In this document: positions 1 to 64,000 of the stretch, piece after piece
How positions within the stretch are numbered: position 1 is the stretch's first letter
How the letters are laid out: each line of letters opens with the position of its first letter
Source: Planctomycetota bacterium
GTDB lineage: Bacteria; Planctomycetota; Planctomycetia; Planctomycetales; Planctomycetaceae
DNA: 64,000 bases
Direction of reading: 5' to 3'
NCBI GenBank assembly: GCA_027618475.1
Contig: JAQCEJ010000016.1
Coordinates: 1 to 64,000, forward strand
Made by a program: the position numbers and the translations under genes
The notes under the pieces: model-generated
What the model was told of the DNA's origin: nothing
Databases searched by the model: none
What the model saw: the letters and a program-made list of their open reading frames with translations, nothing else

Positions 1-9
1 AAGAGTCAA

Positions 10-127
10 GGGGAAGTAGGGGTTGGGGGCTGGGGGCTGGGGTGGATGTCAATCGAATCAGAGGTGTTCCATTTGCCCGACTCTTTGCTAATTCATCCCT
101 AACCCCCAACCCCCATTCCCCAACCCC
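10..127. repeat. G-tract-rich arm (10-42) and C-tract-rich arm (97-127), partly complementary
   Basis: GGGG-AAGTA-GGGG-TT-GGGGG-CT-GGGGG-CT-GGGG followed by CCCTAACCCCCAACCCCCATTCCCCAACCCC. Confidence 0.7.
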
Positions 128-131
128 ATAT

Positions 132-1637
132 TCACACCGCCGTATGTGTCCATTTGCCGAAGCGATAGTAGGTTCCGGAGATGATGGCTCGCATGAGGAC
201 GTCGCAGCACATGCCGAGCCAGGCACCGATCAGTCCCATTTCCAGATGAATTCCGCAGACATAGGCGACAGGCAGACGGACGCACATGACACAGACCAGC
301 GTGATCCACAACGGTGCTCGCGTTTGACCGGCCCCGCGCAGCGAAAAAACGTAAATGATCCCTGCCACGAGCGGCAACTGAAAAAACGCCAACATCCGAA
401 ACGCCGGTGTCCCGGCTTCGCTGACTGCCGCGTCGTGATGCATGAAATCGTATAGCGGCTTCGCTGCGACGAAAAAAACAACCGTTAAACAAAGTGCCAT
501 GACGCCGCACTGTCGGACCGCTTCGTGTGCGATGGTTCTTGCCCGTTCGATGCGAGCCGCTCCCAACGCCTGACCGATCAGTGTCGCTGAGGCGTGCCCC
601 CAGGCGCTCGCCGGGAGATACGAAATCGCCTCAATCTGAATTCCCACCACATGGGCAGCAAACACTGCACTATTCATGTCCCCTTTGGCCAATCTCGCGA
701 TGATCATCAAGAACAAAAAATGTCCCAGCCACATAATCATGCCGTCGATACCGGCAGGAATCCCGATTCTCAAAATACGGCGAATGTCGACGCGATCGAA
801 ACGCAGCCAGGGGGGAGTGAGCTTCAATCCGCTGACGCCGCGTTTGAGCGCGACGAGCATCAGCACTCCGCCGGTGAGCCGCGCGAGAACCGTTCCGGCG
901 ACAATGCCGTCCAATCCCAACACCGGCCAGGGACCGATCCCGAATACGAAGGCGGGGGAAAAGATCATATTCAGCACATTGACCAGGCCGAGAATCCACA
1001 TCGGGGTGCGTGTATCGCCGACGGCACGCAGCGACGCGGCGGCAACGAGACTGATCGCCGTCCCGATGTATCCGCAGGCGTCGATTCGCATGTAATGGCT
1101 GACGATCTCGGCTTCGCGGCCGCGAATTTTAAGAAGCGGCAGCAGCAGATCGATGCCGAAGAAAATGAAAATCCAACCCAGCAGGCCCGCAACAAGCGAC
1201 AGCAACAACGCCTGATGAGTGAGTCTCCGGGCGGCGTCAAATTCGCCGGCACCCCAGTGCCTGGCAACAATTGCACCGGTTCCCGTTCCCACCAGGCTGA
1301 ACATGATCGCCGCGAGCCAACTGACATACGCCGCGATGCCGATCGCCACCGTCGAGAGCGAATCGATGCGTCCCGAGAGATAGGTATCGAAGAAGCCGAC
1401 GCAGAAGACGAGAAGCTGTTCCAGCAGAACCGGCAATGCGAGTCGGAACAAAGTCGGACGAATCGGATCATCGATCAGCGTCGAGCGAAACGGAGGGTCA
1501 ACCGGTCTTTCGATCGATTCCTCGACTGCCTTGTCATCCGACGTCGGCTCTTGATTGGGAAATGTGGTCAAGAGTCGAATTTCCCGTCTACAGAGCCAGT
1601 TGAGATAACGTCGTGCCATTGCGGCGTCATGCCGCAC
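132..1637 (-). CDS. MATE family efflux transporter
   Basis: Multi-TM protein with MATE-like sequence (PTLFRLALPVLLEQLLVFCVGFFDTYLSGRI); true start may be an internal Met. Confidence 0.85.
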   Translation of the reverse strand: MRHDAAMARRYLNWLCRREIRLLTTFPNQEPTSDDKAVEESIERPVDPPFRSTLIDDPIRPTLFRLALPVLLEQLLVFCVGFFDTYLSGRIDSLSTVAIGIAAYVSWLAAIMFSLVGTGTGAIVARHWGAGEFDAARRLTHQALLLSLVAGLLGWIFIFFGIDLLLPLLKIRGREAEIVSHYMRIDACGYIGTAISLVAAASLRAVGDTRTPMWILGLVNVLNMIFSPAFVFGIGPWPVLGLDGIVAGTVLARLTGGVLMLVALKRGVSGLKLTPPWLRFDRVDIRRILRIGIPAGIDGMIMWLGHFLFLMIIARLAKGDMNSAVFAAHVVGIQIEAISYLPASAWGHASATLIGQALGAARIERARTIAHEAVRQCGVMALCLTVVFFVAAKPLYDFMHHDAAVSEAGTPAFRMLAFFQLPLVAGIIYVFSLRGAGQTRAPLWITLVCVMCVRLPVAYVCGIHLEMGLIGAWLGMCCDVLMRAIISGTYYRFGKWTHTAV

Positions 1638-1683
1638 ACCAATTCCATAAGGCGGCGATTGTCACGCATGTGACGCAGTGAAG

Positions 1684-3099
1684 TCAATCGTCGGTATCGG
1701 TCGACTCGTTTTCGATTGATGAATCGCCCCCCCGATCATCGATCAATGGGATCCCTAATTGCAGGAGTTGATACCGCACCAATCCGGCGACTTCGTGGCA
1801 AAAAGGGTGTACGGGTCCGAAAGCCAGCCAGTTCGATTGACGGCCGATGTCGAGGCTGCAGAATGACCACGACGCAGCATTCGAACGGTTGCGACGATGT
1901 CGCTTCGATCCGGTATGAGATCTCATATCATGGGATCGAATGGTAACTCCTGTAACCGCCGATGAACTCCAGGTCTTTCGACGGCGAAATGGTCCACTGG
2001 TAATCTGCTGCACCACGTGTTCGCGATTGATACCAATTGTGACATTCAATCGCGATATCAGGAACGCGAATACGAACGGTAAGAAGAACATCACCCCCAA
2101 GGGTATCAGAAACAAGATCGGAAAATCCTGACCCGCTGCAACGTTACCCACGACAACTGCGAGAAAAATCAACATGCCTGTGGCAAATAATCCCATAACA
2201 GTCGTTACGAGTTTTAAGACCATCTTAAACGTCGACGAGGGAATAAGGGGAAAGGAAAATACCAGTTCATCCGCTCGGTTTTCAGTGACGGTCAACAAAG
2301 ACCCGGGGGAAAGTTCTTCGGGCGAGATCTCTACTGCATCGATCGTCTCCTGTCTTAATCCTGGTACCGATCCGGAAGGTGTTTCGAGTTGCTTATAACC
2401 GACATGCTCGTTGATGATCTTCAGCAGTGCTTCTTTTTCGGCGTCCGACAGCGACGTCCCGAATTTCAGCGACTCGTCACCTGAGACAATGGCGACGGCG
2501 TAAACCGGTTGATCGTTCTGACGATACGATTCGACCAACTCGGCCCTCGCTCCTGCACTTAATGTGATTTCCTTAAGCGATTGATATCGGAACAGCGTCT
2601 TCTGCATCACGGCCCGGCCGGTTTCCAGCAGCAGCATTGTTCTCGTATATTTGAGAGATATACCGAAGATGAGAACAATCAGCCCGACCAGAAAGAAGAT
2701 TCCAAAAAACGGAATTAGTAACCAGAGTTCGACATTCTGATTCTGTCCCCCGGCGAACAGAAAACCCGAGGCGACCGCCAACACGATGCCGTTCCAGAAG
2801 ATGGCGAAGAACAGGAGAAAACCGGCCGCTCCACTTTTTCCCGGCGGGATTTGAAGTACCAACTGCCCCGGATCGGGTGCGAGTACAACAATTCGGCTTC
2901 CGGCAGGGAGTTCATGCCGGCGACGAGAGTCTTTTTCTGTTCGACCCGGCGATACTTCCTGCACAGTGGTCGATGGCAGACGATTTATCAGGTCGCCGAA
3001 ATCAGTACCGCAAAACGGACATGATTCGGGTCGTGACGCCGGAACGGCACCGAGTTCAATTATCGCCTGACATCCGGGACACGTCAGTTCAGATTTCAT
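1684..3099 (-). CDS. Zinc-ribbon N-terminus plus multi-TM membrane protein, function unknown
   Basis: CPGCQ...CPFCGTDFGDL ribbon, then two hydrophobic blocks. Confidence 0.7.
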   Translation of the reverse strand: MKSELTCPGCQAIIELGAVPASRPESCPFCGTDFGDLINRLPSTTVQEVSPGRTEKDSRRRHELPAGSRIVVLAPDPGQLVLQIPPGKSGAAGFLLFFAIFWNGIVLAVASGFLFAGGQNQNVELWLLIPFFGIFFLVGLIVLIFGISLKYTRTMLLLETGRAVMQKTLFRYQSLKEITLSAGARAELVESYRQNDQPVYAVAIVSGDESLKFGTSLSDAEKEALLKIINEHVGYKQLETPSGSVPGLRQETIDAVEISPEELSPGSLLTVTENRADELVFSFPLIPSSTFKMVLKLVTTVMGLFATGMLIFLAVVVGNVAAGQDFPILFLIPLGVMFFLPFVFAFLISRLNVTIGINREHVVQQITSGPFRRRKTWSSSAVTGVTIRSHDMRSHTGSKRHRRNRSNAASWSFCSLDIGRQSNWLAFGPVHPFCHEVAGLVRYQLLQLGIPLIDDRGGDSSIENESTDTDD

Positions 3100-3148
3100 A
3101 CCTGCACGTCCTTGTGCCGAGGTTCCTCGATAGAATCGATCAACGGCT

Positions 3149-4516
3149 CTACGTCAAGAAACCGTCGGCACGCAGCAGATCGATTGCCTGTGATACGGCG
3201 GCGGCGGCAACGGCGATATCTTCCGGCGTGTGACACGCGCTGACCATTGCTCCCCAACCGAAGAAGTCGACCCCGCCGATCATCGATGCCGCCCTGAAGG
3301 CGTGCAACAATTTCGTGTCGTACGAGCGGTCGAGTTTTTTGAAATCGTTATCGTAGGGAATAAAATCATCACTCTCAGGACGCGGGCCATTGTACTCGGG
3401 AATGATCTTCACCGACGAGAAATCACCATATGACACCCAATTGAGATCCTTCTTTTCGAAGACATCGTTGAACGCCCGGCGAAGGTCGCGGGCTCGTTCG
3501 TTCGCCAGTCGAGAAGGTTCGCCGGTCGCTACGGCTTCGAGCACGGCACATCCCGCTGCTGCTGAGAGCGGGTTGGCGTTGTATGTACCAGGATGCTTCA
3601 TCTTCTTACCGTGTGGATTGTCGAAGGCGATCGCTTCAAGTAAATCGGCACGACCGGCCAAACATCCGCCGGGAAGTCCACCCGCGAGGATTTTCGCGAG
3701 AGTTGTCATATCAGGAACAATACCGAATTCTCCCTGCGCTCCGCCGGGATGCACGCGGAAACCGGTGATGACTTCGTCGAAGATCAGAATCACATTCTTT
3801 TTCGCGGTCAATTCTCGCAAACCCCGCAGGAATTCACCGCGCATCGGTACAACACCCCAGCGTCCACCGGTCCCTTCGACGATCACACACGCAGGCTGAT
3901 GTTCATCAATCGCCTTTGACGTCGCTTCCAGATCGTTCGGAGGAACGATCACTAAATCGCCGTCGGTGCCGGATGTCACACCAGGCGTCGAATACACGCC
4001 AGTGTCGTGAGGCGGTTCGGCGGCGGGAGCTAATAAGTCATGCCAGCCGTGAAAATGTCCGGCGAATTTAATGACTTTGGACTTGCCGGAAACTATTCTC
4101 GCCACGCGGAGCGCCATGAGCGTCGCTTCGGTGCCGCTATTTGTGAAGCGGAGGCGTTCTGCAGAAGGAATGAGCTTCTGGACCCATTCACCCCACTTCA
4201 ATTCGAGTTCATGACATGCGCCGAAATGAGTTCCGAGGGCGGCCTGCTTCTGAACGGCCTCGACCATCGCCGGGTAACTGTGACCGAGAATCAACGAACC
4301 ATGCCCCATCCAGAAATCGACGAGTTCGTTACCGTCGACGTCGGTTTTACGCGACCCTTTTGCCGACTTGATATACGGTGGAAACGGTTTCAGAAACCGG
4401 CCGTCATGCGTCACGCCGTTGGGAAAGATTTGCTGTGCTCGTTCAGCGAGTCCCTCCGAGCCGCGAAATTTATCACGAAATTGGGATTCGATGGCATTTG
4501 TTAAGGTCTGGCTCAT
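3149..4516 (-). CDS. Class III aminotransferase, glutamate-1-semialdehyde aminomutase-like
   Basis: GTEATLMALRVAR, ILIFDEVITGFR and PLP-lysine region TTLAKILAGGLPGG. Confidence 0.85.
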   Translation of the reverse strand: MSQTLTNAIESQFRDKFRGSEGLAERAQQIFPNGVTHDGRFLKPFPPYIKSAKGSRKTDVDGNELVDFWMGHGSLILGHSYPAMVEAVQKQAALGTHFGACHELELKWGEWVQKLIPSAERLRFTNSGTEATLMALRVARIVSGKSKVIKFAGHFHGWHDLLAPAAEPPHDTGVYSTPGVTSGTDGDLVIVPPNDLEATSKAIDEHQPACVIVEGTGGRWGVVPMRGEFLRGLRELTAKKNVILIFDEVITGFRVHPGGAQGEFGIVPDMTTLAKILAGGLPGGCLAGRADLLEAIAFDNPHGKKMKHPGTYNANPLSAAAGCAVLEAVATGEPSRLANERARDLRRAFNDVFEKKDLNWVSYGDFSSVKIIPEYNGPRPESDDFIPYDNDFKKLDRSYDTKLLHAFRAASMIGGVDFFGWGAMVSACHTPEDIAVAAAAVSQAIDLLRADGFLT

Positions 4517-4585
4517 GGTGCGTCCTGAAGAGAATCGTCGATCAGCAATGTTGCGGTTAAAATTGAAACGATTGAACGTTGAAAT

Positions 4586-5608
4586 TCATTTGGAAATCGG
4601 AATGTTGAAATCACCCGCCATATCGCGCCACATCGAGTGGACGTGGTTGGCGTTGTTCTGCGTGTTGTTGTATTCGATCAGAAACGTCGGCCCTTGCACG
4701 CGGTAATTGTGCGGTTCGTTGAGTTCCTTGCCACCCCACCAGGCGAAATGGATCGCACCGAGACCGGCCGCGTCGATTTCCATCCGTCGCCGTTTTTCGA
4801 TGTCGCCCGGCATGTTTTTCAGGTATTCGTTCAGCAACTCGACGAGCAACGCCTGCTGATCTTTGCTCATCTTAGCATAGGTCAATCCGACGGCGTCATC
4901 GATCGAAGGTTGAACTTCTCCCGGTGTTCGTACTTCTTCAGGTGGCTTTTCATCAATGTATGCCACTTTCAACTGCTCGGAGGAACAAAGTTTAAGCACC
5001 TGTCTCGCGATATCTTCCTCGGGGCCGAGCACGCGAATCTGGCGATTGAGTCCGGCATCGATCGTGCCGGGGTTCGCACCGAAGAACTCCGGCGTGCTCG
5101 CAACGACCTCGCCGTCGGTGATCGTATAATTCAGCGAGATATGGTGTCCTTCCAGGCGCCAGCCCCATGTTCCCTTATCGGTAGGCGTCCCGAAGATCGA
5201 AAGATAATATTTTTTCGGATCGCGGCGTTCGCGGCGGACGTCGCGTTCGCCCCCTTCGAGCAGGTACAAGACTTCTTCGAGGCTCATCACGTTGATCGTT
5301 TGGTCGTAACCGGCGGTCGAGAGTCCGCTGTTGATGAAACGGTGAGCCGCTTTGAGCGCGTCGCCGTCGATGTCGCGGAGCGGCAGGCCTTTTCGTTCGC
5401 GGGGAATGAAATGCCAGTTCAGCCGCTCGGGGTCGTCGTAAGCAAATGACGCCTGTTTCTGCTGCTCTTCTGTTAGCTGTGCCAGAAACGACTCAGCGGC
5501 AATTTTCATCGACAGTCCCGATGGCTGTTCGTTGTTTGCCTTCGCCCATAACAGAGCACCGCAAACCGTTAACACACAGCCGGTGAGGAAGAATCGTCTC
5601 ATGGTCAA
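4586..5608 (-). CDS. DUF3500-type exported protein
   Basis: Signal peptide; WHFIPRERKGLPLRD, GTWGWRLEGHHISLNYT, FFGANP typical of DUF3500. Confidence 0.8.
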   Translation of the reverse strand: MTMRRFFLTGCVLTVCGALLWAKANNEQPSGLSMKIAAESFLAQLTEEQQKQASFAYDDPERLNWHFIPRERKGLPLRDIDGDALKAAHRFINSGLSTAGYDQTINVMSLEEVLYLLEGGERDVRRERRDPKKYYLSIFGTPTDKGTWGWRLEGHHISLNYTITDGEVVASTPEFFGANPGTIDAGLNRQIRVLGPEEDIARQVLKLCSSEQLKVAYIDEKPPEEVRTPGEVQPSIDDAVGLTYAKMSKDQQALLVELLNEYLKNMPGDIEKRRRMEIDAAGLGAIHFAWWGGKELNEPHNYRVQGPTFLIEYNNTQNNANHVHSMWRDMAGDFNIPISK

Positions 5609-5650
5609 GCCTTTGTATGGTTCAATCCGTGTTCGTTCAACAGTAGCAAG

Positions 5651-5986
5651 TCATCCCGGAGGCCAGGTCAGCGTTCGTCCGCCGAGGAGATGGACGTGCA
5701 GGTGGTCGACGCTTTGGCCGCCGTCCGGCCCCGCGTTAATGATTGTCCGGAATCCGCCCCCGAGTTGCAATTGAACGGCGAGTTCCCGGGCAACGAACAG
5801 CAGATGGCCGAGCAGTGGTACATCTGACGCGGTGGCATCGGCAAGCGATGGTATTTCTCGTTTGGGAATGATAAGCACGTGCGTGGGCGCCTGCGGATTG
5901 ATATCGCGAAAAGCGAGACATTGCTCGTCTTCGTAGACGATATCCGCAGGGATTTCACGGTCGATGATTTTTTTGAAGATGGTCAT
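5651..5986 (-). CDS. HIT family protein
   Basis: HLHVHLLGG histidine triad; HVLIIPKREI. Confidence 0.93.
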   Translation of the reverse strand: MTIFKKIIDREIPADIVYEDEQCLAFRDINPQAPTHVLIIPKREIPSLADATASDVPLLGHLLFVARELAVQLQLGGGFRTIINAGPDGGQSVDHLHVHLLGGRTLTWPPG

Positions 5987-6145
5987 AGTTTGATATCCAA
6001 CAATGGATCAGCGATGGTGACACACCTCGCGACTCGCGTTCTCTGTATGGGAAAATATCAAAATCAAGATCATTTCTCAATTCAGTGTAACGATCAGCGA
6101 GATGACGACATCGCCATCTTCATTCTGCTGGATGTTCCTCATGAA

Positions 6146-6179
6146 CAAGACCTGCGGACGAAGGTGCCCGCAGGTCTTG
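6146..6179 (-). terminator. Hairpin terminator candidate downstream of 6224-6613
   Basis: Perfect 12-bp stem CAAGACCTGCGG/CCGCAGGTCTTG; weak T tract. Confidence 0.45.
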
Positions 6180-6223
6180 AATGAAAGTAAACGAATCGTT
6201 TGTGTAATCGCAATGCGTTGCGA

Positions 6224-6613
6224 TCAGCAAGTAATCGTACCTTGAATGAGTTCTATAGTACGCGATTCAATGAAAAAACAATTTGATGTATTGTCGAGAT
6301 ACCAGACAACGAACCGCCTCTGTACCGGATTCAACGGCCTGGTGTCGATTTTTACTTTCCAAATATTAGTGGCTGTTTCTGTCAACTGTTGAGCGACATT
6401 GCCGGGGGGACCGGATGTGATGGGTGCGAGTGGAATCGACGTTGCCCCCGCCATAAGACACATGGCCCAAACAGCCGATGGACTTACTCCGTTTTGATCT
6501 TTTATAATTGAAGAATCGACTTCAACACAAAATTCCCATCCGTCCATCGGACCTGGTGGTGTTGACATGTTTTTCTTGGCGTTTGGCTTTGGGCCCGGCT
6601 GTACGATACTCAT
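6224..6613 (-). CDS. Hypothetical protein translationally coupled to the upstream kinase
   Basis: 129 aa ORF; TAATG stop/start overlap with kinase gene; no family recognised. Confidence 0.65.
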   Translation of the reverse strand: MSIVQPGPKPNAKKNMSTPPGPMDGWEFCVEVDSSIIKDQNGVSPSAVWAMCLMAGATSIPLAPITSGPPGNVAQQLTETATNIWKVKIDTRPLNPVQRRFVVWYLDNTSNCFFIESRTIELIQGTITC

Positions 6614-8379
6614 TACTCTTTCCCTTTAGTTGTAAACCATGTTGCATTCTCAAACCTGAACGCGCCGTTTTGCGCGAGAACACCCATTTGACCGTTGGTG
6701 ATATTTCCCTGCGTGTTATGCGTCTGTGCGAAACTCTGTTCCGATTCTGGAGAAGTCAACTCACGATAGACGTCACCGTTAAGACTGACTTCAAGTAGCT
6801 TCCCGTTCGCGATGTTTAGTTCCAACTGGTTACGAGAATTGCCAGTCACCTTCGTCACTTCCTCGGCAACGGTGTGACGCTCGAATATGCGACCGGCAGC
6901 GTTGAATGTCAGATAGGAACGGGCAATAAATGGCTGCCGTAGTGCCGACGGATTTTTTATAAACTCGATAACCTGGCAATGGTATTTCTGCTGATCACCA
7001 GCAGCATTCGGCTTGAGCTGATAGCCGATGAAGACCCCAGCCCCTTCTGTCCACGGCACCTGAGAAATATCGATGCGAATACGATAGGAAGGGTCTTTCA
7101 CTTCGCCGAGTGAAAATGCCGCTATTTGATCTGTCGTAATCGACAATGTACGCCGGAATGCGTCAAAATTTACCGTGCTGAAATCAGAGACATTCGCAGG
7201 CGTAAGCAACTTCGGCATGGCGATAAGCAACGGCTGCCAGTCGTCCTGACCGATCGCTGGTACTGGTGGTACGGGGGTTGTCGACGTACGCGTCGGCAAG
7301 TAAGCGATGGCTGATGCAAGAAAACCGACGCCGGCAACCATAATGAATGTCGTGACGATCGACCGTGATCTTCCCTGAAGTTTGGGTTTATTACCTTTGG
7401 TTACGCTGTCTCGAATCTGGATGGTGCTCTTGCCGATATCTCTTTCATTGACGATTGCATAATTTAACGCCGAGTCGGAATTGCTGATCAGCCACTTTCT
7501 AAGATCGACTGCGAGATCTGCGGCCGTCGTATACCGGTCTTTGACCGACTTCTCAAGACATTTCAAGATGCAGTCTTCCAATTCTTTGGGAAGAGAATCG
7601 ATCAATTGGCGCGGTGGTTTCGGTTCACGATTCAGAATCTCGTCAAAAACCTCCTGTTGATTCTTCCCTTTAAATGGGCGTTTACCGGTCAATAATTCGT
7701 ACAGAATAACGCCCAGGCTCCAGATATCCGTTCGTCCGTCCATACGGTGAGTCTCGCCACGTACCTGTTCGGGAGACATGTATGCGGGAGAACCGGCGAT
7801 GTCACCCGAGAGTTCGCGTTGCGTCGAATCGTTGACTGCCAAACCGAAATCGGCGATCAAAGCCACCTTTTCGGAGTTCACCAGTATGTTCGAAGGTTTG
7901 ATATCACGATGGACCAGAGAATGACGATGCGAATAATGAACAGCCTCCGCCGCTTCGGCGATCAGTCGCACGGTCGTGATTCGATCCAACGCACCTTCCC
8001 TGGCCAAGTCAGACAACGTGCGACCTTCAACAAGCTCAAATACGGCAAAGGGACGACCTTGTTTATCGATACCCGAATCATAAATCGTAATGATATGCGG
8101 ATGTCGCAGTTTGGCTGCCGATCGCATTTCGTTCAAAAAACTCTCGATCGCATCCTTTCGATCCAACTTGGGAATTTTTACGGCTACAGCGCGTTCCAAG
8201 ACCAGATCCCGCGCGGCATAAACGGAGCCAAATCCTCCCGTCCCCAGCATTCTAGATAAACGATATCGCTCGCTATCAAGAATCTTCGACGATGTCTCAG
8301 CGCTAAAGTTGTCCGATGTCCCCGACTCACCCACCGGGGAATCAACATCTCTTAATGACACATGAATTTCAGCAGCCAT
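6613..8379 (-). CDS. Ser/Thr protein kinase with TM helix and C-terminal LamG/DUF1080-like domain
   Basis: GTGGFGSVYAARD, AVKIPK, HRDIKPSNILV, ADFGLA, SPAYMSPEQ; TM near residue 350. Confidence 0.92.
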   Translation of the reverse strand: MAAEIHVSLRDVDSPVGESGTSDNFSAETSSKILDSERYRLSRMLGTGGFGSVYAARDLVLERAVAVKIPKLDRKDAIESFLNEMRSAAKLRHPHIITIYDSGIDKQGRPFAVFELVEGRTLSDLAREGALDRITTVRLIAEAAEAVHYSHRHSLVHRDIKPSNILVNSEKVALIADFGLAVNDSTQRELSGDIAGSPAYMSPEQVRGETHRMDGRTDIWSLGVILYELLTGKRPFKGKNQQEVFDEILNREPKPPRQLIDSLPKELEDCILKCLEKSVKDRYTTAADLAVDLRKWLISNSDSALNYAIVNERDIGKSTIQIRDSVTKGNKPKLQGRSRSIVTTFIMVAGVGFLASAIAYLPTRTSTTPVPPVPAIGQDDWQPLLIAMPKLLTPANVSDFSTVNFDAFRRTLSITTDQIAAFSLGEVKDPSYRIRIDISQVPWTEGAGVFIGYQLKPNAAGDQQKYHCQVIEFIKNPSALRQPFIARSYLTFNAAGRIFERHTVAEEVTKVTGNSRNQLELNIANGKLLEVSLNGDVYRELTSPESEQSFAQTHNTQGNITNGQMGVLAQNGAFRFENATWFTTKGKE

Positions 8380-8668
8380 TGGTCTCTCCGTATTCCACGA
8401 TTGAATTTCTCAATCGTGATGTCGACCCTTCGGGAAAACTATACTGCGAAATACATTATCGAAATGGTTACATAACTTGGTTGACGACAGATTGTCGTTC
8501 AATCGGCTCCCCTATCCGGAGCCCAAAAGATTACGATACTGAGCAGAGAGCAATACACACGACTGTACACATCACAACAACTTTTTACCAGAACTTTACG
8601 CGGAAAATCAAACGGTTCATGAGAAATTCGATCGAGAGACTCAGATGTCACGCTCGCACATCAGACCG

Positions 8669-9451
8669 TCACGCCGCCATATGGTTTAACAGTAAACCAA
8701 CGACATATGACAAACCTGCAGCAATTCCCCCTATCAAGAATGTTTCGAGGCCCGCTTTCCACCAACTCATTTCCACAACCTTTGACTTCAGTGTGCCGAT
8801 GCCGAAGAACGTCAGCAGTGTGATGCCACAGGCAATGCCGAATTGTGTAACAGCATCATCGATGAACACGCTCAAAATCGTGTAGGGAATGAGCGGAACA
8901 AAACCGACGATGCAAAACGCCCCGAACGTGACCCACGCGGCCTTGAACGGCACGCTGGGATTCAACGACAGACCCCACTCTTCTCTCAACATGGTATCGA
9001 TCCACAATCGTCGATTGCCGGTGATGACATTGACAATTCGTTCGAGGAGTTCTCCCTCGAATCCTTTTTGCTGAAAAATCTGGCGAATTTCTTCCTGTTC
9101 TCCCGCAGGGATTTTTTCAACATGCTGCTCTTCAATCTTTCGCGCGCGTAACAGGCGCTGGAGTTCGATTTTTGTTCCTAGATAATTACCCACGGCCATA
9201 CTAAACCCGTCGGCAAGCAGATTGGCCAACCCCAAAATCAAGATCACACGCTGAGAAAGTTGAGCTCCCATCACCCCCGAAACAACGGCGAAGGTCGTGA
9301 CGCAGCCGTCGATCGCTCCATACACAAAGTCCCGCAGATAGCTGCGGTCGTTGTTATTGGTAAGGCGTTGAAAGACGGCTACGGGAGTATGAGCCCGTTG
9401 CAGTTCGTCCATCGTTCGAGCGTATTGATGATCTCCTTCGGTCTGATTCAT
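8669..9451 (-). CDS. VIT1/CCC1 family transporter
   Basis: DFVYGAIDGCVTTFAVVSGVMGA, LANLLADGFSMAVGNYLGTK. Confidence 0.88.
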   Translation of the reverse strand: MNQTEGDHQYARTMDELQRAHTPVAVFQRLTNNNDRSYLRDFVYGAIDGCVTTFAVVSGVMGAQLSQRVILILGLANLLADGFSMAVGNYLGTKIELQRLLRARKIEEQHVEKIPAGEQEEIRQIFQQKGFEGELLERIVNVITGNRRLWIDTMLREEWGLSLNPSVPFKAAWVTFGAFCIVGFVPLIPYTILSVFIDDAVTQFGIACGITLLTFFGIGTLKSKVVEMSWWKAGLETFLIGGIAAGLSYVVGLLLNHMAA

Positions 9452-9527
9452 GGCAGAGTCCCGACAATAAAAGATTCGATCGGAGTCAACACACGGTACG
9501 GAGGTCGATATAAAATCATTCTCGAAG

Positions 9528-11360
9528 TTATGTCTTCGTTGATGTTTTGGACGCTACCGACAGAGCATCTGCGAGAGGTAATTTAACGGTGAACGTGGTG
9601 CCGCTGCCGATCTGGCTGCTGACTTCAACCGAGCCGTCAAATAACTGACAGAGATGTTTGACAATCGACAGCCCCAGACCGGTTCCACCCAATTCACGAG
9701 AACGAGCCTTATCGACGCGATAAAACCGCTCGAAAATTCGTGTCTGATGTTCCTGGGGAATCCCCATACCTGTATCAGCCACGTCGATGATTGCCTGCGT
9801 CTGAGTCGTCTTCCAGTGCACGGTGACACGCCCACCGATCGGCGTATATTTAACAGCGTTGTCGATCAGGTTATCGAGTATCGTATGTAAACCCTCGCTG
9901 TCGGCCATCACGGTCACATCCATCGCGGGTGGAGCAACTAGCAGTTCGACGTCTTTCGACGCGGCGATGGTAAGGCGTTCCGCAAGACAATTCTCGACGG
10001 TCTGCGCTACCGAAACGGGACCGACCTCATACGTCTTCTGTTCCGACTCGAGGCGAGCGAGATTCAACAGGTCAAGAATCAGAAAATGCAGACGCGATGC
10101 CTGTTCTTCGATCCGTTGAACGAATTCTCGGCTATGTTGGTCATCCTCAAGGGCACCGTCCAGCAACGTCTCGGCATAGGCCTGTATAGCAGCCAGCGGC
10201 GTCTTCAACTCGTGAGAGACGTTGGAGACAAAATCGCGTCGCAGGTTTTCGAGGCGATGAAGTTCGGTAATATCGTGCAGTACCATCAGCACTCCCGGAC
10301 AAGGGTCACCCGGAAGTCGCGTGGCAACTAACGAGACTAACGATTGCGAACGGGGGAGATCTAATTCAACTGTCATCATCGATTCGTCACCGAGCACCTG
10401 GTGGACGACCTTCTGCATCGCCACGTTGCGGACAACCTCCCACAACAATCGCCCGCCCGATGACGAACTTCCGATATCCAACAATTTTCGTGCCGCCTGG
10501 TTGGCCAGCAGAATTCGCTCGCTGCGATCAACGACCAACACTCCTTCCACCATCGCGGCAAGCACAGTTTCGAGTTGATCGCGATTGCGTTTGAGCTCTT
10601 CCGATCGTGTTTCGAGATCATGAATCCGGCTAGTCAGTTGTGCCGTCATCGAGTGAACCGCTTTTCCCAGTTCGCCATGTGATTCGCGAGGCGAATCGAA
10701 CATGTTGGGTGCCTGTGCTCCCTCCGAAAACATTCTGGCTGCAGATGACAGTTCATCAATCGGCTGAATCCACCGTTTGCCGAGAAGGTAGGTGATCGCG
10801 ATCGAAACGATGGCAACCGAGAAGGCACTCCAGAGGATGATCTGCTTGAGGGACGACAACTGACCTCTGGCAACATCCAGCGGCAGACTCACGCGCACAT
10901 AACCTAACGGTTGTTGCCGGTCGCCGACGCGAACAGCATAATTTATCACGCTCCTGTGATCATGAATGTATTCGGATACTCCAATCCCTTGTTCCGACGT
11001 GCGGGCGCCGTTGATTTCTGCGGCGCTTTTCAGGTTGCTCAATCCCTCCGGATCGGTATCCGAAGCGACAAAGGGTGCTCCATTATGCAGCACGAGCGTG
11101 ATCGGCATCGAGAGTTCGCGACTCAATCGCTGAACGAGGCGATCGGCATCGGCTACACCGACTTCCATCGGATGCTCGAATACATCATACAGTTGAGCAC
11201 GAATCGCCACCGCTGCCTGATGCAGACGCTGGCGTGTCTGGTCTTCGACAATTCCGTTCAATTTTTGAAACAGAATCAGCACAAAGACCGATGTCGTGAT
11301 CGCCGTGATCACGACATATGCCAACAAGACTTTCAAGAACAGTGGCGACGGTCGTTTCAT
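9528..11360 (-). CDS. Sensor histidine kinase (PhoR-like; HAMP, PAS, HisKA, HATPase)
   Basis: SHELKTPLAAIQAYAETLLDGAL, NLIDNAVKYTP, DTGMGIP, GGTGLGLSIVKH; ORF extends to 11429 but MKRPS start preferred. Confidence 0.92.
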   Translation of the reverse strand: MKRPSPLFLKVLLAYVVITAITTSVFVLILFQKLNGIVEDQTRQRLHQAAVAIRAQLYDVFEHPMEVGVADADRLVQRLSRELSMPITLVLHNGAPFVASDTDPEGLSNLKSAAEINGARTSEQGIGVSEYIHDHRSVINYAVRVGDRQQPLGYVRVSLPLDVARGQLSSLKQIILWSAFSVAIVSIAITYLLGKRWIQPIDELSSAARMFSEGAQAPNMFDSPRESHGELGKAVHSMTAQLTSRIHDLETRSEELKRNRDQLETVLAAMVEGVLVVDRSERILLANQAARKLLDIGSSSSGGRLLWEVVRNVAMQKVVHQVLGDESMMTVELDLPRSQSLVSLVATRLPGDPCPGVLMVLHDITELHRLENLRRDFVSNVSHELKTPLAAIQAYAETLLDGALEDDQHSREFVQRIEEQASRLHFLILDLLNLARLESEQKTYEVGPVSVAQTVENCLAERLTIAASKDVELLVAPPAMDVTVMADSEGLHTILDNLIDNAVKYTPIGGRVTVHWKTTQTQAIIDVADTGMGIPQEHQTRIFERFYRVDKARSRELGGTGLGLSIVKHLCQLFDGSVEVSSQIGSGTTFTVKLPLADALSVASKTSTKT

Positions 11361-11484
11361 ACCTTGAGAAATATCTGCTTCGAGTAAATGTCGGCTCCAT
11401 TTCAAATTGATTGATCGAAATAGTATCAACTGTCGGTTGCATTCCGCCAGAGAGGATGCACTACGATCGAGTTAACTACAAGCA

Positions 11485-11560
11485 GTTTCATAACCCTCTG
11501 GACTTCGAGTATTTCAGGACCATTTGAACGTCTTTTCGGTCGCCAACCGGGTTATAAAAC
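11485..11560 (-). repeat. Dispersed 76-bp intergenic element, copy 1 (reverse orientation)
   Basis: GTTTCATAACCCTCTGGAC...CGCCAACCGGGTTATAAAAC; reverse complement aligns full length with copies at 27411 and 52842. Confidence 0.85.
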
Positions 11561-11604
11561 CAGTTCTAAGCAATTCATGTCTCACCATCAAACACGGCAA
11601 GTAT

Positions 11605-11646
11605 AAAAAGCAGACACGGACGAAATCACGTCCGTGTCTGCTTTTT
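11605..11646 (-). terminator. Rho-independent (bidirectional) terminator of the DUF3365 gene
   Basis: Perfect 18-bp stem AAAAAGCAGACACGGACG/CGTCCGTGTCTGCTTTTT, 6-nt loop. Confidence 0.9.
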
Positions 11647-11678
11647 CGTTCGAGGTTAACAGCTTCACCGCTTCGGGG

Positions 11679-12248
11679 TTATTCGATCTTGAGAGTATAG
11701 CTCAACAGACCAATCGCCTGCCCCTTCTTCACGTCGGCATAATGCGGGTGACACATAATGCACTTTTCCAGCACGACGGGAATCGGTGTCGCCGCTCTCA
11801 AGTAGGGGACACCGTCGATCTCCGTGACTTCTTCCACGTACTCGTCACCGGCAACAAGTTTTTCGACCGCGCCTTTGTCGAAATCGTCCTTCGCCACGTT
11901 ATCTTCGTCATACGGTTGGCCGGTCGCATCGAGAATGCGCACTTCGTGCCACCCTTTTTCCTTGATGGCGGAGAACAACGCCACTGCAGCCCCACCGGCA
12001 GGAAAATCATCTTCATCATTTACATATTTATCGGTAATGAGCACCACAGCCGTCTTATAGACATCGTCGAGCATTTTCACCTGTTTGCGCGTACGTTCGA
12101 GAGCTTTTTTGTTGACAGACGATTTTTTCGCGTCCTTGTCGGCTCCCTGCGACGATTGCGTTACCCAGACTCCTGCGGAAACAATGACCATTGCCATCAA
12201 CATCATTCCAGTAATCCGCGATTTCAACATGTGGTGTCTCCTTTTCAA
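11679..12248 (-). CDS. DUF3365 (Tll0287-like) c-type haem protein, exported
   Basis: N-terminal signal, DATGQPYDEDN, CIMCHPHYADVKKGQAIGLLSY with CxxCH. Confidence 0.8.
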   Translation of the reverse strand: MKRRHHMLKSRITGMMLMAMVIVSAGVWVTQSSQGADKDAKKSSVNKKALERTRKQVKMLDDVYKTAVVLITDKYVNDEDDFPAGGAAVALFSAIKEKGWHEVRILDATGQPYDEDNVAKDDFDKGAVEKLVAGDEYVEEVTEIDGVPYLRAATPIPVVLEKCIMCHPHYADVKKGQAIGLLSYTLKIE

Positions 12249-12312
12249 TAAGTGATCGATTCAGTTTACATTTGCCCTCGGCCTTCACACGAGCCGACTC
12301 GGGATCGTCCTC

Positions 12313-12741
12313 TTACAGCGTCGACAATAATTGATAAACCTGCTTGCGGTTCGGCAGAATGTCGGCCAAGGTCACGTTGTTCAGGTATTCTTGCTGAATG
12401 CGTTCGGCTTCGCTGAGCACCGTCTTGAGCTTGCAGAACGGCTGTATGACGCACACATTTTCGGTGCCGACGCATTCGAGCAGATGCATGTTCCCTTCGA
12501 ATTGACGAATCACCTCGCCAACCGAGATTTCAGCAGCGGGACGGGCCAATTCGATTCCTCCGCCAACCCCACGAACGCTACGAATGTAACCGTGACGAGA
12601 CAGCAGATTCACGACTTTCGCCACGTGGGCGGGAGAAACCCCATAAAACGAACTGACGTCAGCAACCTTGGCCCGCTCGCCCTGGTGAGCAAGGAAAATC
12701 AGCGTGCGGAGGGCATAGTCAGTCTGTAGCGCAAGCCTCAT
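12313..12741 (-). CDS. Rrf2 family regulator, NsrR-like
   Basis: MRLALQTDYALRTLIFLA, HVAKVVNLLSRHGYI, RGVGGGIELARP, three-Cys cluster ECVGTENVCVIQPFC. Confidence 0.85.
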   Translation of the reverse strand: MRLALQTDYALRTLIFLAHQGERAKVADVSSFYGVSPAHVAKVVNLLSRHGYIRSVRGVGGGIELARPAAEISVGEVIRQFEGNMHLLECVGTENVCVIQPFCKLKTVLSEAERIQQEYLNNVTLADILPNRKQVYQLLSTL

Positions 12742-12820
12742 CGAGAATCTACCCTTTCAACAACGGCGTGAATCCTGTGCAACATTCATAGCCCACAAAC
12801 ATGTAATAGATATATTTATA

Positions 12821-12835
12821 ATGCATCTTTTGCAT
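12821..12835. promoter_or_regulatory. Palindromic candidate operator upstream of the Rrf2 gene
   Basis: ATGCA-TCTTT-TGCAT inverted repeat in an AT-rich stretch 80 bp upstream of the start codon. Confidence 0.45.
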
Positions 12836-12902
12836 GTTTGTAACGCACGACATCTGTCGTGTCAATCGAAATGGAACATTTTCAGCACTAACCGAACCGC
12901 TC

Positions 12903-13208
12903 TTACAGCGTCTCAATCAGGCCATTCATTTCCGCAGCGGCGTGATGATCTCCCGCCTTGAGGGCGACTTGAACGCCCTGCTGCAAGACCTTGCGAGCCG
13001 ATTCGTGATCTCCCAGCCTTGCCAGAACTTGCCCGCGCTGAAACCACGTCGGAACATAGTCGGGATGATTTTCTGTGAGTTGAGTCAGTCGCTCCAGTCC
13101 CGCTGTGTCATTCCCACTCGCGATGTCATCGAGTGCCAGGGCGTAATGCAAAAAAGGATCGTGTGGATCACTCTGAAGAAGCTCTAACAGTTGGTGTCGG
13201 CGTGGCAT
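12903..13208 (-). CDS. Small tetratricopeptide-repeat protein
   Basis: DPHDPFLHYALALDD...YVPTWFQRGQVLARLGDHESARKVLQQGVQVA. Confidence 0.75.
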   Translation of the reverse strand: MPRRHQLLELLQSDPHDPFLHYALALDDIASGNDTAGLERLTQLTENHPDYVPTWFQRGQVLARLGDHESARKVLQQGVQVALKAGDHHAAAEMNGLIETL

Positions 13209-13725
13209 GCGGTTCTTTCACCATGAGTTGTTCACATTGTCGTCGACGTGTACCGGAACGGCATCTTAAAGTCTACGAACTCGGAATCTACGACGTAATT
13301 GATAAACCTTATCTTCCTGATTCATTTTATCAATCCCTCGCCAGAACAATCGACAAACTCTTCCGACTTTATCCATTCAACTGCGGGACTGCAGGTTTCA
13401 GAATCGAACTCGCGAGATTGTGACAGGATTTGTCCGTGATTCATCACTCAAAATGCCGCCAATCGACGCAGTTTTTATGATCTTTTCTGTATGACTCCTA
13501 CAGTCGTTAAGAGTCGGCCTTATAGAGAGATAGGTAAGTTATGCGCGATCGGTGGAACGCTTTCAAGCGACTTCATACCGAGAGACGATCTTGCCGTTGT
13601 GAATTGCTGCGAAGTCAGAATCACACTCAACCGAGGATGTTTACTCAACGGTACAACTTCACCTGATACCTCGCCCGAAACGTCGCGACCGGCCGACGCA
13701 TGGCGAGTTGGATCATAAAACCCGA

Positions 13726-15108
13726 ATGAGCACCCGCATGAACTTCAGATCGATCTCAGCCTTGATGGCCATTTTCCTGTGTCTCATCAGCATGGGTGTT
13801 GTCACTCGCGCGTCCGAAATCCGAAAGACGCCGTTGGTGCAGGCCATCGAACGCAGCAAATTAGCCGTCGTTAATATTCATAGCGAAAAGACCGCGCCGC
13901 AACATGACATTCTCGTGTCGACCTCGCGTACCCGCAAGGTAAACGGAATGGGCTCGGGCGTGATTTTCGATGAGAGAGGCTATATCGTCACGAACTTTCA
14001 CGTCGTCGATGGCGTCGATACGTTGCGAGTGACTCTGTTCGACGGAAGCACGTATCACGCCGAGGTTGTTTCGTTCGATCGCGATCACGATCTGGCGATC
14101 ATTAAGATCGAGGCCGATAAGTCATTTACGATTATGCCGGCCGGAACATCGTCCGATCTCATGCTTGGTGAAACAGTCATCGCCGTCGGAAACGCCTTCG
14201 GTTACGAGCATACTGTTACTTCGGGAATCATCAGTGCCCTCGGCCGCGACGTTGAGGTGACCGAAAAACAATCGTATCGCAATCTGATCCAAACCGACGC
14301 CAGCATTAACCCTGGCAACAGCGGCGGCCCGCTGCTGAATCTCGACGGCGAAGTCATCGGAATCAACGTCGCCATTCGGGCCGGTGCTCAGCGCATCGGT
14401 TTCGCGATTCCCATTGACGACGCCCGCAAAATAATGGCGAAGTTGATCAGCACAAAAGATATCAGCCGTGTCGAACATGGCCTCGTCACTCGAGACGAAA
14501 AACAGGGAGAAGCACGCAAGCTCGTTGTCGAAAAGGCAATGTCGAACGGCCCCGCTGCACAGGCCGGCCTGCAGCCGGGCGACGAAATCCTGAAGGTCGA
14601 AGAATACGAAGTGACCGATGGCACCGATTTCGAACGAGCCTTGCTCGAACGGAAAGCCGGAGAACATATTGCACTCGTCATTCGTCGACATGGGGCCATT
14701 GAGTCTCTTGATCTGACACTCGCCGAAAATCGGTCCTCCGCAAACGCCATCGGAGTCACCGACACGAAGACCATCATTCGTGCCAACAACTACGACGAAG
14801 TCCAAGAAACAGCGTGGATCAAACTCGGGCTGCGGTTTTCGGAACTCCCTTCCAGTCAGGTTCGACAGGTAACTGATCGCTACAAAGGGGGTCTCAAAGT
14901 CGTGAACGTGCGCGACGACAGCCCCGCTGCTGCCAGTGGAATTCAAGTGGGCGACATACTCGTCGGACTCCACGAGTGGGCAACCGTGAAATCACGCGAC
15001 TTGTCCTATGTCCTCACCTATCAAAGTCGCGAAGATGTTTCGTCGCTGAAGTTCTACATACTCCGCGATGGTGAGACGCTCTACGGCCACCTGGATATCG
15101 ACGAGTAA
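13726..15108 (+). CDS. HtrA/Deg-family serine protease with two PDZ domains
   Basis: FHVVDG (His), HDLAII (Asp), NPGNSGGPLL (Ser), two PDZ-like segments; ORF from 13708. Confidence 0.9.
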   Translation: MSTRMNFRSISALMAIFLCLISMGVVTRASEIRKTPLVQAIERSKLAVVNIHSEKTAPQHDILVSTSRTRKVNGMGSGVIFDERGYIVTNFHVVDGVDTLRVTLFDGSTYHAEVVSFDRDHDLAIIKIEADKSFTIMPAGTSSDLMLGETVIAVGNAFGYEHTVTSGIISALGRDVEVTEKQSYRNLIQTDASINPGNSGGPLLNLDGEVIGINVAIRAGAQRIGFAIPIDDARKIMAKLISTKDISRVEHGLVTRDEKQGEARKLVVEKAMSNGPAAQAGLQPGDEILKVEEYEVTDGTDFERALLERKAGEHIALVIRRHGAIESLDLTLAENRSSANAIGVTDTKTIIRANNYDEVQETAWIKLGLRFSELPSSQVRQVTDRYKGGLKVVNVRDDSPAAASGIQVGDILVGLHEWATVKSRDLSYVLTYQSREDVSSLKFYILRDGETLYGHLDIDE

Positions 15109-15220
15109 TCGCTCGAATAACGTCTGCCAAGAAAACCATGTACGTCGCGGTAACTCGGAAAATTGCTTCGCGTCGGCGTTTCCCGTTCCTTTCAGCGTCT
15201 GACTCCGTTACAACAACGGA

Positions 15221-16156
15221 ATGAACAACGCAGCACACCGCGACGAATTCACGCTCATCGATTGGATCAAACGGCAGCAGCCTGATGATCCGCGTGTGCG
15301 GCTTGGAATCGGTGATGATGCGGCTCTGATCGATTTCGTCGATTCATATAACGCAGTCGTCACGACCGACATGCTGATGGAGGGAACCGATTTTACGTTT
15401 CCTCCGGCATCTCCCTTCCTCGCCGGTCGAAAATCTCTTGCCGTCAATCTTAGCGATCTGGCGGCAATGGGTGCGGTGCCGCACTCAGCGTTCGTCAGCG
15501 TTTCACTCCCTCGGCGTGGAAAGACATGGACCGAAGAATTCTTCGGCGGCCTGTTCGATCTCGCCAAGGAATTTGACATCGCCATTGCTGGTGGAGACAC
15601 CAACAGTTGGGATGGCCCGTTGGTCGTCAGCATCACGGCACTGGGAACTCCCGGCCCTCGCGGCGTGATCACGCGCAGCGGTGCACAACCAGGCGACTGG
15701 ATCTTCGCCACCGGAGAATTCGGAGGCAGCATCGCCGGTCATCATCTCACTTTCATTCCGCGCATACGTGAAGCATTGAGCCTCACTCACCATGTCGATG
15801 TTCACGCCATGATTGACGTCAGTGACGGTCTGGCATCCGATCTACGGCATCTTCTCGAAGCGAGCGGCGTAGGAGCAATCGTCGACGCGACACACATTCC
15901 GATCTCATCCGCCGCCTGGGAGTTATCGGTAATCGACGGGAAAACCGCACTGGAACACGCCCTGGGTGACGGCGAAGACTTCGAATTGGTTTTCTGCGTG
16001 AGCCCCAGCGACGGCCAGCGACTCCTGGATAATCCCATCGAAGAGATTCGCTATACACCCATCGGCGTGATCACCGACGAAGCCCATTACCTGCTCAACA
16101 ATGAACGGGGCGAGACTTCACCTATGCCTCAACTCGGTTGGGTCCATCGGGTGTGA
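15221..16156 (+). CDS. thiL: Thiamine-monophosphate kinase
   Basis: GIGDDAALID, MLMEGTDF, KSLAVNLSDLAAMGA, DVSDGLASDL, GDGEDFEL. Confidence 0.92.
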   Translation: MNNAAHRDEFTLIDWIKRQQPDDPRVRLGIGDDAALIDFVDSYNAVVTTDMLMEGTDFTFPPASPFLAGRKSLAVNLSDLAAMGAVPHSAFVSVSLPRRGKTWTEEFFGGLFDLAKEFDIAIAGGDTNSWDGPLVVSITALGTPGPRGVITRSGAQPGDWIFATGEFGGSIAGHHLTFIPRIREALSLTHHVDVHAMIDVSDGLASDLRHLLEASGVGAIVDATHIPISSAAWELSVIDGKTALEHALGDGEDFELVFCVSPSDGQRLLDNPIEEIRYTPIGVITDEAHYLLNNERGETSPMPQLGWVHRV

Positions 16157-16335
16157 GGTTTCGTTTTCGCGGGTGAATCGTGTAAAATTGGTTCGGTCAT
16201 GATCGGTTTCGTGAATCTTCAAATCAAATGATTCTTGTTCAATAATTTCGAGCCCTTTCCGGATTGATTTCATACGACGTATAACCGTGTGACGGATGAC
16301 CTATCCGAATCTTTTTGTACAGGAAAATCAGCATC

Positions 16336-18039
16336 ATGAAAACCAATCGTAGAGACTTCCTGAGTATTGCCGGTGCGAGCGTCCTCACGGCAGGAACAGC
16401 ATCTTCCGGCAACGTCACTGCTGCATTCAAAGAGAAGAATCCCCCATCGGAATCGATGACCGAGATGTTTCTCGATAACCAGTTGATTGAAGTCACCCCC
16501 AGCGTTTCGCGTAAACTGCACCCACCCCGAAAGCATCTGTTAAATCCTGTCGTACGCTGCGACCGCTGGTGCGATGGCAACAATATTCAACCTTATACGA
16601 CGATGTACGACGACGAAGACAAACTCTTTAAAATGTGGGCGCGGGCCGGCAGCGACTGGAAGACCGGCTTTGTCGGAGACAACGCTGCCTATATGCTGTA
16701 CTTCACATCGACCGACGGCATCCATTGGGATAAACCCGACCTGGGCGTATTCGACGTTGCCGGGCGTCGCGATCATAACATTGTATTTACCAGCGAACTC
16801 GTGACACGATCGGTTTCTCCATTGTCTTACGGGCCGAAGGAATTCGTGACTCCGACTACGCCCATGACTCCCCAGGGGAAAAAGGCGTTTTTCTGGTCCG
16901 TCAATAAGAACCCGAGACCTCGCGACAAATCGGAAAAATTCATCGCTCTGGCAATCGTGCAAGACCATCGACGCGGAGCACACATCGTGACGTCCCCCGA
17001 CGGCATCCATTGGTCGTGTGCCAGTTCCCCCTTCTGGCAGACACCTCACGACGTTTCCTCGAAGGGGGACGACTGCCTGATGCACCTCATCTTCGATGAG
17101 GCGAAGGATAAATGGGTGCTCTATCGACGAATCGTTCCTGAGTTCAGCGAACGCATGGTGGCGGGTGAAATCGACTGCGAACGGCCTGGTGTCGATCGTT
17201 ATTATCGTTCTTATGCCTACGCCGAAAGTGACGATCTCCGCGAATGGAACAATCATCGATTCATTCTCGCGATGGATCCCGACGATCCCCCCGATACCGA
17301 GTTGTATCAGTTCGCTCCCCACAAGTTCGGTGAGACGTATGTCGGATACATGAGTATCTTCTACCTGCGTCGCCCGCAGCCGATCGACGTTCATCTCGCC
17401 ACGAGTCGCGATGGTGTCAACTTCACGCGAGTTTGCCGGGGAGAGGCCTTCATTCCACACGGTCCGTTAGGCTATTACGACTTTATGGCGATGGCCTGTT
17501 CGCAGCCGAAACCCATTGTCGTCAACGATACAGTTTACTTCTATTATGCGGCACTAAATTTTCCGCATAACGTCGATATGGCGAGCACCGACCCGAAGGT
17601 GCTCGCCTCGGGAGCAGCGGTAGCAACGTTCAAGCGAGACCGGTTTGCCTCGCTCGAAACCAGCTCTCTCGACAATGGCCCCTGCCGCGTGATTACGAAA
17701 CCGTTTACCATTCAACATCCCAAATTATTCTTGAATGCCGCCACATGGATGAAGGGCTCGATTCGTGCTGAAATTCTGACGCGCGACTGGCAACCGATCG
17801 CCGGATTCTCAGAACCCGAAGCCGTGGAAATTCAAGGGGACGCTCTCGACCATCCTGTCCGTTGGAAAGAGAATGCCGACGTCAGTCAGTTGGTAGGTCA
17901 GGAAATCCGCCTTAAATTCTACATGACACGAGCGCGAATTCATGCCATGACATTCGCTAATGCCGACCGCCCCCTCGGAGACGTCGAACCCGAATTTCGC
18001 TACGATGAACAGGGAGATTCGACTCCGAAACTGAGCTGA
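16336..18039 (+). CDS. TAT-exported glycosidase-like protein (five-bladed propeller type), uncertain
   Basis: MKTNRRDFLSIAGAS TAT signal; repeated STDGIHWDKP/SPDGIHWS/SRDGVNFTRV motifs. Confidence 0.7.
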   Translation: MKTNRRDFLSIAGASVLTAGTASSGNVTAAFKEKNPPSESMTEMFLDNQLIEVTPSVSRKLHPPRKHLLNPVVRCDRWCDGNNIQPYTTMYDDEDKLFKMWARAGSDWKTGFVGDNAAYMLYFTSTDGIHWDKPDLGVFDVAGRRDHNIVFTSELVTRSVSPLSYGPKEFVTPTTPMTPQGKKAFFWSVNKNPRPRDKSEKFIALAIVQDHRRGAHIVTSPDGIHWSCASSPFWQTPHDVSSKGDDCLMHLIFDEAKDKWVLYRRIVPEFSERMVAGEIDCERPGVDRYYRSYAYAESDDLREWNNHRFILAMDPDDPPDTELYQFAPHKFGETYVGYMSIFYLRRPQPIDVHLATSRDGVNFTRVCRGEAFIPHGPLGYYDFMAMACSQPKPIVVNDTVYFYYAALNFPHNVDMASTDPKVLASGAAVATFKRDRFASLETSSLDNGPCRVITKPFTIQHPKLFLNAATWMKGSIRAEILTRDWQPIAGFSEPEAVEIQGDALDHPVRWKENADVSQLVGQEIRLKFYMTRARIHAMTFANADRPLGDVEPEFRYDEQGDSTPKLS

Positions 18040-18293
18040 CAGCGCAGAATTTGGAAACCACGGTAACCGAACGCCATCGCTGACAGAAACACGATACAAC
18101 AGAGCCCCTAAGTGACACCGATTTCGTCCCCTTTAAAAACTTCAATAAGGAGATGATTGAACAGCGGCCTGCAGAACGTTAAGATCAAGTCAACTTGCCA
18201 CGCATCCGGCCACCGGACGATGCAAGGCTGTTGCGCTTGTAATTCGCATTCATCAGCGGCGATAGAATTCGAATCGACCAGGAACATTCAGAA

Positions 18294-19286
18294 ATGACGA
18301 CTTCGCTCGACAAGGAGATGTCGACCCCTCGGGGCTGGACGAAGCGTCATTTATTGGGACTTCAACAACTCGACGCCGACGAAATCACCGCTATTCTCGA
18401 TCAGGCGGCAGAATTCAAACGACTTGCCGCCGAAGGTGAAACCAAACTCGGGGCACTTTCCGGCACCTACGTCGGGAATTTATTCTTCGAACCCTCAACA
18501 CGCACGAAAACGAGTTTCAATCTCGCTGCGAAACGCCTGAGCGCCGATACTATCGATTTTACAGCCGCCGCCAGCAGTTTGTCGAAGGGAGAAAGTTTCG
18601 TCGACACCGCACGCAATATCGAAGCGATGGGGGTTTCGATGATGGTTGTGCGACACAGTTCGCCGGGGGCTCCACAGTTGCTCACGCAGCATTTGAATGC
18701 GAGCATTTTAAACGCCGGAGACGGGACGCACGAACATCCGACGCAGGCCTTGCTCGACATCTTTACCATCCGCGAACATCGAGGCGATTTAAAGGGAAAA
18801 ACCGTCGCACTCGTCGGCGACATCCTGCACAGCCGCGTCGCCCGATCGAACATCTGGGGACTGAAAAAGCTGGGAGCCCGCGTCATCGTCTGCGGTCCTG
18901 CGACCCTCATTCCCGAACAGGTCGAAAAACTCGGGGTCGAAGTCTCACATAATCTTGATGATATCCTTTCTGAGACCGATTGCATTAATTTGCTTCGCAT
19001 TCAATTCGAACGGCAGCGAAGCGCCTTCTTTCCGTCGATTCGCGAGTACGCGCATCTGTTCGGTATGAACGGGTCTCGCATCCGCCGCGCGAAAAAGGAT
19101 ATTCTTGTGCTCGCTCCCGGCCCCATTAACCGCGGCGTCGAAATTACACCCGCCGTTGCCGACGGACCCCATTCGGTGATTATCGACCAGGTGACTAACG
19201 GATTAATGATCCGCATGGCCTGTTTATATCTGCTGCATCAGACATCCCAGAATGTGCTGCAAGTCGCCGCACAAGGAGGGAGTTGA
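18294..19286 (+). CDS. pyrB: Aspartate carbamoyltransferase catalytic subunit
   Basis: [48 protein letters not shown]. Confidence 0.96.
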
Positions 19287-20614
19287 TGCATACGATTCTT
19301 ATTCGCGGCGGCCGTATCATCGATCCGAGTCAGAACCTGGATCAGGTCGGCAACTTGTACATTCGAGACAAACGAATCGTCGGTATGGACGGGACGGCGT
19401 CGCTCGCCAACGAAGTCATCGACGCGACAGGATTGATCGTCTGCCCCGGTTTCGTCGATCTGCACGTGGCCCTCAGCGAACCGGGTTTCGAAGAAGACGA
19501 AACGACGGCTTCAGGAACGGCGGCGGCCGTCGCCGGCGGCTTTACAAGCGTCGCCTGTCTCCCCGATACCGATCCCGTAGTCGACAACCGCGCCGCGGCT
19601 GAATTTATTATGCGACAGGCGGAACGCATCGGTCGCTGTAATGTCTTCCCGCTGGGAGCGGTCACGAAAGACAATAAAGGAGAGGAACTCGCGGAAATCG
19701 GGCAACTGGTCGAAGGGGGAGCGGTCGCCTTTACCGATGCGAAGCGACCGATCGCCAACGCTGAAATCATGCGGCGGGCTCTCGAATATACGCGGATGTT
19801 TCATCGCCCGATTCTCAATCATCCTCAGGTGCCGGAATTGGTCAACGGCGGCGTGATGCACGAAGGGTTTAATTCGACGCTTCTCGGTCTTAAAGGAATG
19901 CCCGCCGCAGCACAAGACATTATGGTCGGACGCGATATCGCGCTCGCTGAGATGACCGAAGGCCGTGTGCATCTGATGTGCATCTCGACCGAAGGGAGTG
20001 TTGAACAGATTCGCCGGGCCAAAGCACGCGGAGTGAACGTCACCGCTGAAGTGGCGATCCATCATCTGGCATTGACCGACGAGGCGATGCGGTCGTTCGA
20101 TCCGAATTGCAAGATCGATCCGCCGTTCCGCAGTCAGGAACACATCGACGCATTGATCGCCGGACTCAAAGATGGCACGATCGATGTCATTTGCTCCGAT
20201 CACCAACCGATCGCCGAAGAAAAGAAAAACTGTGAAATCGATCTGGCTCCCTTCGGAATTATCGGATTGGAAACGTTGCTGCCGTTGTGTGTGAAAACGC
20301 TGATCGAACCCGGTCACCTAACATGGCTGGAGCTCTTGTCCAAACTCACGGTTAATCCGTCACGCATACTGGGACTGGAAAAAGGGACGTTAAAACCGGG
20401 TGCCGACGCCGACATCACGTTGATTGATCCTTCGGCAAATTGGACATTCGATCCTAAGCGCTTTCGCTCGGCCAGCCGCAACACGCCGTTCGGTGGCTGG
20501 GAGGTCACCGGACGGGCAAAAATGGTGCTTGTGGCAGGTGACATACGTTTTCACAGCAATGATGAGTCGCAAAACAGCAGTGATATGAGCAGAATGAAGG
20601 GTAACACGAGATGA
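19286..20614 (+). CDS. pyrC: Dihydroorotase
   Basis: VCPGFVDLHV, GGFTSVACLPDTDPVVD, ICSDHQPIAEEKK, TLKPGADADITLID; TGATG overlap with pyrB. Confidence 0.94.
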   Translation: MHTILIRGGRIIDPSQNLDQVGNLYIRDKRIVGMDGTASLANEVIDATGLIVCPGFVDLHVALSEPGFEEDETTASGTAAAVAGGFTSVACLPDTDPVVDNRAAAEFIMRQAERIGRCNVFPLGAVTKDNKGEELAEIGQLVEGGAVAFTDAKRPIANAEIMRRALEYTRMFHRPILNHPQVPELVNGGVMHEGFNSTLLGLKGMPAAAQDIMVGRDIALAEMTEGRVHLMCISTEGSVEQIRRAKARGVNVTAEVAIHHLALTDEAMRSFDPNCKIDPPFRSQEHIDALIAGLKDGTIDVICSDHQPIAEEKKNCEIDLAPFGIIGLETLLPLCVKTLIEPGHLTWLELLSKLTVNPSRILGLEKGTLKPGADADITLIDPSANWTFDPKRFRSASRNTPFGGWEVTGRAKMVLVAGDIRFHSNDESQNSSDMSRMKGNTR

Positions 20615-21429
20615 TAAATGCGAGACCTTTCTCGTCGCGGTGCACTCGCGTCAGCGTCTTGATTCTGCTGTGGAGTTGTCTGGGGTGCGGTTCTGCAGAC
20701 TATGAACTGCGATTAGCAGAAACGACCCGCTGGTTCGAGTTTCAGGAGCGTCAGAACCTGCTGCTGGCAAAACCGTGGGCCGGACCGGGAATCGGAGTCC
20801 GCGTTCCGAAAGTATTGACTCCTTACCCCAATCCGCCTCCTGCCGAAATTCAGGACGAAGAGGGAAATATGATTGCCAACCCCGATTTTCAGGGGGATTT
20901 CCGGCAACCTACATTCATGAATGTCACATTTCCGAATCTTGTCGGTGCCTGGCACGGCGAAGTCGAGACGCGAGTGACCGAGGGGACGACGCCACTCCCC
21001 TGTTATTTATTCATTTGCAGTAACAGGGAGATTTGGCTCGAAGACAATCCGGTCGAACGGGCAACGACGTTTCATCAGACGGTCTCGGATGCTGTGACCA
21101 GCCCTCTGGAAATCTACCTGCAGGAGGACGACTGGGATAACGAAAAATACCCGAGAGGAAATGGTTACGTTGTTCCGAAAAACTACACGTTCACAAGCAA
21201 ACCCTCTGAAGGGAAATTCTCAGATCACCCCTATGCGATTTCGATTTACCTGCACCAGATGCAGGATATTCAAGTCGCCATCGTGCTTGTAGCACCGCAA
21301 AATGTCGATCCGAAAGAACGATTCGAAGAAGCGTGGGATTTGAGTCTGCAAACGCTGGAGGTCTCCGGCGAAAAACCAGGTCTACAGGGAGAGGCTCCCT
21401 CGGGCAGTGGAACGGGGCCGGCGTTTTGA
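20611..21429 (+). CDS. Putative lipoprotein of unknown function
   Basis: Lipobox-like LLWSCLGCGS; ATGA overlap with pyrC stop. Confidence 0.75.
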   Translation: MINARPFSSRCTRVSVLILLWSCLGCGSADYELRLAETTRWFEFQERQNLLLAKPWAGPGIGVRVPKVLTPYPNPPPAEIQDEEGNMIANPDFQGDFRQPTFMNVTFPNLVGAWHGEVETRVTEGTTPLPCYLFICSNREIWLEDNPVERATTFHQTVSDAVTSPLEIYLQEDDWDNEKYPRGNGYVVPKNYTFTSKPSEGKFSDHPYAISIYLHQMQDIQVAIVLVAPQNVDPKERFEEAWDLSLQTLEVSGEKPGLQGEAPSGSGTGPAF

Positions 21430-21498
21430 GCGGTCGCCTGACCGCCAAACGTTCGTCGATGCGAGACCGCTCGGAATGACCCTCATGGGGAGTCAACA

Positions 21499-22971
21499 GT
21501 GTCGCAGTCATCAGAACCTCCTGCTGCGGAGTCCCCCTCCGACGGCTCCCCGCAATTGCTGCGTGCATTAGGTGTCGGTACCGCATCGGCGATCGTCGTC
21601 GGTAATGTGATCGGTTCTGGCATTTTCGTCAAACCGGGACGCATCGCGGCCGATGTCGGCGATTTTCCCACGATCATTTCGGCCTGGATCCTTGCCGGCG
21701 GGATCTGCCTGTTAGGAGCATTCTGCTTTTCCGAACTGGCTGCTATGTTGCCGCGTGCCGGCGGGTTGTACGTTTATCTTAAAGAAGCGTACGGTAAAGC
21801 GATCGCATTTTTGTTCGGCTGGAGCCAATTCATCTTCGGCACGCCGGCGTCGATCGGCGCGCTTGCCGTCGCATTCGTTGGAGCTGTCGGGGGAGCGCTG
21901 GGAATGGCGTCCGTTCCCACATTCGTCAGCACGTTCAGTGCGTCGGTGCTCATCGCCGCGATGGCGTGGATCAATGTGCGCGGCGTGATCTGGGGAGGCC
22001 GTGTGCAGGTCGTGACCACCGTCATCAAAGCCGGTTTTCTGGCGGTCATCTCGCTGCTGCCATTTGCGATGACCATGAGCGGCGAGCCGGGCGTTTCAGT
22101 GACCGCGTTTCAATCAACAACGACTCCCGTCAGTCCCGATTGGTCGACACAATACGCGGCGGCACTCCTGGCTGTTATGTGGGCTTATAACGGCTGGCAC
22201 GGAATTACGCCGATTGCAGAAGAAGTGCATCATCCGCAGCGAAACGTACCTCTGTCGATGTTTATCGGGATGGGAATACTGGTCGTCCTGTACGTGGGCG
22301 CGAATTGCGCCTATCACGGCGTACTTACGATGGAAGAGATGGTCGCCGCCGGCGAAACGGTCCCGCAAGCCATGATGCACAAGCTCTTTCATGGATATGG
22401 TGCGAAATGGGCCAATTGGGGCGTCGCGGCGATGTCGGGAGTGATTATGTGCAGCTTGTTCGGCGGCGTGAACAGCAATTTCCTCGAAGGGCCACGCATC
22501 TCATTCGCTATGGGACGCGACGGTGCTTTCTTTCGCTCGCTCGGCAAAGTTCATGAGGACTATCGTACTCCGGCCGTTTCGATCATCGTCGAAGCGGTCA
22601 TGGCGATCGGTCTGGTGTTCGTCTCGGGGATTCTTGTAGAAAACCTGAAAATGCTCGAAGGAAAGTCCATCTTCGAAATCCTCACCAATTACGTGACATT
22701 CAGCGCCAGCATTTTTTATTGCCTGGCGGTCGCCGCGGTTATCGTCTTACGCATCCGCCATCCGCATTGGGACCGCCCCTTTCGCACATGGGGATATCCG
22801 GTTGTTCCCATCGTGTATCTGCTGTTTTACGCGTGGTTTTTGTATTATGTCTTTGTCGGTCAGCCGTTCGAAGGAATGATGGGGTTGCTGCTGACGGCGA
22901 TCGGCTTACCGGTCTATGGAATCTGGTGCTGGTCACAGCGAACACGATCGACATCATCCGCTGCTGAGTGA
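21499..22971 (+). CDS. APC family amino acid permease
   Basis: VGNVIGSGIFVKPGRIA, multi-TM, AYNGWHGITPIAEEVHHPQRNVP. Confidence 0.92.
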   Translation: MSQSSEPPAAESPSDGSPQLLRALGVGTASAIVVGNVIGSGIFVKPGRIAADVGDFPTIISAWILAGGICLLGAFCFSELAAMLPRAGGLYVYLKEAYGKAIAFLFGWSQFIFGTPASIGALAVAFVGAVGGALGMASVPTFVSTFSASVLIAAMAWINVRGVIWGGRVQVVTTVIKAGFLAVISLLPFAMTMSGEPGVSVTAFQSTTTPVSPDWSTQYAAALLAVMWAYNGWHGITPIAEEVHHPQRNVPLSMFIGMGILVVLYVGANCAYHGVLTMEEMVAAGETVPQAMMHKLFHGYGAKWANWGVAAMSGVIMCSLFGGVNSNFLEGPRISFAMGRDGAFFRSLGKVHEDYRTPAVSIIVEAVMAIGLVFVSGILVENLKMLEGKSIFEILTNYVTFSASIFYCLAVAAVIVLRIRHPHWDRPFRTWGYPVVPIVYLLFYAWFLYYVFVGQPFEGMMGLLLTAIGLPVYGIWCWSQRTRSTSSAAE

Positions 22972-22978
22972 GTCCCTC

Positions 22979-24001
22979 ATGCACGCATCACGAAGTATCA
23001 GCCTGAGTACCGTTGCGTTTTTTTGCGTCTCAACGTTTTATGCGGTGACAGCATCGGCTGATGATCCGCTGCTCCCCGATGTGAAGTTTCTGCTGACCTG
23101 GGGTTCGGAAGGAACAGAGCCGGGCCAGTTCAACATTCCGATCGGCATTGCGATTAATGCCGACGACGAAATTTTCATCTGCGATCATTACAACAATCGC
23201 GTACAGCGGTTCGACGCCGACGGAAAATTGCTCGCGCACTTCAACGTGATGAACAACCCCGGCGGCTGCACGATCGACGCCGATGGTTTGCTCTATATCA
23301 CTCATTTCCCTACGTCGAAAACGAGTAAAGAGCCCACACCCGATCGTGTGACCATCTACAATCAGACGGGTGAATTCGTCCGCGAGTTCGGCAGCTCGGG
23401 TAGCGATGAGGGTCAACTCAACTGGCCGGGCGGAATCATCGTGCATCCCAACGGCAAAGTTTACGTCGCCGACCAGACGAATCACCGCGTGCAGGTCTTT
23501 GACAAGAAGGGAAATTTCCTCTCCAAGTGGGGCGAATACGGCGTCGAATCGGGTCAGTTCGGCGGGAATACCAATCCCAAGTCACGCGTCGGTGGACCGA
23601 ACTTCATCGCGGTCGACAGCGAAGGGAACATTTACACGACAGAAGCCTCGGTCGGACGAGTTCAAAAATTTGACGCCGACGGAAAATTCATCGCGGCGTT
23701 CGGCGATCTCGAAGACCGCCCCGGCAGCTTCGGCGGTTACTTCACGGCTTTTCCCGCGAAACTCACCGGCCCGATCGGCATCTGCGTCGATCATCAAGAT
23801 CGACTCTGGATCGCCTGCGTCAGCGGACGCATTCAGCAATTCACTCGCGACGGCAAATACCTGCGCGGTTTCGGTTTTGAGCAGGGGACCGAACCGGGTC
23901 AGTTCTACGCCCCGCACACCGTCGCCGTGAATTCCAAGGGAGAGTTGTACGTGGTCGACACATACAACCACCGCGTACAGAAGTATGAAGTGCCGGAATA
24001 G
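22979..24001 (+). CDS. Exported NHL-repeat beta-propeller protein
   Basis: Repeated GQFN-P-GIAI--DDEIFICDHYNNRVQRFD / VYVADQTNHRVQVFD / LYVVDTYNHRVQKY. Confidence 0.9.
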   Translation: MHASRSISLSTVAFFCVSTFYAVTASADDPLLPDVKFLLTWGSEGTEPGQFNIPIGIAINADDEIFICDHYNNRVQRFDADGKLLAHFNVMNNPGGCTIDADGLLYITHFPTSKTSKEPTPDRVTIYNQTGEFVREFGSSGSDEGQLNWPGGIIVHPNGKVYVADQTNHRVQVFDKKGNFLSKWGEYGVESGQFGGNTNPKSRVGGPNFIAVDSEGNIYTTEASVGRVQKFDADGKFIAAFGDLEDRPGSFGGYFTAFPAKLTGPIGICVDHQDRLWIACVSGRIQQFTRDGKYLRGFGFEQGTEPGQFYAPHTVAVNSKGELYVVDTYNHRVQKYEVPE

Positions 24002-24408
24002 AGACGTCGTCGGAGGCCGCGAAAATGGTGGCTTTGTTCAAATTAACTCGCGAATCGGTTCGCGGTGATCGCGCCCGCCACCCGGATTAATCCGCGGCGT
24101 GCGGTCGAACTCGCCCCAGGCGACGACACGGCTTGAATTCTTCGACGACGTCGACGGAGATCGCCAGCTGCTCACGGCGACCGCCGACGTGATCGTGCAA
24201 TGGTGAACCGACAAAAAAACGGTCTGCTCGGGTCGTTTTCTGTTCCCAATTGCTGACACCCGTTCCCGCAATCGCTATCATAATAGGGTCCGGTGGAATG
24301 TGCGTGACACCAACACGGTCTCGCGTGTTTCTCCCGTTCTGATACCGCTGCCTCTGAAAACGAATTTATAAGACGTGTCCGATTCACTCCGAACATAAGG
24401 CATTCATT

Positions 24409-25746
24409 ATGACACAGCATAAAATGGTTCGTCGACAGTTTCTTACTCGCTCGGCTCAAGCCGCCGCTGCGGCATTTGCGGCACCCGCAATACTACGGGG
24501 AGCGAATCTGAATCAGGAACTTCATGTCGCCTGTGTCGGCGTCAACGGCATGGGCTGGGCCGATCTCTCAAGCGTCGGAACCCATGCCAAAGTGAAGTTC
24601 GTCGGTTTCTGTGACATCGATACAAACCGATTTGATAAAGTCGACGCGAACTACCCCGGAGTGAAGCACTTCGCCGACTACCGCGAAATGTACGCCGAAC
24701 TGGGCGATAAATTTGATGCGGTGATTGTATCGACTCCCGATCACTCGCACGCTCCCGCCGCGATGCGAGCGATGGCGATGGGCAAACATTGTTATTGCCA
24801 AAAGCCGCTCACACATACGGTGTGGGAATCGCGACAGATGCGATTAATGGCCGACAAAATGGATGTCACCACGCAGATGGGGAATCAGATTCACTCTAAC
24901 GCCGAGTATCGTCGCGGCGTGCAACTGATTCACGACGGTGCCATCGGCAAAGTGAAAGAAGTTCATTCGTGGGTCGGCGTGCAGGGTCGCCAATACAACA
25001 ACCGCACCGATCGTCCGGAAGCGGCCGAAGTCCCCTCGAATGTGAACTGGGACTTGTGGATCGGCCCGTCGCCGATGCGTCCGTATGCTGCCGATGTCTA
25101 TCACCCGTTCAAATGGCGTGACTGGCAAGATTTTGGGTCGGGTGCGCTGGGTGATTTCGGTTGCCACATTCTCGATCCGGTGTTTGGTGCGCTCGAAGTC
25201 GCCGCTCCGATCAGCATTCATGCCGAGAACGACGGGACGACAAACGAAGTCTGGCCCGGCCCCGAGACCGTCACGTTCGTCTTCCCCGGCAACGATCGAA
25301 CCGCCGGCGAAACGATTAAGATCGTCTGGCGCGACGGCGGACTGAAACCACCGCGTGAACTTGCACAACTCCCCGACGGTGTCGATCTTCCCGGCGCCGG
25401 CTCGATGTTTATTGGCGAAGAGGGAGTCATGATTCTGCCGCACGTCGGATATCCCGCTCTTTATCCGCAGGCAAAGTTTGTGAATTATAACATTCCTGAA
25501 ATTGCCGGTGCCAGCCATTGGCATACGTGGGTCGACGCCGCGATCGAAGGCAAGAAAACCAGCGACGGTTTCCATTACGCCGGTCCGCTGTCGGAGACCG
25601 TGCAACTCGGCAACATCGCCGCCCGCCTTCCGGGAGTGGAATTGAACTGGGATGCCGCCGAGTTGAAGTTCACGAACTCCGACGAAGCGAATGCTCTGGT
25701 GACGAAGGAGTATCGCAAAGGGTTCGAGGTTGAAGCCGTGACGTAA
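24409..25746 (+). CDS. Gfo/Idh/MocA family oxidoreductase, TAT-exported
   Basis: RRQFLTRSAQAAAAAFAAPAIL; ACVGVNGMG, VIVSTPDHSHAPAAMRAMAMGKHCYCQKPLTH. Confidence 0.93.
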   Translation: MTQHKMVRRQFLTRSAQAAAAAFAAPAILRGANLNQELHVACVGVNGMGWADLSSVGTHAKVKFVGFCDIDTNRFDKVDANYPGVKHFADYREMYAELGDKFDAVIVSTPDHSHAPAAMRAMAMGKHCYCQKPLTHTVWESRQMRLMADKMDVTTQMGNQIHSNAEYRRGVQLIHDGAIGKVKEVHSWVGVQGRQYNNRTDRPEAAEVPSNVNWDLWIGPSPMRPYAADVYHPFKWRDWQDFGSGALGDFGCHILDPVFGALEVAAPISIHAENDGTTNEVWPGPETVTFVFPGNDRTAGETIKIVWRDGGLKPPRELAQLPDGVDLPGAGSMFIGEEGVMILPHVGYPALYPQAKFVNYNIPEIAGASHWHTWVDAAIEGKKTSDGFHYAGPLSETVQLGNIAARLPGVELNWDAAELKFTNSDEANALVTKEYRKGFEVEAVT

Positions 25747-25817
25747 TCCTTTTTCGGTTAGCCGCGATGCGAAGGGTTTCCGCAGCGGAGCGCGACGATC
25801 GCTAACACGCTTGTCAT

Positions 25818-25850
25818 CCCTCTCCCGAACGTTCGGGAGAGGGCTTTTTT
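25818..25850 (+). terminator. Rho-independent terminator
   Basis: CCCTCTCCCGAAC/GTTCGGGAGAGGG 13-bp perfect stem then CTTTTTT. Confidence 0.9.
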
Positions 25851-25869
25851 CTACTTGGGAATATGTTCC

Positions 25870-27384
25870 ATGCGTATCGCCATCGCTGAGCTAGGTCAGG
25901 AAACCGATTCGTTCTCATCGTTGCGGGCCGATCTCTCGGAGTTCGAAGCGAACGGACTGTTCTTCGGAGACGACGTGATCGCACGCATGCGCGGGGCCGG
26001 GCCGTTGGGGGGATTTCTCGACGTCGTTCGCGAACAATCGCATCCGGTTGAATTGATCGGACTCATCCGGGCCTGGGGGGGTGCCGGGGGAGCAATACTT
26101 GACGAGACGTTCGCTCGGTTGAAATCCGAACTGCTCGATCGTCTGCGCGCCGCGGGGCCGGTCGATGCCGTGTTCCTCGCGCTGCACGGTGCGGCGGCGA
26201 CCGAAAGCGAAGACGATGTGGAAGGGATCATTCTCGAAGAGGTCCGTCGCATTATTGGCGAGCACATTCCGATCGTCGTGCCGTTCGATCATCATGCAAA
26301 CGTCACTGAAAAGATGATGACTCATGCCGACTTGCTCGTCGGCCACGAAACGCAGCCGCATTCTCCGATCGAGACAGGGCGCAAAGCCGCTCGATTGCTG
26401 TTTCGTTTGCTCGCCGGAGAGATTTCGCCTGTGCGCGCCTGGCAAAAGATCCCGATGATCACGCCGCAAGATCAGTTTCTGACGATCGCCGGTCCGATGA
26501 AGTCGTGGTTCGATCGGGCTCGCGAATTCGAACGGCAACCGGGCGTGCTCGATGTCTCGCCGTATCCTATGCAGCCCTGGCTTGATGTCGCTGAAGGGGG
26601 GTGGACCGTCGTCGTGCATACCGACGGGAACGAACGTCTTGCGAAAAACATCGCCGCCGAGATGGCAACGCTGGCGTTTGACCTGCGGAACGAGTTCTGG
26701 AGATCGGAACGTATCCCTCCGGCGGATGCCGTGGCACAGGCGGAGATGGCCGAGACGGGACTGGTCATTCTCTCCGACACCGGAGACTCGGTCTACGGCG
26801 GTGCGCCGGGAGACAACACCACGCTGCTGAAAGAGTTGATTTCTCAAAAGGTACAGGGATTGTCGTTGATACCTGTCGTCGATGATCGAGCTGTCGCCTT
26901 GGCATTCGCGGCCGGCGTTTCGTCATCGGTCACATTTCCTGTCGGGGGTCGAAATGATTCTGTTTTCAGTCAACCGGTCGAAATCGAGGGCCGTATCGCA
27001 GCGCTGTCGGAAGGTGTGACCGTCGAACTCCCCGATCGCGGCGTCTGCCAGATCGGCCGCACCGCGCTTATCGAATGTAGTGCCGTGCGCATCGTGCTGC
27101 TCGACAATCGCAGTTTCGCGATCAATCACCCGGTGCTCTACACGCACCTGGGCCTCGACATCGCCGCTGCGAAAATCGTCGTTGTGAAAACGGCGAGCAA
27201 CTTTCAGTTTTTCGCCCCGTGGCGAAAACAACTCATCCGTGTCGACACACCGGGGACAACGCAATCGAACCTCGCCGCGTTCGATTGGAAAAAGTTGCCG
27301 AGACCGATTCATCCGCTGGATGAGATTGATAATTTGCAATTTCAACCCAGTGTATTCCCGGTACGCGAGTTTGCTTGCGTATAA
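25870..27384 (+). CDS. M81 family metallopeptidase (MlrC-like)
   Basis: FLALHGAAATES, VPFDHHANVTEKMM, THADLLVGHETQPH, DTGDSVYGGAPGDNTTLL. Confidence 0.9.
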   Translation: MRIAIAELGQETDSFSSLRADLSEFEANGLFFGDDVIARMRGAGPLGGFLDVVREQSHPVELIGLIRAWGGAGGAILDETFARLKSELLDRLRAAGPVDAVFLALHGAAATESEDDVEGIILEEVRRIIGEHIPIVVPFDHHANVTEKMMTHADLLVGHETQPHSPIETGRKAARLLFRLLAGEISPVRAWQKIPMITPQDQFLTIAGPMKSWFDRAREFERQPGVLDVSPYPMQPWLDVAEGGWTVVVHTDGNERLAKNIAAEMATLAFDLRNEFWRSERIPPADAVAQAEMAETGLVILSDTGDSVYGGAPGDNTTLLKELISQKVQGLSLIPVVDDRAVALAFAAGVSSSVTFPVGGRNDSVFSQPVEIEGRIAALSEGVTVELPDRGVCQIGRTALIECSAVRIVLLDNRSFAINHPVLYTHLGLDIAAAKIVVVKTASNFQFFAPWRKQLIRVDTPGTTQSNLAAFDWKKLPRPIHPLDEIDNLQFQPSVFPVREFACV

Positions 27385-27410
27385 TTGAGTAGCCACGATG
27401 CGTAGAACGG

Positions 27411-27486
27411 GTTTCATAACCCGGTTGGCGGCAGAATAAATGGTCAAATGGCCCTAAAATATCCGTCGTCCAGAGGGTTATGAAAC
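27411..27486 (+). repeat. Dispersed 76-bp intergenic element, copy 2
   Basis: Perfect 12-bp terminal inverted repeats GTTTCATAACCC/GGGTTATGAAAC. Confidence 0.9.
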
Positions 27487-27601
27487 TGCTAGTAGGCATT
27501 TTCCCAGCAGAGTGCTTCGTCGGAAAAAATTTGACGGTGATGACTATTGCGAGGTATGATCGATGCTAGTTGAGGACAATGAGAAGGTAACATCGTGATA
27601 T

Positions 27602-28480
27602 ATGAACAATTCACCTGCATCCAATCCCCCCTTGATTGATCCATTTCACAATCGAGAGACGCTTACTGCACAGGAAGTGGTGAGTTACGAAGACCGTCTT
27701 GCACAAGATTTGGGGTGGGGATTGAACGAAGCCGGAAAGATTTTTGAAGGTCGAAGCGAAGTCCAAAAGACCATGCGCAAGATCGCCGAGAGTTTAACGA
27801 TTTTGAGCATCGACTATGCGATTGTGGGTGGCATGGCCTTGTTTGCGCACGGATTCCGGCGATTTACCGAGGATGTCGACGTGCTGGTTACCGATGAAGG
27901 ACTAAAAAACCTTCATCGTCAGTTGGAGGGTCGCGGATATCTCCCGCCATTCGAACGCAGTAAGAACCTGCGCGACACAGATAACGGCGTGAAAATCGAA
28001 TTTCTTGTTACCGGAAAATATCCCGGAGATGGAAAGCCTAAACCCGTCGCTTTTCCAAATCCGGCTGACGTGGCCCAGGATCTGGACGGCATTCGTTACG
28101 TAAACCTCGAGACGCTGGTTGAACTCAAGCTCGCCTCCGGCATGACCAATCGCGATCGACTCAAAGATCTTTCGGATATCCAGCAACTGATTAAGATCGC
28201 GAATCTGTCCCGTGACTACGCTGACGGATTGAATCCTTACGTCCGCGACAAGTTCATCGAATTATGGAATGCCATTCATGCCGTTCCGATCCGATACGTG
28301 TTCATCTGGTCCAAAACCAATTCCGACGTCGACACACTGCAAGAAATGCTCGCGGCCGGGGTAGTCGTTGAAACACGCGACAGTCTGGCCGATGGCAAAA
28401 AATATCTCGTCACCACCGACCCAGACGTCGCCCGTCAATACAACATGCACGACGAAAACGAATTTATGGATCGCGATTGA
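27602..28480 (+). CDS. Nucleotidyltransferase-fold protein (AbiEii/MNT-like)
   Basis: YAIVGGMALFAHGFRRFTEDVDVLV, VNLETLVELKLASG, RLKDLSDIQQLI. Confidence 0.7.
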   Translation: MNNSPASNPPLIDPFHNRETLTAQEVVSYEDRLAQDLGWGLNEAGKIFEGRSEVQKTMRKIAESLTILSIDYAIVGGMALFAHGFRRFTEDVDVLVTDEGLKNLHRQLEGRGYLPPFERSKNLRDTDNGVKIEFLVTGKYPGDGKPKPVAFPNPADVAQDLDGIRYVNLETLVELKLASGMTNRDRLKDLSDIQQLIKIANLSRDYADGLNPYVRDKFIELWNAIHAVPIRYVFIWSKTNSDVDTLQEMLAAGVVVETRDSLADGKKYLVTTDPDVARQYNMHDENEFMDRD

Positions 28481-29126
28481 CGACGGTAAATGACCTTCTA
28501 CGTTTGGTCGTCATCAACGCCCCGATCGATATCATCGCTCCCAGCGTCGCCAGCGCGGTATCCTTCTGCGCATCGAAGATGTCTCCCTGTTGGCCGAGGA
28601 ATTTGTCCGCCCAGTCGGGGGTAAATACCACCGCAACCAGCCATTCGAGCAGTTCGTATGCAGCGCTCGTGGCGAGAATACACTCGATCGCCAGTAGCGA
28701 AGCCACCTTTGGAGAAAGCCTTAAATAACGGCGTTCGAACTCTTGAATGGGAACCGCCATCAACAGTCCGAACGAAAAATGCACCAGCCGGTCGTAATGA
28801 TTGCGCTCGAATCCGAACGTCTCGTTGATGCCGAAACCGAAGAATTTTTCGGACCACGCATCGTACGGCGTGTACGAATACAAATACCGTGCGCCGATCG
28901 TATGCAGCGCAAGAAACAAGACGATCGACGCAAAACTGAATCGGCTGATTTCAAAGCGATTCGACAAATACGCCAACAGCCACGCCGCCAACAGCGTCGG
29001 GACGTGCTGCATCAGCAAAAAATTCGGGTAAGGAGGATTGATGCAACTGGCCACAAGAAACAGCAGAAAGCACGAAAAGAGAACTTGCTGAAACCGATCG
29101 TGTGGCAGAATGTTTGACTGCAACAT
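28464..29126 (-). CDS. DUF2238 (YjdF-like) membrane protein
   Basis: LHTIGARYLYSYTPYD...YDRLVHFSFGLL, AYELLEWLVAVVF, FLGQQGDIFDAQKD; ORF to 29228. Confidence 0.8.
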   Translation of the reverse strand: MLQSNILPHDRFQQVLFSCFLLFLVASCINPPYPNFLLMQHVPTLLAAWLLAYLSNRFEISRFSFASIVLFLALHTIGARYLYSYTPYDAWSEKFFGFGINETFGFERNHYDRLVHFSFGLLMAVPIQEFERRYLRLSPKVASLLAIECILATSAAYELLEWLVAVVFTPDWADKFLGQQGDIFDAQKDTALATLGAMISIGALMTTKRRRSFTVVNRDP

Positions 29127-29245
29127 GAATCGGCTTTCCTCGTGACCTATCGTTATTGTGTTTCTCTCTCTAACTATCTGATCCCGATTCGCCCCAAAGA
29201 ATTCCACAGCGGAGAAAAAAATCTGCAAACGATTCCAAATCGTCG

Positions 29246-30106
29246 TTACACCGATCGCTCCCAGCTTGGTCCGAGAATCGCATTTCGAAACTCGTGAAAA
29301 TAGGCCATCGGTTCCGCGAAGTACCCGTCAGGCAAGACGTCATATGTCTTTAACGCCGCATCGACGCCCCTCCAGCCAACGTCCGAGGCGATTTCAAACG
29401 CGGTCAATCCCTGTTTGATCCGTTCGGCCTTTGAGGCGAAGTTGCGGAACCACAACCACGTCCTTTGCGGAAAATACGAGAACGTTACGATCGGGCGCAG
29501 GGCGATAGTACGCATTAACGGCCAATCGAATTCGGCCGCCGCTTGAGTTAATGCCGGGCCGACGATGTGGTCTTGTTCGTGACGAAAATGGGCTTCGAAG
29601 ACGATTTGTTTTTCAGTTTCCGTCATCTCCCGGTCGCCCCTTACGGCCGCATGAATTCGGTTGAGCGGTTCGAGCAACTCGGCATCGACATACATTATGG
29701 CTTCGGGATGATCGCCGTATTGTTTTGTAAAATGAAAATTCACGTACGTATCGATGCAGACCCGGCGGTTGATATCGCGAAAGACATCGGCGAATTCATC
29801 GAGCTTTTGCAATTGCCGTCGGCGCAATTCCGGTTGCCAGGCGTATTGCCACGACAGGACAGACCCCAGCCTCATGCCGAACCGAAAATATCCACCGGCC
29901 CAGAGAGCCCCATGCGCGGCGATAATCGGAAACGCATGATTCCCCCGCGATTCGAGAAAAATCTGACGATAGAGCGTCGCGCGTTGCGATAATTCCGTCA
30001 ACGCACCGGCTAAAATCGTCGCTTCACGTTTGAGGCGATCGTACTCGTGGTGTAGGATGGTCGCGGTCATCGGCGGGCTCCCCGGGCTGGTGAGATGTTT
30101 GATCAC
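29246..30106 (-). CDS. Conserved-looking hypothetical protein
   Basis: 286 aa ORF with consistent composition; no motif recognised. Confidence 0.6.
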   Translation of the reverse strand: MIKHLTSPGSPPMTATILHHEYDRLKREATILAGALTELSQRATLYRQIFLESRGNHAFPIIAAHGALWAGGYFRFGMRLGSVLSWQYAWQPELRRRQLQKLDEFADVFRDINRRVCIDTYVNFHFTKQYGDHPEAIMYVDAELLEPLNRIHAAVRGDREMTETEKQIVFEAHFRHEQDHIVGPALTQAAAEFDWPLMRTIALRPIVTFSYFPQRTWLWFRNFASKAERIKQGLTAFEIASDVGWRGVDAALKTYDVLPDGYFAEPMAYFHEFRNAILGPSWERSV

Positions 30107-30172
30107 TTTTCCGGGAAATCAACCGCACTAAGAAAATCCCATTAACGAACATTTCTCACGAAAATACCGATT

Positions 30173-30328
30173 TTGGCCTTTATTGCCGCCTTGATTCTCC
30201 TGGCCACAGGTTACATGCTCGTTCAGTTCGGACTGAAACAGCGAACGACAGCGCGCGTTCTCGGCTATGCCATCGTGGCCGCAGGGGCCACCATTCTGCT
30301 GGCGGGACTCAGCCTGCTGTTCGGTTGA
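30173..30328 (+). CDS. Possible small two-TM membrane protein (51 aa), not in supplied ORF track
   Basis: Open frame (M)AFIAALILLATGYMLVQFGLKQRTTARVLGYAIVAAGATILLAGLSLLFG*; only a TTG start is available upstream of the first Met. Confidence 0.45.
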   Translation: MAFIAALILLATGYMLVQFGLKQRTTARVLGYAIVAAGATILLAGLSLLFG

Positions 30329-30351
30329 AATCATTCTCTGCCGACGCAGAT

Positions 30352-30597
30352 TCAACCGATCCACCATCCGATGTACCCGTCGACGAAACGGCGAATGAAC
30401 GCCACGTAGCTGCACAGCCAAAGCAGCGGATAATAAATCCGGGCGATCCATTTGGGACCGCTGAGATACATCGACTCGTACCAGTACCAGTACATCGGCC
30501 CGATCGAAGCAACATAAATTGCCGACATCCCGACCAAACGCAACACGATCTGCTTTGCAGTCAGTCGTCTCAGGAAGAGCTGCTTCAAAAAATTCAT
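30352..30597 (-). CDS. Small membrane protein
   Basis: MNFLKQLFLRRLTAKQIVLRLVGMSAIYVASIGPMYWYWYESMYLSGPKWIARIYYPLLWL; two hydrophobic segments. Confidence 0.6.
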   Translation of the reverse strand: MNFLKQLFLRRLTAKQIVLRLVGMSAIYVASIGPMYWYWYESMYLSGPKWIARIYYPLLWLCSYVAFIRRFVDGYIGWWIG

Positions 30598-30863
30598 GCG
30601 TCGCGCTCGAAGAGTTTCATAGGTTGAGGATAACCATTGCAACGACGCGCGGTCAATTCGCTTTTTTTGACCGATGAGATAATTTCGTTTGTCATCGCGA
30701 CGGTTCGAAGGAACGTCAAATTCAAATTTAGGAAAAATCGAAGTTCGTAAAAAAATCTTCGCAAAGTGATCTTACGTTGACTCTGGAATCGATTCTGTGT
30801 CTGATGTCGGAACCTTTGCGTATTCGCGACTTTGCGTTGAAACATCATCCAAAAGAGCGGGCT

Positions 30864-31709
30864 ATGAAGAAAGTCTATTGCAAATGCGGCGAGATCATAC
30901 GAATTCAGGATGTTCCCCCAGAGGGAAAAATTATTTGCCCCTCCTGTCACAAGAGATTACTCATTCGCCGTTCTCCGGACGAAGTGTTATTTGCTGATGA
31001 AGGATGGCCACCGGTAGCGTTACCCGTTACCACTTCTGCAACTCCACCATCCGCAACGGTTATTTCATCGAAACCGCACAACTTAAGCAACGTTCCGACC
31101 GTACGGCTCGAGATCTTAAAAAAGCCGCGTAATGCGTTGATGCTCAGCATGCGGTGGAGGGGACTCATTCCTAAATTGACTTCCGGGAGATTTCTTATCG
31201 CGGCGGCCGCGTTTTCAATACTCTTAGTGGCCTACGTGATGTTGACTGCAAATAAAAAGTTCGCGTTGCAGGACATTCTTCCGCGAGCGATTGTCTCCAA
31301 AGGCGATGAGGCGGAGTGTCGCATCGAGGCGTCACGAGCCGGGATGTCTGTTGTCCGGTTACGCGATTGTTTATATCACGAGGAATCGATCGGATATATG
31401 AAATTCTTTCCAGGGAAGGGTTACATTCTTCTCGCCGTCGAAGGTACCGAGGGCTTCCCTGTGCTGTTCATCGACCATCCGGGTAGTCGGGTGCCAAAAA
31501 CTCTGCTGACATTTCTCCTGGAAGATTGCATCGTCGCGCAGCTTAAGCCGGCGAGCGGGGAGCCTATAGAATTGGTAATCGTAGGAGTCGGGGATCCCGA
31601 TCTTGACGGCGAGCGAATGGGCGACTGGAATCACATCTCCGATCCAGATGCTCTCGCGGAATTTATGCTTAATGCTTATGATGACGTACAGAAATTCAAG
31701 CGAAGGTGA
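30864..31709 (+). CDS. Zinc-ribbon protein with TM helix, function unknown
   Basis: MKKVYCKCGEIIRIQDVPPEGKIICPSCHKRL; TM FLIAAAAFSILLVAYVML. Confidence 0.7.
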   Translation: MKKVYCKCGEIIRIQDVPPEGKIICPSCHKRLLIRRSPDEVLFADEGWPPVALPVTTSATPPSATVISSKPHNLSNVPTVRLEILKKPRNALMLSMRWRGLIPKLTSGRFLIAAAAFSILLVAYVMLTANKKFALQDILPRAIVSKGDEAECRIEASRAGMSVVRLRDCLYHEESIGYMKFFPGKGYILLAVEGTEGFPVLFIDHPGSRVPKTLLTFLLEDCIVAQLKPASGEPIELVIVGVGDPDLDGERMGDWNHISDPDALAEFMLNAYDDVQKFKRR

Positions 31710-31839
31710 AACGCAAATGGTTTCAAGGGGAGGAAGCCAATGGTTGGTTAATTGAACGGCCGCCAGTGATTATTGGCCTTGGCCATCACACCGATTATTG
31801 TCTGGCGTATATCGCAAAAGTTTCTCATTCGTGTCCACC

Positions 31840-32244
31840 CTATTCGCAAAGCGATGGCGGAGGAATATCATCGAGTGGATTTGCTTTGTGAGCGGATTGC
31901 CGACGTAACTGTCGAATCATGTCTCGGATTTCTGGTATGAAGGCTTTGGCACCGATTTTCTCTGGATCAATTGCAACGTGTGTGTACGGCACATTGAAAT
32001 AGCGGCGATCAGCGCAGCGCTGGAGAAACGGAACCAGTGCCTCAGCGGCGTTGAATGTTGCGCGAAGCAATGCTTCGTCACGCGGCGGATGGTATGAGTT
32101 GAATCGATTTAGAAGATCAACATCGGTACAAATAACGAGAATCTGATCTTTGTCGTCGATGAACCGGCGCGGTTCATCGGGGCTGTGCATCGGACAATAG
32201 CACGGAAACGTGACGAGAAAGTCTTCGTCATCCGTCATCGACAC
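31840..32244 (-). CDS. Hypothetical protein
   Basis: 134 aa ORF, plausible composition, no family recognised. Confidence 0.5.
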   Translation of the reverse strand: MSMTDDEDFLVTFPCYCPMHSPDEPRRFIDDKDQILVICTDVDLLNRFNSYHPPRDEALLRATFNAAEALVPFLQRCADRRYFNVPYTHVAIDPEKIGAKAFIPEIRDMIRQLRRQSAHKANPLDDIPPPSLCE

Positions 32245-32530
32245 AAACCTCCCCGTGGGTTGGAGAACTCCTTGAGCCGGACTGCGTTCCTTCAGTTCAA
32301 GCGAGATTCCCGCGTGTGAAATCCACCCGGAATGACTCTTTTAACCTTGCCTGCCGTGACCTCGCTACCAACGGACACTACTGGTCCGGCAAAGGGAGAT
32401 CTTGCGGGACTTTTTTCAGAACCCCGCGAACGGTCTAACCAAAACTTCTTCTCCCCGATTGGTGTTCACTCTCGTTATCATCGACGATTTTTTTTGAAAA
32501 ATCTCTTTGTGAACTGTGAACCACTCCGAT

Positions 32531-32572
32531 ACTTTGGACGTAGACCTTTTATGAAAGATCTACGTCCAAAAG
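32531..32572 (-). terminator. Long hairpin immediately 3' of tRNA-Leu
   Basis: ACTTTGGACGTAGA...TCTACGTCCAAAAGT, near-perfect stem with one bulge. Confidence 0.6.
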
Positions 32573-32658
<86 letters not shown>

Positions 32659-32818
32659 TTATCGTTGCTCACAGTATAACGCTCGTCGCCGCCCCTTCAA
32701 GTCTGCCGGGGGAAGATGCGTGACAATTCCCTTCGTCGTCGGATCCCAAGCGACACCGACCGGAATAAACGACACATTCCGCTCGAAAGTGTTCGCCGGT
32801 TGCCGCCAAATCGGGTCG

Positions 32819-34024
32819 CTAGGAGACCCATGCTGCGGCCAGAACGTTCGAAATTTGTGCCAGCTCGCGACCGTGCGGTTCTTGTGGCTGAGTCGTGAAG
32901 ACCACGGCGAAGCCGTTGATTGCCGGGTCGACCCACAGCACGGTTCCGGTGGCCCCCCAGTGCCCGAAACTGTACGGGCTCAGCAGGTCGCCGAAATTCG
33001 GGCTGAAGCCGGGCCAGTGCAGTCGCCAGCCGTAGCCCCATGCTCGTCCCCGGCGATCGCTTTCCTTCAAATCGGGGAAACCGGCGAGTTGATTCGTGGT
33101 CGCTGCCACAAGCGATTGCGACGAGAGAATGCGAACGTCGTCGAATTCTCCCCCCTGTCGTAACATTTCGGCGAAACGGGCGATATCCGAGAGCGTCGTC
33201 AACAGCCCCCCCCAGGGTGCCCCAAGCATCCGCCAGTATCTGGTGTTCCAATGCCAGTTGGTTCCCTGCTGTTCTTCGGGAAGGCGAAGTTCGGCAATCC
33301 GATCAACCTTTGGCGACGGACCCTCGAACCACGCTTCGGGGGCTCCGAGTGCCGTATCGTGCATTCCCAGCGGTTGAAAGATTTCGTCACGGAGATAATC
33401 GGGACACCCCTTTCCCGATACGCGTCCGATGATTTCGCCGAGAATTCCAAATCCGGTGCTTTGATATTGCACACCACGACCGGGGGGAAAATCGGGTTTG
33501 ATGGCACAAATTTCTTCGACGAATTTCGACATCGGCTGCTGCTGCTCGCGGAGTTCTCGATTGTTAGGAAGCATGTCGGGCAAACCCGACGTGTGCGTCA
33601 GCAGATGTCGAATCGAAATCCCGTATTTCCCGTTTTTACCGAATTCCGGAATGTAACGCGTCACCTTGTCGCTGAGCAGAATCTCCCCGCGCTCGACCAG
33701 TTGGAGCACAGCCATCGCAACGATTGGTTTCGTAATTGAGGCGATCAGAAAAATCGCATCGGCTGCAATCGGTTGGGAGTTTTCGGCGATGCGCGATCGC
33801 CCGCAGACGTGCGGCGACGAGATTTCACCCCCTCGTCCGACGATCCAGCCGACGGCGGGTATGACGTCCCGTTGACAGAGGTCTTCGATAAAACCGACGG
33901 CCCGAGACCACGCCCGGCGGTCGATTCCGAGTCGTTCAAGTTCATCGGTCGACGTGCCGGTATGTTGAAACTGCGGCGCGGGTGAATTCATATACGGCTT
34001 CCCGGCGTCATACGTGGCTTGCAT
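32819..34024 (-). CDS. Beta-lactamase family (class C-like) serine hydrolase
   Basis: FLIASITKPIVAMAVLQLVERG (SxxK), LLTHTSGLPD, YQSTGFGILGEII (Y-x-S/N). Confidence 0.9.
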   Translation of the reverse strand: MQATYDAGKPYMNSPAPQFQHTGTSTDELERLGIDRRAWSRAVGFIEDLCQRDVIPAVGWIVGRGGEISSPHVCGRSRIAENSQPIAADAIFLIASITKPIVAMAVLQLVERGEILLSDKVTRYIPEFGKNGKYGISIRHLLTHTSGLPDMLPNNRELREQQQPMSKFVEEICAIKPDFPPGRGVQYQSTGFGILGEIIGRVSGKGCPDYLRDEIFQPLGMHDTALGAPEAWFEGPSPKVDRIAELRLPEEQQGTNWHWNTRYWRMLGAPWGGLLTTLSDIARFAEMLRQGGEFDDVRILSSQSLVAATTNQLAGFPDLKESDRRGRAWGYGWRLHWPGFSPNFGDLLSPYSFGHWGATGTVLWVDPAINGFAVVFTTQPQEPHGRELAQISNVLAAAWVS

Positions 34025-34129
34025 TCACCGAACGCGAAGATGCGATCGGAACCGACGCCATCATCGTCGCTGTGGAAATCGTTGTCCACCCCGAGAACTT
34101 GCCAGATCGTTCATCGTTCGCTTGCGAAA

Positions 34130-34489
34130 TCAGATGGCGACTTCGTGCAACTGAATGATGCGATCGAGTTTCGTGATTTCGAGGACTTCGCGGATATCGG
34201 CCGAGGCATTGTAGAGATGAATTTCAGTACCCAACTGCGTGAGCGACGCCAACAGGCCGAGCAATCCGCTGGGGATCAGCTTGACGCCTGTCAGATCAAA
34301 CGCCAGCACCTTGCAACTGTGCTTTTTGATCAAACCGATCAGTTCATCGCGGCATTCGGCCAGATTGATGTTGTCGAGCACGTCACGGCCGCCAAAACCA
34401 ACAACCGTCAACGGACCTGCTTCGTAAATGTGAAGAATTTGTAAGTTGTCGGTCATATTGTGCTCTGTGTCCAACTGAAAATCGTGCAT
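34130..34489 (-). CDS. STAS-domain anti-sigma factor antagonist-like protein
   Basis: KVLAFDLTGVKLIPSGLLGLLASLTQLGTEIHLYNASADIREVLEITKLDRII. Confidence 0.8.
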   Translation of the reverse strand: MHDFQLDTEHNMTDNLQILHIYEAGPLTVVGFGGRDVLDNINLAECRDELIGLIKKHSCKVLAFDLTGVKLIPSGLLGLLASLTQLGTEIHLYNASADIREVLEITKLDRIIQLHEVAI

Positions 34490-34627
34490 GGCGTAAACGA
34501 ACGCATAAACCCCGTCGGTTCATTTTCACATGCCGGACCGCCATTCACAAGACCAAGTCGCTGATCTTTGGAGGCCAATTCGAGAATCGAATGCGAACTC
34601 GGTCAATCAATTTGACGCCACAGGCGA

Positions 34628-34975
34628 CTATTCGTCCTCGTCAGCCGCCGTACATGTTTCGCTCTCGTCAGAATCACCGAACCCGGCGATGGCGAATTCT
34701 GTGTCGAGTTGACGTTTTCCGGCGGGGGTGATCTGGTATTTCACACCATTCGTCCGTCCGCCAATATCAACCTTGAGATAGCCGAGAGCAATCAGATTGC
34801 CGTGAGCAGCCGTCAGTTCTTCGGAAGGGATATCCGGATGATCATCAAGCCGACCGAACCAGCCGTCATATTCAGGATTTTTTTCTTTCAACAAGCGATC
34901 GTGCTCAAGATACAACGTCAGCAACGTTTCGTTAACCGGTGTCTGTTGCCAGAGTTCGCGTTCGAAGTCGATCAT
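34628..34975 (-). CDS. Hypothetical protein, winged-helix-like
   Basis: EELTAAHGNLIALGYLKVDIGGRTNGVKYQITPAGKRQL. Confidence 0.55.
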   Translation of the reverse strand: MIDFERELWQQTPVNETLLTLYLEHDRLLKEKNPEYDGWFGRLDDHPDIPSEELTAAHGNLIALGYLKVDIGGRTNGVKYQITPAGKRQLDTEFAIAGFGDSDESETCTAADEDE

Positions 34976-35204
34976 ACTTTGGGTATCGACATCAGGGTGA
35001 GTCTCAGCAGAACTCGCGACGCACGTTCGCTAGAGTTGTTGCAGTCGGCACGAACGGCACATTCCTTCCGCATTCTCTCGTTTGACATTTTCTGCCTTCT
35101 GTACCGCGTGACACCGCCGAATGTCCGACCATCGGTTGGAAGAGACTCAATCGTTCCGCCAGCCGTTTCGCCCAGGTTTTTGTCCTGGAAACTCGTGAAA
35201 TCGG

Positions 35205-35277
35205 GCTTTAATGCCCGGTTTCCGACGAAAAACATCCAAACTGTCCGCAACAGATACGTTCCAGAGGGCATTTACAG
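35205..35277 (+). repeat. Divergent relative (copy 4) of the 76-bp intergenic element
   Basis: GCTTTAATGCCCGGTTTCCGACGAAAAA...CGTTCCAGAGGGCATTTACAG; same layout, altered but still complementary inverted repeats AATGCCC/GGGCATT. Confidence 0.6.
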
Positions 35278-35517
35278 GACATCGTTGAAAAAAGTGATTT
35301 AAGCCCTCTCGAGTTTTACCCTCTGCTGCATTGACGAATCCTTATGTATTGTATAGAGTTAAGTGGCGACTGGCAGTCTCTGGAAAGCTCACGGATCAAG
35401 ACATCCACATCGAGATCTGCCGGTTGCTGTGAAATCGTCTTGGTCTAACTGACGCGGTGCAAATCCGTTTGGTGGTTTTTACGCGCATCGACGATGCGAA
35501 AGAATTATTTGAGATCG

Positions 35518-36873
35518 ATGGAAATCTTTCAATCAGCCCCTTCACAATTGAGTTCTGAACCAATTCACAATTCAACAGATTTGCCCGAAGACACGCCTGC
35601 CGAGGTCTTGGATCACGTTCCGCAATTTCGAGACTTGGGACTTAGCCCCGAGTTGCTGGAAGCGGTCGATGACGTCGGCTACATCGCCCCGAGTCCCATT
35701 CAGGCGGCGTTTATTCCTATCGCCATTAAAGGGGGCGACTGCATCGGTCAGGCACGAACCGGGACGGGTAAAACGGCAGCGTTTGTGTTGCCGATTCTGC
35801 AGCAGATCAATCGTCGTGCGCAAGACGTACAGGCATTGATCATGTCTCCCACGCGCGAGCTTAGCGAGCAGGTGGCCGGTGAGTTCGATCGCTTGAGTCA
35901 AACAACGACCCCCTGTCGATGCACCGTAGTTGTCGGCGGACGTCCGATCAAGAAGCAGATGAGCGATCTGCGTAAAGGGTCGCCTGTCGTCGTCGGAACT
36001 CCGGGACGCTTAATCGATCTGATTTCGCGAAAAGCGATCGATCTCGGGCATTTGAAGTTTGTCGTTCTCGATGAAGCCGACCGCATGCTTGATATCGGAT
36101 TTCGACCGGACATTGAGCGGATCTTGAGGCGCTGTCCGACCGAACGTCAGACACTGCTCCTTTCCGCAACAATGGAACCCGCTGTCGAACGTCTGGCACG
36201 CCGATACATGCACGATCCGGTACGAATCGACACGTCGTCGAATTCGGTGGTGGTCGATACGATCGAACAGTTTTACATTACGGTCGATCAACATCGAAAG
36301 CCTGCATTGCTGGCGAAACTCTTGTTGCAGGAACGTCCCGCACAAGCCCTTGTGTTTACGCGAACGAAACGTGGTGCCGACCGTTTGCATCAGACGTTTT
36401 CTCGGAAGTTACGCGGAGTGGAAGCCATTCACGGCGATTTGCAGCAGTCGCAACGCGATCGCGTGATGAAGGATTTTCGCTCGGGAGAATGCCGGTTGCT
36501 GATAGCTACCGACGTCGTCGGTCGTGGCATCGATATCAGCGGCATCTCGCACATCATCAATTACGATATTCCGCAAGACTGCGACGATTACGTCCACCGC
36601 ATCGGACGAACCGGCCGAATGGCATCGGAACATGCCGGCCGGGCGATTACATTTGTCGCTCCCGATGAAGGCTCGTTTTTGACCCAGATCGAGATCCGCA
36701 TTAATCAGCTGTTGCCCCCGTATGCCGTCAAAGGGTTCGTCGCCTTCGACGCCAAAAGTCATCACGCCCACAAAGCGGGTGACGGGAAGAAACCTTCGGA
36801 CGAGACGAAAGTGTCAAAAGAGCCGGAGCCCGAGGTTGAAGAAGAATTTGGATTCGGCTTCGATCTCGATTAA
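35518..36873 (+). CDS. DEAD-box ATP-dependent RNA helicase
   Basis: [62 protein letters not shown] from 35494. Confidence 0.95.
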
Positions 36874-37772
36874 CGCAGCGGATGAGACGTCATGAACGTC
36901 TGCAGCGCGTCGATGACTTCCTCAGGGGCGTCTTCGAAAACGTAATGTCCGGCATCGGGAAGCGAGACCGTTTCGGCGTGCGGAAACCGCCGTTGGAACT
37001 CGCGCAGAAAATCGACGGTGAAACACCAGTCTTTTTCTCCCCACACAAACAGCATCGGAGTCTCGTTGAATTTTTCGAGACCCCGTTCGACATCCTCCAG
37101 CGCAGCGTAACTGGGATGCGACGCCGACAGAGGAATATCCTGCACAAATCTCAGCACAGCCTGTCGATTGTTCCATGTATCGTAAGGTGCCACATAACCC
37201 GCTTTTGCAACCTTCGAAAATCGTTCCGGTTTCGCAACGGCCATCCACAACGCACAACGCGAAAATAAGTTGAACCCTCTTACGGCGATCGGGCCGACGA
37301 TCGGCCATTGACAAACCGCAATTCGAAACGGGATTCGGTCTGAACGAAATGCCGCTGTGTTGAGAAGCACAATACGTGAAATGCGATCGTTCAGTCGCGC
37401 GGCGGCTCCCATGCCGATCGCCCCTCCCCAATCGTGGGCGACAAGTGTGATGTTTCGCAAGTCGAGCTTTTCAATCAGTTCGCACAAATTGTCGATGTGT
37501 TGTGCGAGCCGATACTGGTATTCGTGCGGTTTCTCCGATAATCCGCATCCGATGTGATCGGGGACTACAACACGGCACGTTGGCGATAACGCCGAAATCA
37601 GCCGTCGCCAGGCAAAACTCCAAGTCGGATTGCCGTGGACCATCAGCAGCGTTTCGGCGGGAGTTTCGTCGGCGGGAGACTCATCGATGTAATGCATCGT
37701 AGCGCCCCCCACCGCGAGGTGATGGCTTGCGAACGGATATTCCGATTTCCAGATCGGAACCGACTCATCCAT
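36870..37772 (-). CDS. Alpha/beta hydrolase with Asp nucleophile, haloalkane dehalogenase/OleB-like
   Basis: [40 protein letters not shown] nucleophile elbow, [14 protein letters not shown]. Confidence 0.85.
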
Positions 37773-39009
37773 GCGGCACCTCGGCGATCTGATCGAGTTC
37801 TTCGCTTAACGCGGCAGCGAGCCGAGTGATGTCGTCGATCGTATGCGCAGAGCTGAATGAGATTCGCAGCCGCGAGGTCTGCTGCGGAACGGTCGGCGGT
37901 CGAATGGCCGCGATGAGCAGTCCCGCCTCTTTCAGACGCTGTGCAAGCTTTAGAGTTGGTCCCGGTTCTCCAACGTGTACGGGTTGAATCGGCCCGGTTG
38001 CCCCCGATGATAGTCGTGATCTTGTAACTTCATCGCCGGACATCGCCTCTCGCCATGCGGTGACATTGTCGTGCAGTCGCCGGCGACGTTCGGGTTCGTG
38101 CTGAATGATTTGAATTGCGGTGATCGCAGCCGCACACATGAGAGGCGACAAGCTGGTCGAAAACATCTGAGTGCGAGCGTTATTCCACAGCCAGTCGATC
38201 GTCGACTGCGCCCCTACGGCGAAACCTCCCTGTGCTCCGAGGGCCTTACTCATCGTCCCGATGCGAACGGCAATTCGATCTTCGACACCGGCGAGTTCAA
38301 CAACACCCCGACCGTGCGTGCCATACACACCCGTCGCATGCGCTTCATCAACGATGATTTCCGCACCATATCGTTCGGCAAGATCGCACAGATCTTTGAG
38401 CGGTGCGACGTCACCGTCCATGCTGAAAACGCTTTCGGTGACGATCCATTTTCGTGCGGTTGGATTATGACTTCCGTCCGTTGATTTCTTTAATTCCTTT
38501 TGCAGCGACGTCAGATCATCGTGGCGATAAACGCGAAGTCTTGCTCCCGAGAGTCGGCAGCCATCGACGAGACTGGCGTGATTGAAACGGTCGCAGAACA
38601 AGACATCGCTAGAGTCGACCAGCGCGGTGATCGAACCGAGATTGGCGGCGTATCCCGAAGGAAAGACGATCGCTCCCTCTTGCTCTTCGAAAGCGGCAAT
38701 GCATTCTTCGAGATCGCGTTGTGCGGGTCCGCGCCCGATAACGAGTGAACTCGCCGTCGCACCGGCACCACTGCGTTTGAGTTCCTCGGCAACAGCGGCT
38801 GCAATCTGAGGATCGTGGGCGAGATTCAAATAGTCGTTCCCCGCGAAATTTCTCAGCGATACACCCTCTTCGACGACACCACCCGTTCGGTCGGAGAGAA
38901 AGACTCGACGGACTCGCAACAGTTCTTCGCGGGCTGCGATCGCCAGTTGATGTTCGAGCCAGGGGAGCGGTTTGGACATGAGGGATTGTGACGACTCGCA
39001 AAATTTCAT
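37765..39009 (-). CDS. bioF: 8-amino-7-oxononanoate synthase-like alpha-oxoamine synthase
   Basis: NFAGNDYLNLAHDP, GAGATASSLVIGRG, VDEAHATGVYGTHGRG, GTMSKALGAQGGF. Confidence 0.88.
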   Translation of the reverse strand: MKFCESSQSLMSKPLPWLEHQLAIAAREELLRVRRVFLSDRTGGVVEEGVSLRNFAGNDYLNLAHDPQIAAAVAEELKRSGAGATASSLVIGRGPAQRDLEECIAAFEEQEGAIVFPSGYAANLGSITALVDSSDVLFCDRFNHASLVDGCRLSGARLRVYRHDDLTSLQKELKKSTDGSHNPTARKWIVTESVFSMDGDVAPLKDLCDLAERYGAEIIVDEAHATGVYGTHGRGVVELAGVEDRIAVRIGTMSKALGAQGGFAVGAQSTIDWLWNNARTQMFSTSLSPLMCAAAITAIQIIQHEPERRRRLHDNVTAWREAMSGDEVTRSRLSSGATGPIQPVHVGEPGPTLKLAQRLKEAGLLIAAIRPPTVPQQTSRLRISFSSAHTIDDITRLAAALSEELDQIAEVPHG

Positions 39010-40178
39010 GGCATCGATACGGCGACGGCATCATGTCGGTCGGACTCGCCAACGCGAATCGGGTCGCCGATTTGCCAATCGACACCATTACGAATCACTT
39101 TTCGATACAACGTGTCGCGTTCGATCGGTACGCGTCCCGCCTCGCGAATAAGATGATGCAGCTGGTCGACCGTCAATCCCTGCGGCGTTTTCGCACCGGC
39201 GTCGTGGTAAATGATTTCGTGAATCACCGTTCCGTCGAGATCGTCGGCTCCGAAGCTGAGTGCAACCTGTGCCGTCTTTTCGCCAAGCATGATCCAATAC
39301 GCTTTGATGTGGTCGATGTTGTCGAGCATCAGCCGCGAAAGGGCAATGACGCGGAGATCGGTCATACCGCTCGGCTTGATGATGTGCGACAGCTTCGTAT
39401 TTTCGGGATGAAACGCCAGCGGAATAAACGTCTGAAAACCACCGGTTTCATCCTGCAGTTCGCGGAGCTTGCAGAGATGATCGACGCGATGTTTTCCCTC
39501 TTCGACGTGGCCATAGAGCATGGTGGCATTGGTTCGTAAACCGAGTGCATGGGCTTCGCGGTGCGTCATCAGCCATTCTTCGGCATCGGCCTTATGCTCA
39601 CAGATTTGCTGCCGCACATCAGGATGAAAAATTTCAGCTCCGCCGCCGGGCATACTGCCGAGGCCCGCTTCGATCATCTGTTCGAGCACCCAGCGCGTCG
39701 GCTTTTTGGTGAGATAACTGAACCAGTTAATTTCGACCGGGGTCCAGGCTTTGATGTGCAGCGCGGGCCAGGTTTCGTGAATGACGCGAATGACATTCAG
39801 GTACCAGTCGAAATCTTTCTGATGGTGGAGTCCGCCAACGACATGAATTTCGGTCGCACCGAGAGATTTCGCTTCGTGGACGCGGTCGCGAATCATCGCA
39901 TCGGTAAACGTGTAAGCCTTTTCGGCTTTTAAGTCGGCCCGAAACGCACAAAACGTACAGCGATATACACAGACATTCGTGGGATTGAGATGAATGTTGG
40001 TGTTGTAATAGGCATAGTTGCCGTTCTTGCGTTCGCGGACGACATTGGCGATCCGTCCGAGCGTAAGCAGGTCAACCTCGTGATCGAGAAACAGTCCGTC
40101 ATCGAACGACAGTCGAGTGCCGGAGTGGACTTTCTCTGTAATTTCGCGTAACCGTTGCTGGTCGTATGAGGCGATCAT
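39006..40178 (-). CDS. mqnE: Aminofutalosine synthase (radical SAM)
   Basis: NTNIHLNPTNVCVYRCTFCAFRAD (CxxxCxxC), EIHVVGGLHHQKDFDWY, KAWTPVEINWFS, GLGSMPGGGAEIF. Confidence 0.93.
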   Translation of the reverse strand: MIASYDQQRLREITEKVHSGTRLSFDDGLFLDHEVDLLTLGRIANVVRERKNGNYAYYNTNIHLNPTNVCVYRCTFCAFRADLKAEKAYTFTDAMIRDRVHEAKSLGATEIHVVGGLHHQKDFDWYLNVIRVIHETWPALHIKAWTPVEINWFSYLTKKPTRWVLEQMIEAGLGSMPGGGAEIFHPDVRQQICEHKADAEEWLMTHREAHALGLRTNATMLYGHVEEGKHRVDHLCKLRELQDETGGFQTFIPLAFHPENTKLSHIIKPSGMTDLRVIALSRLMLDNIDHIKAYWIMLGEKTAQVALSFGADDLDGTVIHEIIYHDAGAKTPQGLTVDQLHHLIREAGRVPIERDTLYRKVIRNGVDWQIGDPIRVGESDRHDAVAVSMP

Positions 40179-40307
40179 ATCAGGCGTCAGATTTCATAGA
40201 ATGGTCGGTAACTGTTCTTGCCGGACTCCATTGTAGAGTTCGGGCGGCGTATCCGTCAAACGGTTGATTGCCGGCAGAGGTAATCGATATAGACTCCAGT
40301 AAGAAGA

Positions 40308-41417
40308 TCATGACGCAATGAACGGTGTGAATGCCAAACCAAACGTCTCCGCGACGGCCCTGTTCGTGATTTTTCTCTGATGCATGTTCACGGCGTCGAT
40401 CAGACCGGGATATTTCTCGAATGCACCGTCGAGCCCCCGATCGGCAAGTTGCAAAGCATACGGTAACGTGACGTTGCAAAGAGCATAGGTGCTGGTTCGG
40501 CCGACGGCACCCGGCATGTTGGTCACGCAGTAATGAACGACGCCGTCGACGATGTAGGTCGGTTTCGAGTGTGTCGTCGGCTGTGACGTTTCGAGACATC
40601 CCCCCTGATCGATCGCGACGTCAATGACAACGCTGCCGGGTTTCATCACTTGAAGATCTTTTCGCGAAACCAGCTTCGGAGCGCGAGCCCCGGGAATAAG
40701 CACGCCGCCGATCACAAGATCGGCGAGTATCAGCTGATCGCGAATATTGTGGCGATCGCTGTACATTGTGTTGACGTTGGCCGGCATGATGTCCTGCAGA
40801 TACCGCAAGCGATCGACGTTGATGTCGAGAATCACGACGTCGGCCTTGAAACCGGCGGCGATTTGCGCCGCATTTTTGCCGACGACACCTCCACCGAGAA
40901 TGACAATGTGTGCCGGGGGAACGCCGGGAACGCCGCCAAGCAATATTCCCCGTCCTTCCTGGGGACGTTCGAGGAATTTGGCCCCTTCCTGAACGCTCAT
41001 GCGGCCGGCGACTTCGCTCATCGGTGTCAGACAGGGAAGATCTCCTTTGGGCCCTTTCAGAGTTTCGTATGCAATAGCGGTCACACCGGTTGCGAGTACA
41101 TGCCTGGTCAGCTCTTCGTCCGCCGCGAAATGAAAATAGGTGAAGACGAGTTGCCCTTCGCGAAGCATCGGCCATTCACCGGCCTGAGGTTCTTTAACCT
41201 TGATTATCAGATCGGCCTGTTCGTAGATATCTTTGGCCGAAGGGACGATTTCGGCACCATTCTCGCGGTACATGTCGTCGCTGATTCCGCAGCCACAACC
41301 GGCACCTTGCTGCACGAGCACACGGTGCCCGTGGTGAGTGAGTTCTTCCGCGCCGACCGGGATGAGCCCGACGCGATATTCATCCTGTTTGATTTCGCTG
41401 GGGACGCCGACGATCAT
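40308..41417 (-). CDS. ald: Alanine dehydrogenase
   Basis: MIVGVPSEIKQDEYRVGLIP, QAGAGCGCG region, MSEVAGRMSVQEGAKFLE, VVIDVAIDQGGCLETS. Confidence 0.96.
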   Translation of the reverse strand: MIVGVPSEIKQDEYRVGLIPVGAEELTHHGHRVLVQQGAGCGCGISDDMYRENGAEIVPSAKDIYEQADLIIKVKEPQAGEWPMLREGQLVFTYFHFAADEELTRHVLATGVTAIAYETLKGPKGDLPCLTPMSEVAGRMSVQEGAKFLERPQEGRGILLGGVPGVPPAHIVILGGGVVGKNAAQIAAGFKADVVILDINVDRLRYLQDIMPANVNTMYSDRHNIRDQLILADLVIGGVLIPGARAPKLVSRKDLQVMKPGSVVIDVAIDQGGCLETSQPTTHSKPTYIVDGVVHYCVTNMPGAVGRTSTYALCNVTLPYALQLADRGLDGAFEKYPGLIDAVNMHQRKITNRAVAETFGLAFTPFIAS

Positions 41418-41451
41418 GAATAACTCCTGATTTCACAGGTCTCGGTGACGT

Positions 41452-42504
41452 TCAAGTTACATTCGATTCATCGGATGCCATTGGACGACGACGCGGCGCC
41501 GGACAACAATCGACCGGACAGGTATCGTGAGAAGGACCAAAATGGCCAATACTTCGTTTAGGGCGTTGCGGGTCGAGTCGTTCCTCGATCAATTCTCTTA
41601 ACATCGACACAAATTGGGGATGAGTTCCCACAGTGCCGGCACGAACCATCGTCATTCCAAGTTCATCGGCGCGCAATCGGGCTTCTTCATCGAGATCGAA
41701 TAAGACTTCCATATGATCTGAAAGAAAGCCGATCGGCATGATAATCACATGTTTTTTTCCGAGCCGTGCGTCTGTCTGCAGCGCATCGAGGATATCGGGT
41801 TCGAGCCACGGATCGTCCGGCCGGCCGCTACGACTTTGATACACAAGAGACCATCGATCTGCCGAAAGACCGGCTTTTTCGGCGACAAGTCGCGAGGTCT
41901 CGGTCAATTGCTGCACGTATTGCGAAGAATCGGCCATGCTCAACGGGATACTGTGCGCGGTAAACAGAATTCGAAAGTCGGCTCTTGCCGCCGCAGGAAG
42001 CTGCTCAATCGCCTGTTGCACGCGGTCGTAATTGGCGTCGATAAACAAGGGATGATTGTAAAACGATCGCAATTTATCGACGGAAGGGGATCCCGCTCCC
42101 ACCACGCTCTGAGCCCGCATCACATCTTCACGATATTGCCGACACCCCGAATACGAACTATAGGCCGAGAGAACCAGACCTATGGAATGTTCGATGTGCT
42201 GATCTTTCATTTCGCGAATAGTGTCGGTCAGCATCGGATTCCAGTTCCGATTGCCCCAGAAAATCGGCAGATCGATGCCGTGTCGATCGAGTTCCTCTCT
42301 CAGCGCAGCAATCAGATCGCGGGCCTGCTGGTTGATCGGGCTCACACCGTCGAAATGATAGTAATGTTCGGCGACTTCGAGTAAACGCTCGCGGGGAACC
42401 GCCCGGCCACTGACGACGTTTTCCAGAAATGGAATCACATCATCGCGGCACTCGGGGCCGCCGAAACCGATCACAAGTAGGGCATCGTATGAAGTCATAA
42501 GCAC
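41452..42504 (-). CDS. hemH: Ferrochelatase
   Basis: LLVIGFGGPE, NRNWNPMLTDTI, SAYSSYSGCRQYREDV, FTAHSIPLSM, VIIMPIGFLSDHMEVLFDLDEEA. Confidence 0.93.
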   Translation of the reverse strand: MLMTSYDALLVIGFGGPECRDDVIPFLENVVSGRAVPRERLLEVAEHYYHFDGVSPINQQARDLIAALREELDRHGIDLPIFWGNRNWNPMLTDTIREMKDQHIEHSIGLVLSAYSSYSGCRQYREDVMRAQSVVGAGSPSVDKLRSFYNHPLFIDANYDRVQQAIEQLPAAARADFRILFTAHSIPLSMADSSQYVQQLTETSRLVAEKAGLSADRWSLVYQSRSGRPDDPWLEPDILDALQTDARLGKKHVIIMPIGFLSDHMEVLFDLDEEARLRADELGMTMVRAGTVGTHPQFVSMLRELIEERLDPQRPKRSIGHFGPSHDTCPVDCCPAPRRRPMASDESNVT

Positions 42505-42576
42505 GAAAGATCAAAGGCGTTGAGGAAGTGATGTCGTTGATCTGAGAGGACGCGTTCAGCAACGGGTTAAGCAGGC

Positions 42577-42596
42577 CAACAAAAAGCCCCGTTCGA
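42577..42596 (-). terminator. Weak minus-strand hairpin/T-tract upstream of hemH
   Basis: Minus strand GCCCC-ACTCTCGAAC-GGGGC-TTTTTG. Confidence 0.45.
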
Positions 42597-42856
42597 GAGT
42601 GGGGCAATGTATTCTTTACAAGCGTTAACGGTTAAGAATGTCAATTTTTACAATCCCCGCTTGACCGTTTTCAGAGAATCGTGAAAATACGCATCGATAG
42701 ATACATTGTTGTCGGATGATCGCGATCGTCAACCCGCCCATTCGACGGCAGACCCATACTTTGTGCGATGCTTTCCTGTCGATATTGAATGTTCGAGGTT
42801 TGACATTGAACATTCGGGCAGAACATCTTTGCAGAGATTACTCGATCTGGTGCTGA

Positions 42857-44425
42857 TTGCACCAGCGTGGAGGGATTGAGTTTATGGCCGATGTCATGAC
42901 GACATCCGTTTCGCATTATCGTCGACCTGATACTTTTGCCATCAGTCTTCGCCGACTTCTTCCCGGGGCCAGTTTCGTCGGCTGTGCGGATGTCACCGTC
43001 GTCGATGCCACCGAAAAGAGCTACGATTGTCAGCCGGGAAGTCTGTTCGCAGTCGTTCCCGGGTCGAATGTCGACGGATCGCGATTTGTCGGAGACGCTT
43101 TGCAGCGTGGAGCCTCAGCCCTTCTGGTCTCGCGTCCGATCGCGGGGGCAACGGTTCCGCAATGCGTGGTTCGAAATGTCCGTCGGGCCTATGCCGAATT
43201 GTGTTCGGCCCTGGTCGGTCAACCCTTTCGCCGACTGGGGATGATCGGCGTAACGGGAACGAATGGAAAGACGACGACCACTTGGTTAATTCGATCGATC
43301 CTGCAAGCCGCGGCTAAGAAGACGGGACTGCTGGGTACTGTCGAATATCACGATGGCGACACTTCGTCGAATTCGGCGCTGACGACCCCCGATTCGCGTT
43401 CGTTAAACCGCTGGCTGGCCCGGATGATTTCTTGCCGCGCCACGCATGCCGCGCTGGAAGTTTCAAGTCACGCGCTCGATCAGGACCGCGTGGCGGGGAT
43501 TCAATTCGATGCCGGCGTCCTGACGAATATCACACCCGATCACCTCGATTATCATCGCCATTTCGAAAGTTATATTTCCACCAAGGCCCGCATCATGTCG
43601 CTGTTGAAAGCGAGCGGGAGAATGGTGCTGAACGCCGACGATCGTCCGAGTGCCGAACTGATTTCCCGCGTCCCTACAGACAAAATGTGTGTGACTTATG
43701 GAATCGATGCCCCGGCGGATGTCACAGCGAAAATCGTACAAGAAAAGACAGATGGCAGTCGATTTGTTCTGCGAATGCGAGGCGAAGAGATCGAAGTCTT
43801 CACGTCGCTGATGGGACGACACAACATTTCGAACTGCCTGGCTGCCGCCGCAGCGGTGGCTCAGTTTAATCTTCCGCTCGAAAAAATCGCTGAGGGAATC
43901 GAACATCTGACTGAGGTTCCCGGCCGGTTGCAGCGAATCGAGATGGGACAACCTTTTGAAGTCTTCGTCGATTACGCCCATACCGAGGATGCGTTAAGCC
44001 GAATTCTGTCGGCATTGAAACCGCTCACAGCAGGCCGACTGATTTGCGTGTTCGGAGCCGGTGGAGACCGTGACAAATCCAAGCGTCCTCTGATGGGACG
44101 AGCCGCCGCGAAATTTGCCGATCTGGCGGTCATCACCAGCGACAATCCTCGAACGGAATCTCCTCAGTCGATTATCGACCAGATTCTCCCGGGGTTTGCC
44201 GAGAGCTCCTGTCAAACACACATTGAAATCGATCGCGAACAGGCCATCTCTGTTGCTCTGAAACAAGCCGTCGCAGGAGATTGCGTCGTGATCGCTGGCA
44301 AGGGTCATGAAACCGAACAGATTTTGGGAACGACTCGAAACCCCTTCGACGACCGCGAAATCGTCAGAACATGCCTTGCTCCTCTCTATTCGCCCGTGGG
44401 CACATCGGCGGCAAACTCGGATTAA
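42857..44425 (+). CDS. murE: UDP-MurNAc-tripeptide synthetase, meso-DAP-adding type
   Basis: GVTGTNGKTTTTWLI, ALEVSSHALDQDRV, VFVDYAHTEDAL, SDNPRTE (DNPR) motif; start may be slightly downstream. Confidence 0.95.
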   Translation: MHQRGGIEFMADVMTTSVSHYRRPDTFAISLRRLLPGASFVGCADVTVVDATEKSYDCQPGSLFAVVPGSNVDGSRFVGDALQRGASALLVSRPIAGATVPQCVVRNVRRAYAELCSALVGQPFRRLGMIGVTGTNGKTTTTWLIRSILQAAAKKTGLLGTVEYHDGDTSSNSALTTPDSRSLNRWLARMISCRATHAALEVSSHALDQDRVAGIQFDAGVLTNITPDHLDYHRHFESYISTKARIMSLLKASGRMVLNADDRPSAELISRVPTDKMCVTYGIDAPADVTAKIVQEKTDGSRFVLRMRGEEIEVFTSLMGRHNISNCLAAAAAVAQFNLPLEKIAEGIEHLTEVPGRLQRIEMGQPFEVFVDYAHTEDALSRILSALKPLTAGRLICVFGAGGDRDKSKRPLMGRAAAKFADLAVITSDNPRTESPQSIIDQILPGFAESSCQTHIEIDREQAISVALKQAVAGDCVVIAGKGHETEQILGTTRNPFDDREIVRTCLAPLYSPVGTSAANSD

Positions 44426-44521
44426 CGAACACTCTTTCATTCGACCGCAACGTCTATCCCGGCGAATTGCCGGATACCCGCGTTCGATGCTTCGATTCGA
44501 ATTTTCGGAATACACCAGGAC

Positions 44522-45937
44522 ATGGATCGTCTCGACGGTTCGAACCTGATCGCGGCAGTCGGCGGCGCACCACAGTGTCTGCCGCATTCGACGTTTGACG
44601 TAACGAGAATCAGCATTGATTCTCGAACTCTTCAGCCGGGCGACCTGTTTTGGGCGATTCGAGGCGAGTCTTTCGACGGCCACGATTATATTAATCAGGC
44701 GGTTGACCGCGGCGCATCGGCCTGTGTCATTCGTCACGACCGAGGGGGACAATATTCCGGACCGGCGATTCTCGTGGACGACACACAACAAGCCTTGTGG
44801 GATTTAGCGACGTGGTATCGCCGACAGCACGATGCGTTAGTCGTGGGCGTTACGGGCAGCTTTGGCAAGACCACGTCTCGCGAAATGATATACGCGGCAC
44901 TTCAGTCCGAACATGCGGGAATGCGGACGGTAGGGAACTTAAACAATCACATCGGTTTGCCACTCAGTCTGCTCGAAATCGAATCGCAACACGATTTCGC
45001 CGTACTTGAAATGGGGGCCTCGCGTGTCGGTGAGATTGCCGATCTCGCACACATCGCTCGTCCCGAGGTCGGCGTGATTACCGGGATCGGCCCGGCGCAT
45101 CTCTCGGGATTTGGAAGTCTCGATGGAGTCATTCGCGGAAAGGGAGAGTTGCTCGAGCATTTGCCACCCTCCGGATTTGCCGTGTTGCCGGGCGACGATC
45201 CCAACATTCGGCGTATGGCCGAACGGGCGACGTGCCCTGTCATTTTCGTGGGAACAGGTCCGGACAACGATCTCCGTGCGGAAGAGGTCACATGGAATCT
45301 GACCGCGTTAACATTTCGAGTGGACCAGACGACGTTTCAGATTCCGGTACTCGGACGGCATTTTCTGACACCAGCGTTGCTCGCCGTGGCCGTGGGTCGA
45401 GAAATCGGAACCGAACTCGACGTTCTGGCCGACGGCTTGCGAACGTTTCAACCGATTTCCGGCCGTTGCCAACCGCAACGCATCGGAAAATGGACGGTCA
45501 TTCACGATGCGTACAATGCGAATCCTCATTCGATGGCGGCGGCATGTCGCCTCCTTGCCGAATGGCCCGGTTCTCATCGTCGAATTTTAATTCTCGGCGA
45601 CATGCTGGAGCTGGGCGAAGAGAGTTCCCGTTATCACGTGGAGATAGGACAGGCAGCCGCTCATGCCGGAATCGACCGCCTGATCGTCTGCGGAGATTTC
45701 AGCCGTGACGTCATTCGTGGTGCGCTGGCGGCGGGGATGAGTCCTCATCGGATATCGTCGGCGGACGACTGGAACGTCACCATGACGATTCTCGACTGCT
45801 GGCTTGAGCCTGAAGACGTGCTGCTGATCAAAGGCTCGCGCGGGATGCAGATGGAACGGGTCATCGACTGGTTGAATCGTAAAAACGCCAACGATCCGGT
45901 CGATCCGCGTCTGGACCATCGTCGGAAATCCGCGTAA
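44522..45937 (+). CDS. murF: UDP-MurNAc-tripeptide-D-alanyl-D-alanine ligase
   Basis: VGVTGSFGKTTSREMI, EMGASRVGEIADLAHIARP, VIHDAYNANPHSMAAA, ILGDMLELGEES. Confidence 0.95.
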   Translation: MDRLDGSNLIAAVGGAPQCLPHSTFDVTRISIDSRTLQPGDLFWAIRGESFDGHDYINQAVDRGASACVIRHDRGGQYSGPAILVDDTQQALWDLATWYRRQHDALVVGVTGSFGKTTSREMIYAALQSEHAGMRTVGNLNNHIGLPLSLLEIESQHDFAVLEMGASRVGEIADLAHIARPEVGVITGIGPAHLSGFGSLDGVIRGKGELLEHLPPSGFAVLPGDDPNIRRMAERATCPVIFVGTGPDNDLRAEEVTWNLTALTFRVDQTTFQIPVLGRHFLTPALLAVAVGREIGTELDVLADGLRTFQPISGRCQPQRIGKWTVIHDAYNANPHSMAAACRLLAEWPGSHRRILILGDMLELGEESSRYHVEIGQAAAHAGIDRLIVCGDFSRDVIRGALAAGMSPHRISSADDWNVTMTILDCWLEPEDVLLIKGSRGMQMERVIDWLNRKNANDPVDPRLDHRRKSA

Positions 45938-46158
45938 TCCATTGCATTTACGGTTCAATTATTGATTCGGACGAAATACTCGGAAAAGTTTACAATGGCC
46001 ACCACAAACTTTCAAAGTTGCACTGTTCAGACCGGGGACTTCGAATTATAAATCCCCCCGCCAGCACATTCACATCAAGTCTGCAGCGACACTTCTGTCG
46101 CATATCAATCCAACACTATCGATATTTTCAATTTCAGTAGACATAACCGTCTTACTTA

Positions 46159-46337
46159 AGGTTCCGCTACGTGCGTAGGGTTTGCGGGGATCTGAAGCAC
46201 TGTCCGGTTTACCGGGTGGAAGCACGACAGGCATTGGAAACAGTGATTAATGGGTCGATCACTCCAATCGCCGCTTCGTAGTGGAACCTCTTTTCGCGAG
46301 CGCCGGAGATAAATTCTTCGGCGCTCGCAGATTTTTT
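46159..46337 (+). ncRNA. Candidate structured non-coding/leader RNA with rho-independent terminator
   Basis: 13-bp closing helix AGGTTCCGCTACG/CGTAGTGGAACCT, internal CTGTC/GACAG and ATTGGA-GTGAT/ATCAC-TCCAAT hairpins, then terminator. Confidence 0.5.
46296..46337 (+). terminator. Rho-independent terminator between murF and mraY
   Basis: GCGAGCGCCG/CGGCGCTCGC perfect 10-bp stem then AGATTTTTTC. Confidence 0.88.
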
Positions 46338-46452
46338 CAGTAACGGATCGATCAAGACATGATGAAAGCCAACCGTTGAGAATGACGACGAGCAGCTTCA
46401 GTCATTCTCATTTCTTCCCCGCACGATTAACGCTAGAAGAATCTCGCGCCCG

Positions 46453-47556
46453 ATGTTGATCTGGCTGTTACACCATATCTCTCCTCTGCTCGAGCAGGTC
46501 GAACTCCACACGTCTGGAGATTCTCGCGTCTTTCTCACCGCTCGTGTGGCTCTCGCCACTATGACGTCGTTTCTGGCGGCGATCATCATGGGACCGACCG
46601 CAATTCGTTGGCTCAAGTCGCGATTTCGCGAACGAATCGGCAGCGATTCGGAACGGCTTAACGAACTCCACGCCGCCAAGAATTCGACCCCGACGATGGG
46701 TGGTTTGTTTATCGTGGCCTCGATCGTCATTTCCGGATTGCTCTGGGGCGACTTGAGCAGCGCCTATGTCCCCATAGGAATCGTGACCGCCGTGGCGTTC
46801 GGCACACTTGGTGGAATTGATGACTGGATCAAACTCAGCTCATCACGCAACGGATTGACCGTTCGGCAGAAACTGTTGTGTCAGGTTGCGATTGCAACAG
46901 TGACGGCCGTTTGGTGTTATTTTCTGCAACACGACCGTCCCGGCGGGCTATCACTGATCTGGCCGTTTGGAAACGTGAGCTGGCAGATGGGGCTGCTGTT
47001 TATACCGTGGGGAGTGCTGGTGCTCGTCAGCAGTTCGAACTCGGTGAATCTGACGGACGGTCTCGACGGACTCGCCAGCGGTTGTGCCATCTTCGCGGGA
47101 TCAGCGTTCGCAGCACTGGCGTATGTTACCGGGCATGCCGAGTTTTCACGGTATTTCGGTATCCCTCACCTGGTCGAAGCGGGTGAACTCGCGGTCATTC
47201 TCGGCAGCATGGTCGGTGCGATGCTCGGGTTCTTATGGTTCAACTGCTATCCCGCGCAAGTCTTTATGGGAGATACCGGTTCGCTCCCGATTGGCGGCTT
47301 GCTCGGATTGGCCGCACTCGTGACGCGGCAGGAGGTGCTCCTCATCGTCATCGGCGGCATCTTCGTGATTGAAACACTCAGCGTGATCATGCAGGTCTTG
47401 TGGTTTCGCAGCACCGGTCGCAGACTCCTGGCGTGCAGCCCGCTTCATAATCACTTTTTGTTTCGCGGCGATCACGAAATAAAAATCGTCGTCCGCTTCT
47501 GGATCGGATCGGCACTGCTCGCGCTTATCGGCGTGGCCAGTTTGAAGATCAGTTGA
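46453..47556 (+). CDS. mraY: Phospho-N-acetylmuramoyl-pentapeptide-transferase
   Basis: KNSTPTMGGLF, GGIDDWIK, NSVNLTDGLDGLASG, PAQVFMGDTGSLPIGG, HNHFLFRG. Confidence 0.96.
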   Translation: MLIWLLHHISPLLEQVELHTSGDSRVFLTARVALATMTSFLAAIIMGPTAIRWLKSRFRERIGSDSERLNELHAAKNSTPTMGGLFIVASIVISGLLWGDLSSAYVPIGIVTAVAFGTLGGIDDWIKLSSSRNGLTVRQKLLCQVAIATVTAVWCYFLQHDRPGGLSLIWPFGNVSWQMGLLFIPWGVLVLVSSSNSVNLTDGLDGLASGCAIFAGSAFAALAYVTGHAEFSRYFGIPHLVEAGELAVILGSMVGAMLGFLWFNCYPAQVFMGDTGSLPIGGLLGLAALVTRQEVLLIVIGGIFVIETLSVIMQVLWFRSTGRRLLACSPLHNHFLFRGDHEIKIVVRFWIGSALLALIGVASLKIS

Positions 47557-47568
47557 TCGTGATGATTC

Positions 47569-49086
47569 TTAGAACAACCCTGCCAGGGCTTCGATGATGG
47601 GTCCCGCGACAGCGCTGTTATCTTGCGAATGCCAGATCGAACGCACCAGATCAAACGAGACCAATGCACAGAGGATCGTTACCACCGTTGATAATGCCAC
47701 TCCTGCGAAATCGATTTTCGTCCATTCGGCTTCGGGTGCCGAGACGACACCACGACCGATCGCCGACCCGGTACTGAATTCCGCGTGGCTGGCCCCGGTC
47801 TGAAAGCTGTCTTCGAACGCCTCATCACCGGCATCAAAGACATCAAGTTCGTCGGCTTCATCGACGTCGAACATGTCGCCGTCGAGTTCGAGATCGGCCT
47901 CTTCCACTGCAACGGCATCGTCACTACCACGTTGAGGTTTGGTGGTGGCAAAGTCGGCATCTTCATCGTCATCGAACAAGATCACGCTGGTATCGTGAGA
48001 CGAATCTTCGGCGTCAAGATCGAACTCGCTGTCACCACCAGACGCAACGTCGAACGACGTGGCTTCCATTTCAGAGGAGCTATCGGCCGACAGCATATTG
48101 ATGGTTTCTGCCGAATCTGAATCGTCGAGATTCGTGGCAATCGAAATACCACTGTCTTCGGCAAGCGTGATTCCGTCGTCGTCGTCGGCCACCAGCGAAA
48201 TGCCGCTGTCCTCCCCCTCGGGAGCGAGCGAGATGCCGCTGTCCGCGGCGGCTTCGAGAGCGATTCCGCTATCCTCATTGAATACAGAAGTCGAACCCGA
48301 TTCGTCGTGATCTTCGAGCACACCACTTTCACTACCGGAAAAAAGCAGATCGCTTTCACCGCCGATCGTGGTCTTCTCGAGATCCAGAATCTTGACGTCG
48401 CTCTGGTCGCTGTCGCTGGGAACGTGATCAGCGTCGTCACCGTCGTAGATTTTGACGTCGCTGTCGCTTTTGGGTCCGGAATCGTCGCTCAGACGAACAT
48501 CGCTGTCGGAGTCCCCCACGAGTTTGACGTCGCTGTCGCTCTGCAGCGCCGAATCATCGGCCGACAACTTCACATCGCTGTCGGAATCGCTCGCAACGAG
48601 TTTGACGTCGCTGTCGCTTTGATCGATGGCCTTCGATTTTTTCTTATCTTCGGTCAATCGCACATCGCTGTCGGAATCGGAAAGACTAAGCGAGACATCG
48701 AGCTTGCTGTCGCCTGAGCTGACGAGGCTGTCGTCGAGAATCAACCGTACGTCGCTGTCCGAGGTGCCGGCATCGAGCTCATCGTCGTCAAGAGCACTAC
48801 CTCGAATGATCGTCGGCTGCGCACCGAGTTCATCCTCGTCGTCGTCTCCCAGCACAACACTGGATCCGAATCCGGCATCGTCATCGGTGACCAGCGGCAC
48901 GTCCGGGCTCGAATCGGACTGACGCATCCGCTTCACCTTGTCGACGTCTTCCTGCCGGAATTTCCAGGTTCCTCGATCGGCAAAACCTCGAATTTGACCC
49001 TCTTCGCGAATTTTAGTCAGTTCCTTGGGAGAAACCCCTAAGATTTTCGCCGCTTCTTCGAGAGTCAGATATTTCTTGCTTGTCAT
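47569..49086 (-). CDS. MerR/excisionase-like HTH protein with acidic SDSDVKL and DSGISL repeats and C-terminal TM helix
   Basis: YLTLEEAAKILGVSPKELTKIREEGQIRGFADRGTWKFRQEDVD; repeated SDSDVKL; TM FAGVALSTVVTILCALVSF. Confidence 0.85.
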   Translation of the reverse strand: MTSKKYLTLEEAAKILGVSPKELTKIREEGQIRGFADRGTWKFRQEDVDKVKRMRQSDSSPDVPLVTDDDAGFGSSVVLGDDDEDELGAQPTIIRGSALDDDELDAGTSDSDVRLILDDSLVSSGDSKLDVSLSLSDSDSDVRLTEDKKKSKAIDQSDSDVKLVASDSDSDVKLSADDSALQSDSDVKLVGDSDSDVRLSDDSGPKSDSDVKIYDGDDADHVPSDSDQSDVKILDLEKTTIGGESDLLFSGSESGVLEDHDESGSTSVFNEDSGIALEAAADSGISLAPEGEDSGISLVADDDDGITLAEDSGISIATNLDDSDSAETINMLSADSSSEMEATSFDVASGGDSEFDLDAEDSSHDTSVILFDDDEDADFATTKPQRGSDDAVAVEEADLELDGDMFDVDEADELDVFDAGDEAFEDSFQTGASHAEFSTGSAIGRGVVSAPEAEWTKIDFAGVALSTVVTILCALVSFDLVRSIWHSQDNSAVAGPIIEALAGLF

Positions 49087-50074
49087 AGGATCCTCAATTT
49101 TCCGACGATCGTGCATAAACCGGTTGTAGCACCTGGCGGGGCAAACTGCCGGGCAGGCTCAAAACAGTCGATTCCGTATTCCTTTTATCACCCCGACCAC
49201 ATGCGTAACGTCGGTTTTTTATTCTCGGGTGGATTATCCGATACCGATCGTTTTATCGGCTCACACCCAAACGGATATCATCGGGAAATATGTCTGAATT
49301 CCCACAGCCTTTACAATCGTCAACATAAGCAGCGTTTGCAATACCGCCCACTGAGGGCTTGTCCCCACGAGAACAATTCGACTCTCGGCTTCATTCCAGG
49401 CGAACGGAAGCGGTAATTCGGACGCCGATTTTCCAACACCATCTAAGTCTGGAAACCTGTTTCGGCCTCTCTTTTATTCTAAAGTTCCTCCGAGACATTG
49501 CAAGCAGTTTTCTCTGCGCATTTTCACATACCGGAACACCAGGTGATAGACGCAGAAATCCCCCTGTTCAGAGTCAAGGCGATTTTCAGTTAATCGTGGA
49601 GGCCGATTTCGGTTAACTGGACGAAACGCTATCTCAGCTGACCGAAAAGCAACGGGGAAAACGATAATGGCTGCGATATGCTGATGTGTACCTGTGGAAC
49701 TGCAAATTCAGGTCGATTCGCTCTGGATTTCGGCCTGATGAAGATTCTGTCGATTTTGTCCGCAAAAACTCAAAACTTGAGACATATTTTTCCCGTTCAG
49801 CATGTCGTTTTTCGAAGAAATTGATAACAATGTTGAGGCTTCAGGCATTGGACCAGGATCAAATTCCGTTTATGAATTAGGGACCGCTTCAGCCGACAGC
49901 GTCGATCGAAGTATGGCCGCAAGTTGACGGTTCTCTGAAAAGTACGACTCGTACCGCACACAAACCGGCGACCAGGCAGAAAACCAATCGACGTAGGTCG
50001 TTCGTTTGTCATTGAATCTCGTAACGTCTCGACCGTTGTTCAGCCGACGGGATCAACGAACTGACAAGGAGTTG

Positions 50075-51943
50075 ATGGTGTCGATCATCCCGTTGCATCC
50101 ACGCGATTCAGAATTCGGCGCGACCACGTCGGACTCCCGATCGGTATCGGACCAGCGCGAGCCACAACAGACACCCGACGCCGACGGTCATGGCCGTCCC
50201 ATTGGACGATCCCGACTCGACGTTGATCTAAAGGTGATCCCAAATTCCGACGAGCTGCGCACACAAATCAGAATCGCGGCAGAACGGTATGTCCTGGCGC
50301 TCGACAAACGATCCCCCATCACTCGAGTTCAACTCGAACGTCACGGTTATCGCCTGCTGGCACAATACGAGTTCGACGAACCTTATCTCGGATTCGCCAT
50401 GGTCTGCCTGGGGAACGCATTCTGGAAGCCGTCGTTTCTGTCGACTCCTTATGCACGCCGTCTGCTGTTGTTGCCGAGCTGTTTTCCTCATCATCGGAAT
50501 TGTCCGTCAACAGCCGATTTCGTACACGGTAATGGCCATCGCAAAACAACAGACACAGAGTGTGTTGCCTGCCGGTTGATTCGATTGAAGGATCAAGCCG
50601 AACAGTGCGGTTATCGCGTTCTCGAAGCCGACAGGTCACCCGCCATTCTCAGCATTCTCATCGAAGGGAAAATCGATGCCATTTTAGGAATCGCCTCTCT
50701 CAACGATTTGGAAAAATCGGTCGATCAGATCATGATGGCTGGTGTTCCATCGTACGCGATTCCTTTAATCGAAAAAGAAAGGGACGAGTTCGTCCTGGAT
50801 GAACCCTGGGTCAGTGCGGTGATTGACCAATGTGACGTTACCCATGAATCGACGGCTATCAGCTACCTCCCGTTGATTCGCGCTGCTAATGACCTGTTTA
50901 ACGACGATTTTTCGACATTGTTGCCGAGGTCACAAAGTCGGAACGAGGCGATGGCGAAGTCGCCGCTCGGTCAGACCGAAGAGATTGCATTCGACTGGCT
51001 GGCCAATGGAGGTAAACGCTTTCGACCGTTCATCACACTGGCGGCATACGATGCCCTGACGGGGGGCAAGGGAACGACGATCGTTCCCGATGGAACTCGG
51101 TTGCAGTTCACGCCTGCCGTCGGCCGCAGCGCGATGGCGATCGAAGCCTTTCATAAAGCCTCGCTGGTTCACGACGATATCGAAGATAACGACCTTTATC
51201 GTTATGGTCGCGATACATTGCATCGTACACACGGCGTCGGCATGGCAATTAACGTCGGAGATTATCTGATCGGTCTGGGATATCAGCTGGTCAATGCCAC
51301 GCGAGAAGAACTCGGTGCCGAAGTGGCTTGCGACATTCTTGATAAAATGTCGACGGCTCATATCAAACTCTGTGACGGACAAGGTGCCGAGATGGCTTGG
51401 CAGGCGGCTCCGACCACGAAGTTCACGCCTGCCGAAGCTTTGCAGATCTATGCCTTAAAAACCGCCCCGGCGTTCGAAGCCGCGTTGTTTGCCGGCGTAC
51501 GCATGGCCGGGTCGACCAGCACTTACGAAGAAACGATCGCCGAGTATTGCCGTCACCTGGGGATTGGATTTCAGATTCTCAACGATCTGAAAGATTGGAC
51601 CGGCGATTACGACAACAAACTGGTCGCCGGTCAGGATGCCCAGGCCATGCGGCCTACCTTGTTGCTAGCGCTGGCATTGCAGGTGGCGAGCCCCGAACAG
51701 TTTCTCGAACTCGAATCGCTGATCGAGAATGCCGATGACGATGAACACCGCCCCGAACATTTTCGCAAGGTCTTTCACGATTGTGGTGTTTTCTCGAAAG
51801 CCCTCGAACTCGTCGAGAATTCGCGTCAGCGAGCACAGTTACTCGCCAATTCCGTACAATCGAAGGAATTTCGACAGTTGTTGCATTTCCTGGTCGACAC
51901 GGTCCTTGCCGAGGAACAGAAATACAGAGTCCCCCCCCAATAA
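50075..51943 (+). CDS. DUF116-polyprenyl synthetase fusion protein
   Basis: N-terminal Cys-rich DUF116-like (LLLLPSCFPHHRNCPS...CVACRLIRLKDQAEQCGYRV); C-terminal GGKRFRPF, LVHDDIEDND, LGIGFQILNDLKDW; ORF from 50006. Confidence 0.85.
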   Translation: MVSIIPLHPRDSEFGATTSDSRSVSDQREPQQTPDADGHGRPIGRSRLDVDLKVIPNSDELRTQIRIAAERYVLALDKRSPITRVQLERHGYRLLAQYEFDEPYLGFAMVCLGNAFWKPSFLSTPYARRLLLLPSCFPHHRNCPSTADFVHGNGHRKTTDTECVACRLIRLKDQAEQCGYRVLEADRSPAILSILIEGKIDAILGIASLNDLEKSVDQIMMAGVPSYAIPLIEKERDEFVLDEPWVSAVIDQCDVTHESTAISYLPLIRAANDLFNDDFSTLLPRSQSRNEAMAKSPLGQTEEIAFDWLANGGKRFRPFITLAAYDALTGGKGTTIVPDGTRLQFTPAVGRSAMAIEAFHKASLVHDDIEDNDLYRYGRDTLHRTHGVGMAINVGDYLIGLGYQLVNATREELGAEVACDILDKMSTAHIKLCDGQGAEMAWQAAPTTKFTPAEALQIYALKTAPAFEAALFAGVRMAGSTSTYEETIAEYCRHLGIGFQILNDLKDWTGDYDNKLVAGQDAQAMRPTLLLALALQVASPEQFLELESLIENADDDEHRPEHFRKVFHDCGVFSKALELVENSRQRAQLLANSVQSKEFRQLLHFLVDTVLAEEQKYRVPPQ

Positions 51944-52002
51944 CAGCTACTCCAGGCCTGTTTTCTATTTTCGCATTCACCCGAGAGAATACTGCTAACG
52001 TC

Positions 52003-52836
52003 ATGCCCCTGGTGCTTCGCATTCGACAAACGACGACGATTCCTCTGGAAGTGGAAACCATCCGCATCGAAACGGCGCGCGAACAGACCGCCGATGCCGT
52101 GCTCGGCACATTGATTCAATACGGTAATCAGCAAGTCCCGTTAGGCGAATTCTTCACCGCCGAGGGCTCCGCTTCCGACGAACAGATTGTATGGGAAGGA
52201 GACTGCTCGAAAGTCAAACTCATCGGAGCCCTGCACAATCGAGGAACCATTCGAGTCGAAGGAAACGCCGGCATGCATCTTGGTGCCGAAATGACCGGCG
52301 GCGAAATCATTGTCCACGGCAATGCCGCCGATTGGGTTGGTGCTGAAATGCATGGCGGCAGAATTCATATTCACGGTCATGCCGGCCACCTCGTCGGTGC
52401 TGTCTATCGCGGGGGTCGCCGCGGCATGACGGGGGGCGAAATTCTGATCGAAGGCGATGCAGGCAACGAAATCGGGCAAACGATGCGAAGAGGGCTTATC
52501 GCCGTCGGTGGCAAGGCGGGAGATGCCATCGGTTTCAGTATGATTGCAGGGACGGTACTTGTATTCGGTGAGCCGGGCATTCGTCACGGTGCGGGCATGA
52601 AACGAGGCACAATCGGCCTGCTCAGTGAATCGTCGTCTCCCGATCTGCTTCCCACGTTTCGTTATTGTACGACGTATCGTCCCAATTTCTTGCGAATTTA
52701 CTTGAAAGCCTTGCAGCAGCGAGGATTTCCCGTTCCCGAACATTGCTGGACAACACGCTTTCACCGTTTTGCCGGAGACTTTCTCGAGGACGGAAAGGGT
52801 GAAATCTTGATCTCGGAGAACGCGTTATCGGTGTAG
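52003..52836 (+). CDS. fhcC: Formylmethanofuran dehydrogenase subunit C-like protein
   Basis: Repeated GGEIIVHGNAADWVGAEMHGGRIHIHGHAGHLVGAVYRGGRRGMTGGEILIEGDAGNEIG beta-helix. Confidence 0.88.
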   Translation: MPLVLRIRQTTTIPLEVETIRIETAREQTADAVLGTLIQYGNQQVPLGEFFTAEGSASDEQIVWEGDCSKVKLIGALHNRGTIRVEGNAGMHLGAEMTGGEIIVHGNAADWVGAEMHGGRIHIHGHAGHLVGAVYRGGRRGMTGGEILIEGDAGNEIGQTMRRGLIAVGGKAGDAIGFSMIAGTVLVFGEPGIRHGAGMKRGTIGLLSESSSPDLLPTFRYCTTYRPNFLRIYLKALQQRGFPVPEHCWTTRFHRFAGDFLEDGKGEILISENALSV

Positions 52837-52841
52837 AACTG

Positions 52842-52917
52842 GTTTCATCACCCGGTTGGCGACAGAAAAATCGTTCGAATTACCCTAAAATATCCATCGT
52901 CCAGAGGGTTATGAAAA
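52842..52917 (+). repeat. Dispersed 76-bp intergenic element, copy 3
   Basis: GTTTCATCACCCGGTTGGCG...CCAGAGGGTTATGAAAA; about 65/76 hand-counted identities with copy 2. Confidence 0.9.
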
Positions 52918-53078
52918 GATTTGTAGGATGATGCACTCGATGGATCGTCCGGTTGGTGAAGGAAACGCCGTTCCCTTTTTGAAAACCAACCACCACAGGG
53001 GATGGGTATCAAACGGCGCGTCATCTCCTCCCCATACAACGAACACGACGTCGTGTTTCATATCCGAAATCTGCCGGC

Positions 53079-54746
53079 ATGACCTCTTCGCGACTGAATA
53101 TCGCCGATCGATTGACGCAAACTGCACAACGTGTGCCGCATCAACGTGCGGTGGTGTTTCCTCATGGACTCGACTCCTGTGGTCGAACGGCATACACGCA
53201 TCTGACGTTCGCCCAGCTCGATGACGAGAGCAATCACCTCGCCGCCGGTCTCCAGCGAATGGGAATCAAACCCGGGACACGGCTCGTGCTGTTCGTACGG
53301 CCCAGCCTCGAATTCATTACGTTGACCTTCGCATTATTCAAAGTCGGTGCGGTGATCGTGCTCATCGACCCCGGCATGGGGATGAAGCACGTATTTCACT
53401 GTCTGGAGACGGTCGATCCCGACGGTTTTGTCGCGATTCCGACGGTTCATCTGGCATCGATCTGGTCACGAAAACGCTTTCCGCGAGTCAAATACCGCGT
53501 TGTCGTCGGCCAGAGAGGTTTTGGTTTCGGGCCGACATACTCCGACTTGCTCGCCGCTGACGCATCTTCGTTTCGAACCGTTGCAACGACCGCTCGCGAT
53601 CCGGCGGCAATCATTTTTACAAGCGGCAGCACAGGACCGGCGAAAGGAGTGCTCTACGAACATGGTATGTTCTGGGCACAAGTCGACATGTTGCAGGCGT
53701 GTTATCAGTTTCAACCGGGTGAAATCGATCTTCCCGGCTTCCCTCTGTTTGCGCTGTTCAACTCGGCACTCGGTGTGACGACCGTCATCCCTCCGATGGA
53801 CCCGACACGGCCCGCACAAGCCGATCCCAAAAAACTCATTGATACGATGTACGATCAAGGCGTGACGACGTCGTTCGGATCACCCGCCATCTGGAATCGC
53901 GTCGGACGTTACTGCGAGTCCCAAGGGGTCAAATTGCCAAAAAGTTTGAAGCGCGTGATCTCCGCCGGAGCGCCGGTGCCGCTCGACGTTCTCGAACGGA
54001 TGTCGCGGGCATTCGACAACGACGACGCTGAAATGTTCACTCCGTACGGTGCAACCGAATCGTTGCCGATCGCATCGATATCGCATTGCGAAATTTTAGA
54101 CGAGACCGCAATACTTTCGCGGCAAGGGAAGGGGACGTGCGTCGGGCGACCGTTGCCGGGAGTGAATATCAAGGTCATCCCCATTACCGACGGCCCCGTC
54201 GCTACCGCCGAGGATATCGTCGAACTTCCCGTCGGAGAAATCGGCGAACTTATCGTACAAGGGGCGATGGTGACGCGGGAATATTTTCGCCATCCGGAAG
54301 GAACGGCGATGGCGAAAATACGCGAAGGCGACCTCGTGTGGCACCGCATGGGTGACGTCGGTTATATCGATGAGGAAGGACGATTGTGGTTCTGCGGAAG
54401 AAAATCGCATCGTGTCGAAACGGAAAACGGGCGGATGTTTTCGATTCCCTGTGAAGCGATTTTTAATAACCATCCTCGTGTCTTTCGCTCGGCTCTCGTC
54501 GGCGTGGGAGCAAAGCCGCATCAACGTCCTGTGCTCGTTATCGAACCCGAAGCGAACGCATGGCCCGGATCAAAAGAGGCCGAACGAAAATTCTGCGATG
54601 AACTATTGGCGCTGGGACGCGAAGTTCCACATACTGCGGTTATTGAAACGATATTGTTTCACCGTTCGTTACCGGTTGACGTCCGACATAATGTCAAGAT
54701 CTCGCGAGAGCAGCTTGCCCTCTGGGCGGAGAAGAACCTGTGCTAA
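53079..54746 (+). CDS. AMP-binding fatty acid CoA ligase family protein, OleC-like
   Basis: IIFTSGSTGPAKGVLYEH, DPGMGMKHVFHCLETVDPDGFVAIPTVH, TPYGATESLPIASI, VGDVGY-type GDVGYIDEEGRLWFCGR. Confidence 0.88.
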   Translation: MTSSRLNIADRLTQTAQRVPHQRAVVFPHGLDSCGRTAYTHLTFAQLDDESNHLAAGLQRMGIKPGTRLVLFVRPSLEFITLTFALFKVGAVIVLIDPGMGMKHVFHCLETVDPDGFVAIPTVHLASIWSRKRFPRVKYRVVVGQRGFGFGPTYSDLLAADASSFRTVATTARDPAAIIFTSGSTGPAKGVLYEHGMFWAQVDMLQACYQFQPGEIDLPGFPLFALFNSALGVTTVIPPMDPTRPAQADPKKLIDTMYDQGVTTSFGSPAIWNRVGRYCESQGVKLPKSLKRVISAGAPVPLDVLERMSRAFDNDDAEMFTPYGATESLPIASISHCEILDETAILSRQGKGTCVGRPLPGVNIKVIPITDGPVATAEDIVELPVGEIGELIVQGAMVTREYFRHPEGTAMAKIREGDLVWHRMGDVGYIDEEGRLWFCGRKSHRVETENGRMFSIPCEAIFNNHPRVFRSALVGVGAKPHQRPVLVIEPEANAWPGSKEAERKFCDELLALGREVPHTAVIETILFHRSLPVDVRHNVKISREQLALWAEKNLC

Positions 54747-54833
54747 CTCACAGAATATTTTGGGGCTATTCGTGTAACAGTTGCCGCATGGTTTCGTTCA
54801 TACCGCCAGGTTTTTTCAGCGGGAGTCATTAGC

Positions 54834-55835
54834 ATGACGACGCTCGTCACCGGTGGGGCCGGTTTTCTCGGGCTGTATATGACCGAACAACTCGTCGCGC
54901 GCGGTGAGAGCGTGCGCGTGCTCTGTCGCCGTTCGCATCCGCGGCTGAAAGAACTCGGCGTTCAGTGGATCGAAGGAGACATCCGCGATCCGTCGATCGT
55001 GAAAGAGGCCTGCGCGAACTGCGACACGGTGTTTCATGTCGCCGCCATTCCCGGCATCTGGGGTGCGTGGAAGACATTCTACGAGACCAACACCCAAGGA
55101 ACCATGAATGTTCTTGCAGCGTGTCGCAGCGAAGAGGTCGGTAAGTTGATATACACCAGCTCGCCGAGCGTCGTCTACGATGGCAGCGAACATCGAGGAG
55201 TGAATGAATCTCTGCCTTATTCCGACAGCTATCTCTGCCATTACCCTCACACAAAAGCGATCGCCGAACGGGCCGTGCTCGATGCGAACGGACAAGACGG
55301 CCTGTTGACCGTCTCGCTACGTCCGCATCTTATCTGGGGACCGCGCGACAATCATCTGATTCCCCGCTTGATTCAGCGGGCCAAAAGCGGCCGCCTTCGT
55401 ATCGTGGGTGACGGGAAGAATCTGATATCGATGTCGTATGTCGAAAACGTCGCATCCGCTCATTTGCAGGCGGCAGAGCGATTGATTCCAACGGCATCGC
55501 TCGCGGGGAAAGCCTATTTTATCAACGAACCCGAACCGGTGATGTTGTGGGACTGGGTCAACGAGATTCTCGCACGAGCCGGCCTTCGACCTGTAACGCG
55601 ACGAATTTCGAAAAGTGCGGCGTGGGGGGTGGGATTGTTGTGTGAGGGAATCTACAAAACGTTCGGTATCAAAAGCGAACCGCCAATGACGCGGTTTCTC
55701 GCGTCGCAACTCAGCGGATCGCATTATTACAACATTGAAGCTGCAAAACGAGATTTTGATTATCGACCGATGGTGCCGGTCGAAGTCGGCATGCAACGTA
55801 TGGAACCGGACTTGAAGCGCTGGCGTGATTCGTGA
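54834..55835 (+). CDS. NAD(P)-dependent epimerase/3-beta-HSD-type reductase, OleD-like
   Basis: [74 protein letters not shown]. Confidence 0.88.
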
Positions 55836-55838
55836 AAT

Positions 55839-57545
55839 CTATTCCGGTTTTGCGACGGAGGTCAACCAGAACGTCTCGAAGCAGGTCATTAATTTCGGTG
55901 GTGTGCAGATGAAGCGTTTGATTTCATGTGGCTGAGTTGCGGTGCCAGTAAGACGAATCGGTCCGGAGAATGCCGTTCCCGTCGTTGTGAATGAGAGCTT
56001 GACGGTCCCCGCCGTATCACCGGTCGGTTCGGACACGACCGGAGCGGCGGTGACCCCCTCGGGAAGGCCGACCGCTTCAATCGTGATCGGTCCGACAACC
56101 CCTTCCGGACCAGCGCGGCGGACAATCTTGACTTCGAATTCGGTCGGTTTGTCGTGTGCAACGACAATCGCATCGGCTGTCGCCGTCAGTTCGAAATCGG
56201 AGATTTCAGGGCGGACGGTCAATCGATAAAAACAGCGATCGCCTCCTTGCCGAAATCGTGAACGAACCGTGAGCAAATAGTCGCCGTCCTGTGCCGGTGC
56301 GTGAGCAATGATCGACGCCCGGGGTGGCTTGCCGCTCCCGATTTCAGCGGCGACATTGCCTGCCGGGTCGGTCAGTTTGAGTAACGGCGGATCGAGCACC
56401 GAATCGATGTTATGCGATTCGGCAACAATCACAACCGGCTGTCCCATTTTGAGAGGTAAGCGATACACGTCGCGTTGCATTCGATTCTGGATGAAACCGG
56501 TGACCGTTTGGGGGACTGCGAGCACGAGCGGATTCTCAGCCGTACCGTTTGCCAGTGTCGTCAGCGGCGGATAGGACGAGAGTCGAACGCGATTCGAACC
56601 GGGCATATTCGGTACAAAGGCGAGTCCGAAACGATTGTCGCCGTTACCCCGCAAGTCGTCGAGCGTATCGAGTTCCTGAAATTCGGCGAGTCGTTCTCCC
56701 CCCAGCGGAACGACGGGAAGCCGGGTTCCCGCAGGGATATTCCAACCGAAGACCTCAACATCGCCGGGGACATCGAGTGGAACGGAGGACGGAAGCGTAT
56801 GCGTAATAAACGGACCGGTTGTAATCGTCAGCCGATAGATGTAACTCGCTTCACCCTGAAAGGCAATTGTGGTGTTCGCCGTCGATGAGAAGCCGAAAAT
56901 GCGAACGATATGCGGTCCAGAGGTCTTCGCCGTGTAGGCCAGACGCGAGTCGAAGTCGACATCGTCGTGGTTCTCAGCAAGGACCGTCCCCGTGGGGGAG
57001 ACGACCTGAACGACGGTATCGACCGGAGAACCAATTCTTCCGTTCGCATCGACCGAGGCGACGACGGTTTGTCCGGCCGCAAGTTCTAACGAGAAAGCAT
57101 CGACATCGCCACCACTTTGCAATGCACCGTTTACCAGTATTTCTGGCTGCGCTAATGCCTGGGCTGTTTCGGGAGCATTATTGGGTTCGGTTTCTGCGAT
57201 TTCAGACAAGCTGCCGACTAGAAACGGTGCCGGTGAACTCGCTCCTTCCGCATTGTGCACGCGGAGCCAGATGCGGTCGGTCGGCAGATCGGCGGGAATG
57301 GTGATGTCGAGTTTCCCCTTTTCCTCACCGGCAACGATATCGACACCGGGAGCCCAGATATCAATCGGCCAGGTAAAATCGCCGTTGAGCTTGGCAGAGA
57401 CGGTCGTCCCGCGTTGTCCTCCAGCAGGATAAATGTACGTCAACGTGGGGGGAGCGGAAAACGCATCCGCGTTAAATCCAAGCGGAAAAATCAGCCAGGA
57501 GACCAGAAGCAATCGCCGGTAAATGGGACGGCGCGGAAAGTTCAT
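55839..57545 (-). CDS. Exported pre-peptidase C-terminal (PPC) domain protein
   Basis: LTYIYPAGGQRGTTVSAKLNG, ETEPNNAPETAQAL, DVDAFSLELAAGQTVV. Confidence 0.88.
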   Translation of the reverse strand: MNFPRRPIYRRLLLVSWLIFPLGFNADAFSAPPTLTYIYPAGGQRGTTVSAKLNGDFTWPIDIWAPGVDIVAGEEKGKLDITIPADLPTDRIWLRVHNAEGASSPAPFLVGSLSEIAETEPNNAPETAQALAQPEILVNGALQSGGDVDAFSLELAAGQTVVASVDANGRIGSPVDTVVQVVSPTGTVLAENHDDVDFDSRLAYTAKTSGPHIVRIFGFSSTANTTIAFQGEASYIYRLTITTGPFITHTLPSSVPLDVPGDVEVFGWNIPAGTRLPVVPLGGERLAEFQELDTLDDLRGNGDNRFGLAFVPNMPGSNRVRLSSYPPLTTLANGTAENPLVLAVPQTVTGFIQNRMQRDVYRLPLKMGQPVVIVAESHNIDSVLDPPLLKLTDPAGNVAAEIGSGKPPRASIIAHAPAQDGDYLLTVRSRFRQGGDRCFYRLTVRPEISDFELTATADAIVVAHDKPTEFEVKIVRRAGPEGVVGPITIEAVGLPEGVTAAPVVSEPTGDTAGTVKLSFTTTGTAFSGPIRLTGTATQPHEIKRFICTPPKLMTCFETFWLTSVAKPE

Positions 57546-57618
57546 GAGAGATCCTCAGCGATCAGGGTAACTGTCCCCGAAGCATTCCAAAAGATTTCGC
57601 GACCCAGGTGCGCGAGAA

Positions 57619-58950
57619 TTACATGATCTCTGCGATCGGTTTCGAATCGCTGACCAGGTGTGTGGGACGTCCCGAACTATTATAGAGAATCTTGTCGGGA
57701 TCGATTCCGAGTTTGAGGTAGACGCTCGAAACGAGATTTTCGGGACCGTAAATATTCTCGATCGCCGTGTAACCGTTGCGGTCAGTCGCGCCGACAACCT
57801 GTCCCGGCGGCGTACCGCACCCGGCAGCGAGAATCGAAATCGCATTCGACCAGTGGTCGCGTCCCGGAGTCGTGGAACCCGGCAGCGTCGTAATCGCGGG
57901 AGTTCGTCCAAATTCACCCATCACGAGCACAAGCGTGGAGTCGAGCAGTCCACGCTGTTCGAGGTCTTCGATCAACGTGGCAACGACTTCTTCAAGACGC
58001 CGCCCCTGATGCTTGATCGAATGGAAGATATTCGAGTGATGATCCCAGCCACCGTTATTGATGGTAACGAAAGGAACTCCCCCTTCGACCAGACGGCGGG
58101 CGAGCAGCGCGGTTTGACCCAGCGTGTTACGGCCGAAGCGGTCGCGTACTTCGGCCGGTTCTTTATCGATATCAAAAGCCTTTTGTGCCGCTTCGGATGT
58201 AATCAGCGAGACCGCCTGCTCAAAATTTTCATCAGCTCCCAACACCGGATCGCCTGCGGCACGATCTCGAAAACGAAGCAGGCTGTCGACCTGCTGACGC
58301 AGTTCGCGACGACTGACCGCTCGAATGTCTTCGAGACCACTGGGAATCGTCACATCACGGACAGAGAAGTTGTCTCGATTAGGATCGTCTCCGACGACGA
58401 ACGGAGCATGCCGTGCGCCGAGGAAGTTTGGTCCGCCCGAACGCGTAATCGACGGAAGCGAAAAATACGCCGGAAGTCCCTCAGTCGCTCCTCGTTCGGC
58501 AGAGACGACCGAACCCATACTGGGGTGAAAGCTGACGAACGCACCGCAACTGACGGGAATTCGCGTCGGGGCACCAGTCATCATGTAATGATTACCAGCA
58601 CCGTGGTTGTTCTGATCGTGTCGCACCGAACGAATGATCGCCAGCTTATCGGCAATGCCGGCGAGACGTTCCATGTTCTCCGAAAAATAAATCCCCGGGA
58701 CTTTCGTTTGAATGGGATGAAACTCGCCGCGAATTTCGGCCGGGGCTTCGGGCTTGGGATCGAACATGTCGATGTGACTGGGTCCGCCGTCCAACCAGAA
58801 CAGAATGCAACTGGTCTTGCGCAACGGAGAAAGTTCTGCCTGCGCTCTCATGCGGATGGCGTTAACGAGACCTCCCCCCATCAGGGCACCCAGCCCGAAT
58901 TTAAGACAGTCTCGTCGTTTTACACCTTCGCAATTTTTATGGATTGCCAT
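57619..58950 (-). CDS. DUF1501 domain-containing protein
   Basis: CILFWLDGGPSHIDMFDPKPEAPAEIRGEF, MTGAPTRIPVSCGAFVS, VPFVTINNGGWDHHSNIF, GEFGRTP. Confidence 0.93.
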   Translation of the reverse strand: MAIHKNCEGVKRRDCLKFGLGALMGGGLVNAIRMRAQAELSPLRKTSCILFWLDGGPSHIDMFDPKPEAPAEIRGEFHPIQTKVPGIYFSENMERLAGIADKLAIIRSVRHDQNNHGAGNHYMMTGAPTRIPVSCGAFVSFHPSMGSVVSAERGATEGLPAYFSLPSITRSGGPNFLGARHAPFVVGDDPNRDNFSVRDVTIPSGLEDIRAVSRRELRQQVDSLLRFRDRAAGDPVLGADENFEQAVSLITSEAAQKAFDIDKEPAEVRDRFGRNTLGQTALLARRLVEGGVPFVTINNGGWDHHSNIFHSIKHQGRRLEEVVATLIEDLEQRGLLDSTLVLVMGEFGRTPAITTLPGSTTPGRDHWSNAISILAAGCGTPPGQVVGATDRNGYTAIENIYGPENLVSSVYLKLGIDPDKILYNSSGRPTHLVSDSKPIAEIM

Positions 58951-59003
58951 TCGAGTTTCCCATTATTTCGAGGGATGTATGTGCGGGTAGTGTTGTTCCG
59001 TCA

Positions 59004-61298
59004 TCAATCGATATACGAAAATTCGGGGGTGTTCATCAGGGCCCAGAAAATATCTTCGACAACCCTCCGACGTTCTTCAGGGGCCGGTAGAATCGCTACT
59101 AATTTCTGCTTTTCGTCTTCCATCGGCAGTCGTGAATAAATCCGCAGGTAAATTTCATCGACAATCTCTTCGTTCGACATCTCGCTGGCGGCCAGTTTTG
59201 CGGGTTGTGAGTCGTCCTGCATCAGTTTTTTATTGAGTTCGGGCGAGTTCATCAAATGCAAAACTTGAGGAGTGGTCGAATCAGACGTTCGTTCGCACGG
59301 GGGATCCTGATTGGCATCGGGACGGCCGAACGTATCAAGAAACAGCGAACTTGAACGATAGGTCCAAAGCTGCGTCGCCCGTGAACCGGGGGGCATCGCG
59401 GCAAATTCCTGCTCGACTTCGAGCACGTCGTTAACGGCATCAAGCAGCACTTCGGCCCGCATGCGCTGACGATAATAGCGGGAGAAATTCTTCAGGTCGG
59501 TGACGTTGCGTTCTTCGGGTACGGTGCTTAATCCGAAGACATACGACGTCATAATCGTGCGGTTCAAATGTTTGATATTATAGTCATGCTGACGAAAGTC
59601 GTCGGCCAGAAACTGCAACAGCGCTTCGTTCGACGCGGGATTGGTGGCACGGATATCGTCGACGGGATCGACGAGTCCTTGTCCCATGATGTCGGCCCAG
59701 ACACGGTTCGCCATCACCTTGGCGAAATACGGATTCGCATCGTCGGTCATCCAGTCCGCCAGGGCGTCACGAGGATTCTCTTCGGGGCCGAACGTCATCT
59801 CGTCGCCGTTGAGCGGTCGCGGTAAAACGGGAACGTTGGTGCGGCCATGTCGCAATTCACCGCTGGTTGTTGTGTAAATGATTTCTTCATCACCTGAAAT
59901 GGGAGGCGATAAATAACCGACGTGACCGACGCGAGAAAAGAATGAGGCAAAGCCGTAGAAATCGTCCTGACTCCAGACTTCAAACGGATGATGATGACAT
60001 TTCGCACATTCCAGCCGTACGCCCAGGAATATCTGACTGACCGATGAGCCGATTTCGACGACCACCGGACGATCACGAAAAATCACGGTTGCACCGTTGG
60101 TGAATGTTCCCCCCTCAGCAGTAATTAACTCGCGTGCGAACTGGTCGTACGGCATGTTTTTACGAAACGCGTCTCGTAACCAGGAATCGATCATATAGAC
60201 CGACTTCACGCCGACGCGAAATGGATTGGGACGAAGCAGATCGGCCCACTTGTTAGCCCAGAAGTCGGCATACTCGGGTCGTTCGAGCAAGCCATCGATT
60301 AACCTTACGCGTTTATCCGAGGAGGTATCGGCAAGAAACGAGCGGACTTCATCAGGTGTCGGCAGACGTCCGATCACTCGAAGATAAGCCCGGCGTAAAA
60401 ACTTCGAATCCTCCGCAGGAGCCGAAGGTAACATGCCCAGGAGTTTCAACTTGTTCCAGACATGTTCGTCGATCGGATTGTAGCGCGGCAGTTGCGTATA
60501 GCTTTCGGCGGGGACTTCACCGGCCAGCGGAATGGTAACCGCACAGACTGCGATGTTATTCATGTAACGGACCATGATCGCCGATTCGCCTGGAATCGGA
60601 CCCGCCTTAACGAGACCGTCGGGGGAAACGGCGGCAATTGTTTTGTCGTTCGTCTGAAAAGCCGTGGCGGCGGTGACGTCGCGACGATGGCCGTCGGAGT
60701 ACTCGGCCCAGACCGATAATTGAAACTGTTCTTCCGTCTTAAGGCTGTGGCTGTCCGGTTCGACAACAACACGAACCAACCGGGGTGCATCGGCGGGATC
60801 GCGAGGCGTGCCGTTTTGAATCCATCTTCTCAGCAATTCGTACGAAGTGCTGTCGCGAGGAATTCGAACGCCGCCGCCGTGGGGAACCTGTCCGGTTGCT
60901 TTCCGCAACAGCAAACTCGACGCAGCCGCCGCCGGAAACACACGACGTCCGCGACCGGCATGCACAAGCTGTTCGTAATCGTAGTCGGAATCGAAACCGA
61001 GCAATGAAAGCGCAAATCCATTCTGGCCTCGCGATTTACCGTGACACGCCCCGGCGTTACAACCAAATCGCGTGAGCAACGGCTGGATATCCATTTCGAA
61101 GGTGACAGATTCGGTATCTGTAGCGTCAACTTCAGCTGCGACGGCGGTTGCCGTTCTGTCGGCTCCCATTGCAACGCCAACCCCGGCAACGATCATAATT
61201 CGCAAGATGAGGGGGCGCACCGTGCCGACAACATGACGGTTGACGGACAAGCATTCAACCAGGAGTTGAATCGATAATCGACGCCGCGATCGAAGCAT
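59004..61298 (-). CDS. DUF1549/DUF1553 (PSD1) domain-containing protein
   Basis: FGCNAGACHGKSRGQNGFALSLLG, RAYLRVIGRLPTPDEVRSFL, LRLECAKCHHHPFEVWSQDDFYGFASFFSR, MANRVWADIMGQGLVDPVDDIRATNPASN. Confidence 0.93.
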   Translation of the reverse strand: MLRSRRRLSIQLLVECLSVNRHVVGTVRPLILRIMIVAGVGVAMGADRTATAVAAEVDATDTESVTFEMDIQPLLTRFGCNAGACHGKSRGQNGFALSLLGFDSDYDYEQLVHAGRGRRVFPAAAASSLLLRKATGQVPHGGGVRIPRDSTSYELLRRWIQNGTPRDPADAPRLVRVVVEPDSHSLKTEEQFQLSVWAEYSDGHRRDVTAATAFQTNDKTIAAVSPDGLVKAGPIPGESAIMVRYMNNIAVCAVTIPLAGEVPAESYTQLPRYNPIDEHVWNKLKLLGMLPSAPAEDSKFLRRAYLRVIGRLPTPDEVRSFLADTSSDKRVRLIDGLLERPEYADFWANKWADLLRPNPFRVGVKSVYMIDSWLRDAFRKNMPYDQFARELITAEGGTFTNGATVIFRDRPVVVEIGSSVSQIFLGVRLECAKCHHHPFEVWSQDDFYGFASFFSRVGHVGYLSPPISGDEEIIYTTTSGELRHGRTNVPVLPRPLNGDEMTFGPEENPRDALADWMTDDANPYFAKVMANRVWADIMGQGLVDPVDDIRATNPASNEALLQFLADDFRQHDYNIKHLNRTIMTSYVFGLSTVPEERNVTDLKNFSRYYRQRMRAEVLLDAVNDVLEVEQEFAAMPPGSRATQLWTYRSSSLFLDTFGRPDANQDPPCERTSDSTTPQVLHLMNSPELNKKLMQDDSQPAKLAASEMSNEEIVDEIYLRIYSRLPMEDEKQKLVAILPAPEERRRVVEDIFWALMNTPEFSYID

Positions 61299-61390
61299 GG
61301 AGTGAACCTCGAAATCTCAAAGTCAACAGGCAGGACAATTCGGCAGGAAGGTCGTGAGGGTTCGCACACAATTAATCAAACAATGATTGC

Positions 61391-61414
61391 ACTGATAAGT
61401 TTGTCCTTATCAGT
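61391..61414. promoter_or_regulatory. Inverted repeat upstream of the PSD1-DUF1501-PPC gene set
   Basis: ACTGATAAG-TTTGTC-CTTATCAGT, perfect 9-bp arms. Confidence 0.4.
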
Positions 61415-61913
61415 ATATCGATCGTTCAACGGGCGTCAAGCGATCCCATTTGAGAAAATCCGTTGCCACAGAGGCGCAAGTCAAGAGATAAAAACGAGTT
61501 GCAACCCATTCGCCAGCATTGATTCAGCCTGTTCTTTAACCGTAAAAACGAACCCAATTGAGGCCATTCGGTAACTTTGCAGGGAGACACGCTAATTGAC
61601 GGACGTGCCAGTCTAACCGTCGTAAATTGTTAATAAGGCAGATCTCGTCCCATCGTCGATGTGACATCAACAACAAGACAGCATTTTAGCATGCCGAAAT
61701 ACCTGTACCGTTCGCTCTTTTCTATCGTCTTTGAACCGAAAGGCTTTGGAGATTACAATGGCGAGATCGATGGCCTGATGCCATTCTATACCGGATTTGG
61801 ATGATACGAGCACAGACGCTCATGATGTTGAAGGTATAGAGATGTAGGCGGAATATTATCAAGATGGCGAATCCATCACAGTTCGTACCCCATCTGTTTT
61901 AAGGAGGGTGTCG

Positions 61914-63953
61914 ATGCCAATTCTGGCGACGTGCGAAGGCTGCTTTAAGGAATACAACGTTCCCGATAATCGGGCGGGCCAGGCATTCAAATGCAAAGAC
62001 TGCGGCGAAGTTGTGCGTGTGCCCCGTCCAGGTGCACAGCCGGAAGATCACCAATCTGTATCGTCAGCCAAGCCGCGAAGCAAATCGTCGTCGAAGAAAA
62101 AGAAAAAAAAACGTTCGGCCAAATCGAACGATAACGGAATGATGATCGGCATTGTCGTCGGTGCCGTGGCCCTGATCGGAATGATTGTCTATCTCGTGAT
62201 CCCCAAAGGGGACGATGCTCCTGCCGGTGGCGACGTTGCCGGTGTGAATTCCGCCGATGGATCGGCAACTCCCGAAGGTGGCGCTTCATCATTACCGACT
62301 CTCTCTGCCGACGAACAAGCGCTCGTCGCCGATTTTAGACAGATGGTTCGCGGATTGACAAATTCTTCGGCAGAAGAGCGGAAAGCGGCGAATGAAAAAT
62401 TTGCCGCCGACCATAACATGAGCGTATCCGATGTTCTCGCGGTCCTGAAGAAAGATCGTGCCCTCCGTGATGAAGCGAAAAAAGTCGTCGGTAAATGGCA
62501 ACCGTTGCAAATCGGGGCCGTGACGGCAGCCTCCTGGCCGACGCAGGTCAATATCAGCATTCCTTCTACATATGGTGGGGCGATCGTCAGCGTTCCCGAA
62601 CTGCGAACGCCTTACCTGCTCACCAGTGTCACTGTATCGGGCGGTGTCGAACGGCATGTGTTCGATCTATCGTCATCGCGTGAGATCGGACATTGGACAA
62701 ACCCGATTGTCGCCGGGCATACCGAGCAACTCAGTCCTGATGGTCAATTGGTCTATTTGCAGGGGGATAACACTCTGCAGATAGTCGATGCCAAAAGCGG
62801 ACAAACGGTTCAGCAGATTTCCAGTCCCGATCTTCATTACGTCTCTTACATCGAGTTCATCGGTCCAAAACGGTTGATGGTGCTCACCCCCCGCACCGCC
62901 CAGCGGACTTCCGACAAATTACAACGCTGTCTGATTTTCGACGCCACTACCGGCCAGGAAGTTTCGCGATTCGAACGAGAGTTCAGCTTTGCCGGGGCGG
63001 AGAAAATGTCGATTTCACCCGATGGTCGCTATTTCCTGGCGCGAGGAAAAGAAAAATCGATCGAAGTCGTCGACTTAACAACGGGAGAACAGCTCTGTGC
63101 ACTCGATTTGAAAGATGAAGGGATACCGTACGGCCAAATCCACAGTGTCGCCTTCTCTCCCGATGGACGAATGATAGCCGTTCTTGAAGAAAAGCCGCTA
63201 GTGGCACTGCGGCTATATATTATCGATTCGGCATCGGGAATGGTGGCGCTGAAGACCGACTTGTACGGAGGGACGACATCGCTTGGGGCTCCTCTCGAAT
63301 TGCAGCTCACCGATCCGCTCATCTGGTTTCCCGATGGGCGAAACCTATTGATTGGAAACATTGTTGCCGTCGACACCGCGACCGGCCGGCGCGTCTGGCA
63401 GGCACGCGGCCAACAATCGGGAAACCAAACGGCTCGACTGCCGACCAACGGCGGGTTGATCTATCAGGTGAATACCAAAGAGACCACGCAACTGGTGATG
63501 CTGCCGATCGACTTTTCTCGAATCGCATCGACACAGGCGGCGTGGCCGTCGGATGCGGCACTCAGCCCGGGAACGCCGGTCAGCATCGCGGTCAATCTCG
63601 CTGCGGGAGGACTGCAAGACGTCAACGAGGTCGTGAAATCAGGCTTGCAGTTGAAACTGGAACGACTTGGGTTCGAAGTGGTCGATGGTGCCGATCGTGT
63701 GCTCAACGTTGGAATACAAGAAGGCTCGGTCGCGTTCAAATGGACGAACGGAGGTGACACGTTATGGGAGTCGGTCGCCACCGCGGACACAGCGATGGTT
63801 GCCCAATTGGGACACCTCAAAGGCCATCCCCCCGAACAAGCGATCGGAATGGAAGGGGTCATCAAAGTGCAAGCCTATCCCATCCCTTACTTCATTGCCG
63901 GCGACCGGCAGTGGACGCTGCCGATCATCGATCAGATCAATCATAAAGGGTAG
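61914..63953 (+). CDS. Zinc-ribbon membrane protein with WD40-like propeller
   Basis: CEGCFKEYNVPDNRAGQAFKCKDCGEVVRVP; TM GIVVGAVALIGMIVYLVI; SPDGRYFLARG and SPDGRMIAVLEE blades; AAGGAGG SD just upstream. Confidence 0.85.
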   Translation: MPILATCEGCFKEYNVPDNRAGQAFKCKDCGEVVRVPRPGAQPEDHQSVSSAKPRSKSSSKKKKKKRSAKSNDNGMMIGIVVGAVALIGMIVYLVIPKGDDAPAGGDVAGVNSADGSATPEGGASSLPTLSADEQALVADFRQMVRGLTNSSAEERKAANEKFAADHNMSVSDVLAVLKKDRALRDEAKKVVGKWQPLQIGAVTAASWPTQVNISIPSTYGGAIVSVPELRTPYLLTSVTVSGGVERHVFDLSSSREIGHWTNPIVAGHTEQLSPDGQLVYLQGDNTLQIVDAKSGQTVQQISSPDLHYVSYIEFIGPKRLMVLTPRTAQRTSDKLQRCLIFDATTGQEVSRFEREFSFAGAEKMSISPDGRYFLARGKEKSIEVVDLTTGEQLCALDLKDEGIPYGQIHSVAFSPDGRMIAVLEEKPLVALRLYIIDSASGMVALKTDLYGGTTSLGAPLELQLTDPLIWFPDGRNLLIGNIVAVDTATGRRVWQARGQQSGNQTARLPTNGGLIYQVNTKETTQLVMLPIDFSRIASTQAAWPSDAALSPGTPVSIAVNLAAGGLQDVNEVVKSGLQLKLERLGFEVVDGADRVLNVGIQEGSVAFKWTNGGDTLWESVATADTAMVAQLGHLKGHPPEQAIGMEGVIKVQAYPIPYFIAGDRQWTLPIIDQINHKG

Positions 63954-64000
63954 CGAAAAACCGGAAGCATCTATTATCACACCTATTGAATTTGCACAGT

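Follow-up and report, generated by a model that had tools for sequence, protein, structure and literature searches.

The dispersed repeat in this 64-kb window (the whole stretch of DNA that was analysed) is a MITE, an 88-bp unit flanked by TA dinucleotides, and direct evidence establishes this identity. It is a new family within a well-known class of genomic parasite, and not an RNA or a REP element. The fuller description, of a non-autonomous, TA-flanked 88-bp MITE that is probably mobilised by transposases of the IS5/IS427 type, is one that we hold with considerable confidence; the transposase type is a probable assignment, made only from the similarity of the ends. No earlier report of the family was found in the literature searched, and searches of plasmid and phage collections gave no match. 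The result adds a large MITE family to the planctomycetes, whose small repeats are little studied.

Alignment of the copies gave an 88-bp unit between two TA dinucleotides, TA-GAACTGGTTTCATAACCCGG…(variable)…CCAGAGGGTTATGAAACTGCTTG-TA, also written TA-GAACTGGTTTCATAACCCGGTTGGCG...CGTCCAGAGGGTTATGAAACTGCTTG-TA, and similarity between copies ceased at the TA on both sides. Exactly 88 bp separated the flanking dinucleotides in 126 of the 146 copies measured. At its two outer ends the unit carries an imperfect inverted repeat that extends over about 18 bp, GAACTG/CAAGCA and then GTTTCATAACCC on each side; the inner 12 bp are perfectly repeated in the copy at 27411-27486. Short, devoid of coding capacity and bounded by terminal inverted repeats (TIRs), the unit is built as a bacterial MITE is. 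The insertion site is palindromic by preference, mostly with a pyrimidine 5′ of the TA and a purine 3′ of it (YTAR). An earlier note had described a 76-nt unit at 27411-27486, 52842-52917 and, in reverse, 11485-11560. The three copies lie at these coordinates and on these strands, and the perfect 12-bp inverted ends reported for the first of them are present; the repeat is thus real, and the 76-mer is the core of 88 bp plus flanking TA. Features of the window and of related loci are collected in Table 1.

Table 1. Positions of the MITE copies, their target duplications and other repeat elements (window coordinates unless a locus is named)
Feature	Position	Strand	Evidence or remark
Copy 1, 88-bp MITE	11479..11566	-	sequence; covariance model 112.7 bits
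TA duplication, left end of copy 1	11567..11568	.	sequence
TA duplication, right end of copy 1	11477..11478	.	sequence
Copy 2, 88-bp MITE	27405..27492	+	sequence; covariance model match 27400-27498, 112 bits
Copy 2, perfect 12-bp inner inverted repeat	27411-27422 and 27475-27486		GTTTCATAACCC/GGGTTATGAAAC
Left TA duplication, copy 2	27403..27404	.	sequence
Right TA duplication, copy 2	27493..27494	.	sequence
Copy 3, 88-bp MITE	52836..52923	+	sequence; covariance model 108 bits
Copy 3, slightly decayed TIR			GTTTCATCACCC / GGGTTATGAAAA
Right TA duplication, copy 3	52924..52925	.	sequence
TAG stop of upstream gene	52834..52836	+	target TA plus first base of copy 3
Fourth copy, decayed or truncated	~8456..8551	+	left half alone recognisable; 28 bits, E 3.8e-5
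Multi-copy 935-bp IS5-family element, TA duplication	G265 L404:1501-2435 and L441-L447		two overlapping ORFs
Palindromic family of ~130 nt (G000)	L286:4211-4337, L189:1914-2040, L276:7149-7261, L184:15257-15365, L206:7954-8088		

Three occurrences of the 3′ landmark motif GTCCAGAGGGTTATGAAA, with up to three mismatches allowed, were present in the window, where shuffled sequences gave an expectation of 0.02. The three clear copies of the earlier note are joined by a fourth, decayed one. The distances of 27 and 6 nt that it gave from upstream stop codons were also correct; the stop codon before the copy at 52842 is not simply upstream, as its TAG includes the first G of the element. The gene concerned is formylmethanofuran dehydrogenase subunit C-like (ORF 51781-52836), which takes its stop codon from the inserted copy. 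A 292-aa ORF just 3′ of copy 2 (27602-28480) gave a weak match to AbiEii-type nucleotidyltransferases (E 5e-6).

The source genome (G000) is a draft of 5.93 Mb in 218 contigs. The landmark pair CCCGGTTGGCG...GTCCAGAGGG gave 80 exact matches in it and none with the reversed control. The further copies that the earlier note had proposed to look for were abundant: with a covariance model of 99 positions, built from 43 copies, at least 148 full-length copies were detected in the 5.93 Mb (E 1.7e-27 to 2.7e-13), and additional regions of the genome yielded three more strong copies and several decayed ones, making at least 151 strong copies. Sets of identical copies were found at unrelated sites, 16 of 146 copies being identical to another copy and 62 lying within four differences of one. 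Because several copies are identical, amplification must also have been recent, and the description of the family as old was only half right. Dispersal at high copy number with recent amplification is likewise a property of bacterial MITEs. Orphan TIR ends were considered as signs of longer elements in a scan that covered 1.1 Mb of G000 together with 0.69 Mb from other loci; those at C64:42483, C163:5715, C109:22855 and C84:73107 lose their similarity within the element and have the appearance of truncated or decayed copies.

Insertion was examined first at the borders of the 62 recent copies, 56 of which had TA on both sides; matched deviants were TT/TT (1) and GA/GA (1). The flanks of each copy were then joined with one TA and compared against other fetched sequence. 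The joined sites at C214:13277 and C37:2018 matched paralogues with 92% and 97% identity respectively; a single TA stood at each junction and the alignments had no other gap. The junctions at C206:3441, C83:35547 and C210:13599 were likewise free of gaps against paralogous sequence. At C21:10052 the MITE interrupts an IS200-type Y1 transposase gene. Once the element is taken out together with one TA, the gene is again in frame, ...IYSTKHRMPW (LIYSTKHRMPWIS), and the restored ORF aligns to the corresponding gene of G080 with a gap-free junction. These empty sites, together with the restored Y1 frame, show insertion with duplication of TA, again as found for bacterial MITEs. In other genera, departures from TA on the left were usually unmatched on the right and the duplication was less clean; since deviants are rarely matched there, one has to assume later mutation or a less strict choice of target.

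The mode of insertion also bears on the REP-like origin suggested in the earlier note, in which a REP/REPIN-type element would be moved by a RAYT (Y1, HUH) transposase. Like GTAG REPs and their RAYT/TIRYT partners, which are reported from planctomycetes too (PMC3733652), the MITE is palindromic, intergenic and abundant, and its right border, ...TTGTAG, resembles the GTAG tag of REPs; there are 14 Y1 matches in G000, and Rhodopirellula baltica is reported to have REP families and many Y1 genes (PMC3733652). The resemblance at this one border is superficial, however, as the GTAG consists of the last G of the element, the duplicated TA and the flanking purine. Duplication of TA is not characteristic of single-strand Y1 insertion, and at 88 bp the MITE is longer than REPs, which measure 20-40 bp. 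As to the RAYT/TnpA-type partner that the earlier note proposed to look for, the coordinates show the MITE flanking none of the 14 Y1 loci in G000, and the sole adjacent Y1 gene is the one that the MITE interrupts. A Y1 search of 19 genomes and a model scan of the Y1 loci spoke against a REP/RAYT system, and we regard this origin as extremely improbable. Palindromes ending in GTAG are thus not necessarily REPs.

Other repeats were seen at MITE insertion sites. The interrupted Y1 gene (L186:3900-4650) is bounded by CCCCTACGGGGC palindromes, and the two together are likely to be a true REP/RAYT-like system. Another palindromic repeat family in G000, of about 130 nt with the motif GTCTCACAACCACACTGCCGGACAAACCGGCAGTG (Table 1), is itself a target of the MITE at C83 and C56, and short, degenerate, tandem-like intergenic runs of AATGACGAATGACTAAATCCTAATGAC in L289, L287, L194, L179 and L266 (G000) provide YTAR targets.

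To place the copies relative to genes, 1.0 Mb of fetched sequence was run through a simple codon-model gene caller. Although 80% of this sequence is coding, none of the 135 copies placed lay inside a gene, which bears out the intergenic location noted earlier; at C21 the Y1 gene that the MITE interrupts survives as a remnant, and no gene spanning the element was scored there. The gaps holding the copies were co-directional in 89 cases, divergent in 30 and convergent in 16, roughly in proportion to the intergenic bases (59%, 31% and 10% respectively), and orientation within co-directional gaps was unbiased (49:40). With TIRs, a duplicated TA target, high copy number, no coding capacity and intergenic placement, the MITE family that the earlier note had offered as one possibility is confirmed.

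Eighteen copies share the stop codon of the upstream gene, a TAG in which the element's first G completes the target TA, and proximity to stop codons, raised in the earlier note, is largely due to such insertions into the stop codon itself. All 18 lie with the left end towards the gene and none with the right, because TA followed by the first G re-creates TAG. Of 10 such copies with an intact right TA, 9 had a purine as the next base, which is what a TAA or TAG stop codon as target would leave. About one-tenth of the available non-genic YTAR sites sampled (126 of some 1195) are stop codons, and therefore no special targeting of stop codons is needed. The one-sided orientation, 18:0, is what selection would leave. 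We propose that an IS5-family (IS427-like) DDE transposase acting in trans would most likely recognise the MITE ends and would insert the element at YTAR with duplication of the TA. Selection would then remove intragenic insertions, so that copies pile up between genes, while a copy that enters a TAA or TAG stop with its left end towards the gene is silent, TA and the first G restoring TAG. Many genes in G000 end in TAGAACTGGTTTC as a result of MITE insertion into the stop codon, which is useful to annotators, and the family offers a clear example of a MITE settling harmlessly in stop codons.

Relatives were sought beyond the source genome, as the earlier note had suggested for related planctomycetes. 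A strict pattern search of 40 genomes matched G000 only, with no exact relative in the other 39. When 101 genomes from the same family were screened with covariance models, 13 proved to contain relatives, spread over about ten genera, mostly of the same 99-position length and with many copies per genome; the records include Planctomycetaceae bacterium ACE_PLA28, Planctomyces sp. D1_MAG_00055, IP29b_bin.173, IP29b_bin.70 and HKST-UBA56. The majority of the 101 genomes have no relatives, and this patchy distribution fits a mobile element. In other families of the class, elements of 80-141 bp have only the ends TAGAAGCNGTTTCAWAAC in common. Between genera the arms co-vary, including four inner pairs beyond a conserved asymmetric GGTT/CAGA internal loop. 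A single MITE lineage may have kept the 88-bp architecture, with this loop and the co-varying stem, across some ten genera as the sequence of its interior drifted, its left end adapted to stop codons; we put this forward tentatively and think it rather unlikely. If it were true, selection, whether for transposition or for tolerance by the host, would act on length and hairpin, and the left end that turns TA into TAG would be an adaptation for harmless insertion in stop codons.

Co-variation of this kind could also come from a conserved structured RNA, such as a 3′ UTR hairpin or terminator-like structure selected at gene ends; the earlier note had suggested a conserved 3′ RNA hairpin. Many copies do lie near stop codons, and some form a strong hairpin on the top strand of the element (z -4.8 for the copy at 27411, -1.7 to -2.4 for the other two). 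Co-variation of the arms is also expected, however, of terminal repeats read by one transposase, and the stop codons are near largely because copies inserted into them. The unbiased orientation in co-directional gaps, the 30 copies in divergent gaps and the overall placement in proportion to intergenic sequence do not fit a function at gene ends, nor do identical copies at unrelated sites, empty sites with TA duplication or the patchy species distribution. The copies read show no consistent T-run beyond the element, and at the Rfam gathering score only a tRNA elsewhere in the window was matched, with sub-threshold chance matches at the copy. We consider the RNA explanation very unlikely, and return to the MITE and its probable transposase.

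The TIR pattern TA-GAAGCNGTTTCAWAAC matched 29 of 399 genomes of the class, with no match for the reversed control. One of these, G265, contains at least four TIR pairs 935 bp apart, which enclose two overlapping ORFs (148 and 132 aa) matching DUF4096, DDE_Tnp_1 and NCBIfam transpos_IS5_3, and these IS copies have TA at both borders. Near-identical TIRs (TA-GAAGCNGTTTCAAAACC) bound autonomous IS5-family (IS427-like) elements of 0.86–0.98 kb in related planctomycetes, and G013, G024, G004, G103, G018 and G125 carry similar IS5-family elements whose ends are related; in G004 the variant GTCTCAAAAC is common to IS and MITE, and it is also present in an IS of G079. The G000 MITE ends (GAACTGGTTTCATAACC / CAAGCAGTTTCATAACC) agree with the G265 IS ends at 16 of 18 positions, where at least 14 of 18 would arise at random with a probability of about 1.5e-5. 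The 2-bp TA duplication is that expected of derivation from IS5/IS427. Members of the IS427 group of the IS5 family (e.g. IS1248, ISPaes1) are 832-865 bp long, with two overlapping frameshifted ORFs, 13-21-bp TIRs and mostly 2-bp target duplications (PMC3281130). The G265 IS is close to this group in its size, its 2-bp duplication and its frameshifted ORFs. The MITE resembles them in TIRs and duplication, and planctomycete IS427-like members share with it the TIR core GTTTCAAAACC and the TA target; it differs in being 88 bp long and having no transposase gene. As far as sequence comparison goes, the ends would most likely be recognised by an IS427-type transposase, and the MITE is tied to a TIR group common to IS5/IS427-type elements in several families of the class.

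The class of partner is well supported by these comparisons. No IS with exact GTTTCATAACC ends was found in the 218-contig draft of G000, where the IS5_3 loci carry other or more divergent TIRs (C84, GAGCCTGTTAT; C190, GAGCCGCCGTCAAAACC); an active partner may have been lost from G000 or may lie in an assembly gap. An IS5_3 search gave no match in G066, which has many MITE copies, and one partial match each in G060 and G059.

TA duplication is also found with RUP of Streptococcus pneumoniae, an IS630-associated MITE with the ends of IS630-Spn1. RUP is about 100 bp long, is present in about 100 or more copies, has inverted repeats and is mobilised in trans, all much as proposed here. An IS630/Tc1-mariner-type MITE would account for the target and the size, and G000 has one IS630-type locus. 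The ends speak against it: those of IS630 elements from G000 and four other genomes agree with the G000 MITE in six or fewer of 18 positions, as against up to 16 of 18 for IS5-family ends. The copy-rich genomes G060 and G066 gave no DDE_3 match, and a DDE_3 search of 19 genomes with TIR reconstruction yielded no IS630 partner with matching ends. An IS630-type origin is thus improbable, and the MITE differs from RUP in having IS5/IS427-type ends.

ERIC and Correia (NEMIS) elements, too, are MITE-like palindromes that lie between genes, insert at TA-type sites and are transcribed as hairpins. They belong to a different phylum; ERIC is not known to have an IS partner, and no sequence relation is known between either and the planctomycete MITE. 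Integron attC sites were also considered and rejected: these have RYYYAAC / GTTRRRY core sites in cassette arrays, whereas the MITE has GTTATGA or GTTTTGA in its arms, which does not fit GTTRRRY, and its copies are scattered one by one. IS630-type elements with TIRs of about GTAGTCCATCTA..GTTAAA, unrelated to the MITE, are present at L328 (G000 C200) and at L329, L337 and L345 (G080).
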